Assembly: GCF_035978755.1 (NCBI RefSeq)
Contig: NZ_CP108414.1
Location: forward strand, 496,001-560,000
Source: Streptomyces sp. NBC_01298
GTDB lineage: Bacteria; Actinomycetota; Actinomycetes; Streptomycetales; Streptomycetaceae
Direction: 5' to 3'
DNA length: 64,000 nucleotides
Numbering within the stretch: the stretch's first letter is position 1; each line of letters begins with the position of its first letter. Below the pieces are notes generated by a model. It was not told the DNA's origin and ran no database searches. It saw only the letters and a list, made by a program, of their open reading frames with translations. Below, one piece after another: positions 1 through 64,000 of the stretch. The position numbers and the translations under genes are program-made.

Positions 1-80
1 AACCGTGGATCATCGCCACGGTGCCCGGCGTCGGCTACCGCATCGACACCCAGCCGGAGACCGGGAGCACCACCTCATGA
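1..80 (+). CDS. Response regulator, C-terminal end (partial)
   Basis: The frame starting at base 3 reads the last 25 residues of a winged-helix DNA-binding domain, including the typical end motif ATVPGVGYRI of OmpR/PhoB-type regulators. It stops at TGA 78-80, which overlaps the ATG of the following sensor kinase (ATGA). The rest of the gene lies outside the window. Position and motif make it the cognate regulator of the kinase at 77. What it controls cannot be read here. Confidence 0.85.
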   Translation, partial: PWIIATVPGVGYRIDTQPETGSTTS

Positions 81-1234
81 ACCAGGGCAGGAATCAGGTC
101 GTGCACCGGGCTGTGCACCGGGCCGTGCACCGGGCCGCCAAGAGATCCCCTGGATGGAGCGTTCGCTCCAAACTCACCCTCAGCTACGCCGGGTTCCTCA
201 TGGTCGCCGGCGTCCTGCTGCTCGCGGCGGTGTGGCTGTTCCTCCTGCGCTACGTCCCCGACCGCGCGCTCATCGTGTCCGCCGAGGCCCCCACCCACGG
301 CGTCTTCCCCATCCGGTCCAACCTCCTGCGCGTCTTCGCTCCGAGGGCGGCCGCGGTACTGGCGTTCCTGCTGGTGCTCGGCCTCGTGGGCGGGTGGATC
401 CTCGCCGGACGGATGCTCGCGCCCCTCACCCGGATCACGGACGCGGCGCGGACGGCCGGAAACCGGTCGCTGTCCCACCGGATCCACATGACGGGCCGCC
501 AGGACGAATTCCGTGAACTCTCCGACGCCTTCGACTCGATGCTCGAACAGCTGGAGTCCCACGTGGCCGAGCAGCAGCGGTTCGCGGCGAACGCCTCCCA
601 CGAGCTGCGCACCCCCCTGGCCATCTCCCGGACGCTCCTCGACGTGGCCCGCGAGGACCCGACCCTCGACCGGGGCGAGCTCATCGAACGCCTGCACGTC
701 GTGAACGCGCGGGCGATCGACCTCACCGAGGCCCTCCTGCTGCTCAGCCACGGCGACCGCGCTGACTTCGCGCGCGAGGGCGTCGACCTCTCGCTCTTCG
801 CCGAGGAAGCCGCCGAAACGCTGCTCCCCCTCGCCGAGCAGCGCCGCATCACCCTCGACGTCACCGGCGGGGCGGCCCGGACCGACGGCTCCGCGGAGCT
901 CCTGCTTCGGATGGTGACGAACCTCGTCCAGAACGCCGTCGTCCACAACCTCCCCGCCGACGGGACCGTGACGGTCCACACCGAGGAGGACGGCGGCACG
1001 AGCGTGCTGCGGGTCGAGAACACGGGCCCCCGGCTCGCGCCGGAACTGGTCCCGACGCTCACCGAACCCTTCCGCCGCGCGACGGAACGCGTACGCACCG
1101 ACGAGCACGCCGGCGCCGGCCTCGGCCTGGCCATCGTGCACAGCATCGTCCGCGCCCACGCCGGCACCCTCGACCTCGCCCCCCGCGCGGCGGGGGGTCT
1201 CGTGGTGACGGTCCGGCTCCCGGGCGCGCGCTAG
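77..1234 (+). CDS. Two-component sensor histidine kinase
   Basis: This 385-residue membrane kinase autophosphorylates and passes phosphate to the regulator encoded just upstream. The start at 77 is chosen because its ATG overlaps the regulator stop; a longer reading from base 5 would run back into the regulator gene. Transmembrane segments lie near residues 32-59 and 92-111 with a short extracytoplasmic loop between them. A HAMP linker follows, then the HisKA motif ASHELRTPLA with His175, an N box (LVQNAVVHN) near 285 and a glycine-rich ATP lid (GAGLGLAIV). The N-terminus carries a threefold 12-base repeat (101-136). The TAG stop lies in the CTAG that bounds the palindromic element downstream, so an insertion may have set the present C-terminus. 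The signal sensed is unknown. Confidence 0.93.
   Translation: MNQGRNQVVHRAVHRAVHRAAKRSPGWSVRSKLTLSYAGFLMVAGVLLLAAVWLFLLRYVPDRALIVSAEAPTHGVFPIRSNLLRVFAPRAAAVLAFLLVLGLVGGWILAGRMLAPLTRITDAARTAGNRSLSHRIHMTGRQDEFRELSDAFDSMLEQLESHVAEQQRFAANASHELRTPLAISRTLLDVAREDPTLDRGELIERLHVVNARAIDLTEALLLLSHGDRADFAREGVDLSLFAEEAAETLLPLAEQRRITLDVTGGAARTDGSAELLLRMVTNLVQNAVVHNLPADGTVTVHTEEDGGTSVLRVENTGPRLAPELVPTLTEPFRRATERVRTDEHAGAGLGLAIVHSIVRAHAGTLDLAPRAAGGLVVTVRLPGAR
101..136 (+). repeat. 3 x 12-bp tandem repeat in kinase N-terminus
   Basis: Three near-identical 12-base units (gtgcaccgggcY) encode a VHRA repeat in the cytoplasmic N-terminal tail of the histidine kinase. The unit is a multiple of three, so copy-number change would keep the frame. 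Confidence 0.8.
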
Positions 1235-1409
1235 GGCCTGTCGTCAAACTCCCGTCGTCGCCCGAAGGGCGGCCGCGCGGCGTCCGGTGCGTGCTCTCGG
1301 CGTGCCGGGCGGAAAGCCGCGTACTGGACGTACCCGGCCTTCCGCCCGGTGCGGCGAGAGCGCGTGCCGGACGCCGTGCGGCAGGCGGGAGTTTGACGAC
1401 AGGCCCTAG
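1231..1409. mobile_element. MITE-like palindromic element with CTAG ends
   Basis: A 24-base arm at 1231-1254 is the exact reverse complement of 1386-1409. Both ends carry CTAG, and the element proper begins GGGCCTGTCGTCAAAC. The interior is itself an imperfect palindrome, so nearly the whole 178 bases could fold into one hairpin. It has no coding capacity. CTAG or TA at both borders fits a TA target duplication of the IS630 type, or a CTAG target of the IS5 type; the choice is inference. It separates the histidine kinase from the convergent SnoaL-like gene and could also end transcription. A related, shorter copy lies at 24200-24279. Confidence 0.7.
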
Positions 1410-1460
1410 GCGACGCCCGTAGGCCCGTACGTGGCTGAGGCCGACGAGTTCGCCGATGCC

Positions 1461-1916
1461 TCAGCGATCCTCGCCCGGTTCCTTCGTGTCGAACGCCTGG
1501 GCGACGGCAAGGCTGTCCTCGTAGACGTGGTGCCGGGTGACGAGGCCGTCCTCGACAGTGAGGTGCAAAGCGAACCGGGCGCGATAGGCGCGGCCGGTGG
1601 AGCGGGCGGTCTGACGGATCTCGCCGAGCACGACCGCGTCGTTTCCGTCAATGAGGACGCGCTCGATCTCGGTCGCCGCCTGCCCGGGCACGTGGTGCTC
1701 GGCGAGTTCGCGGAAGTGAGCGGCGGCATCGGCACGGGTGGCACGGTGGCGGATCCACGGGGTGGCGGGCCGACCGTGCTCGGCCTCCGGCCAGTCCAGC
1801 TTCCAGTCGCCCCGTTCGGCATACATCTCGGCGATGCGCTCGGGATCGCCCTCGCCGATCCGGCGCAACAGCTCCTCCAGCACGGCGCGGGTGGTTGCGG
1901 GTACGGCTGTGGACAC
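1461..1916 (-). CDS. SnoaL/NTF2-like domain protein
   Basis: The 151-residue protein has the length and pattern of the NTF2-like superfamily: an N-terminal helix (LEELLRRIGEGDPERIAEMYAE), a tryptophan-rich strand, and C-terminal strands ending in HHVYEDSLAVAQAF. Members include SnoaL-type polyketide cyclases and ketosteroid isomerase relatives, but many have no known substrate, so no reaction is assigned. The GTG start at 1916 has GGAG about nine bases upstream. The gene stands alone, with a 15-bp inverted repeat (1989-2023) upstream that could be its operator. Confidence 0.8.
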   Translation of the reverse strand: MSTAVPATTRAVLEELLRRIGEGDPERIAEMYAERGDWKLDWPEAEHGRPATPWIRHRATRADAAAHFRELAEHHVPGQAATEIERVLIDGNDAVVLGEIRQTARSTGRAYRARFALHLTVEDGLVTRHHVYEDSLAVAQAFDTKEPGEDR

Positions 1917-1988
1917 GACTCATCACTCCGATCCGGCATCCGCGTCCGGCTGACGCGGCGAGATCAGCATTCTGACCAGTGCCGACCG

Positions 1989-2023
1989 CTCCGTGCCATT
2001 ACCTCCCGGGTAATGGCACGGAG
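1989..2023. terminator. 15-bp perfect inverted repeat, terminator or operator
   Basis: Arms 1989-2003 and 2009-2023 (ctccgtgccattacc and its complement) are perfect with a 5-base loop. The repeat lies about 30 bases past the stop of the carboxypeptidase gene and about 75 bases upstream of the SnoaL-like gene, both on the minus strand. It may terminate the first or be an operator for the second. No U-run follows, which is common for Streptomyces terminators. Confidence 0.5.
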
Positions 2024-2053
2024 CACAAGGACCCGCCTTCGCAACAGGCGGCC

Positions 2054-4453
<2,400 letters not shown>

Positions 4454-4620
4454 GCCGTACACCGCCTTGGTCGTGCCGTTCTGGATCAGACGCCAGTCTC
4501 CGTGCCGCATATGCGCAGGTGATGCGCACGGGATGACCAATTGGTCACAATCCGTCCGGCCGGGCCGGCCCGGGGACCGTATCCGTCGTCGAACGGTCAT
4601 CAAACGATCACGCCCCCCTC

Positions 4621-5394
4621 ATGAGCGCCCCGTTGAATCGCCGTTCCCCCACGCGAAGCACCACCCGGAACCGGACATCGCTCATGCACCCCAGTCACCC
4701 CCACCCCCGCCCCCATCCCCCGCCTCCGTCGAGGCGGCGCCTGCTCGCCGGCGGCGGGGCCGTGTTCCTCGCCGCGACCGCCGGTTCCCTGGTGGCCGCC
4801 GCCCGGTCCGGCGGAGCCGGAGGGGCCGGGGACGACCGTGGCCGGGGGGCGGGACAGCCCCCAGCTTCGGCCACCGCCTCCCCCGCTTCCGGGTGGATGC
4901 CCGGGGTGGCGAAGATCCCGCTGGAGCGCAACTTCGTCCACGGCGACCGCGACGCGCAGCGCGGGCTCGTGCTCCATGTCCAGGAGGGCGAGGGCTCTTT
5001 GTACGAGCGGTTCAACACCCCCGGGATCAAGACCTCCTCGCACTTCTGGGTTTCCCGGGACGGGGAGACGGAGCAGTACGTGTCCGTACTGGACCGGGCC
5101 TGGGCGCAGGTGGACGGCAACGGGGGCTGGGCCTCGGTCGAGACCTCCGGTTTCGCCACCCGGCCGCTCACCGAGGCGCAGGTCGAAGCCGTGGCCCGCG
5201 TCTACGCCTGGGGCGCGGGCGCCCACGGCTGGCCGCCGGCCGTCAGCGAACGGCCGGATCAGCCCGGTCTGGGCGTCCACGCCATGGGTGGCGCCGCGTG
5301 GGGAGGCCACGCGTGCCCCGGCGGCCTCCGTTCCGGCCAGCGCACCGAGATCATCCGCCGGGTGCTCGAACTCCTGCCGCCCGCTGGGGAGTGA
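4621..5394 (+). CDS. Exported N-acetylmuramoyl-L-alanine amidase
   Basis: The protein has an amidase_2 (peptidoglycan recognition-like) fold that cleaves the MurNAc-L-Ala bond using zinc. Zinc-ligand candidates are the His in LVLHVQEGEG and those in GVHAMGGAAWGGHACPG near the C-terminus, with the strand SSHFWVSRDGETEQYV between them. The N-terminus has arginines followed by a hydrophobic stretch (SRRRLLAGGGAVFLAATAG), so it is probably exported, perhaps by Tat. The start is uncertain: ATG 4621 gives 257 residues, and ATG 4684 would leave a more compact signal peptide. It is divergently placed next to a peptidoglycan carboxypeptidase, so the two may act together in wall turnover. Confidence 0.82.
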   Translation: MSAPLNRRSPTRSTTRNRTSLMHPSHPHPRPHPPPPSRRRLLAGGGAVFLAATAGSLVAAARSGGAGGAGDDRGRGAGQPPASATASPASGWMPGVAKIPLERNFVHGDRDAQRGLVLHVQEGEGSLYERFNTPGIKTSSHFWVSRDGETEQYVSVLDRAWAQVDGNGGWASVETSGFATRPLTEAQVEAVARVYAWGAGAHGWPPAVSERPDQPGLGVHAMGGAAWGGHACPGGLRSGQRTEIIRRVLELLPPAGE

Positions 5395-5432
5395 GCCGCC
5401 ACGATCTCGTGCGGGAGCGCCCATAGGCGTGT

Positions 5433-5480
5433 CCTCCCGGCCAACCTCCCGGCCCGCCTTCCGGCCAACCTCCCGGCCGG
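5433..5480 (+). repeat. 4 x 12-bp tandem repeat
   Basis: Four 12-base units of the form cctcccggccaa, with one or two changes each, lie between the amidase stop and the glutaredoxin-like gene. They are non-coding and no function can be inferred. Confidence 0.8.
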
Positions 5481-5529
5481 GGCGACCCGGTTCGAGGAAC
5501 GCTCCGCCTCCTCGGTAGCCTGCGTGACC

Positions 5530-5967
5530 ATGACACGTGCCTGGAAGTTGCCCCTGCTGCTCCTGGTCTGCGGCTCCGCCTTCGCGGCGGGGTCGGTGTT
5601 CACGGGCAGCCCCGCCACCGCCGCCGTGCTCCTGCTGATGTTCCTGGTGCTCGCGGGCGTGCACTCGCCCCTCGTCTTCCCGAGGCCGATCACGCTGCTG
5701 GAGGCACGGCGCCGCAGCGCGGCCGACGGCCGGCCGGTCGTCCTGTGGCGGCCCGGATGCCAGTACTGCATACGGCTGCGCGTCCGGCTCGGCCGCAACG
5801 CCGGCCAACTGCACTGGGTCGACATCTGGCGCGACCCGGCGGGGGCCGAGGCGGCACGTGAGGCCAACGACGGCAACGAGACCGTACCCACGGTCATCGT
5901 GGCCGGCCGGCCCCACACCAACCCCGATCCCGCATGGGTGCGCTCCCAGCTCTCCCCGACCGTCTGA
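5530..5967 (+). CDS. Membrane-anchored glutaredoxin-like protein
   Basis: The C-terminal domain is a small thioredoxin-fold domain with the dithiol motif CQYC after a strand (PVVLWRPG) and the cis-proline motif TVPTV. This is the pattern of glutaredoxins and mycoredoxins, which reduce mixed disulfides. Two hydrophobic segments (LLLLVCGSAFAAGSVFTG and AAVLLLMFLVLAGV) precede it, so the domain is membrane-tethered. The ATG at 5530 is used; a GTG two codons earlier (5524) is possible. Since actinobacteria use mycothiol, a mycoredoxin-type role is plausible but inferred. It ends eight bases before the convergent ClC gene. Confidence 0.82.
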   Translation: MTRAWKLPLLLLVCGSAFAAGSVFTGSPATAAVLLLMFLVLAGVHSPLVFPRPITLLEARRRSAADGRPVVLWRPGCQYCIRLRVRLGRNAGQLHWVDIWRDPAGAEAAREANDGNETVPTVIVAGRPHTNPDPAWVRSQLSPTV

Positions 5968-5974
5968 TCCGGGG

Positions 5975-7726
5975 TCAGGGGGCGGGCTGGGAAGGCGGGT
6001 ACAGGGCCAGCAGGGCCGAGCGGTGGGAGACCCAGCCCAGGAGGCGGAGCCGTTCCTCGTCCAGGACCGGGAGGCCGTCGCCCTCGCTCGCCGCGAGCAG
6101 CGGCAGTGCCTCCTGGAGGGACTGGCCGGCGAGCAGGGCCGGCGGGTGGTCCCGTACCGTCTCGACGGGCGTGTGCTCCGAGAGTCCCGCGTGCAGGGCC
6201 CGGGAGAGGGCGAGCGCGCCGACCGAACCCGCGTAGTGGCCGTGCCGGTCGACCAGCGGCAGGCGCTCGGCGCCCGCCTCGATCATCGCCGTGATCGCCT
6301 CGCGCAGGCCGGTGCCGGGCGCGAGCGCGGGCGGTGGCGGTCCCATGGCGGTCCGGACCTCGACGGCGGCCGGGCCGGTCAGGTCCAGGTCCACCCCGCG
6401 GCGGCGGAGTTTGGCCGTGTAGACGGTGTCCCGGCTGAGCGCGTGGCTGACCCCGGTGGCGACGGCGACGGCGACCATCAGGGGCAGGATGATGCCGTAC
6501 TCGCCGGTCAGTTCGTAGATGATGACGACGGCGGTGATCGGCGCGCGGGCGGAGCCCGCGAAGACCGCGCCCATCCCGATGACGGCGTAGGTGGTGGCCG
6601 AGCCGGTCACTCCGGGGGCGAGGCCGTCCATCGTCTGCCCGAAGGCGCTGCCGAGCATGGCGCCGATGAAGAGGCTGGGGGCGAAGACGCCGCCCGAGCC
6701 GCCGATCCCGATGGTGACGCTGCACGCGATGATCTTGCCGACGAGCAGGACGAGCAGGAATCCGATCGCGTACCCGCCCACCGCCGCCTTGCCGAGGACC
6801 GGGTAGCCGACCCCGTACATCTCGGGCAGGGCCAGCAGGATCGCGCCCAGCACGATGCCGCCGGCGGCCGGGCGGAGCCATTCCGGGCGGCCGCGCCAGA
6901 CGGCGTCGCAGAGGTCTTCCACCCCGTAGAGCACCTTGCTGAAGAGCACACCCACGGCTCCGGCCACCGCTCCGAGCAGGATGTACAGGGCGTACGCGGC
7001 GAGGTGACCGGCGCTTACCGGCACCAGGTCCAGGAACCGCTGGTCGCCGAGGGCCGCGCGTCCGATCACGCTGGCGGTGACCGAGGAGACGGCCACCAGG
7101 CCGAAGGCGCGGGCCGTGAAATCGCGCAGGATCAGTTCCATCGCGAAGAAGACGCCGGCCAGGGGGGCGTTGAAGGTGGCGGCGATGCCACCGGCCGCGC
7201 CGCAGGCGACCAGCAGCCGCATCCGTTCCTCGCGCATGCGCAGGAGGGCTCCGGCGGTGGAGCCGAGGGCGGCCCCGATCTGGACGATGGGGCCTTCGCG
7301 GCCCACGGAGCCGCCGCCGCCGATGCAGAGCGCGGACGCGAGCGATTTCACCACCGCGACCCGGGGCGGGATCCGGCCACCCTGGCGGGCGACCGCGTAC
7401 ATCACCTCGGGAACCCCGTGGCCGCGCGCCTCCTTGGCGTAGCGGTAGACGAGCGGTCCGTAGAGCGCGCCCGCGACCACGGGCGCGAGCAGCACGAAGT
7501 ACGGTCCGAGCCAGGGCACGTACGGGTTGTCGGCGTGGCCTGCGGCGGAGTAGTCGTCGTGGCCGGACAGCGCCTTGGTGAAGACCTCGATCAGCCAGCG
7601 GAAGGCCACCGCGCCCAGTCCCGCTCCGGCGCCCACGAGGACCGCGGGCAGCAGCATCGCGGCCTGGGTGCGGTTCAGCGCGTCCCGTGCCGCGTCCGCC
7701 GGGAACGAGTACGAGAACGGACCCAT
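5975..7726 (-). CDS. ClC-family chloride channel/transporter with CBS domains
   Basis: A polytopic membrane protein of 583 residues with the ClC signature sequences GREGP near residue 143 and GGVFAPSLF near 342, both of which line the anion path. The C-terminal 110 residues form a tandem CBS pair, which in this family binds nucleotides and gates transport. The ATG at 7726 is chosen because GAGGAG sits five bases upstream; the GTG two codons earlier (7732) would abut that ribosome binding site. It stands alone, and channel versus H+/Cl- antiporter cannot be settled here. Confidence 0.93.
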   Translation of the reverse strand: MGPFSYSFPADAARDALNRTQAAMLLPAVLVGAGAGLGAVAFRWLIEVFTKALSGHDDYSAAGHADNPYVPWLGPYFVLLAPVVAGALYGPLVYRYAKEARGHGVPEVMYAVARQGGRIPPRVAVVKSLASALCIGGGGSVGREGPIVQIGAALGSTAGALLRMREERMRLLVACGAAGGIAATFNAPLAGVFFAMELILRDFTARAFGLVAVSSVTASVIGRAALGDQRFLDLVPVSAGHLAAYALYILLGAVAGAVGVLFSKVLYGVEDLCDAVWRGRPEWLRPAAGGIVLGAILLALPEMYGVGYPVLGKAAVGGYAIGFLLVLLVGKIIACSVTIGIGGSGGVFAPSLFIGAMLGSAFGQTMDGLAPGVTGSATTYAVIGMGAVFAGSARAPITAVVIIYELTGEYGIILPLMVAVAVATGVSHALSRDTVYTAKLRRRGVDLDLTGPAAVEVRTAMGPPPPALAPGTGLREAITAMIEAGAERLPLVDRHGHYAGSVGALALSRALHAGLSEHTPVETVRDHPPALLAGQSLQEALPLLAASEGDGLPVLDEERLRLLGWVSHRSALLALYPPSQPAP

Positions 7727-8096
7727 CGTCACTCCTCAGGAACCGTTCCACTGCCGATCGCGCGTCCCGGCCCCTGACCACGATCCCCCGGACCCCCATC
7801 CAACGGGCCGCCTCCCGCCGGGCCCCGGAGGCGGGCCGCAGGTACACCCGCCCGGCGTAGGGCCTGCCGCCGCGGACCGGGTACGGACGGTGCGCGGTGC
7901 CCGGCCGGACGCTGTGCCGCACCCCGCCGGACCGCGCTCAGCGCCCAGCCGGACCGCGCTCCGCGCCTGGCCGAAGGCCGACCCCCGCCCGTTCCCGGTC
8001 CCGTACAGTCCGTGCTGCCGCCGGCCGGGCGCGGGCGGAACCCGGCGGAACGCAGCCGGCCGGCGAACGGCCGAACGGACGAACAGGGGAACACCG
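7727..8096. other. Intergenic region between divergent ClC and P450 genes
   Basis: These 370 bases hold no credible gene; open frames here are antisense or upstream extensions. The region is very GC-rich with short repeats of gccggaccgcgct (about 7927-7970). The P450 promoter must lie toward its right end, but no clear -35/-10 pair can be picked. An AGGGGA ribosome binding site ends about eight bases before the P450 start. Confidence 0.6.
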
Positions 8097-9443
8097 ATGG
8101 CCATCGAAGCCGGTCCCGTGGGCCGCCTCAGTCCCCCGGTCCCCGTCCTGGATCCCGCCGTCGTGGCGCGGTGGAGCGCGGGAGGAGGCCAGCTCGTGGA
8201 GCTGCTGGCCGAGGTCTGCGGACGGCTCGGCGGGGTCGGCGCGTTCCGGCTCGGGGGTCGCGAGGCCGGGCCCGGCGATCGGCCGACCGTGCTGGTCACC
8301 GGGCCGGGGGCGATCCAGCAGGTGCTGGCCCTGTATCCGCAGCGCTACGTCAAGCGTTCGCACCGCGCCCGGCCGCTGGTCGGGGAGGGCGTGCTCTCCG
8401 CGACCGGCGAGGCGTGGAAGCGGCAACGGCGGCTCCTGCAGTCGCAGTTCACGGGGACCGGGATGCGCCGCTACGAGCAGCGGATCGCCGGGGCCGCGCG
8501 GACGGCCGCCGGGCGCTGGGCCGCGTACGCCCGTACCGGGGAGGTCTTCGACGTCGGCGAGGAGATGCGGCGCTTCGCCCTCGACACCATCTGGCGCTCC
8601 CTGACCGGTCATCCGCTGGACGCGGACACCGACCGCGAACTGGGCGCGGTCGCGGCCGTGGTGGCGGCGCTGCCGACGCTGCCCGCCGATTCCGCCGGCG
8701 CCGGGGAGGCGGTCGCCGCCGATCTGGCCAGGATCGACGCCGTGGCCCACCACGCCATCGCCGCCGCCCGCCGGGGCCGCGCGGGCCCCGACGGGCCCGG
8801 GCTGCTCCACCTGCTGGTGGAGGCGTCCGCCGAGCGGCCCGAGTACACCGACGGGCTGATCCGCGACGAGCTGGTCACGCTGCTGGTCGCCGGGCACGAG
8901 ACCACGGCCACCACCCTGACCTGGCTGTACTTGCTCCTCGACCGCCACCCCGAGGCCCGCGCCCGGGCCCTCGCGGCCGGCCCCGCGGGCTCGGCCGAGC
9001 GCCGCGAGGCGATCCAGGCCCTGGTCAGCGAGACGCTGCGGCTGTACCCGTCCGCCTGGATCCTGCCCCGGCACGCCGTCGAGGACGACGTCCTGGGCGG
9101 CTTCGCCGTCGAGGCGGGCACCGACGTGGTCGTCTGCCCCTACCTCGCGCACCGCGACCCCGTGCTGTGGCCCGATCCCGAGCGCTTCGACCCGCTGCGC
9201 TTCACCGTTCCGGGCGGGCGACCGTCCGTCCCGGGCGGGTACGTGCCCTTCGGCATCGGCCCCCGCGCCTGCCTCGGGCTGCAGTTCGCGCTGCGCGAGT
9301 CGGTCGTGCTGCTGGAGCACCTGCTGCCGGACCGTGTGCCGGCCTTCCGGTCCGTCCCGGACAGGGCCGCCTACAGCATCACGGTCCGGCCGGACGGTCC
9401 GACGCCGGCCACGCTCACAGCTCGCCCAGACCCAGGGCGGTGA
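8097..9443 (+). CDS. Cytochrome P450
   Basis: This 448-residue heme monooxygenase shows the oxygen-binding I-helix motif AGHETT near 266, the ExxR motif (SETLRLYP) near 309 and the heme loop FGIGPRACLG with the cysteine ligand near 391. The lineup resembles CYP4-like bacterial P450s acting on lipophilic substrates, but the substrate is unknown. The start at 8097 has AGGGGA upstream; the frame is open further upstream but is low complexity. No ferredoxin or reductase gene is adjacent. Its last 29 bases overlap the convergent ZIP gene. Confidence 0.92.
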   Translation: MAIEAGPVGRLSPPVPVLDPAVVARWSAGGGQLVELLAEVCGRLGGVGAFRLGGREAGPGDRPTVLVTGPGAIQQVLALYPQRYVKRSHRARPLVGEGVLSATGEAWKRQRRLLQSQFTGTGMRRYEQRIAGAARTAAGRWAAYARTGEVFDVGEEMRRFALDTIWRSLTGHPLDADTDRELGAVAAVVAALPTLPADSAGAGEAVAADLARIDAVAHHAIAAARRGRAGPDGPGLLHLLVEASAERPEYTDGLIRDELVTLLVAGHETTATTLTWLYLLLDRHPEARARALAAGPAGSAERREAIQALVSETLRLYPSAWILPRHAVEDDVLGGFAVEAGTDVVVCPYLAHRDPVLWPDPERFDPLRFTVPGGRPSVPGGYVPFGIGPRACLGLQFALRESVVLLEHLLPDRVPAFRSVPDRAAYSITVRPDGPTPATLTARPDPGR

Positions 9444-10164
9444 GGAAGCCCGCCACCATGACCAGCCCGGTGGCGAGGTGGGCGTCCTCCTGTGCCTCCG
9501 GGAGCATGGTGTCGGCGATCATCGCGAGGATGGCGCCGGCCGCGAAGGCCGTGACCGCGGCGAGGGCCTGCGGCGGGGCGTCACCGAGCAGGGCGTTGCC
9601 GAGCAGCGCGGCCGCGCCGCTGAGGAGGGCGATCCCGCCCCAGAGCCCGAAGACATAACCCCGGCCGCGGCCCGCGGTGCGCATGCCGGCGGCGCTGGCC
9701 ATGCCTTCGGGGACGTTGCTGATGAAGACGGCGCCGATCGTGGCCAGTCCGACGGATCCGCCGCCGAGCAGGCTCGCGCCGATCACCACGGACTCGGGCA
9801 CCCCGTCGAGGACGGCTCCCATCGCGATGGCGCTGCCCGAGCCGGGCTGCTGCTCCTCGGAGGGCTGGTGGCCGCCCGAGCGTTTGCGGTGCCGGCCGCC
9901 GCGCCGGGCCAGCAGCGCGTTGCCCGCGCTGTAGACGGCCGCGCCCGCGGCCGTGCCGAGCGCGGTGGGGAGCAGGCCGCCCGTCTCGTGGGCCTCGGCG
10001 ATCAGGTCGTAGGAGACCGCCGCGATGAGCACGCCGGAGCCGAACGCCATGATCAGGGCGATCAGCCGGCGCGGCACCGCGAAGAAGGTGCCGAGGGCCG
10101 CGCCCGCCAGCAGGGCGCTGCCGGCGAGGAGCCCCCAGGCACCGGCCACGAGTGCGTCGTACAC
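9415..10164 (-). CDS. ZIP-family metal transporter
   Basis: About seven or eight hydrophobic segments and the ZIP signatures GAVLDGVPESVVIGAS and ISNVPEGMAS identify a divalent metal permease, probably for zinc, iron or manganese import at the cytoplasmic membrane. A charged loop with RHRKRSGGH and SEEQQ lies between helices 3 and 4, where ZIP proteins often carry metal-binding residues. The GTG start at 10164 has AAGGAAG upstream. The leader contains six 9-base repeats (10183-10236). No Zur-like operator is evident. Confidence 0.9.
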   Translation of the reverse strand: MYDALVAGAWGLLAGSALLAGAALGTFFAVPRRLIALIMAFGSGVLIAAVSYDLIAEAHETGGLLPTALGTAAGAAVYSAGNALLARRGGRHRKRSGGHQPSEEQQPGSGSAIAMGAVLDGVPESVVIGASLLGGGSVGLATIGAVFISNVPEGMASAAGMRTAGRGRGYVFGLWGGIALLSGAAALLGNALLGDAPPQALAAVTAFAAGAILAMIADTMLPEAQEDAHLATGLVMVAGFLTALGLGEL

Positions 10165-10182
10165 GCTGCGCTTCCTTCCCCT

Positions 10183-10236
10183 GATGCCGTTGATTCCGTT
10201 GATTCCATTGAATCGGTGGAATCGGTGGAATCGGTG
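10183..10236. repeat. 6 x 9-bp repeat in ZIP gene leader
   Basis: Six consecutive 9-mers occur: three of the GATTCCGTT type (one with T to G) followed by three exact GAATCGGTG. GATTC and GAATC are complements, so the array is partly self-complementary. It lies 19-72 bases upstream of the ZIP start, where it could affect transcription or mRNA folding. Confidence 0.75.
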
Positions 10237-10308
10237 ATCCAGGACGACGCGCTCATTGTTCCCTTTGTTCCCCTCGGCCCCGGCGGGACGGGCCGGTGGT
10301 GACCGGGA

Positions 10309-12903
10309 TCACCGCCGGCGGGACCGCCAACGCGCGCCGCCCATGACGCCCACGATGAGCAGCAGGCCCGCCGCGGCGGCGCCCAGGCCGGGCCGGAGCC
10401 CTTCGGGGGTGTACGAGCACGACACCCGGTCGGCGCCGCCGGACCCCAGGGGGATGCCGAGCAGGCCGTGGTAAGAGATCGGGGCGCGGGCCGGGCCGCC
10501 GTCCACCGAGCACGTCCAGCCCGGGGAGGCCGTGGTGGCCAGCACCGCGGTGCCGGTCGAGCCCTTGGGGAGCCGGGCCTCGACGGAGTGCCCGCCGGCC
10601 GTGACCTCGGTGGCCCCGCCGGACTTCAGCCCGGTCACGGCCGCGTCGAAGGCGGCCTGGTCGAGGCAGCCCAGCGCGTCGGGCGGCAGGACCTGGCCGT
10701 CCTTGGGGGTGCGCACGGAGAAGGTGAAGCGGCCGTCGGCTCCCGCCTTGCCCAGTTCCTTGATCGGAGCGCTGACCGCGGGAGGCCTGGCGGAGAAGCT
10801 GTCGCGGCGGCCGGTGCCTTCGGCCCGGGCGGTCGCGTTCAGGTCGGGTGCGTAGACGAAGGCTCGTGCGCCGGGGGTGCACTTCCCGGTGAAGGTGGCC
10901 CAGCTCTCCGGGCCCTCGCCCGTGCCCTTGGTCAGGGGGAAGCCCTTTCCGGGCGCCGGGACGGACGCGGCCGGAGCTCCGACGCGGGTCAGCGGGGGCA
11001 CGGTGTAGACCTTGGCGCCGAGGGCGGCCTGGCGCCGGGCCCAGATGGAGCCTTCGGGGGCCCCGTAGGCCTGGTCGCTGCCGGTGGCGCGCAAGGTGAC
11101 CAGCGGCGGGGCGGGCAGGGTGCGCACGGTGACGTCGTCCGCGCCGGCCGGTTCGAGGACGGTGCCGACGCCGAGCAGGGCCCGCAGGACCGGGTCGTTC
11201 GCGGGCCACAGGTGGCGGCCGCCCATGCCCTGGCCGAGGCCGAGGCCGCGCAGGGCGGTCGCGGTCTCCACGCTGACGTAGCTGCTGTAGTAGGAGCCGC
11301 CCTGGCCGCCGACCAGCATCGCGTCGTTGTTGGTGACGAAGATCCCGGGTCCGGCGTCGGCGCGGGTGGCGGGCCAGTTCCGGTGTGCGTCCAGGGCCTC
11401 CTGCGCGCTCCGGCCGAGCTCGGTCATCGTCTGGGGGCGGCTGGGGCCGCGGCGGCGGGGGTCGTTGGCGACGGCGTTGCCGTAGACGGTGTACGTGGTG
11501 CCGGCGAAGACGGAGAAGGCCAGCAGCAGCATGACCCCGATGCGCAGGGGGCGGCGCAGCCCGCGCGCGTAGAAGAGCAGCAGGACGGCGGTGACGGCGC
11601 CGCCGATCAGGACGCCCTTGAGGGCGTGCCGGTTGACCGCCGGGTAGTCGTAGGTGGCCGCGACGAGCAGGGCCAGCAGGCCGGCGCCGCCGAGCAGAGC
11701 CCGGGGGCGGGGCATGTGGGCGAGGCAGATCCAGGCGGCCATCGCCAGCATGCCGCTGAACACGAAGGACTCGCGGAAGGGGGCGCCGTGCGGGAGGGCC
11801 CCGCCCTGCCAGAGCTTGGCGGTCGGGACGAGGACGAAGGAGAGCCCGGTCAGCACGATGAGCGAGAGCCAGGCGAGGCGTTCGCGGACGTGCACCTTCG
11901 ACTGGAAGGGCAGGGTCAGGACGAGGAGGAGGACGAGCACCCCGGCGTAGACGTTCGGTGCCGGCGTGAGGGGGTGGGTCCCCGGTATGAGCATCGACAG
12001 GAAGGTCAGCGGGTCGGTCTTCACGCTGACCACGTACAGCTCGGTGGGCTGGGCCCGCTTGTTGGCGAGGGCGCACACCAGGATGGCGGGGGCGGCGAGG
12101 AGCAAGCCGGTGCCGGTCATGGTGGCGGCCCGCCACAGCGCCCGGCCGCGGGTGCGCCAGTCGGTGTCGGCGAGCAGGAGCCGTACGAGGAAGACGAGCG
12201 CGGTGGCCATGGTGGCCATGGCGGCGGTGTAGAAGTTGGCGTACCAGCAGAGGGCGAAGAGGAGGCTGCCGAGCACCCAGCGGCGGCCGGTCAGACACCA
12301 GTCGGCGGCTATGCCCAGCATCGGTATCGCGACCAGGCCCCAGGTCCACATCGGGACGATGGTGCCCTCGGTGACTCCCCAGCCGCAGACGGCGTAGCCG
12401 ACGGCGATCAGGCAGCGCAGCCAGGGCGAGCCTGGGCGCAGGCGCCCCAGGTACACGGTCATCAGCGCGGCGGCGAGGCCGATGCTGCAGAGGCTGACGA
12501 GGTAGACGGAGAGTTCCGCGTGCTCCCGCGGCAGGAGGCCGGCCAGCAGGGAGAACGGATTGCCGAGATAGGTGAAGAAGTCGCCGAGGAATCCGACGCC
12601 GTACCCGCTCTGCCAGTTGAACAGGAGGTCGCCCTGGGCGTTGCCGTGCAGAAGGTCCCAGAGATGGGTGTGGAAGGGGACGTACTGGTGGCGCAGGTCG
12701 TTGGTGGCGCGCGGGATCTCTCCGAAGGGATACACACCGCGTGCCGCCAGGCCGGCGCTGTAGGCCCCCATGGATATGAGTGCGGCGACGAGAGCGGAGA
12801 GGAATGCGATATTCCGCTTGACCCCGCCGACCTGGGCCTCGACCTCTCTGCGACGTCCCGTCGAGAGGGGTTTTCCAGCGGGCGGCAGCGAAGTGGCGGT
12901 CAT
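10309..12903 (-). CDS. Large YfhO-family membrane protein
   Basis: This 864-residue integral membrane protein begins with about a dozen transmembrane segments, followed by a large soluble region and a final C-terminal helix (GLGAAAAGLLLIVGVMGG). The early loop with DLRHQYVPF and the GNPFSLL segment match the YfhO family, whose characterised members take part in glycosylating cell-envelope polymers such as lipoteichoic acid. Substrate and role in Streptomyces are unknown. ATG 12903 is preferred because GAGGG is correctly spaced; a TTG three codons upstream is too close to it. It is divergent from the Sua5-like gene. Confidence 0.82.
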   Translation of the reverse strand: MTATSLPPAGKPLSTGRRREVEAQVGGVKRNIAFLSALVAALISMGAYSAGLAARGVYPFGEIPRATNDLRHQYVPFHTHLWDLLHGNAQGDLLFNWQSGYGVGFLGDFFTYLGNPFSLLAGLLPREHAELSVYLVSLCSIGLAAALMTVYLGRLRPGSPWLRCLIAVGYAVCGWGVTEGTIVPMWTWGLVAIPMLGIAADWCLTGRRWVLGSLLFALCWYANFYTAAMATMATALVFLVRLLLADTDWRTRGRALWRAATMTGTGLLLAAPAILVCALANKRAQPTELYVVSVKTDPLTFLSMLIPGTHPLTPAPNVYAGVLVLLLVLTLPFQSKVHVRERLAWLSLIVLTGLSFVLVPTAKLWQGGALPHGAPFRESFVFSGMLAMAAWICLAHMPRPRALLGGAGLLALLVAATYDYPAVNRHALKGVLIGGAVTAVLLLFYARGLRRPLRIGVMLLLAFSVFAGTTYTVYGNAVANDPRRRGPSRPQTMTELGRSAQEALDAHRNWPATRADAGPGIFVTNNDAMLVGGQGGSYYSSYVSVETATALRGLGLGQGMGGRHLWPANDPVLRALLGVGTVLEPAGADDVTVRTLPAPPLVTLRATGSDQAYGAPEGSIWARRQAALGAKVYTVPPLTRVGAPAASVPAPGKGFPLTKGTGEGPESWATFTGKCTPGARAFVYAPDLNATARAEGTGRRDSFSARPPAVSAPIKELGKAGADGRFTFSVRTPKDGQVLPPDALGCLDQAAFDAAVTGLKSGGATEVTAGGHSVEARLPKGSTGTAVLATTASPGWTCSVDGGPARAPISYHGLLGIPLGSGGADRVSCSYTPEGLRPGLGAAAAGLLLIVGVMGGARWRSRRR

Positions 12904-13141
12904 ATGTGGCAAACCCTCGTGCGTGAATTATCGGCCACAGTCAGGCCGCCGATCCACGCACCCTATGTACACCGCCGAAAAATTCATGCATCCGATGCGG
13001 CAAATATGATCGCAATCACGGGAAGGTATGGTCCAGGCAGCATAAAAACTGGACAATTAGCCATGTTTCACCCACCCCGCCCCGAGGGGGCTCCCGGCCC
13101 GGACAGGATGCCGGAACCACCGGATCCCGTAGGCTCGTCGG
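12904..13141. promoter_or_regulatory. AT-richer divergent promoter region
   Basis: This region between the YfhO-like and Sua5-like genes is clearly lower in GC than its surroundings, with runs such as gaaaaattcatg and gcataaaaactggac at about 12975-13060. It must carry promoters in both directions. No exact hexamer pair is assigned. Confidence 0.5.
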
Positions 13142-13762
13142 ATGGCAAAGTACTTCGACGTACACCCCGAAAACCCCCAGCCCCGCGCGATCGGCAGCAT
13201 CGCCGACGGCATCCGCGCGGGCGGGCTCGTCGCCTACCCGACGGACTCCTGCTACGCGCTGGGCGCCCAGCTGGGCAACCGTGACGGGGTGGACCGCATC
13301 CGGTCCATCCGGCAGCTCGACGACCGCCACCACTTCACCCTGGTGTGCGAGAACTTCGCGCAGCTCGGCCAGTTCGTCATCATCGACAACGACGTCTTCC
13401 GCGCGATCAAGGCGTCCACCCCCGGCAGCTACACCTTCATCCTCCCGGCGACGAAGGAAGTACCGCGCCAGCTCCAGCACCCGAAGAAGAAGACGGTCGG
13501 CGTGCGCATCCCCGACCACGTCGTGGTCCAGGCACTACTGGCCGAGCTCGGCGAGCCGATGCTGTCGAGCACGCTGCTCCTGCCCGACGAGGCGGAGCCG
13601 ATGACGCAGGGCTGGGAGATCAAGGACCGCCTCGACCACGTCGTCGACATGGTGGTCGACTCGGGCGAGTGCGGGACGCTGCCGACGACGGTCATCGACT
13701 TCTCCAGCGGCGAGGCCGAGATCGTCCGGCGGGGCGCGGGGGACACCACCCGCTTCGAGTGA
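13142..13762 (+). CDS. Sua5/YciO/YrdC-family protein
   Basis: The 206-residue single-domain protein has the YrdC-like fold pattern: GGLVAYPTDSCYALGAQL, HHFTLVCENFAQL, PGSYTFILPATKEVP and VGVRIPDHVVVQALL. The family includes threonylcarbamoyl-AMP synthases (TsaC/Sua5) needed for the t6A tRNA modification, and the YciO branch of less certain function. The sequence looks closer to YciO, so the enzymatic assignment is tentative. Its TGA lies in the first of three TGACGGCGT units, followed by a strong hairpin (13788-13834). Confidence 0.82.
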   Translation: MAKYFDVHPENPQPRAIGSIADGIRAGGLVAYPTDSCYALGAQLGNRDGVDRIRSIRQLDDRHHFTLVCENFAQLGQFVIIDNDVFRAIKASTPGSYTFILPATKEVPRQLQHPKKKTVGVRIPDHVVVQALLAELGEPMLSSTLLLPDEAEPMTQGWEIKDRLDHVVDMVVDSGECGTLPTTVIDFSSGEAEIVRRGAGDTTRFE

Positions 13763-13787
13763 CGGCGTTGACGGCGTTCCGGGTGAC

Positions 13788-13834
13788 GGCGTACGGGCGG
13801 CGGGCAGGCCGGGCCTGCCCGCCGCCCGTACGCC
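13788..13834. terminator. 22-bp perfect hairpin between convergent genes
   Basis: The arm 13788-13809 is exactly complementary to 13813-13834, with a 3-base loop. It lies 26 bases after the Sua5-like stop and about 70 bases after the stop of the small minus-strand gene, so it probably terminates transcription from both sides. Confidence 0.85.
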
Positions 13835-13841
13835 TCATGAA

Positions 13842-13906
13842 GACCGCTTGTCAGGACCGCTTCTCAGGACCGCTTCTCAGGACCGCACGGCAGAACCGCG
13901 CGTCAG
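13842..13906. repeat. 5 x 13-bp tandem repeat reaching a stop codon
   Basis: Five 13-base units (gaccgcttctcag and variants) run from the terminator into the 3' end of the small minus-strand gene; its stop (13903-13905) lies in the last unit. A degenerate sixth unit continues into the coding sequence. Confidence 0.8.
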
Positions 13907-14166
13907 GACTGCCTGCCGGTGGGCGGGTGCAGGACGGGCTTGAGGCCGTAGTCGAGCTCGGAGCCGTCCACGAGGAGCGCTTCCACCGTTCGGGTGACCG
14001 GATCGATGTCCGCCACCATCCCGTCACCCGAGTAGCGCGGGTAGCCGGAGGCGCCGTTCTGGCCGGTCGGTGCCACGACGGCCGAGCGGACGGCGTCATC
14101 GGCCGACCCCTCCACCACGTGTTCGGGCACCAGCAGGATCTCGAAGCTCTGCGGTTCGGTACTCAT
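13903..14166 (-). CDS. Small conserved-looking hypothetical protein
   Basis: I do not recognise a family. The 87-residue acidic protein (MSTEPQSFEILLVPEHVVEG...) contains the phrase GDGMVADIDPVTRTVEALLVDG and no signal or membrane segment. Its ATG (14166) overlaps the stop of the TetR gene as ATGA, so it is the third gene of a coupled MFS-tetR-orf unit. Coupling suggests a role with the exporter or regulator, but nothing in the protein shows what. Confidence 0.72.
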   Translation of the reverse strand: MSTEPQSFEILLVPEHVVEGSADDAVRSAVVAPTGQNGASGYPRYSGDGMVADIDPVTRTVEALLVDGSELDYGLKPVLHPPTGRQS

Positions 14167-14756
14167 CCCCCGACGCTAACCGGGTCCCGCGGATCACGCC
14201 GTGCGGCGCCGCCGTCGATGAGCACCTGGAGCCCGGGCGCGTACAGGTCCGCCAGTCGTCCGGGCGGGGTACGGGTACCCGCGCCGTCGGGGCGGTGCAG
14301 GCTCAGCGTCGCGCCCAGGCCCAGCAACTGGCCGGCGATCAGCTCGGCGCGCAGCTCCCGGTCGGCGCCGGCGAGACGGGCCGCGAGGCGGGCGGTGACC
14401 TGTTCGCGGAAGCGCTCGCGCAGCAGGGTGCGCTCGTCGTCGATGCCCAGCGAGAAGACCACGCGCAGCAGCGGGTCCCCGCGGAGTTCGTCGCGCAGCC
14501 GGACGACGGTCAGGACGAGGTGGCGGCCCAGTACGGCCGGCTCCGCCGCGAACAGGGCGTCGGCGGCCGGCTCGAAGTCGGCGACCGTGTTGAACAGCCC
14601 CTCCTTGCTGCCGAACCGCTTCACGATCAGCGACGGGCTGACTCCGGCGTCGGCCGCGATGCCGCGCAGGGTGACCTCGGCGTAGGGGCGCAGGGTGAAG
14701 GCCCTGCGGGCGGAGCGCACGATGGCGTCGCGGCCCGACTCCTCGGCGGTGGTCAT
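14163..14756 (-). CDS. TetR-family regulator of the adjacent MFS gene
   Basis: This 197-residue protein has an N-terminal TetR helix-turn-helix (VTLRGIAADAGVSPSLIVKRFGSKEGLF) and a variable C-terminal ligand domain. Its ATG (14756) overlaps the MFS stop codon as ATGA, so it is co-translated with the transporter. A 16-bp perfect inverted repeat just upstream of the MFS start (16245-16289) is a good candidate operator, giving an autoregulated efflux unit. Confidence 0.88.
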   Translation of the reverse strand: MTTAEESGRDAIVRSARRAFTLRPYAEVTLRGIAADAGVSPSLIVKRFGSKEGLFNTVADFEPAADALFAAEPAVLGRHLVLTVVRLRDELRGDPLLRVVFSLGIDDERTLLRERFREQVTARLAARLAGADRELRAELIAGQLLGLGATLSLHRPDGAGTRTPPGRLADLYAPGLQVLIDGGAARRDPRDPVSVGG

Positions 14757-16216
14757 GTGCCCTCCCGGAGCGCGGGCGCGGACTCGGTCACCCCGACCGT
14801 ACCGGCCGCAGCGGCCCGCGCGGACGCGGCCGCGCTGCCCGGTGGCAGGCAGAGGGCCGCCGCCAGCGCGGCGAGCGCGGCGCCGCCCGCGATCAGGAAG
14901 ATCAGCAGGTACGCGTGCAGGGTGGGGGCGGTGTGTCCGCCCGCCCGGAAGGTGACCTGGGCGAGTACGGCCGCGACGACCGCGCTGCAGCAGGCCTGGC
15001 CGACGGAGCGCATCAGGGTGGTGAGGCCGTTCGCGGCGCCCGTCTCGGTCACGGGGACGGCCCGCATCACGAGCGCCGGCAGCGCCGAGTAGGCGAGGGC
15101 GGTACCGCAGGCGACCACCGTGGCACCGGCGACGATCAGCCAGAGGGTGTGGCTGGTGAAGAAGCGGACGAGGTAGCCGAACGTCATGACCGCCGCGCCG
15201 AGGGCCAGCGCGGTCCGCGGGCCGTACGCGGCGGAGAGCCGTGCCGACACCGGGGACAGCGCGACCATGGCCAGGCCGCCGGGGAGCAGGCACAGGCCGC
15301 TCACCACGAGGGAGGCGCCGAGCCCGTACCCCGTGCTCGTCGGCTCCTGCACGAGCTGGGCGGTGACCAGGGAGTTCCCGTAGAAGGCGAAGCCGATGAG
15401 CAGGGCCGCGAGGTTGGTGAGCAGCACGGCGGGGCGCGCCGAGACCCGCAGGTCGACCATCGGGGAGGCGGTGCGCAGCTCGTGGCGCCCCCAGAGGATT
15501 CCGACGGCCGGGGCGGTGACGAGCAGCGCGAGCGTGGATGGTGCGGTCCAGCCCCAGTCGGCGCCCTGGGTGATCGCGAGGAGCAGGGCCACGAGGACGG
15601 TGGCCAGGCCCAGGGTGCCCGGTACGTCGAACCGGCCGCGGGTGCGCGTCGGGGACTCGGGGACGGTCCACAGGACGAGGAGGACGTCCAGCACTCCGAG
15701 GGCGGCCGAGGCCCAGAACATGGTGTGCCAGTCGAAGCGGTCGACGACGAGGGCCGCGACCGGGAGGCCGATCGCGGCGCCGATCCCGAGCGTGGAGCTC
15801 ATCAGCGCGATGGACGGCAGGACGCGTTCCGGCGGGAGTTCGTCGCGGATGATGCTGATGCCGAGGGGGATGACGGCGAGCGCGGTGCCCTGGAGCGCGC
15901 GGCCCGCGATCAGGACCGAGATGTCGGAGCTGATCGCGCACAGCACGGACCCGGCGGTGAGGACGCCCAGCGAGGCCAGGAGCACGCGGCGTTTGCCGTA
16001 CATGTCCCCGACCCGGCCCAGTACGGGGGTGCAGACGGCGCCGGTGAGCAGGGTGACGGTGACCAGCCAGCCCGCGGCGGCGCGGCTGCTGCCCGTCAGG
16101 TCCGGGATGTGCGGCAGCAGGGGGACGACCAGGGTCTGCATGACGGCGACGACGGCCCCGCAGAACGCGAGGACGGCGACCATCGGGCGGGAGCGGGGGT
16201 GCGTTGTGGCGGACAT
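14753..16216 (-). CDS. MFS transporter
   Basis: This 487-residue, 12-14 helix major facilitator has the loop 2-3 motif GRVGDMYGKRRVLL and a motif C-like stretch (LGIGAAIGLPVAALVVDRF). It probably exports drugs or metabolites by proton antiport. ATG 16216 (MSATTHPRSRP) is preferred because GGGAG sits correctly upstream; the longer frame from 16255 would start inside the palindrome. It is the first gene of a coupled unit with a TetR gene and a small ORF. Confidence 0.9.
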   Translation of the reverse strand: MSATTHPRSRPMVAVLAFCGAVVAVMQTLVVPLLPHIPDLTGSSRAAAGWLVTVTLLTGAVCTPVLGRVGDMYGKRRVLLASLGVLTAGSVLCAISSDISVLIAGRALQGTALAVIPLGISIIRDELPPERVLPSIALMSSTLGIGAAIGLPVAALVVDRFDWHTMFWASAALGVLDVLLVLWTVPESPTRTRGRFDVPGTLGLATVLVALLLAITQGADWGWTAPSTLALLVTAPAVGILWGRHELRTASPMVDLRVSARPAVLLTNLAALLIGFAFYGNSLVTAQLVQEPTSTGYGLGASLVVSGLCLLPGGLAMVALSPVSARLSAAYGPRTALALGAAVMTFGYLVRFFTSHTLWLIVAGATVVACGTALAYSALPALVMRAVPVTETGAANGLTTLMRSVGQACCSAVVAAVLAQVTFRAGGHTAPTLHAYLLIFLIAGGAALAALAAALCLPPGSAAASARAAAAGTVGVTESAPALREGT

Positions 16217-16244
16217 ACGGCTCCCGAACACTGGCCCGACGGCG

Positions 16245-16289
16245 GGGGTGCACACGCGTTCACCCCCAGGGTAAACGCGTGTGCACCCC
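16245..16289. promoter_or_regulatory. 16-bp inverted repeat, probable TetR operator
   Basis: Arms 16245-16260 (ggggtgcacacgcgtt) and 16274-16289 are perfectly complementary across 13 bases, and the loop itself holds a GTTTAC/GTGAAC half-site pair. It lies about 30 bases upstream of the MFS start, where an operator is expected. It also begins six bases after the stop of the upstream minus-strand gene, so it may double as a terminator. Confidence 0.6.
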
Positions 16290-16294
16290 CTCGT

Positions 16295-17188
16295 CTACGG
16301 GCGTCGCGCGCCGTCTGGCTGCGGCACGGCCGCCTCGTCCGCGGCCGCCGAGGGGTGGCGCAGCAGACCGCGCGCCCACCGTTCGTTCAGGCCCGCGAGG
16401 AAGCCGATGGCCGCCCAGAAGAACCAGGTCCTGACCAGGGCCCCGTGTCCGTCGGCGGAGAGCGGGCCGGGCCCGCACAGTTCGGCCGGGGTGGCCGGCG
16501 GAGTGAGGAGGGTGAGGATCCCGCCGGCGACGAGGAGGTAGAGCGCGGTGGCCAGGAACCACCCGACCACCACCCGGTACCAGCCCTCCTGGCGCAGCGC
16601 CCGGGACAGCTGGACCGGATCGGCGGCCGGACCGCCGGACCCGCCGGGGCTGTCGCGGATGAGCTGCCGGGGATCGCGCAGCCGGACGATGACGCTGAAG
16701 ACCGCGCCCATCGCGCCGCCGGCGAAACACACCAGGGCTCCCGCCAGGGCGAGCCGCTCCTGGCAGCCGAGGCCCACGCCGAAGAGCCGGGGCACCCACT
16801 CCCCCAGCGCGAAGACCACCAGCAGGATCACCGGGCTGATCACGATCCCGCAGGTCAGTCCGGTGTTCAGGCCGCGCGCCCCGGCGGTGGCCGTATCGGC
16901 CTCCAGCCGCGTCGCGGCCAGCGCGACGGCCGTCTCCAGCCGGGCCACGTCCGCTCCCCGGGCCACGGCGCGCAGGGCCCGGAGCAGCTCGTCCGTGACG
17001 GCGGCGCGCGTGCGCCGCTCGAAGGCCCGCTGCGCGGCCGTGTGCAGGCCGTCGAGGCGGAGCATCAGCTCCGGTTCGGCACACCACAGTTCCCGCAGCC
17101 GCTCGGGATCGATGCCGGGCACGTCTTCCAGTGCCCGTATCTCGCCGTCGGCCGCGCCGTCGAACCACTCGCGCACATCGCGCAGCAT
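16295..17188 (-). CDS. Membrane protein of unknown function
   Basis: No family is recognised. The 297-residue protein has a soluble, charged N-terminal region (about 110 residues, with DVPGIDPERLRELWCAEPEL) and about four transmembrane segments: ISPVILLVVFALGEW, LALAGALVCFAGGAMGAVFS, GWFLATALYLLVAGGIL and FFWAAIGFLAGL. The loop between helices 2 and 3 has SPGGSGGP. The architecture resembles actinobacterial membrane sensors or scaffolds, but nothing catalytic is visible. Confidence 0.75.
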   Translation of the reverse strand: MLRDVREWFDGAADGEIRALEDVPGIDPERLRELWCAEPELMLRLDGLHTAAQRAFERRTRAAVTDELLRALRAVARGADVARLETAVALAATRLEADTATAGARGLNTGLTCGIVISPVILLVVFALGEWVPRLFGVGLGCQERLALAGALVCFAGGAMGAVFSVIVRLRDPRQLIRDSPGGSGGPAADPVQLSRALRQEGWYRVVVGWFLATALYLLVAGGILTLLTPPATPAELCGPGPLSADGHGALVRTWFFWAAIGFLAGLNERWARGLLRHPSAAADEAAVPQPDGARRP

Positions 17189-17266
17189 CGGCTTCCCCTC
17201 TTCGCACAGCAGTTGTACCCGCCTTCGCCGCGCGAGGATAGCCGCAAGCCCGGTGGAGCACCGCCG

Positions 17267-18643
17267 TCAGTCCGCGGGACCGGCCTTGTCGGGGGTCCCG
17301 CCGCTCCCGAAGGCGCGGAAGAGGGCGTGGAGCAGGACCGCGGTGAGCGTGCCCGCGACCACCCCGCTGCCGAGGACGGTCCGGGCCCAGGTGGGGAACC
17401 CCTGGTAGAGGTCGGGGGCGACCACCGGCAGCAGTCCGGCCGTGAGGGCCAGCGCGATCACGGTGGAACCCCCGCCGGCGCCGGGCGCCGTCCGCCCGAG
17501 CATGTCGACGCCCATCACCGCGATGATCCCGTAGATCACCAGGGCGGATCCGCCCACGACGGGCGCGGGGACGGCGGCGAGCAGGCGGGAGACGGGTGCC
17601 AGCAGGCCGACGGCGATGAGCAGCACTCCGGCGCCGGCGGTCACGAAGCGGCTGCGGACCCCGGTGAGGCGTCCGATGCCGATGTTCTCGGCGCTCGTGA
17701 CCATCAGCGAGGTGCCGAACAGCCCGCCGAACACGGAGATCAGGGCGTCGGCCCGGGCCACCCGGGGCACATCGCGTCCGGGGTCGCCGGCGCGGCCCAC
17801 GGTCTCGCTGTTCAGGACGGTCTGCCCGGTGATCTCCGCGAGGGTGGTCAGGCTGAAGACGAGCAGGGGCAGCGCGGCGAGCACGTCGAACCGCGGAGCG
17901 CCGTACGGGAGGAGGTGCGGCAGGGTCAGTCCCCCGCCGGCTCCGCCCACGGGTGCGAAGTGGCCGAGGCCGGTCGTGAGCGCGATGAGGGTGCCGGCGC
18001 CCATGCCGAGGAGCACGGCGGTCTGCCGCCAGATCCCGCGCAGCACCAGGAGGAACAGCACGGTGCAGCCGATGGTGGCGCCGGCCAGCACGACGGCCGA
18101 GGGCGCGGCGTATCCGGGGCTCCCGGGGCGGCCGGTGACCAGTTGGGCGGCGACCCGGATCATGGCGATCCCGATGAGCAGCACGGTGGTGCCCATGACC
18201 AGGGGCGGGAAGAGCCGTACGACCTTGGCGTAGAAGGGGAGCACGGCGAAGAGCAGCGCGGCTGCGAGGAGCACCGAGCCGGTCGCGGTCGCGGGGCCGT
18301 GGTCCTTGGCTATCTGGAGGAAGAGGGCGGTGGCCGCCCCGCCGGGGAGCATGACGAACGGCAGCCGGGCCCCGAACCGCCACACCCCGAGGGATTGGAG
18401 CAGGGTGCCGGCTCCGCAGAGCACGAGGGTGGCGCTGAGCAGGGAGGCGGTGTGCGCGGCGGTGAGGCCGAGGGCCTGGCCGGTCAGGAACGTGGTGGAG
18501 ACGGGCGCGGCCACCATCGCCAGTACGTGCTGGGCGGACAGCGGTGCCAGCCGGCGCAGCGGCAGCCGCTCGTCCTCGGGACTCACCGGGTTCGCCGGGC
18601 TCACCGGCGCCCCCTGCTCGGGCAACGCGCGGGCGGCGCTCAT
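17267..18643 (-). CDS. NCS2-type xanthine/uracil permease family transporter
   Basis: A 458-residue polytopic permease with NCS2 landmarks: MLPGGAATALFLQIAKDHG, the helix 8 region LTTLAEITGQTVLNSE, and TSAENIGIGRLTGVRSRFV. Family members import xanthine, uric acid or uracil with protons. ATG 18643 overlaps the stop of the arylsulfotransferase gene (ATGA), so the two are translated together. That pairing is unusual and suggests the permease may carry something connected with the sulfotransferase rather than a plain nucleobase (inference). Confidence 0.87.
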   Translation of the reverse strand: MSAARALPEQGAPVSPANPVSPEDERLPLRRLAPLSAQHVLAMVAAPVSTTFLTGQALGLTAAHTASLLSATLVLCGAGTLLQSLGVWRFGARLPFVMLPGGAATALFLQIAKDHGPATATGSVLLAAALLFAVLPFYAKVVRLFPPLVMGTTVLLIGIAMIRVAAQLVTGRPGSPGYAAPSAVVLAGATIGCTVLFLLVLRGIWRQTAVLLGMGAGTLIALTTGLGHFAPVGGAGGGLTLPHLLPYGAPRFDVLAALPLLVFSLTTLAEITGQTVLNSETVGRAGDPGRDVPRVARADALISVFGGLFGTSLMVTSAENIGIGRLTGVRSRFVTAGAGVLLIAVGLLAPVSRLLAAVPAPVVGGSALVIYGIIAVMGVDMLGRTAPGAGGGSTVIALALTAGLLPVVAPDLYQGFPTWARTVLGSGVVAGTLTAVLLHALFRAFGSGGTPDKAGPAD

Positions 18644-19770
18644 CGGGCGGCCTCTCTGTTCAGCCAGGGCAGCTCTTCGGCGGTGTACCGGTAGGCGCGG
18701 AAGACCGCGTTGAGTTCGGACGGGAACAGGCCGCGGACCTCGGACTCCTGATAGGCGCCGAAGTGGGGGACGACGTACTCCCAGCAGAGGTAGCCCTCGG
18801 GGGTCACCTCGAAGAGGCGGCCGGACGGGGAGTCGGTGACCAGGGTGTTGCCTCCGGCGAGGCGCTGGGCGCTGCCCATGAACGGGGCGAAGAAGGCCTC
18901 GCGGGCGGGGTCGTGGTACTCCCAGACGACCTTGCCCGAGGAGCGCTCGACCTCGATGACGCGGGAGTAGGGGACGTCCGATCCGGGCCGGAAGACGCCG
19001 TTGTCGAACACCAGCACCCGGCCGTCGGCGAGTTCGGTGGGGGCGTGCTGCTGCGAGACGACTCCGGGCTCGGTGCGCCAGAGGATCTCGCCGGTCTCCC
19101 GGCTGATGACGACCACGGCGGAGACGCTGCGCAGGCTGGCGAGGACGTTCCCGTCGGCGAGCGGTACGACGCTGTTGATCAGCGGCCAGTGTTCGCGCGC
19201 GTAGTCGGGGTGCAGGGCGTATTCGGCCCGGTCGAGGTGTTCGGCCGCACTCCACGACCAGCGTACGGAGCCGTCGGCGTCGACCTCGGTGATGGTGTCG
19301 GCCCATACCGTGCCGTCGGCCGCCTCCGAGCCGGGCACTCCGCCGAGCACGCCCGCCGCGTCCGCGCCCCGCAGGGGTTCGAGCGCGGTGTAGAGGACGC
19401 GGCCGCCGCCGAGGTGGTGGGCGTCGTGGTGCTGGAGCGGATCGCGGTGTTCGCGCAGGACGGTGCCGTCCGGGGCGGCTTCGAGCATCACGCCGCCGCG
19501 GTACTTGTGCCACATCGGGAAGAGGGCCTCCTCGCCGGGGAGCACGCCGCTGTAGGCCAGGTTCCCGTTGTCGAGGATCCGGGCGTGCCGGCCGGGGCGG
19601 TAGGGCAGGTGCCACTCGTGGACCACCTCGCCGTGGATGTCGATCAGGTAGACCTCGCCGGTGCCGGTGAGCGGGGCGTAGAGGGTGTACCCGCCTTCCG
19701 AGGCGGCGGGGTCGAGGGCGATGAGACCGGTGCCGCGGCGGCGGCGGAAGTTCTGGTCGACCGGGGGCAT
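18640..19770 (-). CDS. Arylsulfotransferase (ASST)-family protein
   Basis: The 376-residue protein has the beta-propeller pattern of ASST-family proteins: LIDIHGEVVHEWHLPY, ILDNGNLAYSGVLPGEE, QHHDAHHLGGGRVLYTA and GGNTLVTDSPSGRLFEVTPEG. Characterised members transfer sulfate from one phenolic sulfate ester to another phenol, with catalytic histidines, and usually act outside the cytoplasm. No signal peptide is visible here, so location and activity are open. ATG 19770 has AGGAGG seven bases upstream. It is translationally coupled to the NCS2 permease and divergent from the XRE-cupin regulator, which probably controls both. Confidence 0.82.
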   Translation of the reverse strand: MPPVDQNFRRRRGTGLIALDPAASEGGYTLYAPLTGTGEVYLIDIHGEVVHEWHLPYRPGRHARILDNGNLAYSGVLPGEEALFPMWHKYRGGVMLEAAPDGTVLREHRDPLQHHDAHHLGGGRVLYTALEPLRGADAAGVLGGVPGSEAADGTVWADTITEVDADGSVRWSWSAAEHLDRAEYALHPDYAREHWPLINSVVPLADGNVLASLRSVSAVVVISRETGEILWRTEPGVVSQQHAPTELADGRVLVFDNGVFRPGSDVPYSRVIEVERSSGKVVWEYHDPAREAFFAPFMGSAQRLAGGNTLVTDSPSGRLFEVTPEGYLCWEYVVPHFGAYQESEVRGLFPSELNAVFRAYRYTAEELPWLNREAAR

Positions 19771-19925
19771 GCGGGTGTCCTCCTGCAGAGCGTGAAACTT
19801 TGTTTGATGCGAGCAATCTCCTTTGAAGCTAGCGGCGCATTGTTGCGGCACTGTGAAGGGAGTGCGAAGCCCGCGGCGAGGTGCGGGAAGATGATCGTCA
19901 GAGGCGGCGGCGAACGGGGAACGGG
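19771..19925. promoter_or_regulatory. Divergent promoter region, ASST operon / XRE-cupin gene
   Basis: This region is richer in A and T than its neighbours (gaaactttgtttgatgcgag). It holds the opposing elements gagcaat (about 19812) and gcattgttgc (about 19835), a possible imperfect operator. Placement between regulator and operon makes it the likely control region for both. Confidence 0.55.
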
Positions 19926-20600
19926 GTGGGCGGCCAGGTGGAAGACGAGACCTCGGAGCGGCGGATCGGTGCGGGCATCCGCAGACGGCGCAGGGCTCTG
20001 GACCTCACCCTCGCCGAGGTGGCCGCGCGCAGCGGGCTGTCCTCGCCCTTCCTCAGCCAGATCGAGAACGACCGGGCCCGCCCCAGCATGCGTTCGCTCC
20101 AGCGGGTGGCCGACGCCCTGGACACCACGGCCGTGCAGCTGCTGGCCGCCGGGGAGACCCCGCGCCGGGTGGACATCGTGCGGGCCGGCGCCGATCCCGG
20201 GCTCGAATCCGGGGTCGGTTCCGGGCAAGGATCCGGGGTCGGTTCCGGGCAAGGATCCGGGGTCGGTTCCGGGCAAGGTTCCGGGGTCGGTTCCGGGACG
20301 GATGCGACGGCCCGGGTCCGTCCGCTCGTACGCGGCCAGCACCAGATGCACGCCCTGGAGTTCACCGGGGACCACGACGCCGAGCGCGCGTTCCGGCACC
20401 GCAACGACGAGCTGATGTACGTGGCCGACGGCGCCGCCGAGGTCGAGGCCGACGGGCGGATCCACCGCCTGGGCCGTGGCGACACGCTGTACCTCACCGG
20501 CGGGGTGGAGCACCGCTGGCGGGCGGTGGAGGCGGGCACGCGGGTGCTGCTCGTCGCCGTCGCCGATCACGTCGAGGCCGTCGTGGACCCCCTCGGCTGA
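19926..20600 (+). CDS. XRE-family regulator with C-terminal cupin
   Basis: The N-terminal third is a Cro/C1 helix-turn-helix (LTLAEVAARSGLSSPFLSQI). The C-terminal part is a cupin sensor domain (FRHRNDELMYVADGAAEVEA ... YLTGGVEHRWRA) that would bind a small effector. Between them, about residues 95-125 are a Gly-Ser-rich linker encoded by a 24-base minisatellite (GVGSGQGS units). GTG 19926 is chosen for GGGGA upstream; GTG 19938 is an alternative. It is divergent from the ASST-permease operon and is probably its regulator. The stop codon lies in a 16-base direct repeat (20594-20609 and 20619-20634). Confidence 0.88.
   Translation: MGGQVEDETSERRIGAGIRRRRRALDLTLAEVAARSGLSSPFLSQIENDRARPSMRSLQRVADALDTTAVQLLAAGETPRRVDIVRAGADPGLESGVGSGQGSGVGSGQGSGVGSGQGSGVGSGTDATARVRPLVRGQHQMHALEFTGDHDAERAFRHRNDELMYVADGAAEVEADGRIHRLGRGDTLYLTGGVEHRWRAVEAGTRVLLVAVADHVEAVVDPLG
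20208..20297 (+). repeat. 24-bp minisatellite in regulator linker
   Basis: Nearly four copies of a 24-base unit, differing by single bases, encode Gly-Val-Gly-Ser-Gly-Gln-Gly-Ser between the DNA-binding and cupin domains. Copy-number change would lengthen or shorten the linker without breaking the frame. Confidence 0.88.
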
Positions 20601-20660
20601 GGCGGGACCAAAAGCCCCCGGCTGAGGCGGGACCGGGCCCCTTCGGCTCCCGGGGGGGGG

Positions 20661-21839
20661 TCAGTCCCCCGTGCCGGCCTTGCGCAGGGACCGGTGCACG
20701 GACCAGGCGACGGAGACCAGGGGCACCGCCACCACGGCCCCCACGATCCCGGCGGCGATGGCTCCCGCGACCACCGACAGGGCCACCACCAGCGGGTGCA
20801 GGCGCACCGCCCAGCTCATCACCAGGGGATGCAGGAGGTGCCCTTCGATCTGGCCGATGACCACGATGAGCGCGACCACCAGGGCCGCCACGAGCGGCCC
20901 CTTGGTGGCGAGGGCGACGACGGCGGCCACGCCGAGGGCCACCGGGGAGCCGATGAGCGGGACGAAGGCGGCGACGAACTCCAGCAGGGCGAGCGGGACG
21001 GCCAGCGGGACGCCCAGGAGGTAGAGCGCGATGCCCACGAGGACGGCGTTGGTCGCGGCCACGAGCACGATGCCGTGGGTGTATCCGGTGAAGGTCCGCC
21101 ACGCGGCGCGTCCGGCGACGGCCACCCGGTCCCGTACGCCCAGCGGCAGTTGTCCGCAGAACCAGCTCCAGTGCCGGTCGCCCGAGTGGATGAAGAAGAC
21201 GGAGCAGAACAGCGCCAGGGCCACCACGGTGAACACCGCCACGACCCGTCCCGCACCGCTCAGCGCCGTGCTCAGCAGGGTGGAGCGGTGGCTGGAGAGG
21301 TAGTCGCCGATCTTCGACTGGACATCGCTCAGGGCGTGCGCGTCGAGCCGCAGCGGCGGACCCTGGAGCCAGGTCTGGATGCGGTCCAGCCCGACCTTGA
21401 ACTCGCTCACCAGCGCCGGCCATTCCCCCGCGACGGCCTCGCCGACCAGCGCGAGGGCGCCCAGCACCAGGATCAGACTGCCGATCAGCGAGCAGGCCAC
21501 GGCGAGCCCGCGGGGCATCACCCGGGCCAGCAGCCCGGCCGGCGGGCGCAGCATGGCCGCCGCGACCAGACCGAGGAAGAGGGCCAGGGCGATCTCGTGG
21601 AACCGTCCCAGGACGGCGAAGACCGCGTACGCCGCCGCGCCGACGACCAGCAGCCGCCAGGCGTACCCGGCCGCGGTCCGCAGGGCCGGGGTGACCGGGG
21701 TCGCCGCCCGTGCGGCGGCCGGTGACCCCGTGCGCCCCGGGGTACGGGCCCGGCCGGTCCGGCCGGTCCGGCCTTCGCCGAGGGGACGGCCGCCGGGCGG
21801 GAGCCGGCGGGCGGGCCGCGTCACGAGTCGCCTGGTCAT
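20661..21839 (-). CDS. AI-2E/PerM-family membrane protein
   Basis: A 392-residue protein with eight or so hydrophobic segments and the family landmarks GYTHGIVLVAATNAVLVGI, FVAAFVPLIGSPVALGVAA and IGQIEGHLLHPLVMSW. Family members are described as AI-2 exporters or Na+/H+ antiporters; which applies here is unknown. The first 50 residues are Arg/Pro/Gly-rich and cytoplasmic. ATG 21839 is preferred over a GTG at 21884; GGAGG lies 11 bases upstream. Its stop is preceded on the plus strand by a run of at least nine G. Confidence 0.85.
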   Translation of the reverse strand: MTRRLVTRPARRLPPGGRPLGEGRTGRTGRARTPGRTGSPAAARAATPVTPALRTAAGYAWRLLVVGAAAYAVFAVLGRFHEIALALFLGLVAAAMLRPPAGLLARVMPRGLAVACSLIGSLILVLGALALVGEAVAGEWPALVSEFKVGLDRIQTWLQGPPLRLDAHALSDVQSKIGDYLSSHRSTLLSTALSGAGRVVAVFTVVALALFCSVFFIHSGDRHWSWFCGQLPLGVRDRVAVAGRAAWRTFTGYTHGIVLVAATNAVLVGIALYLLGVPLAVPLALLEFVAAFVPLIGSPVALGVAAVVALATKGPLVAALVVALIVVIGQIEGHLLHPLVMSWAVRLHPLVVALSVVAGAIAAGIVGAVVAVPLVSVAWSVHRSLRKAGTGD

Positions 21840-22114
21840 GTGCGGCCGCACCTCCGGGGTGTGTTGGTCCCCTCGGGCTATCACCCCGGTGGCGGCGGCC
21901 CGGTGCGCCGCGCAGCGCGTTCGCCCGAAGGCCTCATCCGCGCTGGGCCGAAGGAGCGGGCCCGGCCGTTGCCCCTCCTTCGGCGAGTGCGCTGGTCACA
22001 GGGGGTTTCCCGGGCCGGACCGGCGACGGGCGACGGGAAACCCGTCGACCCCGGTGCCCGCCGGGGACAGGCTCTTGGTGTCAGCACGGAGCAAGACCCG
22101 AGGGGACACCCACC

Positions 22115-22486
22115 ATGCGCAAGATGATCCGCGGCGCCGCCGCCTTCGCCACCGCCGCTGCCGCCGTCGTCGCCCTGAGCGGAGCCGCCGGGGCGTCCGG
22201 CGCGCAGCCGGCCGACACCTGGGCCGGGTGCCCGGACGGGGCGGTCTGCATCTACCCGCAGAACCAGAACCCGGCCGTCAGCCCGAGCCACGTCTTCTAC
22301 AGCTACGGGGCGCACAACCTGAGCAACCAGTTCGGCAACCACTGGGTCCTCAACAACCAGTACGGCGGGGCCACCGCACGCCTGTGCGCCGGCTCCAACG
22401 GGGCCAACTGCGGCAACCCCATCGCCCAGGGCACCGGGGTCTACGCCGACCTCGGGCCGATCAACTCGATCACCCTCAACCGCTAG
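22115..22486 (+). CDS. Small secreted protein, inhibitor I36-like
   Basis: The 123-residue protein has a typical Sec signal peptide (MRKMIRGAAAFATAAAAVVALSGA, read in two parts) with a likely cut after AGASGA. The mature part starts with a CPDGAVCIYPQ motif, as in peptidase inhibitor I36-like small secreted Streptomyces proteins, and has four cysteines that could form two disulfides. Aromatic and Asn-rich strands follow. Inhibitor activity is inferred only from the motif. GAGGGG lies nine bases upstream. A hairpin follows at 22527-22563. Confidence 0.75.
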   Translation: MRKMIRGAAAFATAAAAVVALSGAAGASGAQPADTWAGCPDGAVCIYPQNQNPAVSPSHVFYSYGAHNLSNQFGNHWVLNNQYGGATARLCAGSNGANCGNPIAQGTGVYADLGPINSITLNR

Positions 22487-22526
22487 CGGCCCACGGGCGG
22501 GTCCGCCCGTTCGACACCCGCAAGGA

Positions 22527-22563
22527 CGTTCCGGAGACCGGCCCGCGGCCGGGCTCCGGAACG
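22527..22563 (+). terminator. Hairpin terminator after small secreted protein
   Basis: The arms cgttccggag and ctccggaacg enclose a further complementary cggcccg/cgggccg core. The hairpin lies 40 bases past the stop of the I36-like gene and about 100 bases before the nSTAND gene. Confidence 0.75.
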
Positions 22564-22660
22564 CCGTCGTTTCACGCCACACCGCACGCTTGGCCGGTCG
22601 GCCGTCCGACCCCCGCGCTAGCCTGGGCACCTGCCTCTCACAGCCTGGGCGCACATTGCC

Positions 22661-25600
22661 ATGGGGGACCTCTTGGAGGATCCGGACCGCGCGAGCGGGA
22701 CAGCGGCTGCCTTCCCCGCCCAGTTGAGAAGGCTGCGCGTGCAGCGCGGCCTGTCGCTGGGCGAGCTCGCCCGCCGGACGCACTACAGCAAGGGCTACCT
22801 CAGCAAGATCGAGACCGGCGCGAAGCCGGTCACCCTCGACGTGGCCCGCAGTTGCGACCGGGCCCTCGGGGCCGAGGGCGAACTCCTGGGGCTGGTACCG
22901 GAACTCGCCCCCGACATCGACGGGTCCGGGCCGTCCCCGACAGGATCGCGAGCCGGGGCGGCCGGACCGGCCGCCCCGCCCCACCAGCGCGGTCCACAGG
23001 CGGACGGCGCGTGCCCCTACCGCGGCCTGTCGGCGTTCACCCCGCAGGACGCCCGGTGGTTCTTCGGCCGGGAGCGGGCCACGGCCGCCCTCGTCGAGCG
23101 GGTCCACGACCGGCTCGGCCAGGGCCCGTTGCTCCTCGTCGCCCGGTCGGGCGCGGGCAAGTCCTCGCTGCTCAGCGCGGGTCTGGTGCCGACACTGCGG
23201 AGCGGCGGTTTCCCGGCGGCGGGGGCCGACGGATGGCCGATCGTCCGGTTCACCCCCACCGCGCACCCGCTGCGGGAACTGCTCGACGCCACCGCCAAGG
23301 TGGTGGGGGGCGATCTCGACGTCAACCCGGGGCAGCTGAGGGCCCGCCCGGAACTGCTGCTCGAATCCGTCCACCGGCTGACGTACGGCGCCGGCACCCT
23401 CCCCGGCGCGGACGGGCGCAGGCTCCCGACCGTGCGGCCGGTGCTGCTGGTCGACCAGTTCGAAGAGCTGTTCACCCTCTGCTCCGACGAGGAGGAGCGC
23501 CTGGCCTTCGTACGGGTGCTCCTCGCCCTGGCCTCGCCGCCGGGCGTTTCCCCGGCCTCTCCCCCGGTTCCTCCCGCGGCCGCGCCGCCCGGGTCCGACC
23601 CCGCCGTCGTCGTGCTCGGCGTGCGGGCCGACTTCTCCGGGGAGTGCCTGGACCTTCCGGAGCTGGCCGCCGTGTTCAGCGACGGGCTGTTCGTCCTGCC
23701 CCCGATGTCCGTGGCGGAGCTGCGCGAAGCGATCACGCGCCCGGCGGAGCTCGCCGGGCTCGTCCTGGAGCCGGGGCTGGTCCCGCTGCTGCTGCGGGAC
23801 GCGGACGTACGGGACCCCGTACGGGAACCGGGCGCCGGGGATCCCGGTGCCGCGGACCCCGCGGCGCGCCCCGGCAGCGGTCCGGAGGCCTGGCCCGGGG
23901 AGGCTCCCTCCAGCGCCCTGCCCCTGATGTCCCACGCGCTGATGACCACCTGGCAGCGGCGCGAGGGAGCCACGCTGACCGTCGCGGGATACGAGTACGC
24001 CGGCGGCCTCCAGGGCGCCGTGGCCCGCAGCGCCGAGCAGGTGTTCGCCAAGCTGGACCCGGCCGAGCAGCGGATGGCCCGGCGGCTCCTCGTCCGGCTG
24101 GTGCACATCGCCGACGGTACGGGGCCGACCCGGCGCCGGATGGGCCGCACCGCCCTGCTGGAGGGGCAGGCCGACACCGTGCGGGCCGCGGCCGCCCTGG
24201 GGCCTGTCGCCGAACCCCCGGCTGCCCCGCGACGCCTGGCACGCCCTTCGGGCGACGACGGGAGTTTGACGAGAGTCCTCGACGCCTTCGTCCGGGCCCG
24301 GCTGATCAGCGCGGACAGCGACACCGTCGAGATCACCCACGAGGCCCTGCTGCACGCCTGGCCCCGGCTGCGCGGCTGGATCCGCGCCGACCGGGCCGGG
24401 CTGCTCGTCCACCAGCACCTGGCCCAGGCCGCCGACGAATGGGTGCGCGAGGCCCGCGACCCGTCCGTGCTCTACCGCGGCAGCCGCCTCGCCACCGCCC
24501 GCACCTGGGCCGACGAGCTGGACGGCCGCAGCCGGCTGGGCCCCCGGGAGGCGGCCTTCCTCGACGCGAGCCGGGCCGCGGAGGAGGCCCGCCACCGTCA
24601 GGAGCGGCTCCGGGTCCGCCTGCACCAGCGGATGCTGGCCACGCTCGTCGTCCTGCTCCTGCTGGCGCTGACCGCCGGCGGGGTGGCGTACCAGCAGCGT
24701 GCGGGGGCGCTCGCCCAGGAGCGGACCGCCCGTTCCCAGGCGCTGGCGGCCCGGTCGCTGTCGCTGTCCGCCGGCCAGCCCGAGGCCTCCATGCTGCTCG
24801 CCGGCGAGGCCTACCGGGCCGAAGCGACGCCCGAGGCGCGCGGCGCCCTGCTCAGTACCCAGTCCCAGCCCTTCCTGGCACGGCTCGACGGACACGGCGG
24901 GCCGGTCAACGCGGTGGCCTTCGCGCCGGACGGCCGACTGCTGGCGACGGCCGGCTCCGACGGGAAGGTCCTGCTGAGGCGGGTGGCCGACCGGAGCACC
25001 GTGGCCGCCTTCACCGCGCCCGGCCGGGTGCGCGCGGTCGCCTTCAGCCCCGACGGGCGGACCCTGGCCGCCGGTTCCACCGACGGACCGGTCCGGCTCT
25101 GGCCCCTCGGAGCGGACGGCGGAGCGGGCGGCGGCTCCGTGTCGGTGCTGCCCCCGGGCACGGCGGGCGCCCGGGCGGTGGCCTTCGCCCCCGACGGGGG
25201 CACCCTCGCCGTCGCCACCGCCGACGGGACCGTCCAGTTGCGGGACACGGCCGGGGAACACGGCGTGCGCGCCGTCCTGACCGGGCACACCGCGCGGGTC
25301 AACACCCTGGCGTACGCCCCGGACGGCCGGAGCCTCGTATCGGCCGGCGCCGACGGGACCGTACGGCTGTGGGACACGCGGCGGGCGGAGCCGGCCGGTG
25401 TTCTGGAGGGGCACGCCGGGGAGGTGCTGGGCGCGGCCTTCGCACCGGACGGCCGTACGGTCGCCACCGGCGGGGTCGACCGTACGGTGCGGCTGTGGGA
25501 CGTCGGCGGGCGGCGCGAGGCCGCGACCCTGGCCGGGCACAGCGACGACGTCAACACCGTGGCCTACACGCCGGACGGCACCACCGTCATCAGCGGCGGC

Positions 25601-26740
25601 GGCGACGGCACCACCCGGCTGTGGGACGTCCGCGGCGGCCGGCTCACGGCCACGCTGGCCGGCCACACCGACTACGTGCTCGCCGTCTCCGTGGATCCGG
25701 CGGGATCGGTGCTCGCCACCGCCGCGTTCGACCAGTCCGTCGTGCTCTGGGACCTGCGGGGTCCGGTGCTGACGGCGCGTCCGTTCACCGAGGTGTGGCA
25801 CGCCGCGTACAGCCCCGACGGGAAGCTCCTGGCGACCGCGGACGCGGACCACACCGTGCTGCTGTGGGACGTGCCCGAACGGCGGGTTCTGGCCACTTTC
25901 TCGGGGCACGCCGAGACGGTGTTCTCGGTGGCCTTCGCCCCCGACGGACGCACCCTCGCCTCCGCCGGAGCCGACGGCACCGTACGCCTCTGGGACACCG
26001 CCGCCCGCACTCCCCTCGCCACCCTCACCGGACACACCGGGACCGTGTTCTCGGTGGCCTTCGCCCCCGACGGACGCACCCTCGCCTCCGCCGGAGCCGA
26101 CGGCACCGTACGCCTCTGGGACACCGCCGCGCGCAGTCCGCTCGCCACCCTCACCGGGCACACCGACTTCGCCAACGACGTGGTCTTCAGCCCCGACGGA
26201 CGGACCCTGGCCAGCGCCGGGGACGATCTGACCGTCCGGTTGTGGGACGTGGCCGGGCGCCGCCCGCTCGCCGCGCTCAGCGGTCACGCGGGAGCGGTGC
26301 GGGCCGTCGCCTTCTCCCCCGACGGGCGGACCCTGGCGAGCAGCGGCAACGACGGCACCGTACGGCTGTGGGACGCGGAGCAGCGGCGCGTCACGGCGGT
26401 GCTGAACGGGCACACGGGATCGGCACGGGCCGTCGCCTTCTCCCCCGACGGGCGGACCCTGGCGAGCAGCGGCAACGACCGTACGGTGCGGCTGTGGGAC
26501 GTCCCCGGACACCGGCTGCTGGCCGCGCTGTCGGGTCACACCAACGCGGTGTGGGGGGTCGTCTTCTCCCCGGACGGGCGGACCCTGGCGAGCAGCAGCA
26601 ACGACGGCACCGTACGGCTGTGGGACCCGGACCCCGGCGCCCGGCTGGCGGCCGTCTGCCGGACGGTGGGCCGCCTGGGACCGCGGGAGCGGCAGGCTCC
26701 GGCGCCCGGTCCGCCCGCCGGGGCGGCGCGCCGCTGCTAG
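22661..26740 (+). CDS. HTH-nSTAND ATPase-WD40 protein
   Basis: This 1359-residue multidomain protein starts with an XRE helix-turn-helix (LSLGELARRTHYSKGYLSKI, about residues 25-75). A P-loop NTPase of the nSTAND1 type follows, with Walker A SGAGKSS near 164 and Walker B VLLVDQFEELFTL near 260. The conserved EITHEALLHAWPRLRGW segment lies near 560, then a transmembrane helix (MLATLVVLLLLALTAGGVAY) near 655-676. The C-terminal half has 14 WD40 repeats, enough for two seven-bladed propellers. Such proteins are thought to act as ATP-driven signalling or scaffold switches; the ligand is unknown. Two oddities: residues about 513-540 are encoded by a mobile-element relic, and several WD repeats are almost identical in DNA. 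The ribosome binding site before ATG 22661 is weak. Confidence 0.9.
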   Translation: MGDLLEDPDRASGTAAAFPAQLRRLRVQRGLSLGELARRTHYSKGYLSKIETGAKPVTLDVARSCDRALGAEGELLGLVPELAPDIDGSGPSPTGSRAGAAGPAAPPHQRGPQADGACPYRGLSAFTPQDARWFFGRERATAALVERVHDRLGQGPLLLVARSGAGKSSLLSAGLVPTLRSGGFPAAGADGWPIVRFTPTAHPLRELLDATAKVVGGDLDVNPGQLRARPELLLESVHRLTYGAGTLPGADGRRLPTVRPVLLVDQFEELFTLCSDEEERLAFVRVLLALASPPGVSPASPPVPPAAAPPGSDPAVVVLGVRADFSGECLDLPELAAVFSDGLFVLPPMSVAELREAITRPAELAGLVLEPGLVPLLLRDADVRDPVREPGAGDPGAADPAARPGSGPEAWPGEAPSSALPLMSHALMTTWQRREGATLTVAGYEYAGGLQGAVARSAEQVFAKLDPAEQRMARRLLVRLVHIADGTGPTRRRMGRTALLEGQADTVRAAAALGPVAEPPAAPRRLARPSGDDGSLTRVLDAFVRARLISADSDTVEITHEALLHAWPRLRGWIRADRAGLLVHQHLAQAADEWVREARDPSVLYRGSRLATARTWADELDGRSRLGPREAAFLDASRAAEEARHRQERLRVRLHQRMLATLVVLLLLALTAGGVAYQQRAGALAQERTARSQALAARSLSLSAGQPEASMLLAGEAYRAEATPEARGALLSTQSQPFLARLDGHGGPVNAVAFAPDGRLLATAGSDGKVLLRRVADRSTVAAFTAPGRVRAVAFSPDGRTLAAGSTDGPVRLWPLGADGGAGGGSVSVLPPGTAGARAVAFAPDGGTLAVATADGTVQLRDTAGEHGVRAVLTGHTARVNTLAYAPDGRSLVSAGADGTVRLWDTRRAEPAGVLEGHAGEVLGAAFAPDGRTVATGGVDRTVRLWDVGGRREAATLAGHSDDVNTVAYTPDGTTVISGGGDGTTRLWDVRGGRLTATLAGHTDYVLAVSVDPAGSVLATAAFDQSVVLWDLRGPVLTARPFTEVWHAAYSPDGKLLATADADHTVLLWDVPERRVLATFSGHAETVFSVAFAPDGRTLASAGADGTVRLWDTAARTPLATLTGHTGTVFSVAFAPDGRTLASAGADGTVRLWDTAARSPLATLTGHTDFANDVVFSPDGRTLASAGDDLTVRLWDVAGRRPLAALSGHAGAVRAVAFSPDGRTLASSGNDGTVRLWDAEQRRVTAVLNGHTGSARAVAFSPDGRTLASSGNDRTVRLWDVPGHRLLAALSGHTNAVWGVVFSPDGRTLASSSNDGTVRLWDPDPGARLAAVCRTVGRLGPRERQAPAPGPPAGAARRC
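24200..24279. mobile_element. Shortened palindromic element embedded in the nSTAND gene
   Basis: Both ends of the element at 1231-1409 recur here. Bases 24242-24272 are the exact reverse complement of 1241-1271 (31 of 31), and the left part from 24200 aligns without gaps to the other end of that element over about 47 bases with roughly ten mismatches. The middle is missing. The relic is about 80-81 bases, 27 codons with a small target duplication, and keeps the reading frame. It adds a Pro/Ala/Arg-rich peptide (GPVAEPPAAPRRLARPSGDD) just before the conserved VLDAFVRARLI segment. Confidence 0.8.
25919..26130 (+). repeat. Duplicated WD40 unit (126-bp period)
   Basis: Bases 25919-26004 are identical to 26045-26130, 126 bases (42 codons) apart, and encode neighbouring WD repeats. 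A second identical pair, 26300-26353 and 26426-26479, has the same period, with a close third copy near 26552. Synonymous sites have not diverged, so these blades duplicated recently or are being homogenised. Confidence 0.88.
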
Positions 26741-26770
26741 GCCGTCTCTTTCGGATCTTGCCGCGGCCTA
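26738..26770. repeat. Short taggcc/ggccta inverted repeat at nSTAND stop
   Basis: The stop codon TAG (26738-26740) begins a taggcc arm matched by ggccta at 26765-26770, around the sequence gtctctttcggatcttgccgc. It may be a decayed insertion-sequence end or part of a terminator. The evidence is thin. Confidence 0.35.
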
Positions 26771-26945
26771 AGCCGTCCGGGGTTTCCTCCAGGGTTTCCC
26801 GTTGCCCGTTCGGGTGGTGCCACGTCCGGTCCTCGACGGGGCGCGGCGGGGGCCGACAGGCTGGTCGCGAGTGCGGCGCCGCCGGTCAAGTGCCGGTCGG
26901 ACGGACGCGCTTCGCCACCACCGCCCCCGTGAAACGAGGTCTCCC

Positions 26946-27845
26946 ATGGCGTCTCCCCTCGCGCCTCCCCCTGTGCCTCCCCTCGCGCCTCCCCTCCTAC
27001 TGCGCCGAACAGGTCTCATCGGCACGCTCCTCGCGCTCTTGGCCGTGCTGCTCTGCACCCCCGCCACCCCGGCCGCCGCCGAGGGCGATTGCCGGGTCCT
27101 GGCCCCCGGGGCCTCGGCGGCGGCCGAGCGCGCCGTCGCCGCCGGCTGCGAACAGGTGGGAAAGGGGGTCTGGTACACCTGGGGCGGTGGTCACGGCCCC
27201 ACGCCCGGTGCCACCTACGGGCAGGTGGACCCCACCGATCCGGCGAGCGAGCACGATCCCGAACGGCTCGGCTTCGACTGCTCGGGGTTCGTCCGCCACG
27301 CGTACGCGCGGGCCACCGGCTCGGACCCGCTCGACGGGGTGGCCAGTGCGCAGTACTACACGCACCGGGCGGCCGCCCGCTTCACGGCCGCCCAGGGGCT
27401 CGCGCCGCTGCTCCCCGGCGACCTGCTGGTGTGGGGGACCTCCCGCGACCTGCACCACATCGCCCTCTACCTCGGGGCGGGGAAGATCGCGGAGGCCCGC
27501 CAGTCGGGCACCAAGCTGATGGTCAGTGAGGTCACCGACGCCCGGCTGTCGACCGGCTATTACGGGGCGGTCCGCGTGGACACCGGCCCGGTCACGGGAC
27601 ACGTGTTCCAGACCTGGGGCACCGGTGTCTGGACCAAGGAGCAGCCCGCGACGGGGGCCGCCCGCGTCTACGCCTTCCCCGGGCCGACGACCATCCGCGT
27701 CGGATGCCAGAAGCACGCGGAGTCCGTGACCTCGGACGGCTACACCAATGACGCCTGGTCCTACCTTCCGGACTATCAGGCGTGGATGACGAATATTTAC
27801 GTCCGCGGGGCGGCTTGGCTGGAAAACGTGCCTACCTGTCGTTGA
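26946..27845 (+). CDS. Secreted NlpC/P60-family hydrolase
   Basis: The 299-residue protein has a signal peptide (RRTGLIGTLLALLAVLL, cut near PAAAEG) and an NlpC/P60 cysteine peptidase domain. The catalytic Cys112 sits in FDCSGFVRHAY and the catalytic His near 170 in LHHIALYLG. The family cleaves peptide bonds in peptidoglycan stem peptides outside the cell. Residues after about 210 (HVFQTWGTGVWTKEQPA ... YVRGAAWLENVPTC) form an extra domain resembling a wall-binding or SH3-like module. ATG 26946 has CGAGG eight bases upstream. It is the first of three consecutive secreted-protein genes. Confidence 0.88.
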   Translation: MASPLAPPPVPPLAPPLLLRRTGLIGTLLALLAVLLCTPATPAAAEGDCRVLAPGASAAAERAVAAGCEQVGKGVWYTWGGGHGPTPGATYGQVDPTDPASEHDPERLGFDCSGFVRHAYARATGSDPLDGVASAQYYTHRAAARFTAAQGLAPLLPGDLLVWGTSRDLHHIALYLGAGKIAEARQSGTKLMVSEVTDARLSTGYYGAVRVDTGPVTGHVFQTWGTGVWTKEQPATGAARVYAFPGPTTIRVGCQKHAESVTSDGYTNDAWSYLPDYQAWMTNIYVRGAAWLENVPTCR

Positions 27846-27855
27846 TCATCCGTAA

Positions 27856-29220
<1,365 letters not shown>

Positions 29221-29242
29221 CGGCGATTCCCGGACACCGGGA

Positions 29243-29274
29243 GGCTCCCGCCCCTTGGCCTGGGGGCGGGAGCC
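29243..29274 (+). terminator. Hairpin terminator
   Basis: The 12-base arms ggctcccgcccc (29243-29254) and ggggcgggagcc (29263-29274) are perfectly complementary with an 8-base loop, 22 bases after the serine hydrolase stop. Confidence 0.85.
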
Positions 29275-29336
29275 AGGAAAGCTGAACTCCGCATTCCCGC
29301 ACGGGCGTTGCCCGTGCGACCGATGAGGAGGACACG

Positions 29337-30137
29337 ATGGCCGACGTACCGCCCGTGAAACGTTCCCGCAGGGGGCCGGGCCGGCGGGCCCGCAGGATGC
29401 TCGCCGCCACGGCGGGGGCCGTGACGCTGGTCCTCGCCGTCCCGGGGATCGCGTACGCGGCTCCGCCCCCGGCCCTGCCCGGCAACGCGGACGGGCTGGA
29501 GCAGAGCTTCCAGCCGGCCTACGACTACGACCGCGACGGCTGTTACTCCAGTCCCGCCATCGGTCCGGACGGCACCCTCAACGGGGGCCTGAAGATGGGC
29601 GGCGACGTCAACGGCCAGTGCCGCGACCTCTCCGACCTCGACAACACCAACGGCTACTCCCGCGCGAAATGCAACAACGGCTGGTGCGCCGTCATGTACG
29701 CGCTCTACTTCGAGAAGGACCAGGTCTCCCTCGGCCCCGGCAGCGCCGGGCACCGGCACGACTGGGAGCACGTCGTGGTGTGGATCCAGAACAACCAGGT
29801 CGCCTACGTCTCCACCTCGGAGCACGGCAACTTCAAGGTCCACGCCGCCTCACAGATCCGCTTCGACGGCACCCACCCGAAGATCGTCTACCACAAGGAC
29901 GGCATCAGCACGCACTGCTTCCGCGCCGCGAACTCCAACGACGAGCCGCCGGAGAACCACAAGGGGACCTGGCAGTACCCGACGCTGGTCGGCTGGAACG
30001 GCTACCCGGCCGGGCTGCGCGACAAGCTGAGCCAGGCCGATTTCGGCAGCGCCCTGCTCGGCATCAAGGACGGCCAGTTCAACGGCCACCTGGCCAAGGC
30101 CAAACCGGCCGGCATCCCCTTCGACCCCAACGCGTGA
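29337..30137 (+). CDS. NPP1 (necrosis-inducing-like) secreted protein
   Basis: The 266-residue protein has a twin-arginine-rich N-terminus and signal helix (MLAATAGAVTLVLAVPGIAYA) ahead of an NPP1 domain. The hallmark heptapeptide GHRHDWE is intact at about residues 138-144, followed by HVVVWIQN. Cysteine pairs (CRDLSDLDN region, CNNGWC) match the disulfides of this family. NEP1-like proteins from plant-associated microbes bind sphingolipids in plant plasma membranes; many bacterial relatives have no tested activity, so cytolysis is not claimed. ATG 29337 has AGGAGG six bases upstream. Its own ribosome binding site and the terminator before it suggest separate transcription. Confidence 0.9.
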   Translation: MADVPPVKRSRRGPGRRARRMLAATAGAVTLVLAVPGIAYAAPPPALPGNADGLEQSFQPAYDYDRDGCYSSPAIGPDGTLNGGLKMGGDVNGQCRDLSDLDNTNGYSRAKCNNGWCAVMYALYFEKDQVSLGPGSAGHRHDWEHVVVWIQNNQVAYVSTSEHGNFKVHAASQIRFDGTHPKIVYHKDGISTHCFRAANSNDEPPENHKGTWQYPTLVGWNGYPAGLRDKLSQADFGSALLGIKDGQFNGHLAKAKPAGIPFDPNA

Positions 30138-30261
30138 CGGTCGCCGCCCCCGGGTGCGCACCGCCGGGCGGACCCGGGGGCGGGCGGCGGCGGGGCTCCG
30201 GATAGGGTCCCCGTACCGCCCCTGCCCGGCCGACGGCCGCCCTGCCCGGAAACCTGCCGCC

Positions 30262-30852
30262 ATGAGTACCGCGCTGCACCCCGCTTCGTCCCCCGACGCC
30301 TCCGGCTCCCCTGAGGCCTCCGGCTCCCCCGGGGCCGAAGTCCCCGGGGCGCCCCGCCGCCGGATGATCGGCGGCCGGGCTCCGGCCCGGCCCACGGCCG
30401 CCGCCGCGATCCACAGCATCAGCGCCGCGACGGCGGTCCTGTTGTGGCTCGTGGCGGTCGGAGCCATGATCCACGAGCCCATCCTCATCCCCCCGCTGGC
30501 CGCCAGCGCCGCCCTCGTGCACAGCGCGCCCACGCTGCCGCTGGCGCAGCCGCGCGGGGTGATCATCGGGCACATGGTGGGAGCGGCCGTCGGCTACGGC
30601 GTGCTGGCCGTGGCCGGAAGCAGCGCCTGGGGGGCCGCCGTGGCCGCCGGTGTGACGCTGGCGCTGGTCATGGCCGCGCGCACCCCGCATTCACCCGCCT
30701 GCGCCACCGCCGTGGTGGTCGTGCTCCAGAGTCCGGTGGCGGCCCGGTTCGTCCCGCTGCTGTTCGGCTCGACGGTCCTGATCGTCCTGACCGGGTACGC
30801 GGCCTCCCGGATTCGCCGCAAAGCGCCGAGGTACCCCGCCTACTGGTGGTGA
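30262..30852 (+). CDS. HPP-family membrane protein
   Basis: The 196-residue protein has four or five hydrophobic segments and the HPP-family layout, including LAQPRGVIIGHMVGAAVGY and the loop corresponding to the name-giving His-Pro-Pro motif, here THSPACATAVVVVLQSP (HSP instead of HPP). Some HPP proteins transport nitrite into chloroplasts; bacterial roles are mostly unknown. The first 45 residues are Ser/Pro/Gly-rich with a repeated ASGSPEASGSPGA phrase. ATG 30262 is used; the longer open frame upstream lacks support. Confidence 0.8.
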   Translation: MSTALHPASSPDASGSPEASGSPGAEVPGAPRRRMIGGRAPARPTAAAAIHSISAATAVLLWLVAVGAMIHEPILIPPLAASAALVHSAPTLPLAQPRGVIIGHMVGAAVGYGVLAVAGSSAWGAAVAAGVTLALVMAARTPHSPACATAVVVVLQSPVAARFVPLLFGSTVLIVLTGYAASRIRRKAPRYPAYWW

Positions 30853-30950
30853 CCGTACGTGACCGCGGGCGGCGTTCGAGATGCGCCCGCGGTGTACTGC
30901 TGGTTCGCTGAAAGCCGCCCGGCGTCCCCCCACAGCGCCCAGGAGTGATC

Positions 30951-31136
30951 ATGAGTGCAGGCGAATCCCACGGCCGGTCCCGGCAGCTGCGCGACAAGGC
31001 GCAGGAACTGGACGAGGCCGCCACCCGCTCGACCGACCCCGACGAGAGCCGGCGACTGAGGGACAAGGCGCGCCGGCTGCGCGAGCAGAGCGAGCAGGAG
31101 CGCGTCATCGACGACCCGGGCATGGACCTGCGGTAG
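30951..31136 (+). CDS. Small hydrophilic protein (DUF6381-like)
   Basis: This 61-residue, highly charged, probably alpha-helical protein has the sequence pattern of small Streptomyces proteins grouped as DUF6381 (SRQLRDKAQELDEAATRSTD, RRLRDKARRLREQSEQE). Function is unknown. ATG 30951 is selected because AGGAG (30941-30945) is well placed; the GTG at 30945 lies in that site. Confidence 0.72.
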   Translation: MSAGESHGRSRQLRDKAQELDEAATRSTDPDESRRLRDKARRLREQSEQERVIDDPGMDLR

Positions 31137-31181
31137 CCCCGGCGGGCGAGCCGGGGCCCGGCCGAGGGGCTACGAGGCCAT

Positions 31182-31205
31182 GGGGCTACGGGGCTACGGG
31201 GCTAC
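31182..31205. repeat. 3 x 8-bp repeat over a stop codon
   Basis: Three perfect ggggctac units (31182-31205), with a fourth at 31166-31173, lie at the 3' end of the next minus-strand gene. The TAG stop (31194-31196) falls inside the middle unit. Confidence 0.75.
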
Positions 31206-31544
31206 GGCCGCCGCGGGGGCCTCGTCGAGCTCCCACGCGTGGCGCTTGAACTCGCGGACGAAGTCGGCGTGGTCCTCCCACTGGCGGGCGATGCCGCGCA
31301 GCACGTCCCAGTGGTGCTCCACCGCCTGGTCGATGACCCGGCGGACGGCCGGCTCGGCCGTCTCCCGCTGCGCGATGAGGCTCTTCGCCACCGAGGCCTC
31401 CAGGGCGGCGTTGCGCAGGGCGCGCAGGGCGCGGGAGGTGTCGTCCATCCCGAAGCCGTTCTCGCTGCCCGTCTCCTCGGCGAAGAGCGGGGTGAGCCGC
31501 GCCTCGATGAAGGCGGTGATCCGCTCGAAGTGGCGTACGTCCAT
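31194..31544 (-). CDS. Hypothetical soluble protein
   Basis: No family is recognised. The 116-residue protein is predicted to be mostly helical (ERITAFIEARLTPLFAEE, VRRVIDQAVEHHWDVLRGIA, ADFVREFKRHAWELDE), with no signal or membrane segment. The pattern RALRALRNAALEASVAKSLIA resembles small Streptomyces proteins that follow each genome's DUF series, but I cannot name one. ATG 31544 is preferred because GGAG lies seven bases upstream; ATG 31556 would add four residues. Confidence 0.72.
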   Translation of the reverse strand: MDVRHFERITAFIEARLTPLFAEETGSENGFGMDDTSRALRALRNAALEASVAKSLIAQRETAEPAVRRVIDQAVEHHWDVLRGIARQWEDHADFVREFKRHAWELDEAPAAAVAP

Positions 31545-31660
31545 CGGGGGCTCCATCTCGGGTCGCTGCGCTGTCCGGCGCGAACCGGGCCCGCACCGGC
31601 GATCATTATCCCGCAGCCGGGCACCCGCTCCGTTCCGGGGGCGGCCACTAACGTGGCCGC

Positions 31661-32254
31661 ATGAACGAGCTGGAGGAGCCGGACGCGCCGGACGGCGTCG
31701 AGGTCATCGCGTTCGCCGACGGCGCGGCCTTCGAGGAGTGGCTGGCCGGGCACCACACCCGGCACGAGGGCGTGTGGGTCAGGCTGGCGAAGAAGGCGTC
31801 CGGGATCGCTTCGGTCTCCTCGGACGAGCTGGTCGACATCGGGCTCTGCTACGGCTGGATCTCCGGGCAGCGCCGCTCCCTGGACGAGCGGTACTACCTG
31901 CAGAAGTACGTGCCCCGCAGGCCCCGCAGCCTCTGGTCGCAGGTCAATGTCGACAAGGTGACCGAGCTGACGGCCCTGGGACGGATGCGCGAACCGGGGC
32001 TCGCCGAGGTGCGCAAGGCGCAGGAGGACGGCCGCTGGGCGGGGGCCTACGCCTCCCAGCGGACGGCGGAGGTGCCGCCCGACCTCGCCGCGGCCCTGGC
32101 CGGGGACCCGGCCGCCCGGGCGGCCTTCGAGGCCCTGGACCGGACCGGGCGCTACCTCGTCGCCCTGCCCCTTCTCCAGGCCCTCACCCCGGAGACCCGG
32201 CGGGCCCGCCTGGAACAGGCCGTACGTCTCCTGGCGCGGGGCGCCGCCGGCTGA
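31661..32254 (+). CDS. YdeI/OmpD-associated family protein
   Basis: The 197-residue protein matches the YdeI family: FADGAAFEEWLAGHHTRHEGVWVRLAKK, GLCYGWISGQRRSLDERYYLQKYVPRRPRSLWSQVN (shown only as motif regions: CYGWISGQ, RRPRSLWS) and a C-terminal helical tail. The family is widespread in soil actinobacteria; stress or peptide-resistance roles were reported for enteric members, but no biochemical activity is established. It is monocistronic. Confidence 0.8.
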   Translation: MNELEEPDAPDGVEVIAFADGAAFEEWLAGHHTRHEGVWVRLAKKASGIASVSSDELVDIGLCYGWISGQRRSLDERYYLQKYVPRRPRSLWSQVNVDKVTELTALGRMREPGLAEVRKAQEDGRWAGAYASQRTAEVPPDLAAALAGDPAARAAFEALDRTGRYLVALPLLQALTPETRRARLEQAVRLLARGAAG

Positions 32255-32374
32255 CCCGGCCCGGCCCGTCCGGTCCCGTTAATCCATTGCCGAGGAACCG
32301 GTGGCCCGGCTAGGTTCGCCCGAGCCGTCCGGGGCGTTCCGAGCCGGCACTGTCGACGAGGAGGTGTGGAGCAC

Positions 32375-32467
32375 ATGCGCACGAGTGCCCAGCAGGTGAG
32401 CCCGCGCACTGACCCTTTCCGCCTCCTCACGACGGAGACACCTTGTCGCTCCACATCACCCCACTGA
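32375..32467 (+). CDS. Small upstream ORF / putative leader peptide
   Basis: This 30-codon ORF begins at ATG 32375, nine bases after a strong GAGGAGG site (32358-32364), and stops at TGA 32465. It overlaps the start of the GNAT gene (TTG 32443) by 25 bases in another frame. The peptide has many Thr, Arg and Pro and an internal DPFRLL...PCRS pattern faintly like actinobacterial leader peptides. Its ribosome binding site is better than the GNAT gene's own, so translation of the two is probably linked. Whether the peptide itself acts is unknown. Confidence 0.5.
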   Translation: MRTSAQQVSPRTDPFRLLTTETPCRSTSPH

Positions 32468-33321
32468 CCGACCCCGCTCACGGGGCACACAGCCGACGCC
32501 TCGCGTGGCTGGCGTCCGACGCCGATTCCGTCCCCGTCGGGACGGCCTTCCTGCGCCTGTTCGACGGCGGACAGGAGCACCTGGCCGAGCTGACCCTCCA
32601 CGTCCATCCCACGGAGCGGCGCCAGGGCGTCGGCTCGAGGCTCCTCGACGCGGCCGTGGCCGCCGCTCGGGACAACGCCCGACGCTGCGTCACCGCGCAG
32701 GCCGAAGCCGGATCGCCCGCCGATCACTTCCTGCCGGCCCACGGCTTCCGCAAGGTGCTCACCTTGAGGTTCGCCCGCTTGCCGCTGGCCGACGTGGACC
32801 CCGCCGCCCTCGCCGCGATCATCGAACGTCCGCACCCCGGCTACCGGCTGGAGTCCTGGCGGGGAACCGTCCCCGACGGCCTCGCCCGGACGTTCGCCGC
32901 CTCGCGCCGCGCCATGGACGACATGCCCATGGAGGACACCGACCACGGCATCACGATCTGGGACGTGGACCGGGTCCGGGCCGCGGCGAAGGCCGTTGAA
33001 GACCGCGGGGAGCAGCTGCACACGGTCGTCGCCATCGACACGGCCGACGGCTCGATCGCCGGGTTCACCGAGCTCGTCGTCCCCGGCGACGGCAAGGGTG
33101 ACGGCCAGCACTACGGCACCGCCGTGCTGCCCGAGCACCGCGGACACGGGCTCGGCCGATGGATGAAGGCCGAGTCCATCCGGCAGGCCCACGCGCGCCA
33201 TCCGGACCTCGGCGGCCTCCTGACCGACACCGCCGACAGCAACACGCACATGAGGCACATCAGCGACAGCCTCGACTACGTGCCCACGCACACGACGGTC
33301 CAGTACCAACTCGACCTGTAG
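32443..33321 (+). CDS. Two-domain GNAT acetyltransferase
   Basis: This 292-residue protein contains two GNAT folds. The first has the acetyl-CoA loop RRQGVGSRLL near residue 65; the second has RGHGLGRWMK near 236 and ends with a typical SLDYVPTHTT strand. It would transfer acetyl groups from acetyl-CoA to an amine; the substrate is unknown. The TTG start has GGAG six bases upstream. It is preceded and overlapped by the small ORF at 32375. Confidence 0.87.
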   Translation: MSLHITPLTDPAHGAHSRRLAWLASDADSVPVGTAFLRLFDGGQEHLAELTLHVHPTERRQGVGSRLLDAAVAAARDNARRCVTAQAEAGSPADHFLPAHGFRKVLTLRFARLPLADVDPAALAAIIERPHPGYRLESWRGTVPDGLARTFAASRRAMDDMPMEDTDHGITIWDVDRVRAAAKAVEDRGEQLHTVVAIDTADGSIAGFTELVVPGDGKGDGQHYGTAVLPEHRGHGLGRWMKAESIRQAHARHPDLGGLLTDTADSNTHMRHISDSLDYVPTHTTVQYQLDL

Positions 33322-33399
33322 GGACGAGCGGCCGACAGGCCGGACCCGGCTTCACCTGGTCCGGCCCGTCGGCACGTTCACAACGGATCGGCCCCCGGC

Positions 33400-34593
33400 C
33401 TACCAGCGGACCGGAAGGCGGCTCACGCCGTGCATCAGGGTGCCCGGCAGCCAGGCCGGCGGGCCGGCCGCCGGGTCCTCGGCCAGGTCGGGGAAGCGTT
33501 CGAGCAGGGAGCGGATGGCGATGCGGCCCTCCATGCGGGCCAGCGGGGCGCCGATGCAGAAGTGGATTCCGTGGCCGAAGGCCAGGTGGCCCTGCGGGAC
33601 GCGGCCGATGTCGAAGGCCCCGGGGTCCGCGAAGCGGGCGGGGTCGCGGTCGGCACCGCCCAGGGAGACGAACACGGTGGCCCCGGCCGGGATGACGGTG
33701 CCGCCCAGGTCGAGGGGTTCGCGGGCGTAGCGGTACGTGGTGTGCTGCACGGGGCCGTCGTAGCGGAGCATCTCCTCGACCGCTCCGTCGATCAGTCCGT
33801 CGAAGTCCCCGCGCAGCGCGGCCAGTTGTTCCGGGTGGGCGAGCAGGGCCCGTACCCCGTTGGAGATGAGGTTGACGGTGGTCTCGTGGCCCGCGATCAG
33901 CAGCAGGAAGGCCATCCCGATGACCTCGTCGGAGGACAGCGAGTCCCCGTCCTCGTCGCTGGCGCGGATCAGCGCGCTGAGCAGATCCTCGCCGGGGTCC
34001 TTGGACTTGGCCCCGATGAGCTCCACGAGGTACCTCCCCATCTCCCGGTTCGCGACGCCGTTCGCGTCGACCGAGGTGGGGGAGACGATCTCGTTGGACC
34101 AGTAGCGGAACCTGGCCCGGTCGAGGTCGGGGACGCCGAGCAGCTCGCAGATGACGGTCATCGGCAGCGGGAACGCCAGCGCTTCGATCAGGTCGCCGGC
34201 GCGCTCCGGCCCGGCGGCCATCGCGTCGAGCAGTTCGTCGGCGATCTGCTGGATCCGCGCCCGCATGCCCTCCATCCGGCGCGCGGTGAACTCCCTGGAG
34301 ACCAGACGCCGCAGCCGGGTGTGGTGGGGCGGGTCGGATTCCAGCATGTTGGAACTCACGGCGCTGATCTGAACGTCCGCGAAGTCGCCCGCAGTGCGCC
34401 AGTCCTTGGACAGGGCCGGGTGGTTGAGCGCGCGGCGCCCCTCTTCGTGCCCGACGATCATCCAGCTCGGCTCGGGATCGCCGGCATTGAGGACGATCCG
34501 GTGGACGGGCCCCGCCGCACGCATCCTCTCGTAGAAGGCGTACGGGTCGGCGTCGAACTCTTCCGCGCCGGCGCTGATGTCCATGACTGGCAT
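33400..34593 (-). CDS. Cytochrome P450
   Basis: A soluble 397-residue bacterial-type P450, close in pattern to the CYP105/107 groups. It has the I-helix motif AGHETT near 231, the ExxR motif (EEMLRYDGPVQ) near 280 and the heme loop FGHGIHFCIG with the Cys ligand near 348. Such enzymes hydroxylate secondary metabolites or xenobiotics with a ferredoxin and reductase. ATG 34593 is chosen, with MDISAG at 34584 as an alternative; the open frame to 34755 overlaps the divergent dienelactone hydrolase gene. No ferredoxin gene is next to it; the FprA-type reductase at 41275 could supply electrons (inference). Confidence 0.9.
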   Translation of the reverse strand: MPVMDISAGAEEFDADPYAFYERMRAAGPVHRIVLNAGDPEPSWMIVGHEEGRRALNHPALSKDWRTAGDFADVQISAVSSNMLESDPPHHTRLRRLVSREFTARRMEGMRARIQQIADELLDAMAAGPERAGDLIEALAFPLPMTVICELLGVPDLDRARFRYWSNEIVSPTSVDANGVANREMGRYLVELIGAKSKDPGEDLLSALIRASDEDGDSLSSDEVIGMAFLLLIAGHETTVNLISNGVRALLAHPEQLAALRGDFDGLIDGAVEEMLRYDGPVQHTTYRYAREPLDLGGTVIPAGATVFVSLGGADRDPARFADPGAFDIGRVPQGHLAFGHGIHFCIGAPLARMEGRIAIRSLLERFPDLAEDPAAGPPAWLPGTLMHGVSRLPVRW

Positions 34594-34708
34594 CGGACCA
34601 CGGTACGCCCCCGGTTGGGGCCCGGCGAGGGTGGTTTCCGGACACTCCGGGGCAAGACTCCGATCACGGTAGTCTGCGGCCTTCGCCATACGAAAGAGGG
34701 GGACGGCC

Positions 34709-35473
34709 ATGACGACCGCATGCGAGGTAGTCCGGACGACGGTGGAGGTCGTCACCCGGGACGGCGCCGCCGATGCCTATCTGGCCCGGCCCGACGGCGA
34801 AGGCCCGTACCCGGGGGTGCTGTTGTACGTGAACGCCCTCGGGATCCGTCCGCACGTCAAGTCCGTGGCGGACCGGATCGCGGCGGCCGGCCACGTGGTG
34901 CTGATGCCCAACCTCTTCTACCGCCACGGGCGCGCACCGGTGTTCGAGCTGCCGGAGTTCGTGGACTTCGACCGGCAGCCTGAGCTCTTCGACCGGATCG
35001 GACCGGCCCTGCGCTCGCTGACCGCCGAGCTGGCGATGCGCGACGCGGAGGCCTATCTGGAGCGGCTCGCGGGCCTCCCGGACGTGGCCGCCGGGCCCGT
35101 GGCGATCACGGGGTACTGCCTGGGCGCCCGGCTGGCCCTGCTCACGGCCGGTACGTATCCCGAACGGGTGGCCGCCGCGGCCGGTTTCCACGGCGGGTTC
35201 CTGGCCACGGACGCGGCGGACAGTCCGCACCTGGTGGCGCACCGGGTCACCGCCGAGCTCTACTTCGGCCACGCGGACCAGGATCCGACGCTGCCGGCCG
35301 AGGAGATCGACCGGCTGGGGAAGGCCCTGGCGGCGGCGGGCGTCCGCCACCGGGCCGAGGTGTACGAGGGCGCGGCGCACGGCTACACCCTGGCCGACAC
35401 GAGCTCCTACGACGCGGCCGCGGACGAGCGGCACTGGGCCGCGCTGTTCGCCCTGCTGGACCGGACGTTCTGA
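34709..35473 (+). CDS. Dienelactone hydrolase family protein
   Basis: A 254-residue alpha/beta hydrolase with a cysteine nucleophile in GYCLG (Cys137), an acid in the loop HADQDPTLP and a histidine in AAHGYTL. These are the triad features of dienelactone hydrolases, which open lactone rings in aromatic degradation; many paralogs act on other esters. It is divergent from the P450, and a joint catabolic role is possible but not shown. GAGGGGG precedes ATG 34709. A strong hairpin follows. Confidence 0.88.
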   Translation: MTTACEVVRTTVEVVTRDGAADAYLARPDGEGPYPGVLLYVNALGIRPHVKSVADRIAAAGHVVLMPNLFYRHGRAPVFELPEFVDFDRQPELFDRIGPALRSLTAELAMRDAEAYLERLAGLPDVAAGPVAITGYCLGARLALLTAGTYPERVAAAAGFHGGFLATDAADSPHLVAHRVTAELYFGHADQDPTLPAEEIDRLGKALAAAGVRHRAEVYEGAAHGYTLADTSSYDAAADERHWAALFALLDRTF

Positions 35474-35510
35474 ACTCCGCGGGCCCGGCTTCCTGCCGGG
35501 CCCGCGGAGT
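35474..35510 (+). terminator. 16-bp perfect hairpin terminator
   Basis: The arms 35474-35489 (actccgcgggcccggc) and 35495-35510 are exact complements with a 5-base loop. The hairpin begins at the last base after the dienelactone hydrolase stop. Confidence 0.88.
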
Positions 35511-35511
35511 C

Positions 35512-35573
35512 ACGGGGCCGCGCCGCTACGGGGCCGCGCCGCTACGGAGCCGCCCCGCTACGGAGCCGCGATC
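35512..35573. repeat. 4 x 16-bp tandem repeat ending at a stop codon
   Basis: Two exact copies of acggggccgcgccgct are followed by two variants, the last running into the stop codon (35572-35574) of the glycine-rich secreted protein gene. Confidence 0.8.
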
Positions 35574-37323
35574 ACCGGCACTGGCCGGACCGGGGTCCGG
35601 CCACGGTCGTCGCGGTGACGCGCGGCGCCGGTTCGTTGGCCTCGCAGCGCAGCGGTCCGACGATCCGGCCGCCCGCGAACTCGACGCCTCCGGTGTTGGC
35701 TACCAGGGTCACGGGACCGGTGATCGCGTCGCCGGCGCAGTCGGGACCCGCCCCCTCGCCCGCGGCGGAGCCGATCACCACGGAACCGCTGGTGTCGCGC
35801 ACCGTGACCGGGCCGTCCAGCGTGGATCCGCAGAGGGACACGGCGAGCGCCCCGTCGGCGGAGAACGGACCGGTGACGCGGGCGTCCGAGACGGACAGCG
35901 CGCCGCCGGGCCGGACGGTGAGCGGACCGCTCTGGCTTCCGCCGGAGGCGACGCAGAGCGATTCCCCGGCCGCCACGGTCAGCGGTCCGTGGTGGTCGGT
36001 GGTGACGCAGGGCCGGCTGAATCCGACGGTGACCTCGGCCGGTTCGCCGGTGGAGCTCGCCGTGTGGTCGGCGTCGGGGGTGTGGGCGGCGCTGATCCGG
36101 TGGGTGCCGGGGCGCAGGGCGCTGGTGGTGAGGCGGGCCTGCCCTCCGTCGAGTGGCACGGTGGCGAGCGGGGTGGTCCCGTCCGAGAAGGTGACGCTGC
36201 CGCCCGGGGCGGTGGCCGGGTCCTCGGAGCCCGTCACGGTCGCGGTCAGGGCGACGGCGTGCCCGAACAGCGGGGTGGCGGTGTCCGTGGTGAGGGTGGT
36301 CGACGTCCCGTAGCGGAAGGAGACGACGGCCTTGCCGTCGCCGTGCTGGACGCCCGACCGCAGGGTGGCCTCGGAGACACCGGCCTCGGCTCCGGCCGCG
36401 TAGCCGCTGCCGCCACCGCCGCCCGCGCCGTAGAGGTTGCCGGGGTTGCCGCCGCCGGAGCCGCCGCCACCGCCGCGCCAGCCGCCGCCACCGCCCCCGC
36501 CGCCGTTGCCGCCACGGCCGCCGTTGCCCCCGGTGCCGCCGGAGCCGGGGTTGGGCTGGCCCGTGTACTGGTCGATGTCGCTCGCGTTGCCTCCCCCCGC
36601 GCCGATCGGGTTGGTCCGGGTGCCGGTGCCGTGCTGGGTCTGGGTGCCGCCGGTGCCTCCGGCGCCGGATCCCTCGGGGCCGCCGCCCTCGCCGCCGTTC
36701 TCGCCGGCGGGCCCGCCGCCGTTGCCTCCGTGCAGCAGGGGGCCGCCGTTGCCGGCGCCTCCGCCGGCTCCGGCCACCAGGATCCGGTCGGCCGGGCCGA
36801 AGGCGCCGGTGCGCAGATCGGTGGCGCCGCCGCCGGAGCCGCCGCCGCCGTGCGCACCGCCGCCGCCGGTGCCGTGGCCGAAGCCGCCGGGCCGGGCGTA
36901 CTCGCCGTGCCGGGAGGTTCCTGAGCTGCCGACACCTCCCCTGGTGATCTGGAGGGCCTGGCCGGGGGCCACGGCGAGGACCGCGCGGGTCCGGCCGCCG
37001 AGGCCGCCGGGCGCGCCCTCGTTCGGCGGGTTCGGGGAGACGAAGCCGGCGGCGCCGCCGCCTTCGGCTCCGTACAGGTCAACGGTGAGGGCGCTCACCC
37101 CGGAGGGCACGGTGAAGACGTCGGTGCCCGCGGTGGCGTACGTACAGGTGGGCGGGGAGCTGGTGAAGACGCCCGCCGGGCCGCAGGAGCCGGACGGCGC
37201 GTCCGCCGGGTCGGCGGACGCGGCGAGGGGTGCCACCAGAGCGGCGAGGAGGCCTGCCGTGCCGAGGACGAGTGCGGTCCGGGAGACGGGGCGGGGAGCG
37301 GGGGCGGGTCTGTGTGAAGTCAT
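35572..37323 (-). CDS. Secreted glycine-rich protein with Ig-like domain
   Basis: The 583-residue exported protein has a signal peptide (RTALVLGTAGLLAALVAPLAASA) and a beta-rich N-terminal region with TYATAGTDVFTVPSGVSAL. A region of about 230 residues dominated by glycine follows (runs such as GGNGGRGGNGGGGGGGGW). Then comes a bacterial Ig-like domain 3 (TTDTATPLFGHAVALTATVT ... PGTHRISAAHTPD) and a C-terminal part of repeated GPLTV-type strands that looks like a short beta-helix. The composition resembles other actinobacterial glycine-rich surface proteins; function is unknown. It lies 44 bases after a second secreted-protein gene and is probably co-transcribed with it. ATG 37323 starts the signal peptide. 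Confidence 0.82.
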   Translation of the reverse strand: MTSHRPAPAPRPVSRTALVLGTAGLLAALVAPLAASADPADAPSGSCGPAGVFTSSPPTCTYATAGTDVFTVPSGVSALTVDLYGAEGGGAAGFVSPNPPNEGAPGGLGGRTRAVLAVAPGQALQITRGGVGSSGTSRHGEYARPGGFGHGTGGGGAHGGGGSGGGATDLRTGAFGPADRILVAGAGGGAGNGGPLLHGGNGGGPAGENGGEGGGPEGSGAGGTGGTQTQHGTGTRTNPIGAGGGNASDIDQYTGQPNPGSGGTGGNGGRGGNGGGGGGGGWRGGGGGSGGGNPGNLYGAGGGGGSGYAAGAEAGVSEATLRSGVQHGDGKAVVSFRYGTSTTLTTDTATPLFGHAVALTATVTGSEDPATAPGGSVTFSDGTTPLATVPLDGGQARLTTSALRPGTHRISAAHTPDADHTASSTGEPAEVTVGFSRPCVTTDHHGPLTVAAGESLCVASGGSQSGPLTVRPGGALSVSDARVTGPFSADGALAVSLCGSTLDGPVTVRDTSGSVVIGSAAGEGAGPDCAGDAITGPVTLVANTGGVEFAGGRIVGPLRCEANEPAPRVTATTVAGPRSGQCR

Positions 37324-37367
37324 GGTCCTGATCGGGGTGGTGGGGAAACGGGGGCCGGCCATACCGG

Positions 37368-38447
37368 TCAGACGCCGTCGTCGGCGCACAGCGCCCAGGC
37401 GTCGGTGTAGGTGTTGGGCGAGCTTCCGCCGCCCGTGTGGCTGTAGGCCGTCCAGTAGGAGGCCGTGGTGGTCCCGTCGCCCACCGCGGTGCCACCGGAG
37501 TTGCTGGGGTAGCTGCCGCCCAGGTGGTCGCCCGGCGAGCCCGGTCCCGTGAAGGCGGTGGTCGTCACGCTGCCGCCGCTGATGGCCGCGCCTCCGCTGA
37601 TCAGCTTGCCGTCGTTGCCGCCGCAGCCGACCGTCGCGGTCTGCCCCGACGTGGCCGCGGTCGGGCCGCTGACCTCGCTGTAGCGCACCTTGACCGTGGT
37701 GCCGCTGATGTTGATGTTGCTGCCGCTGCAGATCGCGTAGGCGTACGTCGTGTTGCCGGTGCCGCCGCCACCGCCGTTCCAGCCGACCGCGGTCCAGGAG
37801 TCGGGGTTCGTCTCGCCGTCGGCGGCGGCCTTCTGGCCGTAGGCGTGCCCGGCGTCGTTGAAGGTGGGGAAGGAGGCGATCGGCTTGAGGCTGCCGACGT
37901 CGGCCGGGGTGATCCGGGCGCCGCCGCCGAGCAGGCGGGTGTTGGCCGGGCAGGTGGCGGTGACGAGGCCGACCGTGGAGGCCGTGGTGGGTCCGGCGAC
38001 CTTGTTCATCACCACCTGGGTGTGGTTGATCAGGTCGCTGGTGAAGCACACCGCGTAAGGGGTGCTGGAGAACGAGGCGTTGACCGCTCCCCCGCTGCCG
38101 CCGATGCCGAGCCAGTGCGTCACGTCGGTGCCGACGACGCCGGTCGAGCCGGTGTACTCGGTGCTGCCGTCGGGGCTGGGCGCGGTGCCGTCCACCTTGT
38201 TGCCGTTGGACGAAGTGCCGGTGCCGATGGCCTGGTTGATTCCGCCACCGGAGATGAGCCCCGAGGAGCAGTCCGCGTGGGTGGATATCTCGGAGAAGGT
38301 CGCTGCGGGTCCGGAGGTGGCCCCCGGAGTCTTCACCGTCACGCCGACGGTGTTGGCGTAGGCCGATCCCGGCACCAGAAGGGCCAGGAGGGTGCCGATG
38401 ACCAGTGACTTTCCTGCGACGGCGCGCCGCAGAACTGTCTTTGGCAT
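37368..38447 (-). CDS. Secreted protein with threefold internal repeat
   Basis: A 359-residue exported protein with a signal peptide (MPKTVLRRAVAGKSLVIGTL followed by LALLVPGSAYA). The mature part contains three modules of about 110 residues, each with a Cys-(6-8)-LxxGG core: CSSGLISGGG, CPANTRLLGGG and CGGNDGKLISGG, each followed by aromatic/Thr-rich strands and an AYAIC-type segment. The family is not recognised; this looks like a beta-rich extracellular structural or binding protein. GGGAG precedes ATG 38447. It heads a two-gene unit with the glycine-rich protein. Confidence 0.8.
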   Translation of the reverse strand: MPKTVLRRAVAGKSLVIGTLLALLVPGSAYANTVGVTVKTPGATSGPAATFSEISTHADCSSGLISGGGINQAIGTGTSSNGNKVDGTAPSPDGSTEYTGSTGVVGTDVTHWLGIGGSGGAVNASFSSTPYAVCFTSDLINHTQVVMNKVAGPTTASTVGLVTATCPANTRLLGGGARITPADVGSLKPIASFPTFNDAGHAYGQKAAADGETNPDSWTAVGWNGGGGGTGNTTYAYAICSGSNINISGTTVKVRYSEVSGPTAATSGQTATVGCGGNDGKLISGGAAISGGSVTTTAFTGPGSPGDHLGGSYPSNSGGTAVGDGTTTASYWTAYSHTGGGSSPNTYTDAWALCADDGV

Positions 38448-38582
38448 GTAATTTTCTCCCTCATCCAGAGTCGCGCATGCGGACATTAGCAGTCCATTTC
38501 GCGCGCATCTACAGCGAGAACCAGCTGTCTCACCTAGCAGATAAGGGCTTGTCGCGTCCGACCTGCGGTCAGGACGCGAAAA

Positions 38583-38619
38583 GGCGGCGGCTCCCGGCAT
38601 GCCGCCCGGAACCGCCGCC
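38583..38619. terminator. Hairpin downstream of ohr
   Basis: The arms ggcggcgg (38583-38590) and ccgccgcc (38612-38619) enclose a second complementary pair, cccggc/gcccgg. The hairpin lies just past the stop of the ohr-like gene on the minus strand. Confidence 0.65.
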
Positions 38620-38632
38620 CTGGAGGAGCGGA

Positions 38633-39043
38633 CTACTCGACGACGAGCTCGACGGGGATGTTGCCGCGCGTGGCTCGGGAGTAGGGGCAGACCTCGTGGG
38701 CCTGCTTGACCAGCAGCGTGCCCGTCTCCCCCATCAGCGCCTCGGGGAGTTCCACGCGCAGGACCACGGCCAGACCGAAGCCCGCGCCGTCCTTGCCGAT
38801 GGAGACCTCCGAGGTCACCGAGATCTCGCTGGTGTCGACCTTGGCCTGGCGGCCGACCAGCCCGAGGGCACTGGCGAAGCACGCGGCGTATCCGGCCGCG
38901 AAGAGCTGCTCGGGGTTGGTGCCCAGACCGCTGCCACCGAGGGCCGGCGGCATGGCCAGCGCCAGGTCGATCTGACCGTCGGAGCTGACGGCGCGGCCTT
39001 CGCGGCCGTTGGCGGTGGCGACAGCGGTGTAGATCGCGTCCAT
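38633..39043 (-). CDS. ohr: Organic hydroperoxide resistance protein (Ohr, OsmC family)
   Basis: The 136-residue protein has both reactive cysteines of Ohr: one in AGYAACFASAL and one in EVCPYSRATRGN. Ohr reduces organic hydroperoxides with thiols, protecting lipids in the cytoplasm. Motif GREGRAVSSDGQIDLALAMPP and length match the family. ATG 39043 is preferred, with GAGAGG nine bases upstream. It is divergent from the MarR-type gene ohrR, the standard arrangement, with two OhrR-type boxes between them. Confidence 0.93.
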   Translation of the reverse strand: MDAIYTAVATANGREGRAVSSDGQIDLALAMPPALGGSGLGTNPEQLFAAGYAACFASALGLVGRQAKVDTSEISVTSEVSIGKDGAGFGLAVVLRVELPEALMGETGTLLVKQAHEVCPYSRATRGNIPVELVVE

Positions 39044-39112
39044 CTCGGGGGTTCCTCTCACGGGGCGGAGGCGGGGCCGTCGACCGACGACCTCGCCCCA
39101 TCAATATGGCAC

Positions 39113-39140
39113 ACAATTAAGTTGTGCACAATTCAGTTGC
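39113..39140. promoter_or_regulatory. Two OhrR-like operator boxes
   Basis: ACAATTAAGTTGT (39113-39125) and ACAATTCAGTTGC (39128-39140) are adjacent AT-rich palindrome-like sites in the ohr-ohrR intergenic region. They resemble known OhrR boxes, which have a TACAATT...AATTGTA core. They lie about 70-100 bases from ohr and 30-60 from ohrR, so both genes can be repressed from here. Confidence 0.75.
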
Positions 39141-39170
39141 CGACACGGCACCCCGGGTACACTTCCCTCC

Positions 39171-39644
39171 ATGACCGAGCAACCGACCGACGCCCTACCC
39201 GACCAGGACTTCCTGCGCCTCGACGGCCAGATCTGCTTCGCGCTGGGCGCGGCGAACCGCGCCTTCGGCGGGCTCTACCGGGTCGTCCTGAAGGACCTCG
39301 GCCTGACCTACCCCCAGTACCTGGTGATGCTGGTGCTCTGGGAGCACGGCGAGATGCCGGTCAAACAGGTCGGGGAGCACCTGCGGCTGGACTCGGGCAC
39401 ACTCTCCCCGCTCCTCAAGCGCCTGGAGGCCGCCGGCCTGCTCGTGCGCGAGCGCAGCGCAGCGGACGAACGGTCCGTGCACGTACGGCCCACCGAGGCC
39501 GGTACGGCCCTGCGCGCGCGGGCCGTCGAGGTGCCCCGGCGCATCGCGGCCGCGACCGGCTTCCAACTCGGCGAGATCAAGGAGCTTCAGGACCGCCTGC
39601 GGCGGCTCACCGCCGCCCTGGACGCGGCGGCCGGGCCGGAGTAG
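39171..39644 (+). CDS. ohrR: MarR-family peroxide sensor OhrR
   Basis: The 157-residue winged-helix regulator has the redox-sensing cysteine in the N-terminal helix (DGQICFALGAANRAF), the conserved YPQYLVMLVLWEH segment and the wing RSAADERSVHV. On reaction with organic hydroperoxides the protein leaves its operator and ohr is derepressed. Divergent position and paired operator boxes support this. Its 3' end overlaps the convergent cytochrome b gene by 38 bases. Confidence 0.92.
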   Translation: MTEQPTDALPDQDFLRLDGQICFALGAANRAFGGLYRVVLKDLGLTYPQYLVMLVLWEHGEMPVKQVGEHLRLDSGTLSPLLKRLEAAGLLVRERSAADERSVHVRPTEAGTALRARAVEVPRRIAAATGFQLGEIKELQDRLRRLTAALDAAAGPE

Positions 39645-40386
39645 GGCGTACGGCCCCCGAGGCGGAGGATCCGTCCGGGCGCCACAGCGGGTGCTCGCGC
39701 CGCGCCCAGTCGGCGGTCACCGAACCCGTCCGCATGCCGCGCCGGGCCTCCGGGTCGCGGACGGCCATCACGACGTGGCCCGCGACGGCCACCGTCATGG
39801 CGATGGCCAGCCAGTCGTGGACGAAGGTGGCCCCGGTCCGCCAGGTCAGCGGGGCCAGCCCGGTGAACCACATCAGCAGACCGGTGCCGAGCATCACGAG
39901 GGCGGCGCCGGTGCTCCAGCTCGCGTAGAGCTTCTGCCCGGCGTTGAACTTGCCCGCCGGGCGGGCGGCCGGCCGGTGGTCGCGGCGCAGGGCGGAGCGG
40001 AGCCAGGTGCGGTCGTGCGGGCCGAAGCGGTTCAGCCGGCGCAGGTCACCGCGGAAGGCCCGGGAGCCGAGCCCCAGCAGGACGGGCGCCGGGATCAGCA
40101 GTCCGGACCACTCGTGGACGGTGACCACGAGGTGGCGGCGGCCGACGAGTTCGGCGAGGGGCGGCAGGTAGAGGCAGGCCGCACTCGCCAGGCACACCCC
40201 GGTGAGGGTGGCGGTGGCCAGGTGGACCAGCCGCACGGCGGGGCCGAACCGGCGTACGCGGGCGGGGTGCCCGGCCGCGGACTCCTCGGGCGAGGCTACG
40301 GATCCGGCCTGCCCCACCTGTGCGGCGTGTTCGGTCTGTCCGGCGTGTCCGGCCTGTCCGGCCGGGAGTTCAGACGGTCGGGGCAT
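39607..40386 (-). CDS. Cytochrome b561/b-type membrane heme protein (MsrQ-like role)
   Basis: The 259-residue protein has about four transmembrane helices with histidines spaced as in b-type cytochromes of the formate dehydrogenase gamma/b561 group: RLVHLATA, VTVHEWSGLL, TFVHDWLAIAM and AVAGHVVMAV. It probably passes electrons through the membrane to the molybdopterin protein encoded just upstream, whose stop it overlaps by 17 bases. The N-terminal 40 residues are an Ala/Gly/Gln-rich repeat (AGQAGHAGQTEHAAQVGQAG). No signal peptide is needed. Confidence 0.82.
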   Translation of the reverse strand: MPRPSELPAGQAGHAGQTEHAAQVGQAGSVASPEESAAGHPARVRRFGPAVRLVHLATATLTGVCLASAACLYLPPLAELVGRRHLVVTVHEWSGLLIPAPVLLGLGSRAFRGDLRRLNRFGPHDRTWLRSALRRDHRPAARPAGKFNAGQKLYASWSTGAALVMLGTGLLMWFTGLAPLTWRTGATFVHDWLAIAMTVAVAGHVVMAVRDPEARRGMRTGSVTADWARREHPLWRPDGSSASGAVRPTPARPPRPGRR

Positions 40387-41146
40387 CGTCGCGTCCGTTC
40401 GATTTGCCGACCCAGGCGTCGACGTCGTAGCCGAGCTTCTCCCAGTAGCCGGGCTGGACGTCCCGGGTGACGGTGATGCCCGACAGCCATTTCGCCGACT
40501 TGTAGAAGTACATGGGGGCCGCGTAGAGGCGCACCGGGCCGCCGTGGGCGTGGCCGAGGGGCTTGTCCTGCATGTTCAGGGCCACCATGACGTCCTCGCG
40601 GCGGGCCTGCCGGAGCGTGAGGCTCTCGGTGTAGGTGCCGTCGAAGCAGGTGAACCGGATGGCGCGCGCCTCGGGGTGGACCCCGGCGGCGTCCAGCAGC
40701 CGGAAGAGCGGGACGCCCTCGAAAGGGGTCTCGGGGACCCGCCAGCCCGTCACGCACTGGACGTCGCGGACGATCCGGGTCTGCGGCAGGGCCCGCAGCG
40801 CGTCGAGGGTGTACGTGGCCGGGCGCTCGACCAGGCCGTCGACGGTCAGCCGGTAGTCGGCCGGGCCGCGCTCGGGAACCGAGGACGCGACCGAGTAGTA
40901 GCGGAACCCGCCGCCGCCCGGCAGCAGTCCGGTGAGCCCGGTGGGGTCCTTGCTCGCGGCCGAACCCAGTACGGCGTCGAACCCGGCCTGGAGCTTCGGC
41001 GCGAGGGCCAGACCGAGGGCCCCGAGCCCCACCATCCCGAGGACCAGCCGCCGGCCCACGGGGGCACCGCGACCGTCGGGATCGGGATCGAGGTCGGCGT
41101 CGGGAACGGGGCCGAGGTCCGGGCCGGGTCGCTGGTCTGTGCTCAC
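40370..41146 (-). CDS. Molybdopterin oxidoreductase of the sulfite oxidase/YedY family
   Basis: A 258-residue protein with the sulfite oxidase-like fold and the molybdenum-ligand cysteine in RDVQCVTGWRVPE near residue 128. A membrane or signal segment (RRLVLGMVGLGALGLALAPKL) precedes it, placing it outside the membrane. MsrP (YedY) in enteric bacteria reduces methionine sulfoxide in periplasmic proteins with electrons from the membrane partner MsrQ. The overlap with a cytochrome b gene suggests an analogous pair, though the Streptomyces substrate is unproven. GTG start at 41146. Confidence 0.87.
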   Translation of the reverse strand: MSTDQRPGPDLGPVPDADLDPDPDGRGAPVGRRLVLGMVGLGALGLALAPKLQAGFDAVLGSAASKDPTGLTGLLPGGGGFRYYSVASSVPERGPADYRLTVDGLVERPATYTLDALRALPQTRIVRDVQCVTGWRVPETPFEGVPLFRLLDAAGVHPEARAIRFTCFDGTYTESLTLRQARREDVMVALNMQDKPLGHAHGGPVRLYAAPMYFYKSAKWLSGITVTRDVQPGYWEKLGYDVDAWVGKSNGRDDAPTV

Positions 41147-41274
41147 GTGGCGATTCGACCACCCGCGGGCCCCGGACCGCCAGGGTCCGGGCCCGCCCGT
41201 CAGACTTCCGTAAGACGCTCACGTGCACGTACGCCCCTACGCCCGGAGCCCGGCCGGGCCCGGAGGGGGGCCGG

Positions 41275-42636
41275 CTAGGCCCCGCTCGCCTTGAGCATGT
41301 CCTCGCGCTCGACGAGCTTCACGCGCTCGCGACCCTGCGGCTCGCCCAGCGCCTTCTCGGCGGCGTCGAGCTTGTACCAGCCCTCCCACGTCGTGAAGCG
41401 GACCGCCTTCTGCGCGAGGAAGGTCTCTACCGCCTCGGGCTCGGGAGCGGCCGGCGTCAGCAGGTTGCCGTCCGCGTGGTCGGCGAGCAGGCTGGCGACC
41501 GTCTCGTTCGCGTCGCCCTTGGTGTGGCCGATGAGGCCGATCGGGCCGCGGCGGATCCAGCCGGTGACGTACGTGGACGCCAGGTGCGCGCCGGCCTCCA
41601 TGACGCGGCCGCCCTGGTCCGGAACCGTGCCGGAGTCGACGTCCCACGGCAGCTTGGGCAGCTCGTCGGAGAGGTATCCGACGGCTCGGTAGACGGACTG
41701 GACGTCCCAGTCGGTGAACGTGCCGGTGCCCTTGACGTTGCCGGTGCCGTCGAGCTCGGTGCGCTCGGTGCGCAGGCCCACGACCTTGCCGTCCTCGCCG
41801 AGGATCTCGGTGGGCGACTCGAAGAAGTGCAGGAAGAGCTTGTGCGGGCGCTCGCCTATGTCGCGGATCGCCCAGTTCTCCAGGGTCTTGGCGACCATGT
41901 CCGCCTGCTTGTTGGAGCGGCGGGTGGTGATCGAACCCTCGTCGTAGTCGATGTCCTCGGGGTTGACGATGACCTCGATGTTCGGCGAGTGGTCCAACTC
42001 GCGCAGCTCCATCGGGCTGAACTTGGCCTGCGCGGGGCCGCGGCGGCCGAAGACGTGGACCTCGAGGGCCTTGTTGGCCTTGAGGCCGTCGTGGACGTTC
42101 GCCGGGATCTCGGTCGGGAGCAGCTCGTCGGCGGTCTTGGCGAGGATCCGGGCCACGTCGAGGGCCACGTTGCCGACGCCGAGGACGGCGACCTTCTCGG
42201 CCTCCAGCGGCCAGGTGCGCGGGACGTCCGGGTGGCCGTCGTACCAGGAGACGAAGTCGGCGGCGCCGTAGGAGCCGTCGAGGTCGACACCGGGGATGGT
42301 GAGCGCGCGGTCCGCGGTGGCGCCGGTGGAGAAGATCACGGCGTCGTAGAAGGAGCGCAGCTCGTCGAGGCTGATGTCGTTCGGGTAGTCGACGTTGCCG
42401 AAGAGGCGGACCTGCGGCTTGTCGAGCACCTGGTGCAGGGCGGTGATGATGCCCTTGATGCGGGGGTGGTCGGGCGCGACGCCGTAACGGATCAGGCCGA
42501 AGGGTGCGGGCATCCGCTCGAAGATGTCGATGGACACACCCGGCTCGGTGGCCGCCTCGGACTTCAGCAGGGCGTCGGCGGCGTAGATGCCGGCGGGGCC
42601 GGCACCGACGATTGCTACCCGCAGGGGGCGAGGCAT
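41275..42636 (-). CDS. fprA: FprA-type ferredoxin/flavodoxin-NADP+ reductase
   Basis: The 453-residue flavoprotein has an N-terminal FAD Rossmann motif (VGAGPAGIYAADALL), the PFGLIRYGVAPDHPRIK segment, an NADP Rossmann motif (VLGVGNVALDVARIL) and the ATG-type sequence VIFSTGATAD, all as in mycobacterial FprA (adrenodoxin reductase-like). It moves electrons between NADPH and ferredoxins, for example for P450s or iron release. AAGGGAA lies seven bases before ATG 42636. A candidate iron box (42686-42702) lies upstream. It is convergent with no neighbour and probably monocistronic. Confidence 0.92.
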   Translation of the reverse strand: MPRPLRVAIVGAGPAGIYAADALLKSEAATEPGVSIDIFERMPAPFGLIRYGVAPDHPRIKGIITALHQVLDKPQVRLFGNVDYPNDISLDELRSFYDAVIFSTGATADRALTIPGVDLDGSYGAADFVSWYDGHPDVPRTWPLEAEKVAVLGVGNVALDVARILAKTADELLPTEIPANVHDGLKANKALEVHVFGRRGPAQAKFSPMELRELDHSPNIEVIVNPEDIDYDEGSITTRRSNKQADMVAKTLENWAIRDIGERPHKLFLHFFESPTEILGEDGKVVGLRTERTELDGTGNVKGTGTFTDWDVQSVYRAVGYLSDELPKLPWDVDSGTVPDQGGRVMEAGAHLASTYVTGWIRRGPIGLIGHTKGDANETVASLLADHADGNLLTPAAPEPEAVETFLAQKAVRFTTWEGWYKLDAAEKALGEPQGRERVKLVEREDMLKASGA

Positions 42637-42685
42637 GGCTGGGTTCCCTTCGAACGGCGAAAGACTCGATCAAGGGGAACCCTAA

Positions 42686-42702
42686 GCTAAGGGCAGCCTA
42701 AC
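42686..42702 (-). promoter_or_regulatory. Candidate iron box (DmdR/IdeR type)
   Basis: AGCTAAGGGCAGCCTAA matches the central 17 bases of the actinobacterial iron box (AGGTTAGGCTAACCTAA) at 12 positions, including the AAGG/CCTAA core. It lies 50-66 bases upstream of the FprA start, a typical operator position. DmdR1/IdeR with Fe2+ would repress here. Confidence 0.55.
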
Positions 42703-42841
42703 CCGGCACCCACCCCCGGTTTATGACCCCATAACCCGGACTTATGACAACCCCAAGCAATGCTTTGGAGCGCTCAGCGGAGGCCGCGGCCGCCGCAATG
42801 CCCGGGACAGCCGTCGCGGCCGCCTGATATCCCTGGGCCGC

Positions 42842-43387
42842 ATGGACACCGCGCCCACCGCCTCCACCGTCCCCGAGACCCCGCACGACCGCCGCCCCCT
42901 CCTCTTCCTGGACGTAGACGGCCCGCTCATCCCGTTCGGCTCCCCGCACGGACACCCGGTCCACGCGGCCCCGGGCACGGCCGACCTCTCCGGCGGCCAC
43001 CCCCTCCTCACCCGGGCCGATCCGGCGCTCGGCCCCCGGCTGGCCGGGCTGCCGTGCGAGCTGGTGTGGGCCACGACCTGGGGCGAGGACGCGAACCTGT
43101 GCCTCTCCCCGCGGCTCGGACTGCCGGCCCTGCCGGTGGTGGAGTGGCCCGAGCCCTCCGCCGAGGACGGCCGCGGCGCGGTGCACTGGAAGACCGGCGG
43201 GCTCGTCGCGTGGGCGGCGGGACGGGCGTTCGCCTGGGTCGACGACGAGATCGGCGACGCGGACCGCCGCTGGGTGTCCTCCCACCACTCCGGCCCGGCC
43301 CTCCTGCACCGCGTCGACCCCCGGCTCGGCCTGGGTAACGCCGACTTCACCGTCCTGGAGGCGTGGCTGCGCGCCCACCGCGCCTGA
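42842..43387 (+). CDS. HAD-like domain protein
   Basis: The 181-residue protein begins its core with LLFLDVDGPLIPFG, the DxDG motif I of HAD phosphatases. ELVWATTWGEDAN (motif II-like Thr) and FAWVDDEIGDADRRWV (motif IV-like acids) follow. These support a small HAD hydrolase of the 'secreted/Streptomyces HAD' type; the substrate is unknown. It is divergent from fprA and 200 bases ahead of the HNH gene. Confidence 0.82.
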   Translation: MDTAPTASTVPETPHDRRPLLFLDVDGPLIPFGSPHGHPVHAAPGTADLSGGHPLLTRADPALGPRLAGLPCELVWATTWGEDANLCLSPRLGLPALPVVEWPEPSAEDGRGAVHWKTGGLVAWAAGRAFAWVDDEIGDADRRWVSSHHSGPALLHRVDPRLGLGNADFTVLEAWLRAHRA

Positions 43388-43611
43388 AGCCGGGCGGCCG
43401 AGGCCGTCCCTTTCTGCCCACGGGCCGGCCCTGCACCGGGCCCGGCCCTGTAGCACCTCTGTAGCACCCCTGGACCACCCCCGGGCGCCACCCGGCGTAC
43501 GCCCGGGGAACGTTCGCCGCCCGCCGCGCCAACGCGCCTGGCTTCGGCCGCCGTCCGGCATGGGTAGGCTTCCCGCGACACAGTGTGCGGGGCGGGGTTC
43601 GGGGTGGGGTC

Positions 43612-44373
43612 ATGGGGCGTCAGATACGGGTGCGCGGTGCGGTACTGACGGCCGTGCTGCTGCTGGCGGCCGCCGGCTGTTCCGGAGCGGGGAGCGCAAC
43701 CGGGGCGGATCCCCGCGACGACCCGAAGCCGGGCGGCGCCGCGCCCTCCGCTTCCGCGTCCTCCGGTGCTCCCGCCCGGTCCGGGGCTCCCGCGGACGGG
43801 AAGCCCCCCACCGGTGACGTGCTCCCCGGCATGGTCGCCGCCTCCGTGGCCCGTACCCAGCTGGCTGCGCTGAAGGTGGCGGCCCCGGGAACCATGTCCG
43901 GCTACAGCCGGGACAAGTTCACGCACTGGGCGGAGCAGGGCGACAAGTGCGACACCCGCGAGGTCATCCTCCAGCGGGACGGCGCGAACGTCACCCGGGA
44001 CTCCCAGTGCAAGGCCGTGTCCGGCACGTGGAAGAGCCTGTACGACGAGGTGGTGGTCACCGAGGCCTCGAAGATGGACATCGACCACATGGTGCCCCTC
44101 GCCGAGGGCTGGCGCTCCGGCGCGGCCGGCTGGGACGCCGCGAAGCGCAAGGCCTTCGCGAACGACCTGACGCACCCCCAACTGCTGGCGGTGACGGCCT
44201 CGTCGAACCGGTCGAAGGGCGACCAGAGTCCCGATCTGTGGCAGCCGCCGTCGAAGGCGGCCTGGTGCCAGTACGGGCGGGCCTGGACCACGGTCAAGTC
44301 CGCGTACGGTCTGACCGTCACCGAACCCGAGAAGAAGACGCTCTCCACCATGCTGGACACCTGCGCGGGCTGA
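43612..44373 (+). CDS. Lipoprotein HNH-type nuclease
   Basis: A 253-residue exported protein. The signal ends in LLLAAAGCSG, a lipobox with Cys21 or so, so it is probably a lipoprotein. A Pro/Ala/Ser-rich linker of about 45 residues precedes a nuclease domain of the HNH/DUF1524 type, with the His of DIDHMVPLAEGWRSG near 157 and the downstream Asn/His-rich segment LAVTASSNRSKGDQSPDLW. Family members cut DNA or RNA; a surface nuclease could serve nutrient uptake or competition. ATG 43612 is preceded by GGGGTGGGG. The propeller gene ends just past it on the other strand. Confidence 0.83.
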   Translation: MGRQIRVRGAVLTAVLLLAAAGCSGAGSATGADPRDDPKPGGAAPSASASSGAPARSGAPADGKPPTGDVLPGMVAASVARTQLAALKVAAPGTMSGYSRDKFTHWAEQGDKCDTREVILQRDGANVTRDSQCKAVSGTWKSLYDEVVVTEASKMDIDHMVPLAEGWRSGAAGWDAAKRKAFANDLTHPQLLAVTASSNRSKGDQSPDLWQPPSKAAWCQYGRAWTTVKSAYGLTVTEPEKKTLSTMLDTCAG

Positions 44374-44424
44374 CGCCGTTCACCCCACAAGCGTGCACCG
44401 CGGGACCGTGCACCGCGGGGCCGC

Positions 44425-45591
44425 TCACCCCAGGACCGCGATGCCCAGCGGACGCGACCCCGCCGCGAGCCGGCGGCTGCTCCCGCTGTCGAGGTCCACG
44501 ACCGTGATGCCGTTCCAGTAGCCGTCGCGGGTGTAGCCCCCGGTGACGTAGGCCGTCCGCCCGTCCCGGGACACGGCCACGTCCTCGTGCGGCCCGTCCA
44601 GCGGGTACACCCGCTCCGAGCCGTCCGGGGAACGGACCGTGAGGGAGGGCCCCTTGCCCTTGCCCGGTTCCACCGCCCCCGTCCCGACCACGAGCAGGCG
44701 GCCGTCCTCCGTGACCGCGGCCCCGTGCTGATGGGTGTCGGCGGTCATCTCCTCCACCGTGGTGCGGCCCGTGGCCGGATCCACCACCGCGAGCCGCTCG
44801 CCCTCGAAGGGCAGCAGCAGCATCCCGTCCGCCGGCCGTACGACGGCGTAGTGCGGCTTCAGCCAGGAGCCGAGACCGCCCTCGGTCCCGTACGGGGCGA
44901 CCTCGATGCGGCGCGGCGCCGCCGACGCCGTGCTCGTGCCGGGGCCGCCCGGCCCGACCGGCACGACGGTGACGTCGAAGGAGTCGTGGCCGGTGACGTA
45001 CACCTCCGAGCCGTCGCGCGCGACGTCCACGTCGAAGGGACGCCGGCCCACCGGTACCACCGCCGTGACCTCGGTCCTCGCCGTGTCGATGACCTCCAGG
45101 ACGCCGGTGGTCCCGGGCACGTTGACCCCGACGTACGCGTGCGCCCCGTCGGGCGAGAGCGCGATGCCCATGCCGCCGCCCCGGTACTCCCCGCCGGTGA
45201 CAGGCCCGGTGCCGGTGGTGCGGTACGGGATCAGGGCCGACCGGGTCCGCGTCCGCGTGTCCACGACGGCGACCCCCTCGGCCGTGGCCACCCAGGCCCG
45301 GCCGTCCGCGCCGACCACCAGGCCGTACGGGGCCCTGCCCACCGGCACCGAGCCGACCGTGCCGCGTTCCGGGTTTACGAAGCTGACGGTGTCGGCGCCG
45401 AAGTCGGCGACCAGCAGGGTGCCGCCCGGAGTGGCGGAGGCCGTCGGGAGCGGAGAGGCCGCGGGGGCGGCGGCCCGCGGCGCGCCGGGGGTCGAGCAGG
45501 CCCCCAGCAGCAGCGCTCCGGCGAGGGCCGCGAGGGCGGTACGGGTGCCGCGTACGCGGCGGCGCGGGTGCGGGCGGTCGTACTGCGGCAT
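44425..45591 (-). CDS. YncE-like beta-propeller lipoprotein
   Basis: The 388-residue protein has a lipobox (LLLGACSTPG) and seven or so YVTN-type repeats (GVAVVDTRTRTRSAL, GIALSPDGAHAYVGVNVPG, DVDVARDGSEVYVTG, DVAVSRDGRTAYVTGG). This pattern matches YncE/40-residue YVTN proteins, which bind ligands or metals outside the cell. The repeat FDVDVARDGSEVYVTGHDSFDVTVVP is typical. No partner gene is evident. GAGAGGGG precedes ATG 45591. Confidence 0.82.
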   Translation of the reverse strand: MPQYDRPHPRRRVRGTRTALAALAGALLLGACSTPGAPRAAAPAASPLPTASATPGGTLLVADFGADTVSFVNPERGTVGSVPVGRAPYGLVVGADGRAWVATAEGVAVVDTRTRTRSALIPYRTTGTGPVTGGEYRGGGMGIALSPDGAHAYVGVNVPGTTGVLEVIDTARTEVTAVVPVGRRPFDVDVARDGSEVYVTGHDSFDVTVVPVGPGGPGTSTASAAPRRIEVAPYGTEGGLGSWLKPHYAVVRPADGMLLLPFEGERLAVVDPATGRTTVEEMTADTHQHGAAVTEDGRLLVVGTGAVEPGKGKGPSLTVRSPDGSERVYPLDGPHEDVAVSRDGRTAYVTGGYTRDGYWNGITVVDLDSGSSRRLAAGSRPLGIAVLG

Positions 45592-45737
45592 GGCGGTGCC
45601 CCTCTCGGTTCCGGGGGCGGGGCCGGTGGTGCGCCCGCTCCCCCGTACCCATCCTCACCTCGCGGGGCCGCCCGGCCGCTCGGCCCGGCGGCCGACAGCG
45701 GGGTCGGCCGATCGGTCGATGCGGGGACGCGCCGGGC

Positions 45738-45782
45738 AGGGGCGGATCAGGGGTAGGGGCGGATCAGGTAGGGGCGGATCAG
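45738..45782. repeat. 3-unit aggggcggatcagg repeat over a stop codon
   Basis: Three 15-17-base units of aggggcggatcagg lie at the 3' end of the GNAT gene. The stop codon (45779-45781 on the minus strand) is in the last unit. Confidence 0.75.
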
Positions 45783-46312
45783 CCCTCGTACTCGGTCAGG
45801 TCGATGCCGTGGAGGTTGAGGAGGGCGTGCGTCTCCGGGTGGTTGATGTCCTTCTCGGCGGTCATGCCGAGCTTGCGGATCACGTTCTCGGACTCGTCGT
45901 TGCCCGCCCGGTTCACGGCGACGACCCGGTCGAGGCCACGTTCCTGGAGGGCGAACTCCAGGGTGGCGTGCGCGGCCTCGGAGCCGTAGCCCTGGCCCCA
46001 GTAGGAGCGGCCGAGCCGCCAGGTGATCTCGGCGGCGGGCAGGACCTCGGGCAGCCACCACGGCATGGAGAGACCGACGGCTCCGATCAGCTCGCCGGAG
46101 GCCAGCAGCTCCACGGCGAAGATCCCGAAGCCCTCCTCGTCCCACTCGTCCTCCCACCGCTCGATGGTCTCGGCGGTCTCCTCCAGGTCGAGGGTCTCGC
46201 CGTCGCCGATCCAGCGCATCACCTCGGGGTCGGCGAGGATCTCCGACAGGGGGACGAGGTCGTGCTCGGACCAGCGGCGGAGGAGGAGGCGGGGGGTACG
46301 GATCTCGGTCAT
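45779..46312 (-). CDS. GNAT acetyltransferase (RimJ/RimL type)
   Basis: This 177-residue protein starts IRTPRLLLRRWSEHDLVPLSE and has the Rim-type signature EITWRLGRSYWGQGYGSEAA with the acetyl-CoA loop GQGYGSEA. NDESENVIRKLGM is the conserved final motif. It probably acetylates the alpha-amine of a protein or antibiotic. ATG 46312 has GGGAGG very close; ATG 46321 or 46342 are alternatives. It stands between the lipoprotein propeller and the 2OG oxygenase, without coupling. Confidence 0.83.
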   Translation of the reverse strand: MTEIRTPRLLLRRWSEHDLVPLSEILADPEVMRWIGDGETLDLEETAETIERWEDEWDEEGFGIFAVELLASGELIGAVGLSMPWWLPEVLPAAEITWRLGRSYWGQGYGSEAAHATLEFALQERGLDRVVAVNRAGNDESENVIRKLGMTAEKDINHPETHALLNLHGIDLTEYEG

Positions 46313-46394
46313 GCCTCCCATCCTGCCGAACGCGCCGGACATCGCGTAATCGGGTCCCCCACGGGGCGGCCGGCGGGCCCCCGGGCGGGCCCCG

Positions 46395-47468
46395 CTAGGC
46401 CTCCGGAGCCACCTGGCCTGCCGCCTGAGCTGCGGCCTTACCCGCCGCCTGACCTGACTCCCGGCCTGCCGCCGGACCACCCGTCCGATCCCCCGCCTGA
46501 TCCCCCACCGGGACGGTGATCGCGTCGAGCTGCGCCCGCAGGTGGACGTGCGAGTCGACCGGCTCGTGCACGATCCGTCCCAGCGGCGCCGGGAGGGATT
46601 CCACCCGGGTGTGCGGGTCGCACTCGTAGAAGTAGACGAGCGAGATCAGCTCCTCGGCGGGCGCGTCGGAGGGCGGTGGCAGCACCCGGTGGCGGCCCGC
46701 CCGCCACCGGTCGCCCGTCCAGCGCGCCATGAGGTCCCCGATGTTCACGGTGAGCGCGGCCGGATCGTAGGGGGCGTCCTGCCAGCCCTCGGCGTCGGTG
46801 TGGATCTGCAGTCCGCCCGCGCCGAGCTGGCGGTCCAGGACGGTGACGGTGCCGAAGTCGGTGTGCGCGCCGATGCGGAACTGGCCGGGCAGCGGCGGCC
46901 CGACGGTCTCGGTGCCGGGATACCAGTTGACGTTGAACCCCCAGGTGGGGTGGCCGGTGTGGCGGGTGAAATGGTCAGCGCCCAGGCCCAGGGCGCCGGC
47001 CAGCAGCTCCAGCAGCTCGTCGGAGAGCGCCCGCATCGCGGCCAGGTACTCCGTCACCAGCCCGCGCAGCGAGGGCACTTCGGCCGGCCAGGCGTTGGGC
47101 CGGAACCACTCGGCGTCCACCGAGGCGATCCCCGTCGGCTCCTCCGCGGCCCAGGACCAGGATTCCTTGAGGTCCGGCGGGGAGGCCGCGCCCTCCGCGT
47201 AGCTGTTGGCCTCGGCGCCCGGCCCGAGCCAGCCGCGACCGCCGACCGCGACGGCGTACGGGGCCTTGGCGGCGGCCGGGAGCCGGAAGAAGGTCCGCGC
47301 CGCCTCCCGGATCCGCCCGGGCAGCTCCGGATCCACCCCGTGCCCGGTCACCAGCAGGAATCCGGCCGCCTGGAGGGCCTCGTCGACGCGGGAGGCGACC
47401 TGCCTGCGGACCTCGGGCCCGCCGGAGCGCCACGGGCCGAGATCGATCACGGGGACCTGCGAACTCAC
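46395..47468 (-). CDS. Isopenicillin N synthase-like 2-oxoglutarate/Fe(II) oxygenase
   Basis: A 357-residue protein of the IPNS/2OG dioxygenase family with the N-terminal DIOX-like region (VIDLGPWRSGGPEVRRQVA) and iron ligands HTDFGT near 200 and the second His in AGRHRVLPP near 256. The usual Arg-x-Ser that binds 2-oxoglutarate reads ELISLVYFYE here, so the Arg appears replaced by Leu. Substrate and cosubstrate use are therefore uncertain. The C-terminal 40 residues are a repetitive Ala/Gly/Gln tail (GQAAGKAAAQAAGQV). GTG 47468 (VSSQVPVID) is preferred; the frame is open to a GTG at 47504. Confidence 0.78.
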   Translation of the reverse strand: MSSQVPVIDLGPWRSGGPEVRRQVASRVDEALQAAGFLLVTGHGVDPELPGRIREAARTFFRLPAAAKAPYAVAVGGRGWLGPGAEANSYAEGAASPPDLKESWSWAAEEPTGIASVDAEWFRPNAWPAEVPSLRGLVTEYLAAMRALSDELLELLAGALGLGADHFTRHTGHPTWGFNVNWYPGTETVGPPLPGQFRIGAHTDFGTVTVLDRQLGAGGLQIHTDAEGWQDAPYDPAALTVNIGDLMARWTGDRWRAGRHRVLPPPSDAPAEELISLVYFYECDPHTRVESLPAPLGRIVHEPVDSHVHLRAQLDAITVPVGDQAGDRTGGPAAGRESGQAAGKAAAQAAGQVAPEA

Positions 47469-47583
47469 CACGGCGGACCTGCTTTCCGGATCGGAGGGCT
47501 GCACCCAGGCCGTCCGGCCCGGCCCGGGCGGGCTCTTCCGGCCCCTGCCGGGCGGGCAGGATCCCGGATCCGAAAGGGACGGC

Positions 47584-48648
47584 CTAAGCGGGCGGGCTCA
47601 GGGTGTACCGGACCGTGCCTTCCCCGGAGCCCGCCCCCGTGAAACCGGCACGTCGCAGCACCCCGTGCGCGGGGTCGTCGGGATGGTCGGCCTCGGACGC
47701 CAGCAGGGTGCAGCCCGGCTGCCCGAAGGCCCAGCCGGCGAGGGCCTTCGCCGCTTCGGTGGCGTAGCCGTTGCCGCGCGCCGGCGGGAGGATGTCGTAG
47801 CCCAGCTCGGCGCGGCCCTCCGCGTCCGGGGCCCCGTGGAAGCCCATGGCGCCGATCGCCAGCCGGTCGCTCGCCCGGATGAGGGCGTACGGGCCCCAGC
47901 CCGGCCGGTAGGTCCCTTCCTCGCGCGCCTCGGCCGTCCTGCCCGAGGCGTACCGCGTGCCCTCGCCGGGCCCGTCTCCGGCCCAGACGAAGCCTCCGGC
48001 GCCGCCCGCGTACAGGTCGGCCGCCGCGTTCGGGGTGATCTCGCAGAGCACCAGGCGCTCGGCCCGGACGGGGTCGGCGTACCAGCGCCAGACCGTCAGG
48101 CGGGCCCGGCCGGGGAGTTCGCCCCGGCCCGTGGCCCAGAGCAGGGTGAGCCAGGGCTCGTGGCCGCGCGGGAGGTGCGGGAAGAGCCGGTCCAGGACCC
48201 GTTCGGCCAGTGCGGGGTCCGGCTCCCAGTCGTGGACGCCGAGTCCGCCGAGGATGTCGTGGGTGTGCAGCAGGGTCTCGACGACGCCCATCGCCGCGAA
48301 GCCGTCCGCGCCCGCGGCCCCGGCCGGGTGCCACGCGCGGGCACCGGGTCCGGCGAGTGCCACGGCGGCCGACAGGAACCCGCCGGAGGCCTCGATCATG
48401 TCGACCAGGCCGGCCGGGCCGGTGCCCTCCTCGGCCCGGATCTCCAGCGGGACGTACGCGGCGGTGGCGCGGACCGTGAGCTGGGCGGCGTACGCGGTGA
48501 AGTCCTCGGTCACGTGGACGGCGGTGTCGCGGCAGCTCCACTCCAGGCCGGCGGCCGGAACGTCCCAGTCCAGGTGCGCCACCTCCCGCAGCGCCCGGGT
48601 GGTGAGCGACACCGCTGTATCGATGTCCTTGGAATTCATGATCGTCAT
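47584..48648 (-). CDS. DinB-like/maleylpyruvate isomerase-like domain fused to GNAT
   Basis: The N-terminal 200 residues resemble the DinB-like/mycothiol-dependent maleylpyruvate isomerase N-domain: LEWSCRDTAVHVTEDFTAYA, and a helix bundle with HTHDILGGLG. Residues from about 215 form a GNAT acetyltransferase (ASDRLAIGAMGFHGAPDAEG, ARGNGYATEAAKALAGWAFG). The fusion of a metal/thiol-type bundle with an acetyltransferase is unusual. It may join acetylation to mycothiol-related chemistry, but no reaction can be stated. ATG 48648 is used; ATG 48639 is possible. Confidence 0.78.
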   Translation of the reverse strand: MTIMNSKDIDTAVSLTTRALREVAHLDWDVPAAGLEWSCRDTAVHVTEDFTAYAAQLTVRATAAYVPLEIRAEEGTGPAGLVDMIEASGGFLSAAVALAGPGARAWHPAGAAGADGFAAMGVVETLLHTHDILGGLGVHDWEPDPALAERVLDRLFPHLPRGHEPWLTLLWATGRGELPGRARLTVWRWYADPVRAERLVLCEITPNAAADLYAGGAGGFVWAGDGPGEGTRYASGRTAEAREEGTYRPGWGPYALIRASDRLAIGAMGFHGAPDAEGRAELGYDILPPARGNGYATEAAKALAGWAFGQPGCTLLASEADHPDDPAHGVLRRAGFTGAGSGEGTVRYTLSPPA

Positions 48649-48812
48649 AGGCGGCACCCTAGGGGGCTGTCCGGGTGCCGCCAAGGGGATATCCGTGCCC
48701 CACGGCCGGTGGTCCCGGTGGCGCGCCTGCGGGCCAGGGCCGGGGCGGGGGCGCTACTGCTTGTGCTCGGACGGCGCGCTGACCGCGCCCCGGTGAAGGG
48801 CGGAGCAAAACG

Positions 48813-49616
48813 GTGGAGATTTCGACGAGGGACGTCTTCGGGGCGCCGTGCTGGGTGAGCCTGATGGCACGGGACCTCGGCGCGGCGCAGCGGTTCTACG
48901 GTGCGGTCGCGGGCTGGCGGTTCCGGACCGCGCGGCTCGGCGAGGCCTTCGCCGTCGCCGAGCTGGACGGGATGCCGGTGGCCGGGATCGGGGCGCTGGC
49001 CGGAGACCTCGCGGTGGCCGTGGCCTGGACCCCGTACTTCGCGGTCGACGACGCCGACGTGGCGGTGGACCGGATCCGCGAGCGCAGCGGCACGGTCGCG
49101 GTCGGCCCGGTCTCCTTCGAGTCGGGGGGCCGCGGGGCGCTGGCGGCGGACCGCGACGGGGCGGTGTTCGGGATCTGGGAGGGCCAGGTCTCCTCGGGCT
49201 GGCGGGTCGGTTCGGGACAGGCGCCGGCCTGGCTGGAGCTGCGCACCCGGGACGCCTTCGAGTCGGCGATCTTCTACGGGGAGGTGCTGGAGTGGGCCAC
49301 CGGCCGCGCCGGATGCTGCGAGGTCGCCTACGAGGAGGATCGGGTCGTGCTGCGCCAGGACGGGGAGCCGGTGGCGCGCCTCGACAGCGGTCCCGTGGAG
49401 CCGGGTTCGTACAGTCCGTACACCCGGCCGCGCTGGCACGTGCACTTCCGGGTGCCCGCGCTGGAGCCGGCGGTGGAGGCGGCCGTCGCACTGGGCGGCC
49501 GCACGGTGTCCGAGCCCGCCTCGAGCGCGACCGACCGATGGGTGTCCCTGCGCGATCCCGACGGGGCGCTCTTCACCCTCACCGAGTCCCGGACGGACGG
49601 CGGGGCCGAGGGGTAG
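48813..49616 (+). CDS. Two-domain VOC (glyoxalase-like) protein
   Basis: This 267-residue protein has two vicinal oxygen chelate modules: DVFGAPCWVSLMARDLGAAQRFYGAVAGW at the start, and APAWLELRTRDAFESAIFYGEVLEW as the second. Residues VAELDGMPVAG and WVSLRDPDGALFTLTES are family-typical strands. Members include glyoxalases, dioxygenases and antibiotic-binding proteins; the function here is unknown. GTG 48813 has GGAG nine bases upstream. The +1 frame just beyond the stop opens into a long Gly-X-Y repeat (49630-49809). Confidence 0.83.
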   Translation: MEISTRDVFGAPCWVSLMARDLGAAQRFYGAVAGWRFRTARLGEAFAVAELDGMPVAGIGALAGDLAVAVAWTPYFAVDDADVAVDRIRERSGTVAVGPVSFESGGRGALAADRDGAVFGIWEGQVSSGWRVGSGQAPAWLELRTRDAFESAIFYGEVLEWATGRAGCCEVAYEEDRVVLRQDGEPVARLDSGPVEPGSYSPYTRPRWHVHFRVPALEPAVEAAVALGGRTVSEPASSATDRWVSLRDPDGALFTLTESRTDGGAEG

Positions 49617-49629
49617 GCGGGGTCCGGCG

Positions 49630-49809
49630 GGTGGGCCTGGGCCGGCGGGTGCGTCGGGGCCCGCAGGTGCGTCGGGTCCCGCAGGTGCGTCGGGGCCGAT
49701 GGGTGGGCCTGGGCCGGCGGGCGGGCCGGGGCCGGCGGGTGCGTCGGGTCCGGCAGGTGAGTCGGTGCCGATGGGTGGGCCTGGGCAGGCGGGTGGGCCG
49801 GGGCTACGG
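49630..49809. repeat. 10 x 18-bp minisatellite with collagen-like coding pattern
   Basis: Ten consecutive 18-base units, such as ggtgcgtcggggcccgca, differ by a few bases. Read in the +1 frame relative to the preceding VOC gene, they encode Gly-Pro-Ala-Gly-Ala-Ser-type triplets without stops. The last unit contains the stop codon (49804-49806) of the minus-strand HhH-PHP gene. Confidence 0.9.
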
Positions 49810-50838
49810 CAGTCGGCGGGTGCGGGTCCAGTCGATGAGCTCGGCCGCGGACCGGGTGTTGACGACCCGGTCGGCCGTCACCCCGCATTCCAGGGCGCGT
49901 TCGCAGCCGAGGGTCTGCCAGTCGAGCTGTCCCGGGGCGTGCGCGTCGGTGTCGATCGCGAAGAGGGTGCCCGCGGCGACCGCGAGCCGCAGCAGTCGGC
50001 GCGGCGGGTCCAGCCGCTCCGGCCGGCTGTTGATCTCCACGGCCGCTCCCGACTCGGCGCAGGCCGCGAAGACGGCCTCGGCGTCGAACTGCGACTCCGG
50101 CCGTGTCTTGCCCGTCACCAGCCGCCCGGTGCAGTGGCCGAGGACGTCGAGGTGGGGGTTGCGTACGGCGGCGACCATCCGCCGGGTCATCGCGGGGGCG
50201 TCCATCCGGAGCTTGGAGTGGACGGAGCCGACGACGAGGTCCACCTCGGCCAGGAGTTCCGGCTCCTGGTCCAGCGAACCGTCGTCGAGGATGTCGCACT
50301 CGATGCCGGTGAGCAGCCGGAACGGGGCCCAGGTCGCGTTGAGTTCGGCGACCGTGCGCAGCTGTTCCCGCAGCCGGTCCGGGGAGAGTCCCCGGGCGAC
50401 GGTCAGGCGCGGCGAGTGGTCGGTGAGCACCGCCCAGTCGTGCCCGAGGGCGGCGGCGGCCCGGGCCATCGCCTCGATGGGGCTGCCTCCGTCCGACCAG
50501 TCGGAGTGCATGTGGCAGTCGCCGCGCAGGGCGGCGCGCAGGGCGAGGGCCTCGGGGCTGGGCGGCGGGCCCACGGGGTGGGCCGCGGCCTTCTCCTCGA
50601 GCCCCCGCAAGTAGGCGGGGATGGTTCCGCCGAGGGCTTCTCGGACGACCTGGGCGGTTTTCGGGCCGATGCCCTTGACCGCTTCGAGGGTGCCCGCGCG
50701 GACCCGGTCGGCCAGCTCGTCCTCGCCCATCCGGCCGACGGCGGCGGCCGCCGTGCGGAAGGCCTGGACCCGGTAGGTCGGCTCCTGAGCGCGTTCCAGC
50801 AGGAACGCGATCCGGTCCAGCGCGGCCACCGGGTCCAT
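49804..50838 (-). CDS. HhH-PHP domain protein, PolX-derived
   Basis: This 344-residue protein has an N-terminal helix-hairpin-helix region (LEAVKGIGPKTAQVVREAL, about residues 49-67), as in DNA polymerase X, and a C-terminal PHP phosphoesterase domain. Metal-binding motifs are GDCHMHSDWSDG near 106, the HAPG and TDHS segments, and NPHLDVLGHC. Bacterial PolX carries both modules around a polymerase core; that core is missing here, so this is probably a DNA-end or nucleotide phosphoesterase rather than a polymerase. It could serve DNA repair, but activity is inferred from domains. Confidence 0.85.
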   Translation of the reverse strand: MDPVAALDRIAFLLERAQEPTYRVQAFRTAAAAVGRMGEDELADRVRAGTLEAVKGIGPKTAQVVREALGGTIPAYLRGLEEKAAAHPVGPPPSPEALALRAALRGDCHMHSDWSDGGSPIEAMARAAAALGHDWAVLTDHSPRLTVARGLSPDRLREQLRTVAELNATWAPFRLLTGIECDILDDGSLDQEPELLAEVDLVVGSVHSKLRMDAPAMTRRMVAAVRNPHLDVLGHCTGRLVTGKTRPESQFDAEAVFAACAESGAAVEINSRPERLDPPRRLLRLAVAAGTLFAIDTDAHAPGQLDWQTLGCERALECGVTADRVVNTRSAAELIDWTRTRRLP

Positions 50839-50916
50839 CTCGTGTCTCCCTCCGCGAAGCGGCGTAACGGCGGGGAGGGGGCGGGGCGCCTGGCCCGCGC
50901 CCCCTCCCCGCCCGGG

Positions 50917-51999
50917 TCAGGCCCCGTCGGCCGGGTCGGCCGACGGACGGAACTGCAGGGCCAGGCCGGCGAGTACGGCGCCGGCCGCCGCGCTCAGCAC
51001 GGCCGTGGTGCCGGCCCATTCCAGGGAGCCGCCGACCGCGCCGCCGAGCGGGTCGAACCCGGCGACGCCGCCGACCACGTGGAGCCCGGCCACGCCGAGC
51101 GCGACCGCCGCGCAGGCCCGCCACGCACCGGCCGTGTCCCGTACCGCCAGCAGCGCGCCGGCCGTCAGGCAGAGCAGGGTGACGGCCAGGGCCAGCAGCC
51201 CGCCGGGGTCACCGGAGGTCAGGCCCGCCAGGTCGCCGGGGACGTGCAGCGCGCCGCAGAGGAGCAGGGCGAGTGCCACCGGCCAGCGCAGTATGTGGCG
51301 CAGCGCGCCGGTGCCCTGCCGGGCCGGGCCCCGGGACGGGGGCTGTGGCCGGACCTCGGCCTGGGCTTGGGCTTGGGCCTGCGGTGCGGGCTGATGGGCG
51401 GGGGTCCGTACCCCGTCCGCCTGCTCGGGACGGCGCTGCGGGGGCTGTTCGCCGGTGCCGAGGATGCTGACGAGCAGGGCCACGTCCTCGATGGGCCGGC
51501 CGAGTGCGGCGGCCCGCAGCGTGATGTCGGTCTCGACCAGCTCGTGCGGGGGCTCGCCCAGCAGGGTCACCATCTCGCGGACCTCGTGGACGGGTCGGGC
51601 CACGGCTGCCGCGCGCAGGGCCGCGTGGCCTGGGTTGGGGACCTGTCCGGACTCCTTGAGGAGGTTCACCAGATCGGTGACCTCCCGGACGGGACGGCCG
51701 GTGGCGGCGGTCTCCAGGAGGGTGTGCGCGGGCGCGGACGCGGAGGCCGGCGCGGGCCGGGGTACGGGGTCCCGGCCGGGTGCGGCCCCCGTCCCGGGAC
51801 CGGCCGGCGGATCGGCCTGGGCCTCGGGAGCGGTCCCGGAGCCGGTCCGGGACTCCGGCTCGGGCGCGTACCCGGGGCCGAAGTCGCGGTCGCGGTCGAG
51901 GTCGTCCGTGTCGGGGTCCGACGGCCGGACGGCCGGGGGGTCGGGGAGCCGGCGCGGTTCTTCGTAGTCCGTCGCGGCGAGCGTGATCGGGTCATTCAT
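50917..51999 (-). CDS. Membrane protein with three-fold internal repeat
   Basis: No family is recognised. The 360-residue protein starts with a Pro/Asp-rich region of about 80 residues. Three tandem repeats of about 38 residues follow, with the core AATGRPVREVTDLVNLL, AAVARPVHEVREMVTLL and AALGRPIEDVALLVSIL. Next come a Gln/Ala-rich linker (QAQAQAQAE) and four or five C-terminal transmembrane helices. The repeats are predicted helical hairpins, perhaps an interaction module. ATG 51999 has GGAG six bases upstream. Confidence 0.8.
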   Translation of the reverse strand: MNDPITLAATDYEEPRRLPDPPAVRPSDPDTDDLDRDRDFGPGYAPEPESRTGSGTAPEAQADPPAGPGTGAAPGRDPVPRPAPASASAPAHTLLETAATGRPVREVTDLVNLLKESGQVPNPGHAALRAAAVARPVHEVREMVTLLGEPPHELVETDITLRAAALGRPIEDVALLVSILGTGEQPPQRRPEQADGVRTPAHQPAPQAQAQAQAEVRPQPPSRGPARQGTGALRHILRWPVALALLLCGALHVPGDLAGLTSGDPGGLLALAVTLLCLTAGALLAVRDTAGAWRACAAVALGVAGLHVVGGVAGFDPLGGAVGGSLEWAGTTAVLSAAAGAVLAGLALQFRPSADPADGA

Positions 52000-52184
52000 G
52001 GAAAGCTCCGTTCGCCGACGCGCGGGTCTACACATCGCACGCCGGTCATCGTGCGTCATGGGAAGCGCACGCTTTGTTACATTCAGCGGCACCCGGCCCC
52101 GCTGCGCCATTCGGGGCGGGCAAACGGGGGTCCCCCGCGGTGCCGCGGGCCCGGTCGGCGGCCGTCCTGGGCATGGTGGGGGGC

Positions 52185-52697
52185 ATGAAAGGTACGGAGG
52201 TACTGACCGACGCGTTCGGCCGGATCCGGGACGTGGTGCACGAGGCGGTCGACGGGCTGGAACCCGGGCGGCTGGACGCGCGGATCGATCCCGGTGCGAA
52301 TTCGATCACCTGGCTCGTCTGGCACCTGACCAGGGTCCAGGACGACCACGTGGCGGATGCGGCCGGCTGGGAACAGGTCTGGCACGCACAGGACTGGGAC
52401 GAACGGTTCGGGCTCGCGCTGCCCCGCGGGTCGACCGGCTACGGGCACACCGCCCGCGAGGCCGAGGCCGTCCGGGTCGCCTCCGGGGAGCTGCTGCTGG
52501 GGTACTTCGACGCCGTCCACGCGCAGACGGAGCGGTTCCTGCGGGGGCTGTCCGCCGCGGATCTGGACCGGGTCGTCGACGAGCGGTGGGATCCGCCGGT
52601 CACCCTCGGGGCGCGGCTGGTCAGCGTGATCGCCGACGACCTCCAGCACGCGGGTCAGGCGGCCTTCGTCCGGGGCGTGCTGTCGAGGGGCCGCTGA
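52185..52697 (+). CDS. DinB/DUF664-family protein (mycothiol transferase-like)
   Basis: A 170-residue four-helix-bundle protein of the DinB group. Conserved histidines that usually bind a metal are in SITWLVWHLTRVQDDHVADAA and in DDLQHAGQAAFVRG near the C-terminus. In actinobacteria such proteins often attach thiols such as mycothiol to electrophiles. ATG 52185 is supported by a GGGGGG ribosome binding site. Its stop shares one base with the start of the esterase gene (TGATG), so the two are probably coupled. Confidence 0.82.
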   Translation: MKGTEVLTDAFGRIRDVVHEAVDGLEPGRLDARIDPGANSITWLVWHLTRVQDDHVADAAGWEQVWHAQDWDERFGLALPRGSTGYGHTAREAEAVRVASGELLLGYFDAVHAQTERFLRGLSAADLDRVVDERWDPPVTLGARLVSVIADDLQHAGQAAFVRGVLSRGR

Positions 52698-54703
52698 TGG
52701 CTTCCGCGGGAGCCCTCCTCCTGGCCCTCCTCCTGACCACCACCCCAGCAGCCACGGCGACGGCCACATCCCCCTCGGGCCCCGGGCCCCGGGCCGGGGC
52801 CCAGGCCGGAGCCCAAGCCGGGGCCGCCCCCTTCGGCGGAGCCGGGGCCGCGTTCGGCGGGGTCGGGGCCGGGCTGAGCGAAGAGCGTTCGGGCGACGGC
52901 ACCGGTGCCATCGTCGGTGAGCGGCCCGTCGTCGAGACCGACCGGGGAGCGGTGCGCGGGCGGGAGGCCGCCGGGTACTTCACCTTCGAGGGGATCCCGT
53001 ACGCCGCCCCGCCGACCGGACCACTGCGCTGGCGGCTTCCGGAGCCCGCCGCGCGCTGGGCCGGCGTACGGGACGCCGGTGCGCCCGGGGCCCGGTGCGT
53101 GCAGCTGCCCGCGGTGGGGCCGGGAGCCCCCAGCGGCTCGGAGGACTGCCTGTTCCTCAACGTCACCGTTCCGGGTGCGGCCATCGGCGCCGGACGGCCC
53201 TCGTCCACCGCCGTGATCGGACCCGGCGCCCACCCGGCGCCGATGCTCCCAGCGGGGGCGGCCGGCCCAACGGGGGCGGCCGGCCCGGCAAGGGCAGCCG
53301 ACCCAATGGGGGCGCCCGGCCCATCTGGGTCGGCCGACCCAACAGGAGCGCCCGGCCCGGCGGGGGCGGGTGTGGACGTCGGTGTTCGGGCGGTCGGGAG
53401 TTCGCAGGGTGCCGGGACCAGCGGCGTCCCGGCCCGGCCCGTGATGGTCTGGTTTCACGGCGGCGGGTTCATGAACGGCGCCGGGGATCTGTACCGGCCC
53501 GGCCGGCTGGCCTCGGCGGGAGGGGCCGTGGTCGTCACCGTCAACTACCGGCTCGGGATCTTCGGTCTCTTCGGGCATCCCGCCCTCCACGGAGCCCCCG
53601 CCTTCGCGCTCGCCGACCAGCAGGCCGCCTTGCGCTGGGTGCGGGCCAACGCCGCCCGGTTCGGCGGCGATCCCGGCAACGTCACCGTGTTCGGCGAGTC
53701 CGCCGGCGGCCTGAGCGTCTGCCTGCACCTCACCTCCCCCGCCTCGGCCGGCCTGTTCCACCGGGCGATCGTGCAGAGCGGGTCCTGCTCCCTCATCGTC
53801 CCGGCGCATTCGCTGCTCCCCGCGCTGCCCGCCTACGAGCCGTTCGTGCCGGAGTCCCGGACCGTGGCCCGGGGAGCCGAGGCGGCGGTCCGGCTCGGCT
53901 GCGGCCGCCCGGCCGACGCGGAGGTGCTGGAGTGCCTGCGCGGCCTCGCCCCGGAGGTCCTGGCGACCCCCGGGCTCATGACGCTCTTCTCCGCGGTGTC
54001 CTACGGCACCCCGCTGCTCCCCACCGAGCCCCGACGGGCCCTGGAACGCGGGGAGTTCCACCGGGTACCGGTGGTGCAGGGCTCGACCCGCGACGAGATG
54101 CGGATCTTCCTCGGGCAGACCCTGGCGGCCTACCCGGTCGCCGACGCGCAGGCCCACCGGGCCCGGCTGCGCGCCGCGTTCGGGTCGCGGTCGGCGGGTC
54201 TCGTCGAGGCCGCCTATCCGGTGACGGCCCATCCGACGCCCGCGCTGGCCTTCGCGGCCGCGCTGACGGACGCCTCCTTCGTGTGTCCGCAGCTGCGGGA
54301 CAGCCGGGCGCTGGCCCGGCACGTGCCGACGTACGACTACGGGTTCGACGACCGGAGCGCACCGGACTTCACCGGGCTGCCGCCGGTGCCGGGGTTCCCC
54401 TACGGGGCCTCGCACGGGTCCGAACTGCCCTACCTCTTCGACACCGGGCTCCCGATGACCGCCGCGCAGCGGGTGCTCGCGGAGCGGATGACCGGCTACT
54501 GGACCCGGTTCGCGGCGACCGGCGATCCGAACGCCCCCGGGACGGGGCCCTGGTGGCCCCGCTCCCCCGCCGTACTCTCCCTGGCGCCGCAGGACTCGGC
54601 GCCGCAGAACTCGGGCGGCATCCGCCCCGTGGACGCGGCGGCCCGGCACCACTGCGGGCTGTGGGACTCCGTAGGACAGGCTCTCGAAAGGGCGGGCTCG
54701 TGA
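52697..54703 (+). CDS. Secreted type-B carboxylesterase with collagen-like insertion
   Basis: This 668-residue alpha/beta hydrolase belongs to the carboxylesterase/para-nitrobenzyl esterase family. It has FEGIPYAAPPTGPLRW, EDCLFLNV near 153, the oxyanion loop WFHGGGF near 253, the nucleophile Ser335 in GESAGG, and later acid/His motifs (DEMRIF, ASHGSELPYLF). A signal peptide (ALLLALLLTTTPAATATAT) indicates secretion, and a Gly/Ala-rich stretch follows it. About 90 extra residues separate EDCLFLNV from WFHGGGF, where the family normally has a short loop; 42 of them are Gly-X-Y repeats. It is coupled to the DinB-like gene before it and to the serine hydrolase after it. Confidence 0.88.
   Translation: MASAGALLLALLLTTTPAATATATSPSGPGPRAGAQAGAQAGAAPFGGAGAAFGGVGAGLSEERSGDGTGAIVGERPVVETDRGAVRGREAAGYFTFEGIPYAAPPTGPLRWRLPEPAARWAGVRDAGAPGARCVQLPAVGPGAPSGSEDCLFLNVTVPGAAIGAGRPSSTAVIGPGAHPAPMLPAGAAGPTGAAGPARAADPMGAPGPSGSADPTGAPGPAGAGVDVGVRAVGSSQGAGTSGVPARPVMVWFHGGGFMNGAGDLYRPGRLASAGGAVVVTVNYRLGIFGLFGHPALHGAPAFALADQQAALRWVRANAARFGGDPGNVTVFGESAGGLSVCLHLTSPASAGLFHRAIVQSGSCSLIVPAHSLLPALPAYEPFVPESRTVARGAEAAVRLGCGRPADAEVLECLRGLAPEVLATPGLMTLFSAVSYGTPLLPTEPRRALERGEFHRVPVVQGSTRDEMRIFLGQTLAAYPVADAQAHRARLRAAFGSRSAGLVEAAYPVTAHPTPALAFAAALTDASFVCPQLRDSRALARHVPTYDYGFDDRSAPDFTGLPPVPGFPYGASHGSELPYLFDTGLPMTAAQRVLAERMTGYWTRFAATGDPNAPGTGPWWPRSPAVLSLAPQDSAPQNSGGIRPVDAAARHHCGLWDSVGQALERAGS
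53249..53374 (+). repeat. 7 x 18-bp collagen-like repeat in esterase
   Basis: Seven six-codon units run in the esterase frame: PAGAAG, PTGAAG, PARAAD, PMGAPG, PSGSAD, PTGAPG, PAGAGV. Most keep Gly at every third position. The period and coding pattern match the intergenic repeat at 49630-49809. Confidence 0.9.
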
Positions 54704-55845
54704 CCGGTTTGACCGACATCCTTCAGCCGTTCGTGGACGACGGGACCCTGCCGGGGGCGGTGGCCCTGGTGGACCGGGGCGACGGCGGGGGGCCCGAAGT
54801 GGCCGCCGTGGGCAGCGCGGACGCCGGGGGCGAGGCCCCGATGGTCCGCGACTCGATCTTCCGGATCGCCTCGCTGACCAAACCGGTCACGGCGGCGGCG
54901 GTCATGATGCTGGTGGAGGACGGCCGGTTCGCCCTCACCGACCCGGTCGCGCCCTGGCTGCCGGAGATCGCCGGACCGGTGGTCGTACGGACTCCCGCGA
55001 GCCCGGTCGACGAGGTGGTCCCGGCGAAGCGGGCGGTGACCGTGGCCGACCTGATGACCTTCCGCGCGGGGTGGGGCTTCCCCTCCGACTTCGCGCTCCC
55101 GGCGGTCGCCCCGCTCTTCGGCGAGCTGCGGCAGGGTCCGCCGCGGCCGCAGGACGTCGCGGCGCCGGACGCGTGGATGGCCGCGCTGGGCCGGATCCCG
55201 ATGCTGTACCAGCCCGGCGAGGCCTGGCTCTACAACACCTGCTCGGACGTCCTGGGCGTGCTGATCGCCCGGGTGGCGGGGTGTTCGCTGCCGGAGTTCC
55301 TGGCGGAGCGGATCTTCGAGCCGCTGGACATGCCCGACACCGGTTTCGCCGTACCGGCGGGGCAGTCGGGACGGTTCGCGCACCTGTACCGGCCCGGAGC
55401 GAACGGGGGCCTCGACCTCGTGGACGCCCCCGACGGGCAGTGGAGCGCCGTCCCCGCCTTCCCGTCCGGCGCGGGCGGGCTGGTCTCGACGGTGGACGAC
55501 TACCACCGCTTCGCCCGGATGCTGCTGGACGGGGGCGGCCCGCTGCTCTCGGCCGATTCGGTGCGGCGGATGACCACCGACTGGCTGACCCCGGACCAGC
55601 GGGCGGGCGCCGAACTGTTCCTGGAGGGCCAGGGCTGGGGGTTCGGCGGTTCGGTCGACGTCACACCGGCCGACCCGTGGAACGTGCCGGGCCGCTACGG
55701 CTGGATCGGTGGCACCGGCACCGCCGCCCACATCGTCCCCTCTACGGGGGCCGTCGCCATCCTGCTGACCCAGCGGGAGATGACCGGCGCCTCGCCGGCC
55801 CCGGAGACGATGCGGGCGGTGTGGGCCTACGCGGCCGCCCCGTAG
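54700..55845 (+). CDS. Beta-lactamase-like serine hydrolase (EstB type)
   Basis: This 381-residue protein of the class C/EstB family has the nucleophile in SLTK (Ser58), a YNT motif in WLYNTCSDVLG and a GWIGGTG segment in the place of the usual KTG/HTG. Without a signal peptide it is probably cytoplasmic. Relatives hydrolyse esters or beta-lactams. The GTG start overlaps the esterase stop as GTGA, so the two hydrolases are made together. It could act on the same ester after import. Confidence 0.85.
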   Translation: MTGLTDILQPFVDDGTLPGAVALVDRGDGGGPEVAAVGSADAGGEAPMVRDSIFRIASLTKPVTAAAVMMLVEDGRFALTDPVAPWLPEIAGPVVVRTPASPVDEVVPAKRAVTVADLMTFRAGWGFPSDFALPAVAPLFGELRQGPPRPQDVAAPDAWMAALGRIPMLYQPGEAWLYNTCSDVLGVLIARVAGCSLPEFLAERIFEPLDMPDTGFAVPAGQSGRFAHLYRPGANGGLDLVDAPDGQWSAVPAFPSGAGGLVSTVDDYHRFARMLLDGGGPLLSADSVRRMTTDWLTPDQRAGAELFLEGQGWGFGGSVDVTPADPWNVPGRYGWIGGTGTAAHIVPSTGAVAILLTQREMTGASPAPETMRAVWAYAAAP

Positions 55846-55872
55846 GGCGCCGCGCCCCGACCCCCTCCTGCC

Positions 55873-57411
55873 TCAGTGGTTCTCGGTCGGCCGCAGGTCG
55901 CGCGGGATCAGGGTCCAGGTGGTCGCCGCGGCGGCGATCGCGAGGACACCGGCCATCAGGAACGCCGGGGTGATCGCGAGGGTGTAGGCCTGCGAGGCGG
56001 CCTCGAGCAGGGTCCGGCCGAGGCCGCCGCCGAGCTGTTCGGCGGTGTGGGCGGCCTCGCCCACGGAGTCCCGTACGGCGGCCAGCGTCGTGGAGTCCAG
56101 GTCCAGGGCGGGGAGGTTGCCGCGGTAGAGCGCGGCGGCGGTGGAGCCGAGGATCGCGACGCCCATGGCCGAGCCGAGTTCGTAGCAGGTCTCCTCGATG
56201 GCGGCGGCGCTGGAGACCTGGTCGGCCGGGGCCGCGGAGATGAGGGTCACCGAGGCGACGGTGGTGGCGATGCCCGCGCCCAGGCCCATGATGGTGAGCG
56301 CGACGGCGAAGGCGGGGTAGCCGAGGCCGGTGAACTGCTGGAGGGTCCAGGGCAGGGCCATGCCCCCGGCGAGGACCACCAGGCCGCTGCCGAGCACGTG
56401 GCGGATCGCGAAGCGCTGCATGAGGGTCGGGGCGACCATCGAGGCGCAGATCAGCGCGAGCGGTGCGGGCAGCAGGCGCAGGCCCGCCTCCAGCGGGGTG
56501 TAGCCCTGGCCGTACTGGAACCACTGGGTGACCAGGAACAGGATCGCGCCCATGCCCACCATGGGCAGGAAGATCGCGGTGGCGGCCACGCTGAAGGCGG
56601 GCTTGGTGAAGAGACGGACCTGGAGCAGGGGGTTGTCCACGCGCAGCTGGCGGCGGACGAACAGGGTCAGCGACACGACAGCGATGACCAGCAGGGCCCA
56701 GGGCAGCGGGTCGGCGACACCGCTCTTGCCGAGCTGCTTGATGCCGCCCGCGAGAGCGAGCATGCCGACGATCGACTGGCCGACGCCCGTCCAGTCCCAC
56801 TTTCCGGCGGAACGCGGGGAACGGGATTCGGGGAGGTAGCGCAGGCCGGCCGCGACGATCACCGCGGTGACGGGCAGGTTGAGGAGGAAGGCGGAGTGCC
56901 AGCCGTAGTCCTGGACGAGCAGGCCGCCGACGACGGGGCCGAAGGCCATGCCGCCGCCGAAGACGGCGGCCCAGACGGCGAGGGCGAAGGCGCGTTCCTT
57001 GGCGTCGGTGAAGACGGTGCGCAGGATCGACAGGGTCGAGGGCATGATCGCGGCGCCGCCGACGCCGAGGAGGGCGCGGGCCGCGATGACGTGCCAGGCC
57101 TCGGTGGACAGGACGGCGATGAGCGAGGCGAGGGCGAAGATGCCGAAGCCCGCCATGAGCAGGCGCTTGCGGCCCCAGCGGTCACCGAGGGCGCCGGCGG
57201 TGACCAGCAGCCCGGAGAGGGCGAGGGCGTAGATGTCGATGATCCACAGCTGCTGTACGGCGCCGGGCTGGAGGTCGCCGACGAGCGAGGGGAAGGCCAC
57301 GTTGAGGATCGTGGTGTCCATCGAGATGAGCAGGAGACTGCCGGAGAGGATCGTGAGCACGATCCAGCGGCGCGGGTCCTGCGTGGGGGTGTGCATGTGG
57401 GTTCCGTTCAC
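55873..57411 (-). CDS. MFS drug transporter (DHA2, 14 helices)
   Basis: The 512-residue protein shows 14 predicted helices and DHA2 motifs: LLISMDTTILNVAFPSL in helix 1, the loop GDRWGRKRLLMAG, and motif C (FGPVVGGLLVQDYGW). It probably exports toxic compounds by proton antiport. GTG 57411 or the better-spaced ATG 57396 may start it. The TetR gene just upstream (57454-58014) is likely its repressor, and the two form a minus-strand unit. Confidence 0.9.
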   Translation of the reverse strand: MNGTHMHTPTQDPRRWIVLTILSGSLLLISMDTTILNVAFPSLVGDLQPGAVQQLWIIDIYALALSGLLVTAGALGDRWGRKRLLMAGFGIFALASLIAVLSTEAWHVIAARALLGVGGAAIMPSTLSILRTVFTDAKERAFALAVWAAVFGGGMAFGPVVGGLLVQDYGWHSAFLLNLPVTAVIVAAGLRYLPESRSPRSAGKWDWTGVGQSIVGMLALAGGIKQLGKSGVADPLPWALLVIAVVSLTLFVRRQLRVDNPLLQVRLFTKPAFSVAATAIFLPMVGMGAILFLVTQWFQYGQGYTPLEAGLRLLPAPLALICASMVAPTLMQRFAIRHVLGSGLVVLAGGMALPWTLQQFTGLGYPAFAVALTIMGLGAGIATTVASVTLISAAPADQVSSAAAIEETCYELGSAMGVAILGSTAAALYRGNLPALDLDSTTLAAVRDSVGEAAHTAEQLGGGLGRTLLEAASQAYTLAITPAFLMAGVLAIAAAATTWTLIPRDLRPTENH

Positions 57412-57453
57412 GGTTGTTTCACGGTCGTACGCGGGAGGGGTTCGTGGGCGTGG

Positions 57454-58014
57454 TCACGCGGCCGGGGAGGGCCGGGTCCCGCCGAGGAAGGAGGTGAGGA
57501 CGAGCCGGCCGATGTCGCGGCGGGCGAGGTGGCCGTCGCGGACGCCCTCGGCGGCGGCGTCGAGCAGTCCCCACAGCGAGTACCAGATCCAGTACGCGGG
57601 CAGGTCGACGCGGAGCCGGCCGAGGCACTGGCCGAGGGCCAGGAAGGCGAGGGCCCGCTGGTCCTGGCGCTGGATCCCGGCCCGGAACTCGGGGTCGGCG
57701 AGCACGGTGGCGTCGCGCGAGGTGAACCCGTACAGGTGCGCGGCGGGCAGCAGCCCGGTGACGAGCCGCTCCAGCGCGGCGTCGAACTCCGCGCCGTCGG
57801 CGTCGGCCGGCAGGTCGGCGGGCGCCAGGCATCCGTCGACCACGTGGATCGCCCGGACGGCGACGGCCTTGAGGAGTGCCTCGCGGGTGGCGTAGCGGCG
57901 GCTGAGCGTGGCGCGACTGGTGCCGATGCCCGCGGCGATGTGCGCCATGGAGGCACTGTGGTCGCCTGCGAGCACGCGTGCGGCGCCGTCCAGCAGCTCT
58001 TCGTCGTTCATCAT
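57454..58014 (-). CDS. TetR-family regulator
   Basis: A 186-residue regulator with a TetR helix-turn-helix (MAHIAAGIGTSRATLSRRYATREALL) and a helical ligand domain (WIWYSLWGLLDAAAEGVRDG). ATG 58014 has AAGGAGG five bases upstream. The leader contains gtatcaaacgatac (58028-58041), a candidate operator. Adjacent to the DHA2 gene downstream, it probably represses itself and the exporter. Confidence 0.87.
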   Translation of the reverse strand: MMNDEELLDGAARVLAGDHSASMAHIAAGIGTSRATLSRRYATREALLKAVAVRAIHVVDGCLAPADLPADADGAEFDAALERLVTGLLPAAHLYGFTSRDATVLADPEFRAGIQRQDQRALAFLALGQCLGRLRVDLPAYWIWYSLWGLLDAAAEGVRDGHLARRDIGRLVLTSFLGGTRPSPAA

Positions 58015-58027
58015 GCGATCCTCCTTC

Positions 58028-58048
58028 GTATCAAACGATACAAATTTG
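58028..58048. promoter_or_regulatory. Candidate TetR operator
   Basis: The palindrome gtatc-aaac-gatac (58028-58041) runs directly into caaatttg (58041-58048) in an unusually AT-rich stretch 14-34 bases upstream of the TetR start, between it and the divergent small gene. Operators of TetR regulators often look like this. Confidence 0.6.
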
Positions 58049-58113
58049 TCTCACATGAAGCAAGTTTGTTGCGCGACATGCGCAGGCGGATGCGCCCGTA
58101 CGCTGTTCGGGTG

Positions 58114-58284
58114 ATGACGGACGAGAAGCAGGGTCTCGAGCAGGCCCGTGCCGCGGCGGCCAAGTACGAGAAGTGGAAGGAGAACGGCGTGCTGCTGCGC
58201 GCGTTCTTCTACATCGCCGGCACGCACCTCTTCGCCGGGTTCGTCTGGCTGCTGTTCGTGCTCGGCGAGCACGCCGAGCGGTAG
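58114..58284 (+). CDS. Small membrane protein (DUF6126-like)
   Basis: The 56-residue protein has a charged helical N-terminus (DEKQGLEQARAAAAKYEKWK) and one transmembrane helix (AFFYIAGTHLFAGFVWLLFVLG), a pattern seen in the small Streptomyces family DUF6126. Function is unknown. ATG 58114 or GTG 58111 is used; no strong ribosome binding site is visible. It is divergent from the TetR gene. Confidence 0.7.
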   Translation: MTDEKQGLEQARAAAAKYEKWKENGVLLRAFFYIAGTHLFAGFVWLLFVLGEHAER

Positions 58285-58304
58285 GCCCCGAACCCTCCGG
58301 GGCT

Positions 58305-58565
58305 TCAGCCCTGTTCTTCCGTGCCCGTACGGGCACGGGCGCCCGAGCGGGTGCGGCCCGCGGTCTGGGCGCGTTCCGGGTGGCGGCGCACGTACTCGCG
58401 CTCCAGTTCGTCCATCCGCCGGGTGTGCGTGAGCAGCGCGTCGTCCGATCCGTGCAGCAGGGTCTCGTGACGCGTGCGGTGGATGGCTTCGAGCTCCTTC
58501 ATCAGGCGACCCTCTTCCAGCCCGTCCGCCGACGGCCCGGCCTCACGGGCCTCGCGCTCCGCCAT
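58305..58565 (-). CDS. Small hydrophilic protein (DUF6158-like)
   Basis: The 86-residue protein has the central pattern LMKELEAIHRTRHETLLHGS followed by RMDELEREYVRRHP of the Streptomyces family DUF6158, with a charged, probably coiled N-terminus and Arg/Gly-rich tail. Function is unknown. GGAGAGG precedes ATG 58565 by about nine bases. Confidence 0.72.
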   Translation of the reverse strand: MAEREAREAGPSADGLEEGRLMKELEAIHRTRHETLLHGSDDALLTHTRRMDELEREYVRRHPERAQTAGRTRSGARARTGTEEQG

Positions 58566-58642
58566 GGCAGGTCACCTCTCCCTGGGCCGGGCCGGGCGCC
58601 TCGCCCGGCCGCACTCATCCCATCATCACCGACGGGAATGGA

Positions 58643-58679
58643 TAGACACTGTCTACCGGCGAGTGGTAGACACTGTCTA
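58643..58679. promoter_or_regulatory. Two identical palindromic operators over a TetR start
   Basis: TAGACACTGTCTA occurs at 58643-58655 and again at 58667-58679, 24 bases apart; both are perfect palindromes. The ATG of the TetR gene (58679-58681) begins at the last base of the second copy, so a bound repressor would cover the transcription and translation start. The first TAGACA could serve as a -35-like and the second as a -10-like element with about 18 bases between them. Confidence 0.8.
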
Positions 58680-59296
58680 TGGATCAGCGTGATCATCAGG
58701 CCACCGGGCTGCGCGAGCGGCTGATCGACGTCGGCGTGGAGCTCGTGACGAGCGAGGGGACCGCCGCGCTCGGGCTGCGCGAGATCGCCCGCCGCGCCGG
58801 GGTCTCCCACGGGGCGCCCCGGCGCTACTTCCCCACCCACCACGCACTGCTCTCCGCCATCGCCCGGCGCGGTTTCGAGGAGTTCGGCTCCCGCGTCCCG
58901 GCCGCGATGGCGGGCCCGGACGCGGACGACCCGCGCGGGCAGGTGCGGGCGCTGGGATCCGCGTACGTCGGCTACGCGCTGGAGCACCCCGGCATGTTCG
59001 AGCTGATGTTCCGCCACGACCTGCTGGACGGCGGCGGGCGGGACGGGCCGTCGGGAGCCCGGCTCCGCGATTCCACGCTGCCGATGTTCGAGCTGCTCGT
59101 CTCCCTGGTCGCCCGGTGCGGGGCGGGCGACCAGCCCCGGATCACCGCCGCGGCGCTGTGGGCCAATCTGCACGGCGTGGCCCAGCTGTGGTCCCGGGGC
59201 AGTCTGCCGCTCGCCCTCGACGGCGACCCGGCGGCCTCCCTCGACCGGCTCGTCGACGCCGCCGTCGACGCCCACCTGCCGGAGCGCCGCCCGTGA
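58679..59296 (+). CDS. TetR-family regulator, probably leaderless
   Basis: A 205-residue regulator with a TetR DNA-binding domain (LGLREIARRAGVSHGAPRRYFPTHHALL) and a C-terminal WHG-like domain (ALWANLHGVAQLWSRGSL). ATG 58679 lies inside an operator palindrome with no space for a ribosome binding site, so the mRNA is probably leaderless. It ends in GTGA shared with the MFS gene that follows. The two form an autoregulated efflux unit. Confidence 0.87.
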   Translation: MDQRDHQATGLRERLIDVGVELVTSEGTAALGLREIARRAGVSHGAPRRYFPTHHALLSAIARRGFEEFGSRVPAAMAGPDADDPRGQVRALGSAYVGYALEHPGMFELMFRHDLLDGGGRDGPSGARLRDSTLPMFELLVSLVARCGAGDQPRITAAALWANLHGVAQLWSRGSLPLALDGDPAASLDRLVDAAVDAHLPERRP

Positions 59297-60810
59297 GGCC
59301 CCGGCTCGCGCTCTGCGTCAGCGCGGCCGGCGCGATGCTCGTCGCCCTGGACGGGACCGTGCTGCTCATGGCGCAGCCCACCATGCGGCGAGACCTCGGC
59401 GCGAGTCTGGCCGGGGTCCAGTGGACCAGTGGTGCGTACCTGCTGAGCGTGGCCGCCTTCCTGGTCCTCGCCGGGCGGCTGGGCGACCGGTACGGGCACA
59501 CCCGGCTGCTGTTCACCGGCGTACTCGGCTTCGCGGCGGCCTCGGCCGGCATCGCGCTGGCTCCCGGGGTCGGCTGGGTGATCGCCCTGCGCGCGGCCCA
59601 GGGGCTGTTCGGAGCACTGCTCCAGCCGGCGACGCTCGCCCTGCTGCGGCTCGCGTACCCGCCCGGCCGGATCGGCGGACCGATCGCGGTGCGGACCGCG
59701 GCGATCGGGCTGGCCGCGGCGGCCGGGCCGCTCATCGGGGGCGTGCTGGTCGAACGCTTCGGCTGGCGCGCGGTGTTCGTGGCGAACGTCCCCGCCGCCC
59801 TCGCGATCGCGGTGGCGGCCCTCTTCGTACGGGTCCCCGCGCCGCCGCCCACGGAGCCCGGCCGGATCCGGCCCGGCGGCGCCGCCCTCCTCGCGACGGC
59901 CCTCGCGGCGCTGGTCCACGCGCTGGCCGGCGTACCGGAACACGGCTGGTCGGGGCCCCGCACCCTGGCGGGCTTCGCCGCGGCGGGCGCGCTGGCGGCC
60001 CTGCTCGTACGGTCGGAGCGCCGCTCCGCCCAGCCCCTGGTGCCGCGCCCGGTGGCCCGCTCCGTCCCGGTGACGGCGTCCGTCGCGCTGCTGGCCGTCA
60101 TCTCCGCCGCGGTGTTCGGGGCGCTGTTCGCGGCCGGCTTCGCGCTCCAGGACGCGGCGGGGCTGGATCCGTTCGCCACCGGGCTGCGCGTGCTGCCGAT
60201 GACGGCCGCCATGGTCGTCGGCGCACCGGTGGCGGGGGCCCTGCTGCGCCGGTTCGGGGCCCGCGGGACGGCGATGGCGGGGACCGCGCTGGTGGCGCTC
60301 GGGATCACCGGGCTGGGTCCGGGCTGGGGGTTCGGGGTGCTCGGCGCGGGCTTCGCCGCGGTGATGGTGACGGCCACCGGCACCGTGGTCGGGGACGCCC
60401 CGGCCGGGTACGCGGGGGTGGTGGGCGGGCTCAAGCAGACGGCGATGAACGTCGGACCCGCGCTGGGCATCGCGGTGGCCGCGGGGACCGGGGCTTCGGT
60501 CGCGGTCCTGACGGTGCTGGCCGCGGCAGGACTGCTCCCGGCCTCCCGGCTGCCCACCTCACGACGGCCGACCCCCCAACGGCCGGCCTCCCGACGGCCG
60601 ACCGCCCAGCCGACCGCCGCCCAGCCGCCCACCTCACGACTCCCCGCCCCGCCGCCGGCCCGGGACGGAGGCGCGGGCCACGCAGCCGCGGGCCACCTCG
60701 TCGGCGAAGGCGCGGGCGAGCGGGGCGAGGGCGGACCAGCGCCGGACGGCCCAGCCGACGGTGAGCGGCGGGAGGGCGGGGACCGGCACCAGGCGCAGCG
60801 GTCCCTCTGA
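59293..60810 (+). CDS. MFS transporter with long antisense-overlapping tail
   Basis: The 505-residue protein has 14 helices, with the N-terminal LVALDGTVLLMAQPTM and the loop GRLGDRYGHTRLLFTG, and a motif C-like region (AAAGPLIGGVLVERFGW). Its core ends around VLTVLAAAGLLPASR; the last 90 residues are a repetitive Arg/Pro/Gly-rich tail with no homology visible. The last 177 bases run antisense to the 3' end of the LysR gene. GTG 59293 overlaps the TetR stop. It probably exports a compound that also relieves the TetR protein. Confidence 0.87.
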   Translation: MRPRLALCVSAAGAMLVALDGTVLLMAQPTMRRDLGASLAGVQWTSGAYLLSVAAFLVLAGRLGDRYGHTRLLFTGVLGFAAASAGIALAPGVGWVIALRAAQGLFGALLQPATLALLRLAYPPGRIGGPIAVRTAAIGLAAAAGPLIGGVLVERFGWRAVFVANVPAALAIAVAALFVRVPAPPPTEPGRIRPGGAALLATALAALVHALAGVPEHGWSGPRTLAGFAAAGALAALLVRSERRSAQPLVPRPVARSVPVTASVALLAVISAAVFGALFAAGFALQDAAGLDPFATGLRVLPMTAAMVVGAPVAGALLRRFGARGTAMAGTALVALGITGLGPGWGFGVLGAGFAAVMVTATGTVVGDAPAGYAGVVGGLKQTAMNVGPALGIAVAAGTGASVAVLTVLAAAGLLPASRLPTSRRPTPQRPASRRPTAQPTAAQPPTSRLPAPPPARDGGAGHAAAGHLVGEGAGERGEGGPAPDGPADGERREGGDRHQAQRSL

Positions 60811-61563
60811 TCCGGGGACCTGCCAACCGGGCAGGGCGGGTACGACGGCGTGGCCGAGGCCCAGTTCGGCGAGGAGGAGGGCGGTGTCCCAGTCGGCGGC
60901 GCTGGTGTCGGAGCTGATCCGGATGCCGGCGTCGGCGAGGGCGGCGTCGAGGTGGGCGCGGGAGGCGGAGTTCTCGGGCAGCCGGATGTGCCGGATGCCG
61001 CCGAGGTCGGCCGGCTCAAGGCTGGAGCGGGCCGCGAGCGGATCGTCGGCGCCGACCGCGAGGACCCAGGGCAGTCGCATGACGGGGCGCTGCTCGATGC
61101 CCCGCACGGGGGCGCCGATGGTGATCCACGCGAGGTCGAGGTCCTCGGCGGCGAGGGCTTCGAAGCAGCTCCGGCTGGAGTTCTCGGTCCGGAACTCCAG
61201 GCTGACCCGCGGATGGCCGCGCCGGAAGGCGACGATCGCCTCGGCCATGAAGTGGCGCACCGTGGTGGCCCCGGTGGTGACCCGGACGGAGCCGCCGTCG
61301 CCCCGTACGAGGGCGTCGAGTCGGCGCAGGGCTCCATCGAGCCCGGCGATGCCGTCGGCGGCGGCCGCCCGCAGGATCAGACCGGCCCCGGTGGGCGAGA
61401 CTCCGCGCGGATGGCGCTCCAGGAGCGCGGCGCCGGTCTCCTTCTCCAGGCGGCGGATGTGCTGGCTGACGGCCGACTGGGTGCGGCCGAGGTCGCGGGC
61501 GACGGCGCTGAGACTGCCGGCCCGGCAGACGGCGACGAAGACGCGGAGATCATCAAGGGTCAC
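60634..61563 (-). CDS. LysR-family transcriptional regulator
   Basis: The 309-residue protein has an N-terminal LysR winged helix (LRVFVAVCRAGSLSAVARDLGRTQSAVSQHI) and an effector-binding domain with typical strands (EDLDLAWITIGAPVRG, LPWVLAVGADDPLA). GTG 61563 (VTLDDLR) is preferred over a TTG at 61572. An IR (61565-61588) overlaps that region. The target is unknown; no divergent partner gene is close, the next gene (YunG-like) being on the same strand. Confidence 0.87.
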   Translation of the reverse strand: MTLDDLRVFVAVCRAGSLSAVARDLGRTQSAVSQHIRRLEKETGAALLERHPRGVSPTGAGLILRAAAADGIAGLDGALRRLDALVRGDGGSVRVTTGATTVRHFMAEAIVAFRRGHPRVSLEFRTENSSRSCFEALAAEDLDLAWITIGAPVRGIEQRPVMRLPWVLAVGADDPLAARSSLEPADLGGIRHIRLPENSASRAHLDAALADAGIRISSDTSAADWDTALLLAELGLGHAVVPALPGWQVPGSEGPLRLVPVPALPPLTVGWAVRRWSALAPLARAFADEVARGCVARASVPGRRRGGES

Positions 61564-61564
61564 C

Positions 61565-61588
61565 ACACCCAAGGTATCCCTTGGGTGT
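61565..61588. promoter_or_regulatory. 10-bp inverted repeat at LysR start
   Basis: acacccaagg (61565-61574) and ccttgggtgt (61579-61588) are perfect complements around a 4-base spacer, at the LysR start codon. It may be the autoregulatory binding site. Confidence 0.6.
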
Positions 61589-61706
61589 TGCCAGAAATCC
61601 GGAGGATTGACGTGGGTCCCCGGCTCCCCGACGATCAGTTCACGGCCCAGGGCGGCAACCCGGGTCCGCCATCGCGAGGGCGGACCCGGGTGTCGACCCG
61701 CCGGCG

Positions 61707-62105
61707 TCAGGCCTCAGCCGTACGGGCGAGCTTGGCCATCACCTCGTCGCGCAGGAGCTCGTACTCCGTGCGCAGACGGCGCCATTCGCCCTCCGGCGGA
61801 CGGGACATGACGATGCCCTCGGTGATCTTCTCCTTCGGGCCGAACTGCTCGCGGGTGAGGTCGATCTCTATGCCCATACCCAGGCGGTTCCACCAGTGGT
61901 AGTCCACGCGCTCGCCGTCGACGAGGACCTCGCCGCGGATCAGCTCGCCGCCCAGCAGGTCGTTGAGGACCATGGCGGTCACACCGCACTGGTCGCGGGC
62001 CGGGTTCTCCCGGGTCCATCGATCGCGGTACTCGGGCGTGCACGTCTGCTCGCTCCAACTGCTGCGGACGGCACGGTCGATGTCGGTCAGAAGGAAAGGC
62101 GTCAT
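61707..62105 (-). CDS. YunG-like protein
   Basis: The 132-residue protein shows the YunG-type pattern: RSSWSEQTCTPEYRDRWTRENPARDQCGVTAMVLNDLLGGEL (positions: WTRENPARDQCGVTAMV), YHWWNRLGMGIEIDLTREQFGP and a final helix. The Cys and His residues look conserved, as in a cysteine peptidase-like fold, but no activity is established. ATG 62105 is preferred because GAGG is eight bases upstream; ATG 62114 is an alternative. Confidence 0.75.
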   Translation of the reverse strand: MTPFLLTDIDRAVRSSWSEQTCTPEYRDRWTRENPARDQCGVTAMVLNDLLGGELIRGEVLVDGERVDYHWWNRLGMGIEIDLTREQFGPKEKITEGIVMSRPPEGEWRRLRTEYELLRDEVMAKLARTAEA

Positions 62106-62170
62106 GTCGCTCATCCTCGCAACCGGCACTGACATATATCCATACCCCGGCCGACCGTCCGGTCGGGTCT

Positions 62171-62219
62171 GTCGCGTTCTTGTCAGTCCCGCCGCCGATC
62201 GGTCGCGTTCCTGTCAGTC
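62171..62219. repeat. 18-bp direct repeat over the LLM gene stop
   Basis: gtcgcgttcttgtcagtc (62171-62188) recurs with one change at 62202-62219. The second copy contains the stop codon (62214-62216) of the minus-strand monooxygenase gene. Confidence 0.8.
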
Positions 62220-63335
62220 GCACACCGCTCGGCCGTGCGCCGGGTGGGTCCAGAGTCCCTCCCGGGCGAGCAGCGGGAGGACGCCTTCACCGAACCAGTA
62301 CGCCTCCTCGAGGTGCGGGACGCCGGAGAGCACGAACTCGTCGATGCCGAGCCGGTGGTACTCGATGATCCGGTCGGCCACCTCCCGGTGTGCTCCCACC
62401 AGGGCCGTGCCCGCACCTCCACGGACCAGGCCGATGCCGGCCCACAGGTTGGGCGTGATCTCCAGGTCGTCGGAGCGCCCTCCGTGCAGGGCCCGCATCC
62501 GGTGCTGGCCTTCCGATTCGCTGTCGCGCAGGACCGCCTGGACCGATCGGATCGCCTCGGGGCCGAACCCGTCGAGCAGCCGCCGGGCCTCGGCCCACGC
62601 CTGCCCGGCGGTGTCCCGGGTGATCACATGGAGCCGGATGCCGAACCGCAGTCGCCGCCCCGCGCGTGCGGCGCGTGCTCGTACGCGGGCCAGCTTCTCC
62701 GCCACCTGCACGGGCGGTTCCCCGAAGGTCAGGTAGACGTCGCTGTGGAGTGCGGCGACCTCGATGGCCGCCGGCGACGATCCGCCGAAGTAGACGGAGG
62801 GCACCGGGTCGGGCAGCCGGCCGAGCCGGGCGCCCTCCACGCGCAGATGCGATCCGTTGAGATCGACCGACTCGCCGGCCCACAGCCGTCGCACGATCTC
62901 CAGGAACTCGCCGGTCCTGCCGTACCGGGCATCCTTCTCCAGGAAGTCACCGTAGGCGCGCTGCTCCCGGCTCTCCCCACCGGTGACGACGTGGAGGAGG
63001 AGCCGGCCCTCCGAGTGCCGCTGGAAGGTGGCGGCCATCTGGGCGGTGAGGGTCGGGGAGACGAAGCCGGGCCGCAGGGCGACCATGAACCGGAGGCGTT
63101 CCGTTTCGCGCGCGAGCATGGCGGTGGTCACCCAGGCGTCCTCGCACCAGGCACCGGTCGGGGTGAGCGCGCCGTCGAAGCCCAGCTGTTCGGCCGCGAC
63201 GGCGATCTGCGCGAGGTAGCGGACGGTGGCGGGCCGCTGTTCCTCCTTGCCGCCCGCGGCCACGTCGTGGCCGCCGCCCACCACGTTGCGGCCGTCGCCG
63301 TACGTGGGCAGGAACCAGTGGAAGGCCAGGGTCAC
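62214..63335 (-). CDS. LLM-class flavin-dependent monooxygenase (SsuD-like)
   Basis: A 373-residue TIM-barrel enzyme of the luciferase-like family close in pattern to alkanesulfonate monooxygenase SsuD: LAFHWFLPTYGDGR, GFDGALTPTGAWCEDAWVTTA, LLHVVTGGESREQRAYGDFL and GGSSPAAIEVAA. It would oxidise a substrate with FMNH2 and O2. GTG 63335 overlaps the stop of the upstream AsnRS-like gene as GTGA, so the two are translated together. That pairing points away from ordinary sulfonate use and toward a small biosynthetic pathway (inference). Confidence 0.87.
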   Translation of the reverse strand: MTLAFHWFLPTYGDGRNVVGGGHDVAAGGKEEQRPATVRYLAQIAVAAEQLGFDGALTPTGAWCEDAWVTTAMLARETERLRFMVALRPGFVSPTLTAQMAATFQRHSEGRLLLHVVTGGESREQRAYGDFLEKDARYGRTGEFLEIVRRLWAGESVDLNGSHLRVEGARLGRLPDPVPSVYFGGSSPAAIEVAALHSDVYLTFGEPPVQVAEKLARVRARAARAGRRLRFGIRLHVITRDTAGQAWAEARRLLDGFGPEAIRSVQAVLRDSESEGQHRMRALHGGRSDDLEITPNLWAGIGLVRGGAGTALVGAHREVADRIIEYHRLGIDEFVLSGVPHLEEAYWFGEGVLPLLAREGLWTHPAHGRAVCD

Positions 63336-64000
63336 CGTTCGCCCGACCCGATGCGCCGGTTCGGGCCGGAGTCGTGGGCGGCCAGGAGGTCCAGGACGCT
63401 GTCGGCGCCGGCGATGTGCCGTACGAGCCGTTCCAGACCGAGCCCGAAGCCGGCCGTCTGTATCCCGGACCGCTTCTTCCATTCCGCGTACACGTGGTTC
63501 GGCTCACCGCCGAGCAGCCGGGACTGTTCGGAGATCTCGTCCGCGTCCTTCGGCCGGAGCCCTCCCGTGGCCAGTTCACCGTGGCCCGCGGGCAGCATCA
63601 GATCGTAGGTCTCCTGGAGCCCGTCCTCACCCTGCTGGTAGAGCGAATCGCGTACGCCGAGCGGATAGCGGTGGATCCAGAACGGTGAAGTGAATTTCTC
63701 GGTGAGGATCCGCTCCTCGTCATGGGTCAGATCGGTGTTCTGCGGCTCCCGCGGTCCCCTCCCGGCGAGATCGAGCGCCTCGGCGAAGGAAATGCGCGGG
63801 TAGGGGCCGCTCCGCAGGCCGGCCAGGCGCTCCGCGGCCCCGTGCCCCTCCTCCGGGAGGATCGGCGCCAGCTGGCGGGCAAGCCCTCCGAGGATGCCCT
63901 CGGTCACCGTGAACACCTCGTTCGCGTCCACGGCCCGCCACTCCACCACCACCTGAAAGAACGTGTACAGGTGCCTGCCCGAAGTGTCCTCGCCGTCCAT
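63332..64000 (-). CDS. Stand-alone AsnRS-like class II synthetase domain (partial)
   Basis: The window holds the C-terminal 222 residues. Class II AspRS/AsnRS-group motifs are clear: LTEKFTSPFWIHRYPLGVRD, the TYDLMLPAGHGELATGG stretch, and motif 3 GFGLGLERLVRHI. The 5' part with motifs 1 and 2, and any anticodon-binding domain, lies beyond the edge. Free-standing paralogs of this kind include the archaeal AsnRS-like asparagine synthetase; others make amides in secondary metabolism. Coupling to a flavin monooxygenase supports a metabolic, not translational, role, but full-length sequence is needed. An in-frame ATG at 64000 is probably internal. Confidence 0.78.
   Translation of the reverse strand: MDGEDTSGRHLYTFFQVVVEWRAVDANEVFTVTEGILGGLARQLAPILPEEGHGAAERLAGLRSGPYPRISFAEALDLAGRGPREPQNTDLTHDEERILTEKFTSPFWIHRYPLGVRDSLYQQGEDGLQETYDLMLPAGHGELATGGLRPKDADEISEQSRLLGGEPNHVYAEWKKRSGIQTAGFGLGLERLVRHIAGADSVLDLLAAHDSGPNRRIGSGER

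Follow-up and report, generated by a model that had tools for sequence, protein, structure and literature searches.

The gene at 22661..26740 (forward strand) of the window, the whole 64,000-nucleotide stretch of DNA analysed here, encodes a 1359-residue HTH-nSTAND1-WD40 protein according to the ORF list and Pfam, where the HTH label rests on the names and Pfam accessions of homologues. With a probability of about 80%, this ATPase gene was entered by a non-autonomous palindromic MITE that is now a tolerated, decaying and internally deleted relic. The insertion amounts to 81 bp net (24200..24280, + strand), is in frame and adds 27 residues as codons 514-540, in agreement with the 80-81 bases of the preliminary description. 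The interval comes from alignment to insert-free orthologues; bases at its boundary are shared, and a placement a few bases earlier is equally valid. Query positions 299 and 378 map to bases 494260 and 494258 of G090, an orthologue that lacks the insert (a 3-bp overlap), and CCCTCGACGCC runs uninterrupted through three close orthologues (DNA identity 94-96% downstream of the site and 89-94% upstream), so that relatives present the empty site. The overlap of the two orthologue alignments, together with the sequence, places CCT at the left boundary (24196..24198, +) and again at the right (24277..24279, +), and these triplets are possibly a decayed target-site duplication. No clear duplication survives for the in-gene copy, which has CTGG on its left and CTCG on its right, and the MITE consensus predicts a right end longer by one base.

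The inserted sequence matches a second element in the window, at 1231-1409. Bases 24242-24272 are the exact reverse complement of 1241-1271, and the 31 of 31 identities noted earlier held on recounting; at 95% identity the match can be lengthened to 37 nt (1235-1271 against 24242-24278). From 24197 on, the left part of the insertion aligns without gaps to the other end of the 1231-1409 element, as had also been described, at 40 of 52 bases, and the next seven registers give just 13-21 of 52. The 14-mer CGGGAGTTTGACGA occurs three times in the window with up to two mismatches, each time within the two elements, against 0.34 expected occurrences, and one of 100 shuffles reached three. Against a consensus built from 24 full-length MITE copies, the insert shows the two ends joined and the middle gone. 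Its left remnant (24197..24244, +) holds a terminal repeat and arm and matches the end at 1386-1409 in reverse complement, its right remnant (24242..24278, +) holds an arm and terminal repeat, and the deletion junction lies at 24239..24246 (+), where the two parts share CGC and about 90 bp of the MITE middle are missing. Read from this alignment, the 81 bp are an internally deleted MITE copy.

The 1231-1409 element is a full-length copy of the same MITE, with CTAG on both sides. Its insertion point coincides with the TAG stop that ends the upstream gene, whose reading frame was judged by eye, and the TAG site is empty in the orthologues G090 and G273. Its terminal inverted repeats (TIRs) are at 1235..1254 (+, GGCCTGTCGTCAAACTCCCG) and 1386..1405 (-). 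Full-length members of the family measure 171-173 bp, with the 20-bp TIR GGCCTGTCGTCAAACTCCCG and usually CTAG flanks. The own genome (9.7 Mb, 5 contigs) has nine two-ended copies besides the one in the gene, 1231-1409 included; five are 165-179 bp long and four are internally deleted (65, 67, 78 and 117 bp), and all nine have CTAG on both sides. There are additional one-ended or diverged matches, one of them between CCGG sequences. The exact TIR pattern is present in 43 of 246 genomes of the genus, and the MITE peptide at E <= 1e-8 in 151 of 392, a count that also takes in related repeat types; both figures include the own genome. The element is short, with TIRs and no room for a transposase, it is dispersed in many copies, and it shows CTAG flanks and empty sites (1231-1409). 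These features point to a genus-wide, non-autonomous MITE family, and with both element ends found in related genomes the relic of a mobile palindrome proposed in the preliminary description is borne out. Neither of the two refuting outcomes named there occurred, since nearly all homologues examined lack the 27 residues and the repeat recurs in related genomes.

One of the closest known systems would be that of IS-derived MITEs with a CTAG or TA target (IS5- or IS630-type). The family shares with these its TIRs, CTAG flanks, lack of a transposase and internal-deletion derivatives, and differs in that the loci examined yielded no parent bearing its TIR: the own genome has no suitably spaced TIR pair for an autonomous parent, and no longer element lies between such TIRs in 18 loci or in 13 further loci. 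Two candidate parents were set aside on ends read by eye. The IS630-type transposase by copy L006 apparently has its own ends (TGACCTGAGTC...), and the IS5-like transposase by L010 has other ends (GGCCGTTTCC...).

The L006 locus has at 376-1501 an IS630-type transposase frame with no internal stops, located at a CTAG. On one side of this transposase is an end of the second repeat type and on the other a 117-bp MITE of the family, an arrangement of nested insertions. The own-genome loci L012, L015 and L020, and L299, have the same core with other terminal repeats (GGCCGTCTCTTTCGGATC..., GGGCGTGTTGCGAAAGTCCCG), and these too lie at CTAG sites. The MITE core seems to occur with several kinds of ends. 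Of the 24 full-length copies with CTAG ends, 15 have an open frame, against 77% of dinucleotide shuffles; the frame is not kept open beyond chance in this set.

In the host protein, the Pfam nSTAND1 match covers residues 119-601 and WD40 repeats are also present. The insert (514-540) falls within the nSTAND1 match, and the placement between the ATPase module and a later segment given in the preliminary description has to be corrected. An AlphaFold model of residues 110-700 (50 sequences, mean pLDDT 88.8) shows one helix over the 18 residues preceding the insert, and then coil over inserted residues 1-19, most of it in blocks of pLDDT 56. The last eight inserted residues and DAFVR form a 13-residue helix, followed by two short strands. 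The model of the insert-free L080 protein has a helix of equal length, with the insertion point past its eighth residue and a five-residue turn (EGQAD) directly before it. On these models, the insert would interrupt a helix and its end would rebuild the helix start. With the insertion point inside the helix and not in the turn, tolerance is less obvious than it would be for a loop. The conserved THEALL segment, which we take to be MHD-like, follows the insert closely, and the region of the insert is presumably the winged-helix part of a STAND ATPase. Foldseek matches of the model include ORC/Cdc6, clamp loaders, Avs4 and CED-4, with whole-model TM-scores of at most 0.34 among the matches listed.

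The extra residues are rare among the homologues examined. Among the best 120 of 2266 homologous proteins, 115 show no length change at the site; the other five are one of -1, one of +1, P0031 (+6), P0093 (+27) and P0001 (+58). MITE sequence stands at the site in one of these 120, P0001 from Streptomyces sp. 5.8, as a full-length copy of 58 residues that is 88% identical to the full-length MITE translation and has the site and orientation of the window copy. P0093 has, in the interval of window residues 500-540, an unrelated 27-residue expansion rich in Gly, Thr and Ser just before the same helix segment, which shows that the region tolerates length changes. Besides the own gene, 136 homologous loci were fetched as DNA, some genes twice, and 134 of them have nothing at the site, one has two residues and one is partial. 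Three locus searches, one of which gave 30 loci with 73 genomes matched, fetched no further insert-bearing genome beyond the own, and when the MITE peptide was run against proteins 768-2445 aa long, P0001 was the sole match. The closest homologue found, P0002, is 97% identical and lacks the insert.

The preferred reading, a MITE insertion followed by decay, would begin with the MITE entering at a CTCG site, in codons that specify the first half of a helix in the presumed winged-helix domain. Because no stop interrupts the inner MITE frame and the net length is divisible by three, the ORF would have stayed open. The middle of the copy may then have been lost, again in frame, or the copy may have arrived already shortened; a later in-frame deletion is suggested by P0001, where the copy at this site is full-length. 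The protein is probably made and working, with the insert as a neutral, tolerated 27-residue extension that would be mostly a floppy loop, its last residues rebuilding the helix start, and that would drift with no visible constraint on its amino acids.

Two histories are compatible with this reading. At about even odds, one old insertion is common to the window lineage and P0001, by descent or local recombination, and was lost or never fixed elsewhere. The identical codon and orientation in the two genes favour it, as does the right junction, which is one base short in the window and by implication in P0001 (judged from the protein), and the insert is probably more changed than the split from P0002 would suggest. 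However, in a tree of 26 proteins with the insert columns left out, the window protein groups with P0002 (100/99) and P0001 falls outside the five-row clade of the window (100/97), in an unresolved larger group. P0002, P0008, P0003 and P0005 are nearer to the window protein and none has the insert, so that a single old insertion would need several exact losses or a transfer, and the two inserts have no common derived change relative to the MITE consensus (by eye). Two independent insertions of one MITE subfamily at the same site have a little less than an even chance. They would suit the tree, in which the window protein and P0001 are not sisters, the subfamily arm of both, which is also exact in G080 and G101 (for P0001 judged from the protein), and the existence of short derivatives as separate copies. 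Against them, site and orientation coincide exactly, and the site is CTCG and not the usual CTAG. With two size stages of the insert at one site, and with a 97% identical homologue that lacks it, the case forms a system for testing tolerance of transposon-derived peptides and any function gained from them.

The insert differs from the MITE consensus by seven base changes, six nonsynonymous and one synonymous, one of the seven being in the presumed target codon. Random placement of the same changes most frequently gives five nonsynonymous, and six or more in 27% of trials; with seven changes the test has little power. Within that weak test there is no sign of purifying selection on the inserted residues. 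For the host gene as a whole, comparison with five orthologous loci gives dN/dS of 0.26-0.31; L080 and L161 among these loci are one and the same gene.

The preliminary description had proposed exaptation, a mobile palindrome recruited as protein sequence in a signalling ATPase. On such a reading the MITE-derived Pro/Ala/Arg peptide would tune the ATPase, for example its winged-helix latch, and this is improbable. The frame is kept both in the full-length insertion of P0001 and in the internally deleted one of the window, the modelled helix restarts at unchanged length from the last eight inserted residues, the conserved THEALL segment is close behind, and dN/dS over the whole gene is 0.26-0.31, all of which speaks in its favour. 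Selection on the downstream domains alone explains the kept frame. The insert is absent from the nearest homologue, its changes stand at six nonsynonymous to one synonymous, it is mostly low-confidence coil, and P0031 and P0093 have other length changes close by; the claim is unsupported on these grounds. Chance similarity, or a conserved family loop that merely looks palindromic, has a negligible probability: many weak repeats occur in GC-rich sequence and the RNA hairpin of the insert is no stronger than in shuffles, but the 31/31 identity, the dispersed genomic family and the insert-free homologues refute it.

New here is the occurrence of the same MITE frame in 13 further Streptomyces proteins. 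They were matched at E <= 1 with the P0001 insert as query among proteins of 176-560 aa; all are from Streptomyces and each aligns in the same MITE frame, a uniformity that is partly a product of the design, with protein queries in one MITE frame. P0131 (E 0.0017), P0132 (0.020) and P0133 (0.023) are weak matches. The MITE peptide splits an AA_kinase domain in P0122 (Pfam halves 2-162 and 166-234), DNA_alkylation in P0123, from the same strain as P0001 (1-140 and 139-212), a LysR substrate domain in P0130 (4-62 and 68-208) and YhhN in the weakly matched P0133 (2-76 and 82-182). In these four the domain halves match in order on either side of the peptide, and in P0132, also weakly matched, an MFS match spans it. 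The MITE is N-terminal in the near-identical relatives P0124 and P0125, at the end of the partial record P0127, near the C-terminus in P0129 and between two domains in P0126; P0121, P0128 and P0131 match no Pfam family at E <= 0.001. Several of the 13 have other terminal repeats around the same core (by eye). For annotation, the peptide that these unrelated Streptomyces proteins have in common is MITE sequence and not a domain.

Genomic copies were examined at 74 loci, representing 69 places, 40 of the loci being chosen for long open frames. Long-frame candidates, which have no stop and 60 or more open codons to either side, make up 23 of the 69 places. When both flank pieces (up to 420 residues each) were run against Pfam, domains were found on both sides in one, on one side in seven and on neither in 15, where an absent match does not prove a location outside a gene. 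The sole both-sides case is L299, a modular polyketide synthase with an SpnB Rossmann domain before the MITE and a KR domain after it. In-frame insertion was thus found in several unrelated protein genes (kinase, DNA_alkylation, LysR, YhhN, MFS, PKS and nSTAND1), and a frequent location inside genes was not seen in the 23 candidates from 69 places. To judge from these copies, insertions in genes look like a recurrent but small minority. In L299 (G369) the MITE is on the reverse strand at about 9765-9914, in frame within a PKS open frame of 7792 codons, with CTAG as its left and CTGG as its right flank.

Rickettsia, with its small genomes, is the best-known case of in-frame palindromes in protein genes; the genomes here are the large, GC-rich ones of Streptomyces. 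The Rickettsia palindromic elements (RPE) were reportedly described by Ogata et al. in 2000 and 2002. A review presents them as palindromes of about 150 bp that occur within a single genus, in frame in protein genes unrelated to one another, and deems a similar mechanism in other prokaryotes conceivable (PMC10969869). The Streptomyces MITE is alike in being a palindrome that lies in frame within several unrelated protein genes of its genus, and unlike in its sequence, its high-GC host and its in-gene copies, which are apparently a small minority (1/23). For intragenic ERIC/RU elements of enterobacteria, MITE-like sequences with open frames fused to or inside ORFs are described (Delihas 2007, PMC2759123), and for the QMITEs of Coxiella in-frame inserts in hypothetical proteins and, in enhC, an extension at the C-terminus (PMC5896051). 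Both resemble the present case in having a MITE-like element with an open frame within an ORF; unlike the Coxiella cases described there, the Streptomyces MITE splits conserved Pfam domains internally. A search, mostly outside subscription literature, found no report of in-frame MITEs in Streptomyces proteins. It is conceivable, if rather doubtful, that a Streptomyces-wide MITE family with a common core and several TIR types repeatedly enters conserved proteins in one frame, in a manner like that of the Rickettsia elements, leaving working proteins with about 27-60 extra residues, and is afterwards shortened in frame. Two stages of this process at one site would then be seen in the window gene and P0001.

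The RNA hairpin of the insert was considered as a regulator and rejected at z -1.05 against shuffles, and Rfam has no match in the window at gathering scores. Other repeats in the window include an inverted repeat with GGCCGTCCCTTTC-like sequence at 43388-43414 and 47572-47598, which resembles the ends of the second repeat type. There are also 24-bp tandem repeats at 20185-20304 (CCGGGGTCGGTTCCGGGCAAGGAT-like) and a tandem array with an 18-bp step at 49565-49834.
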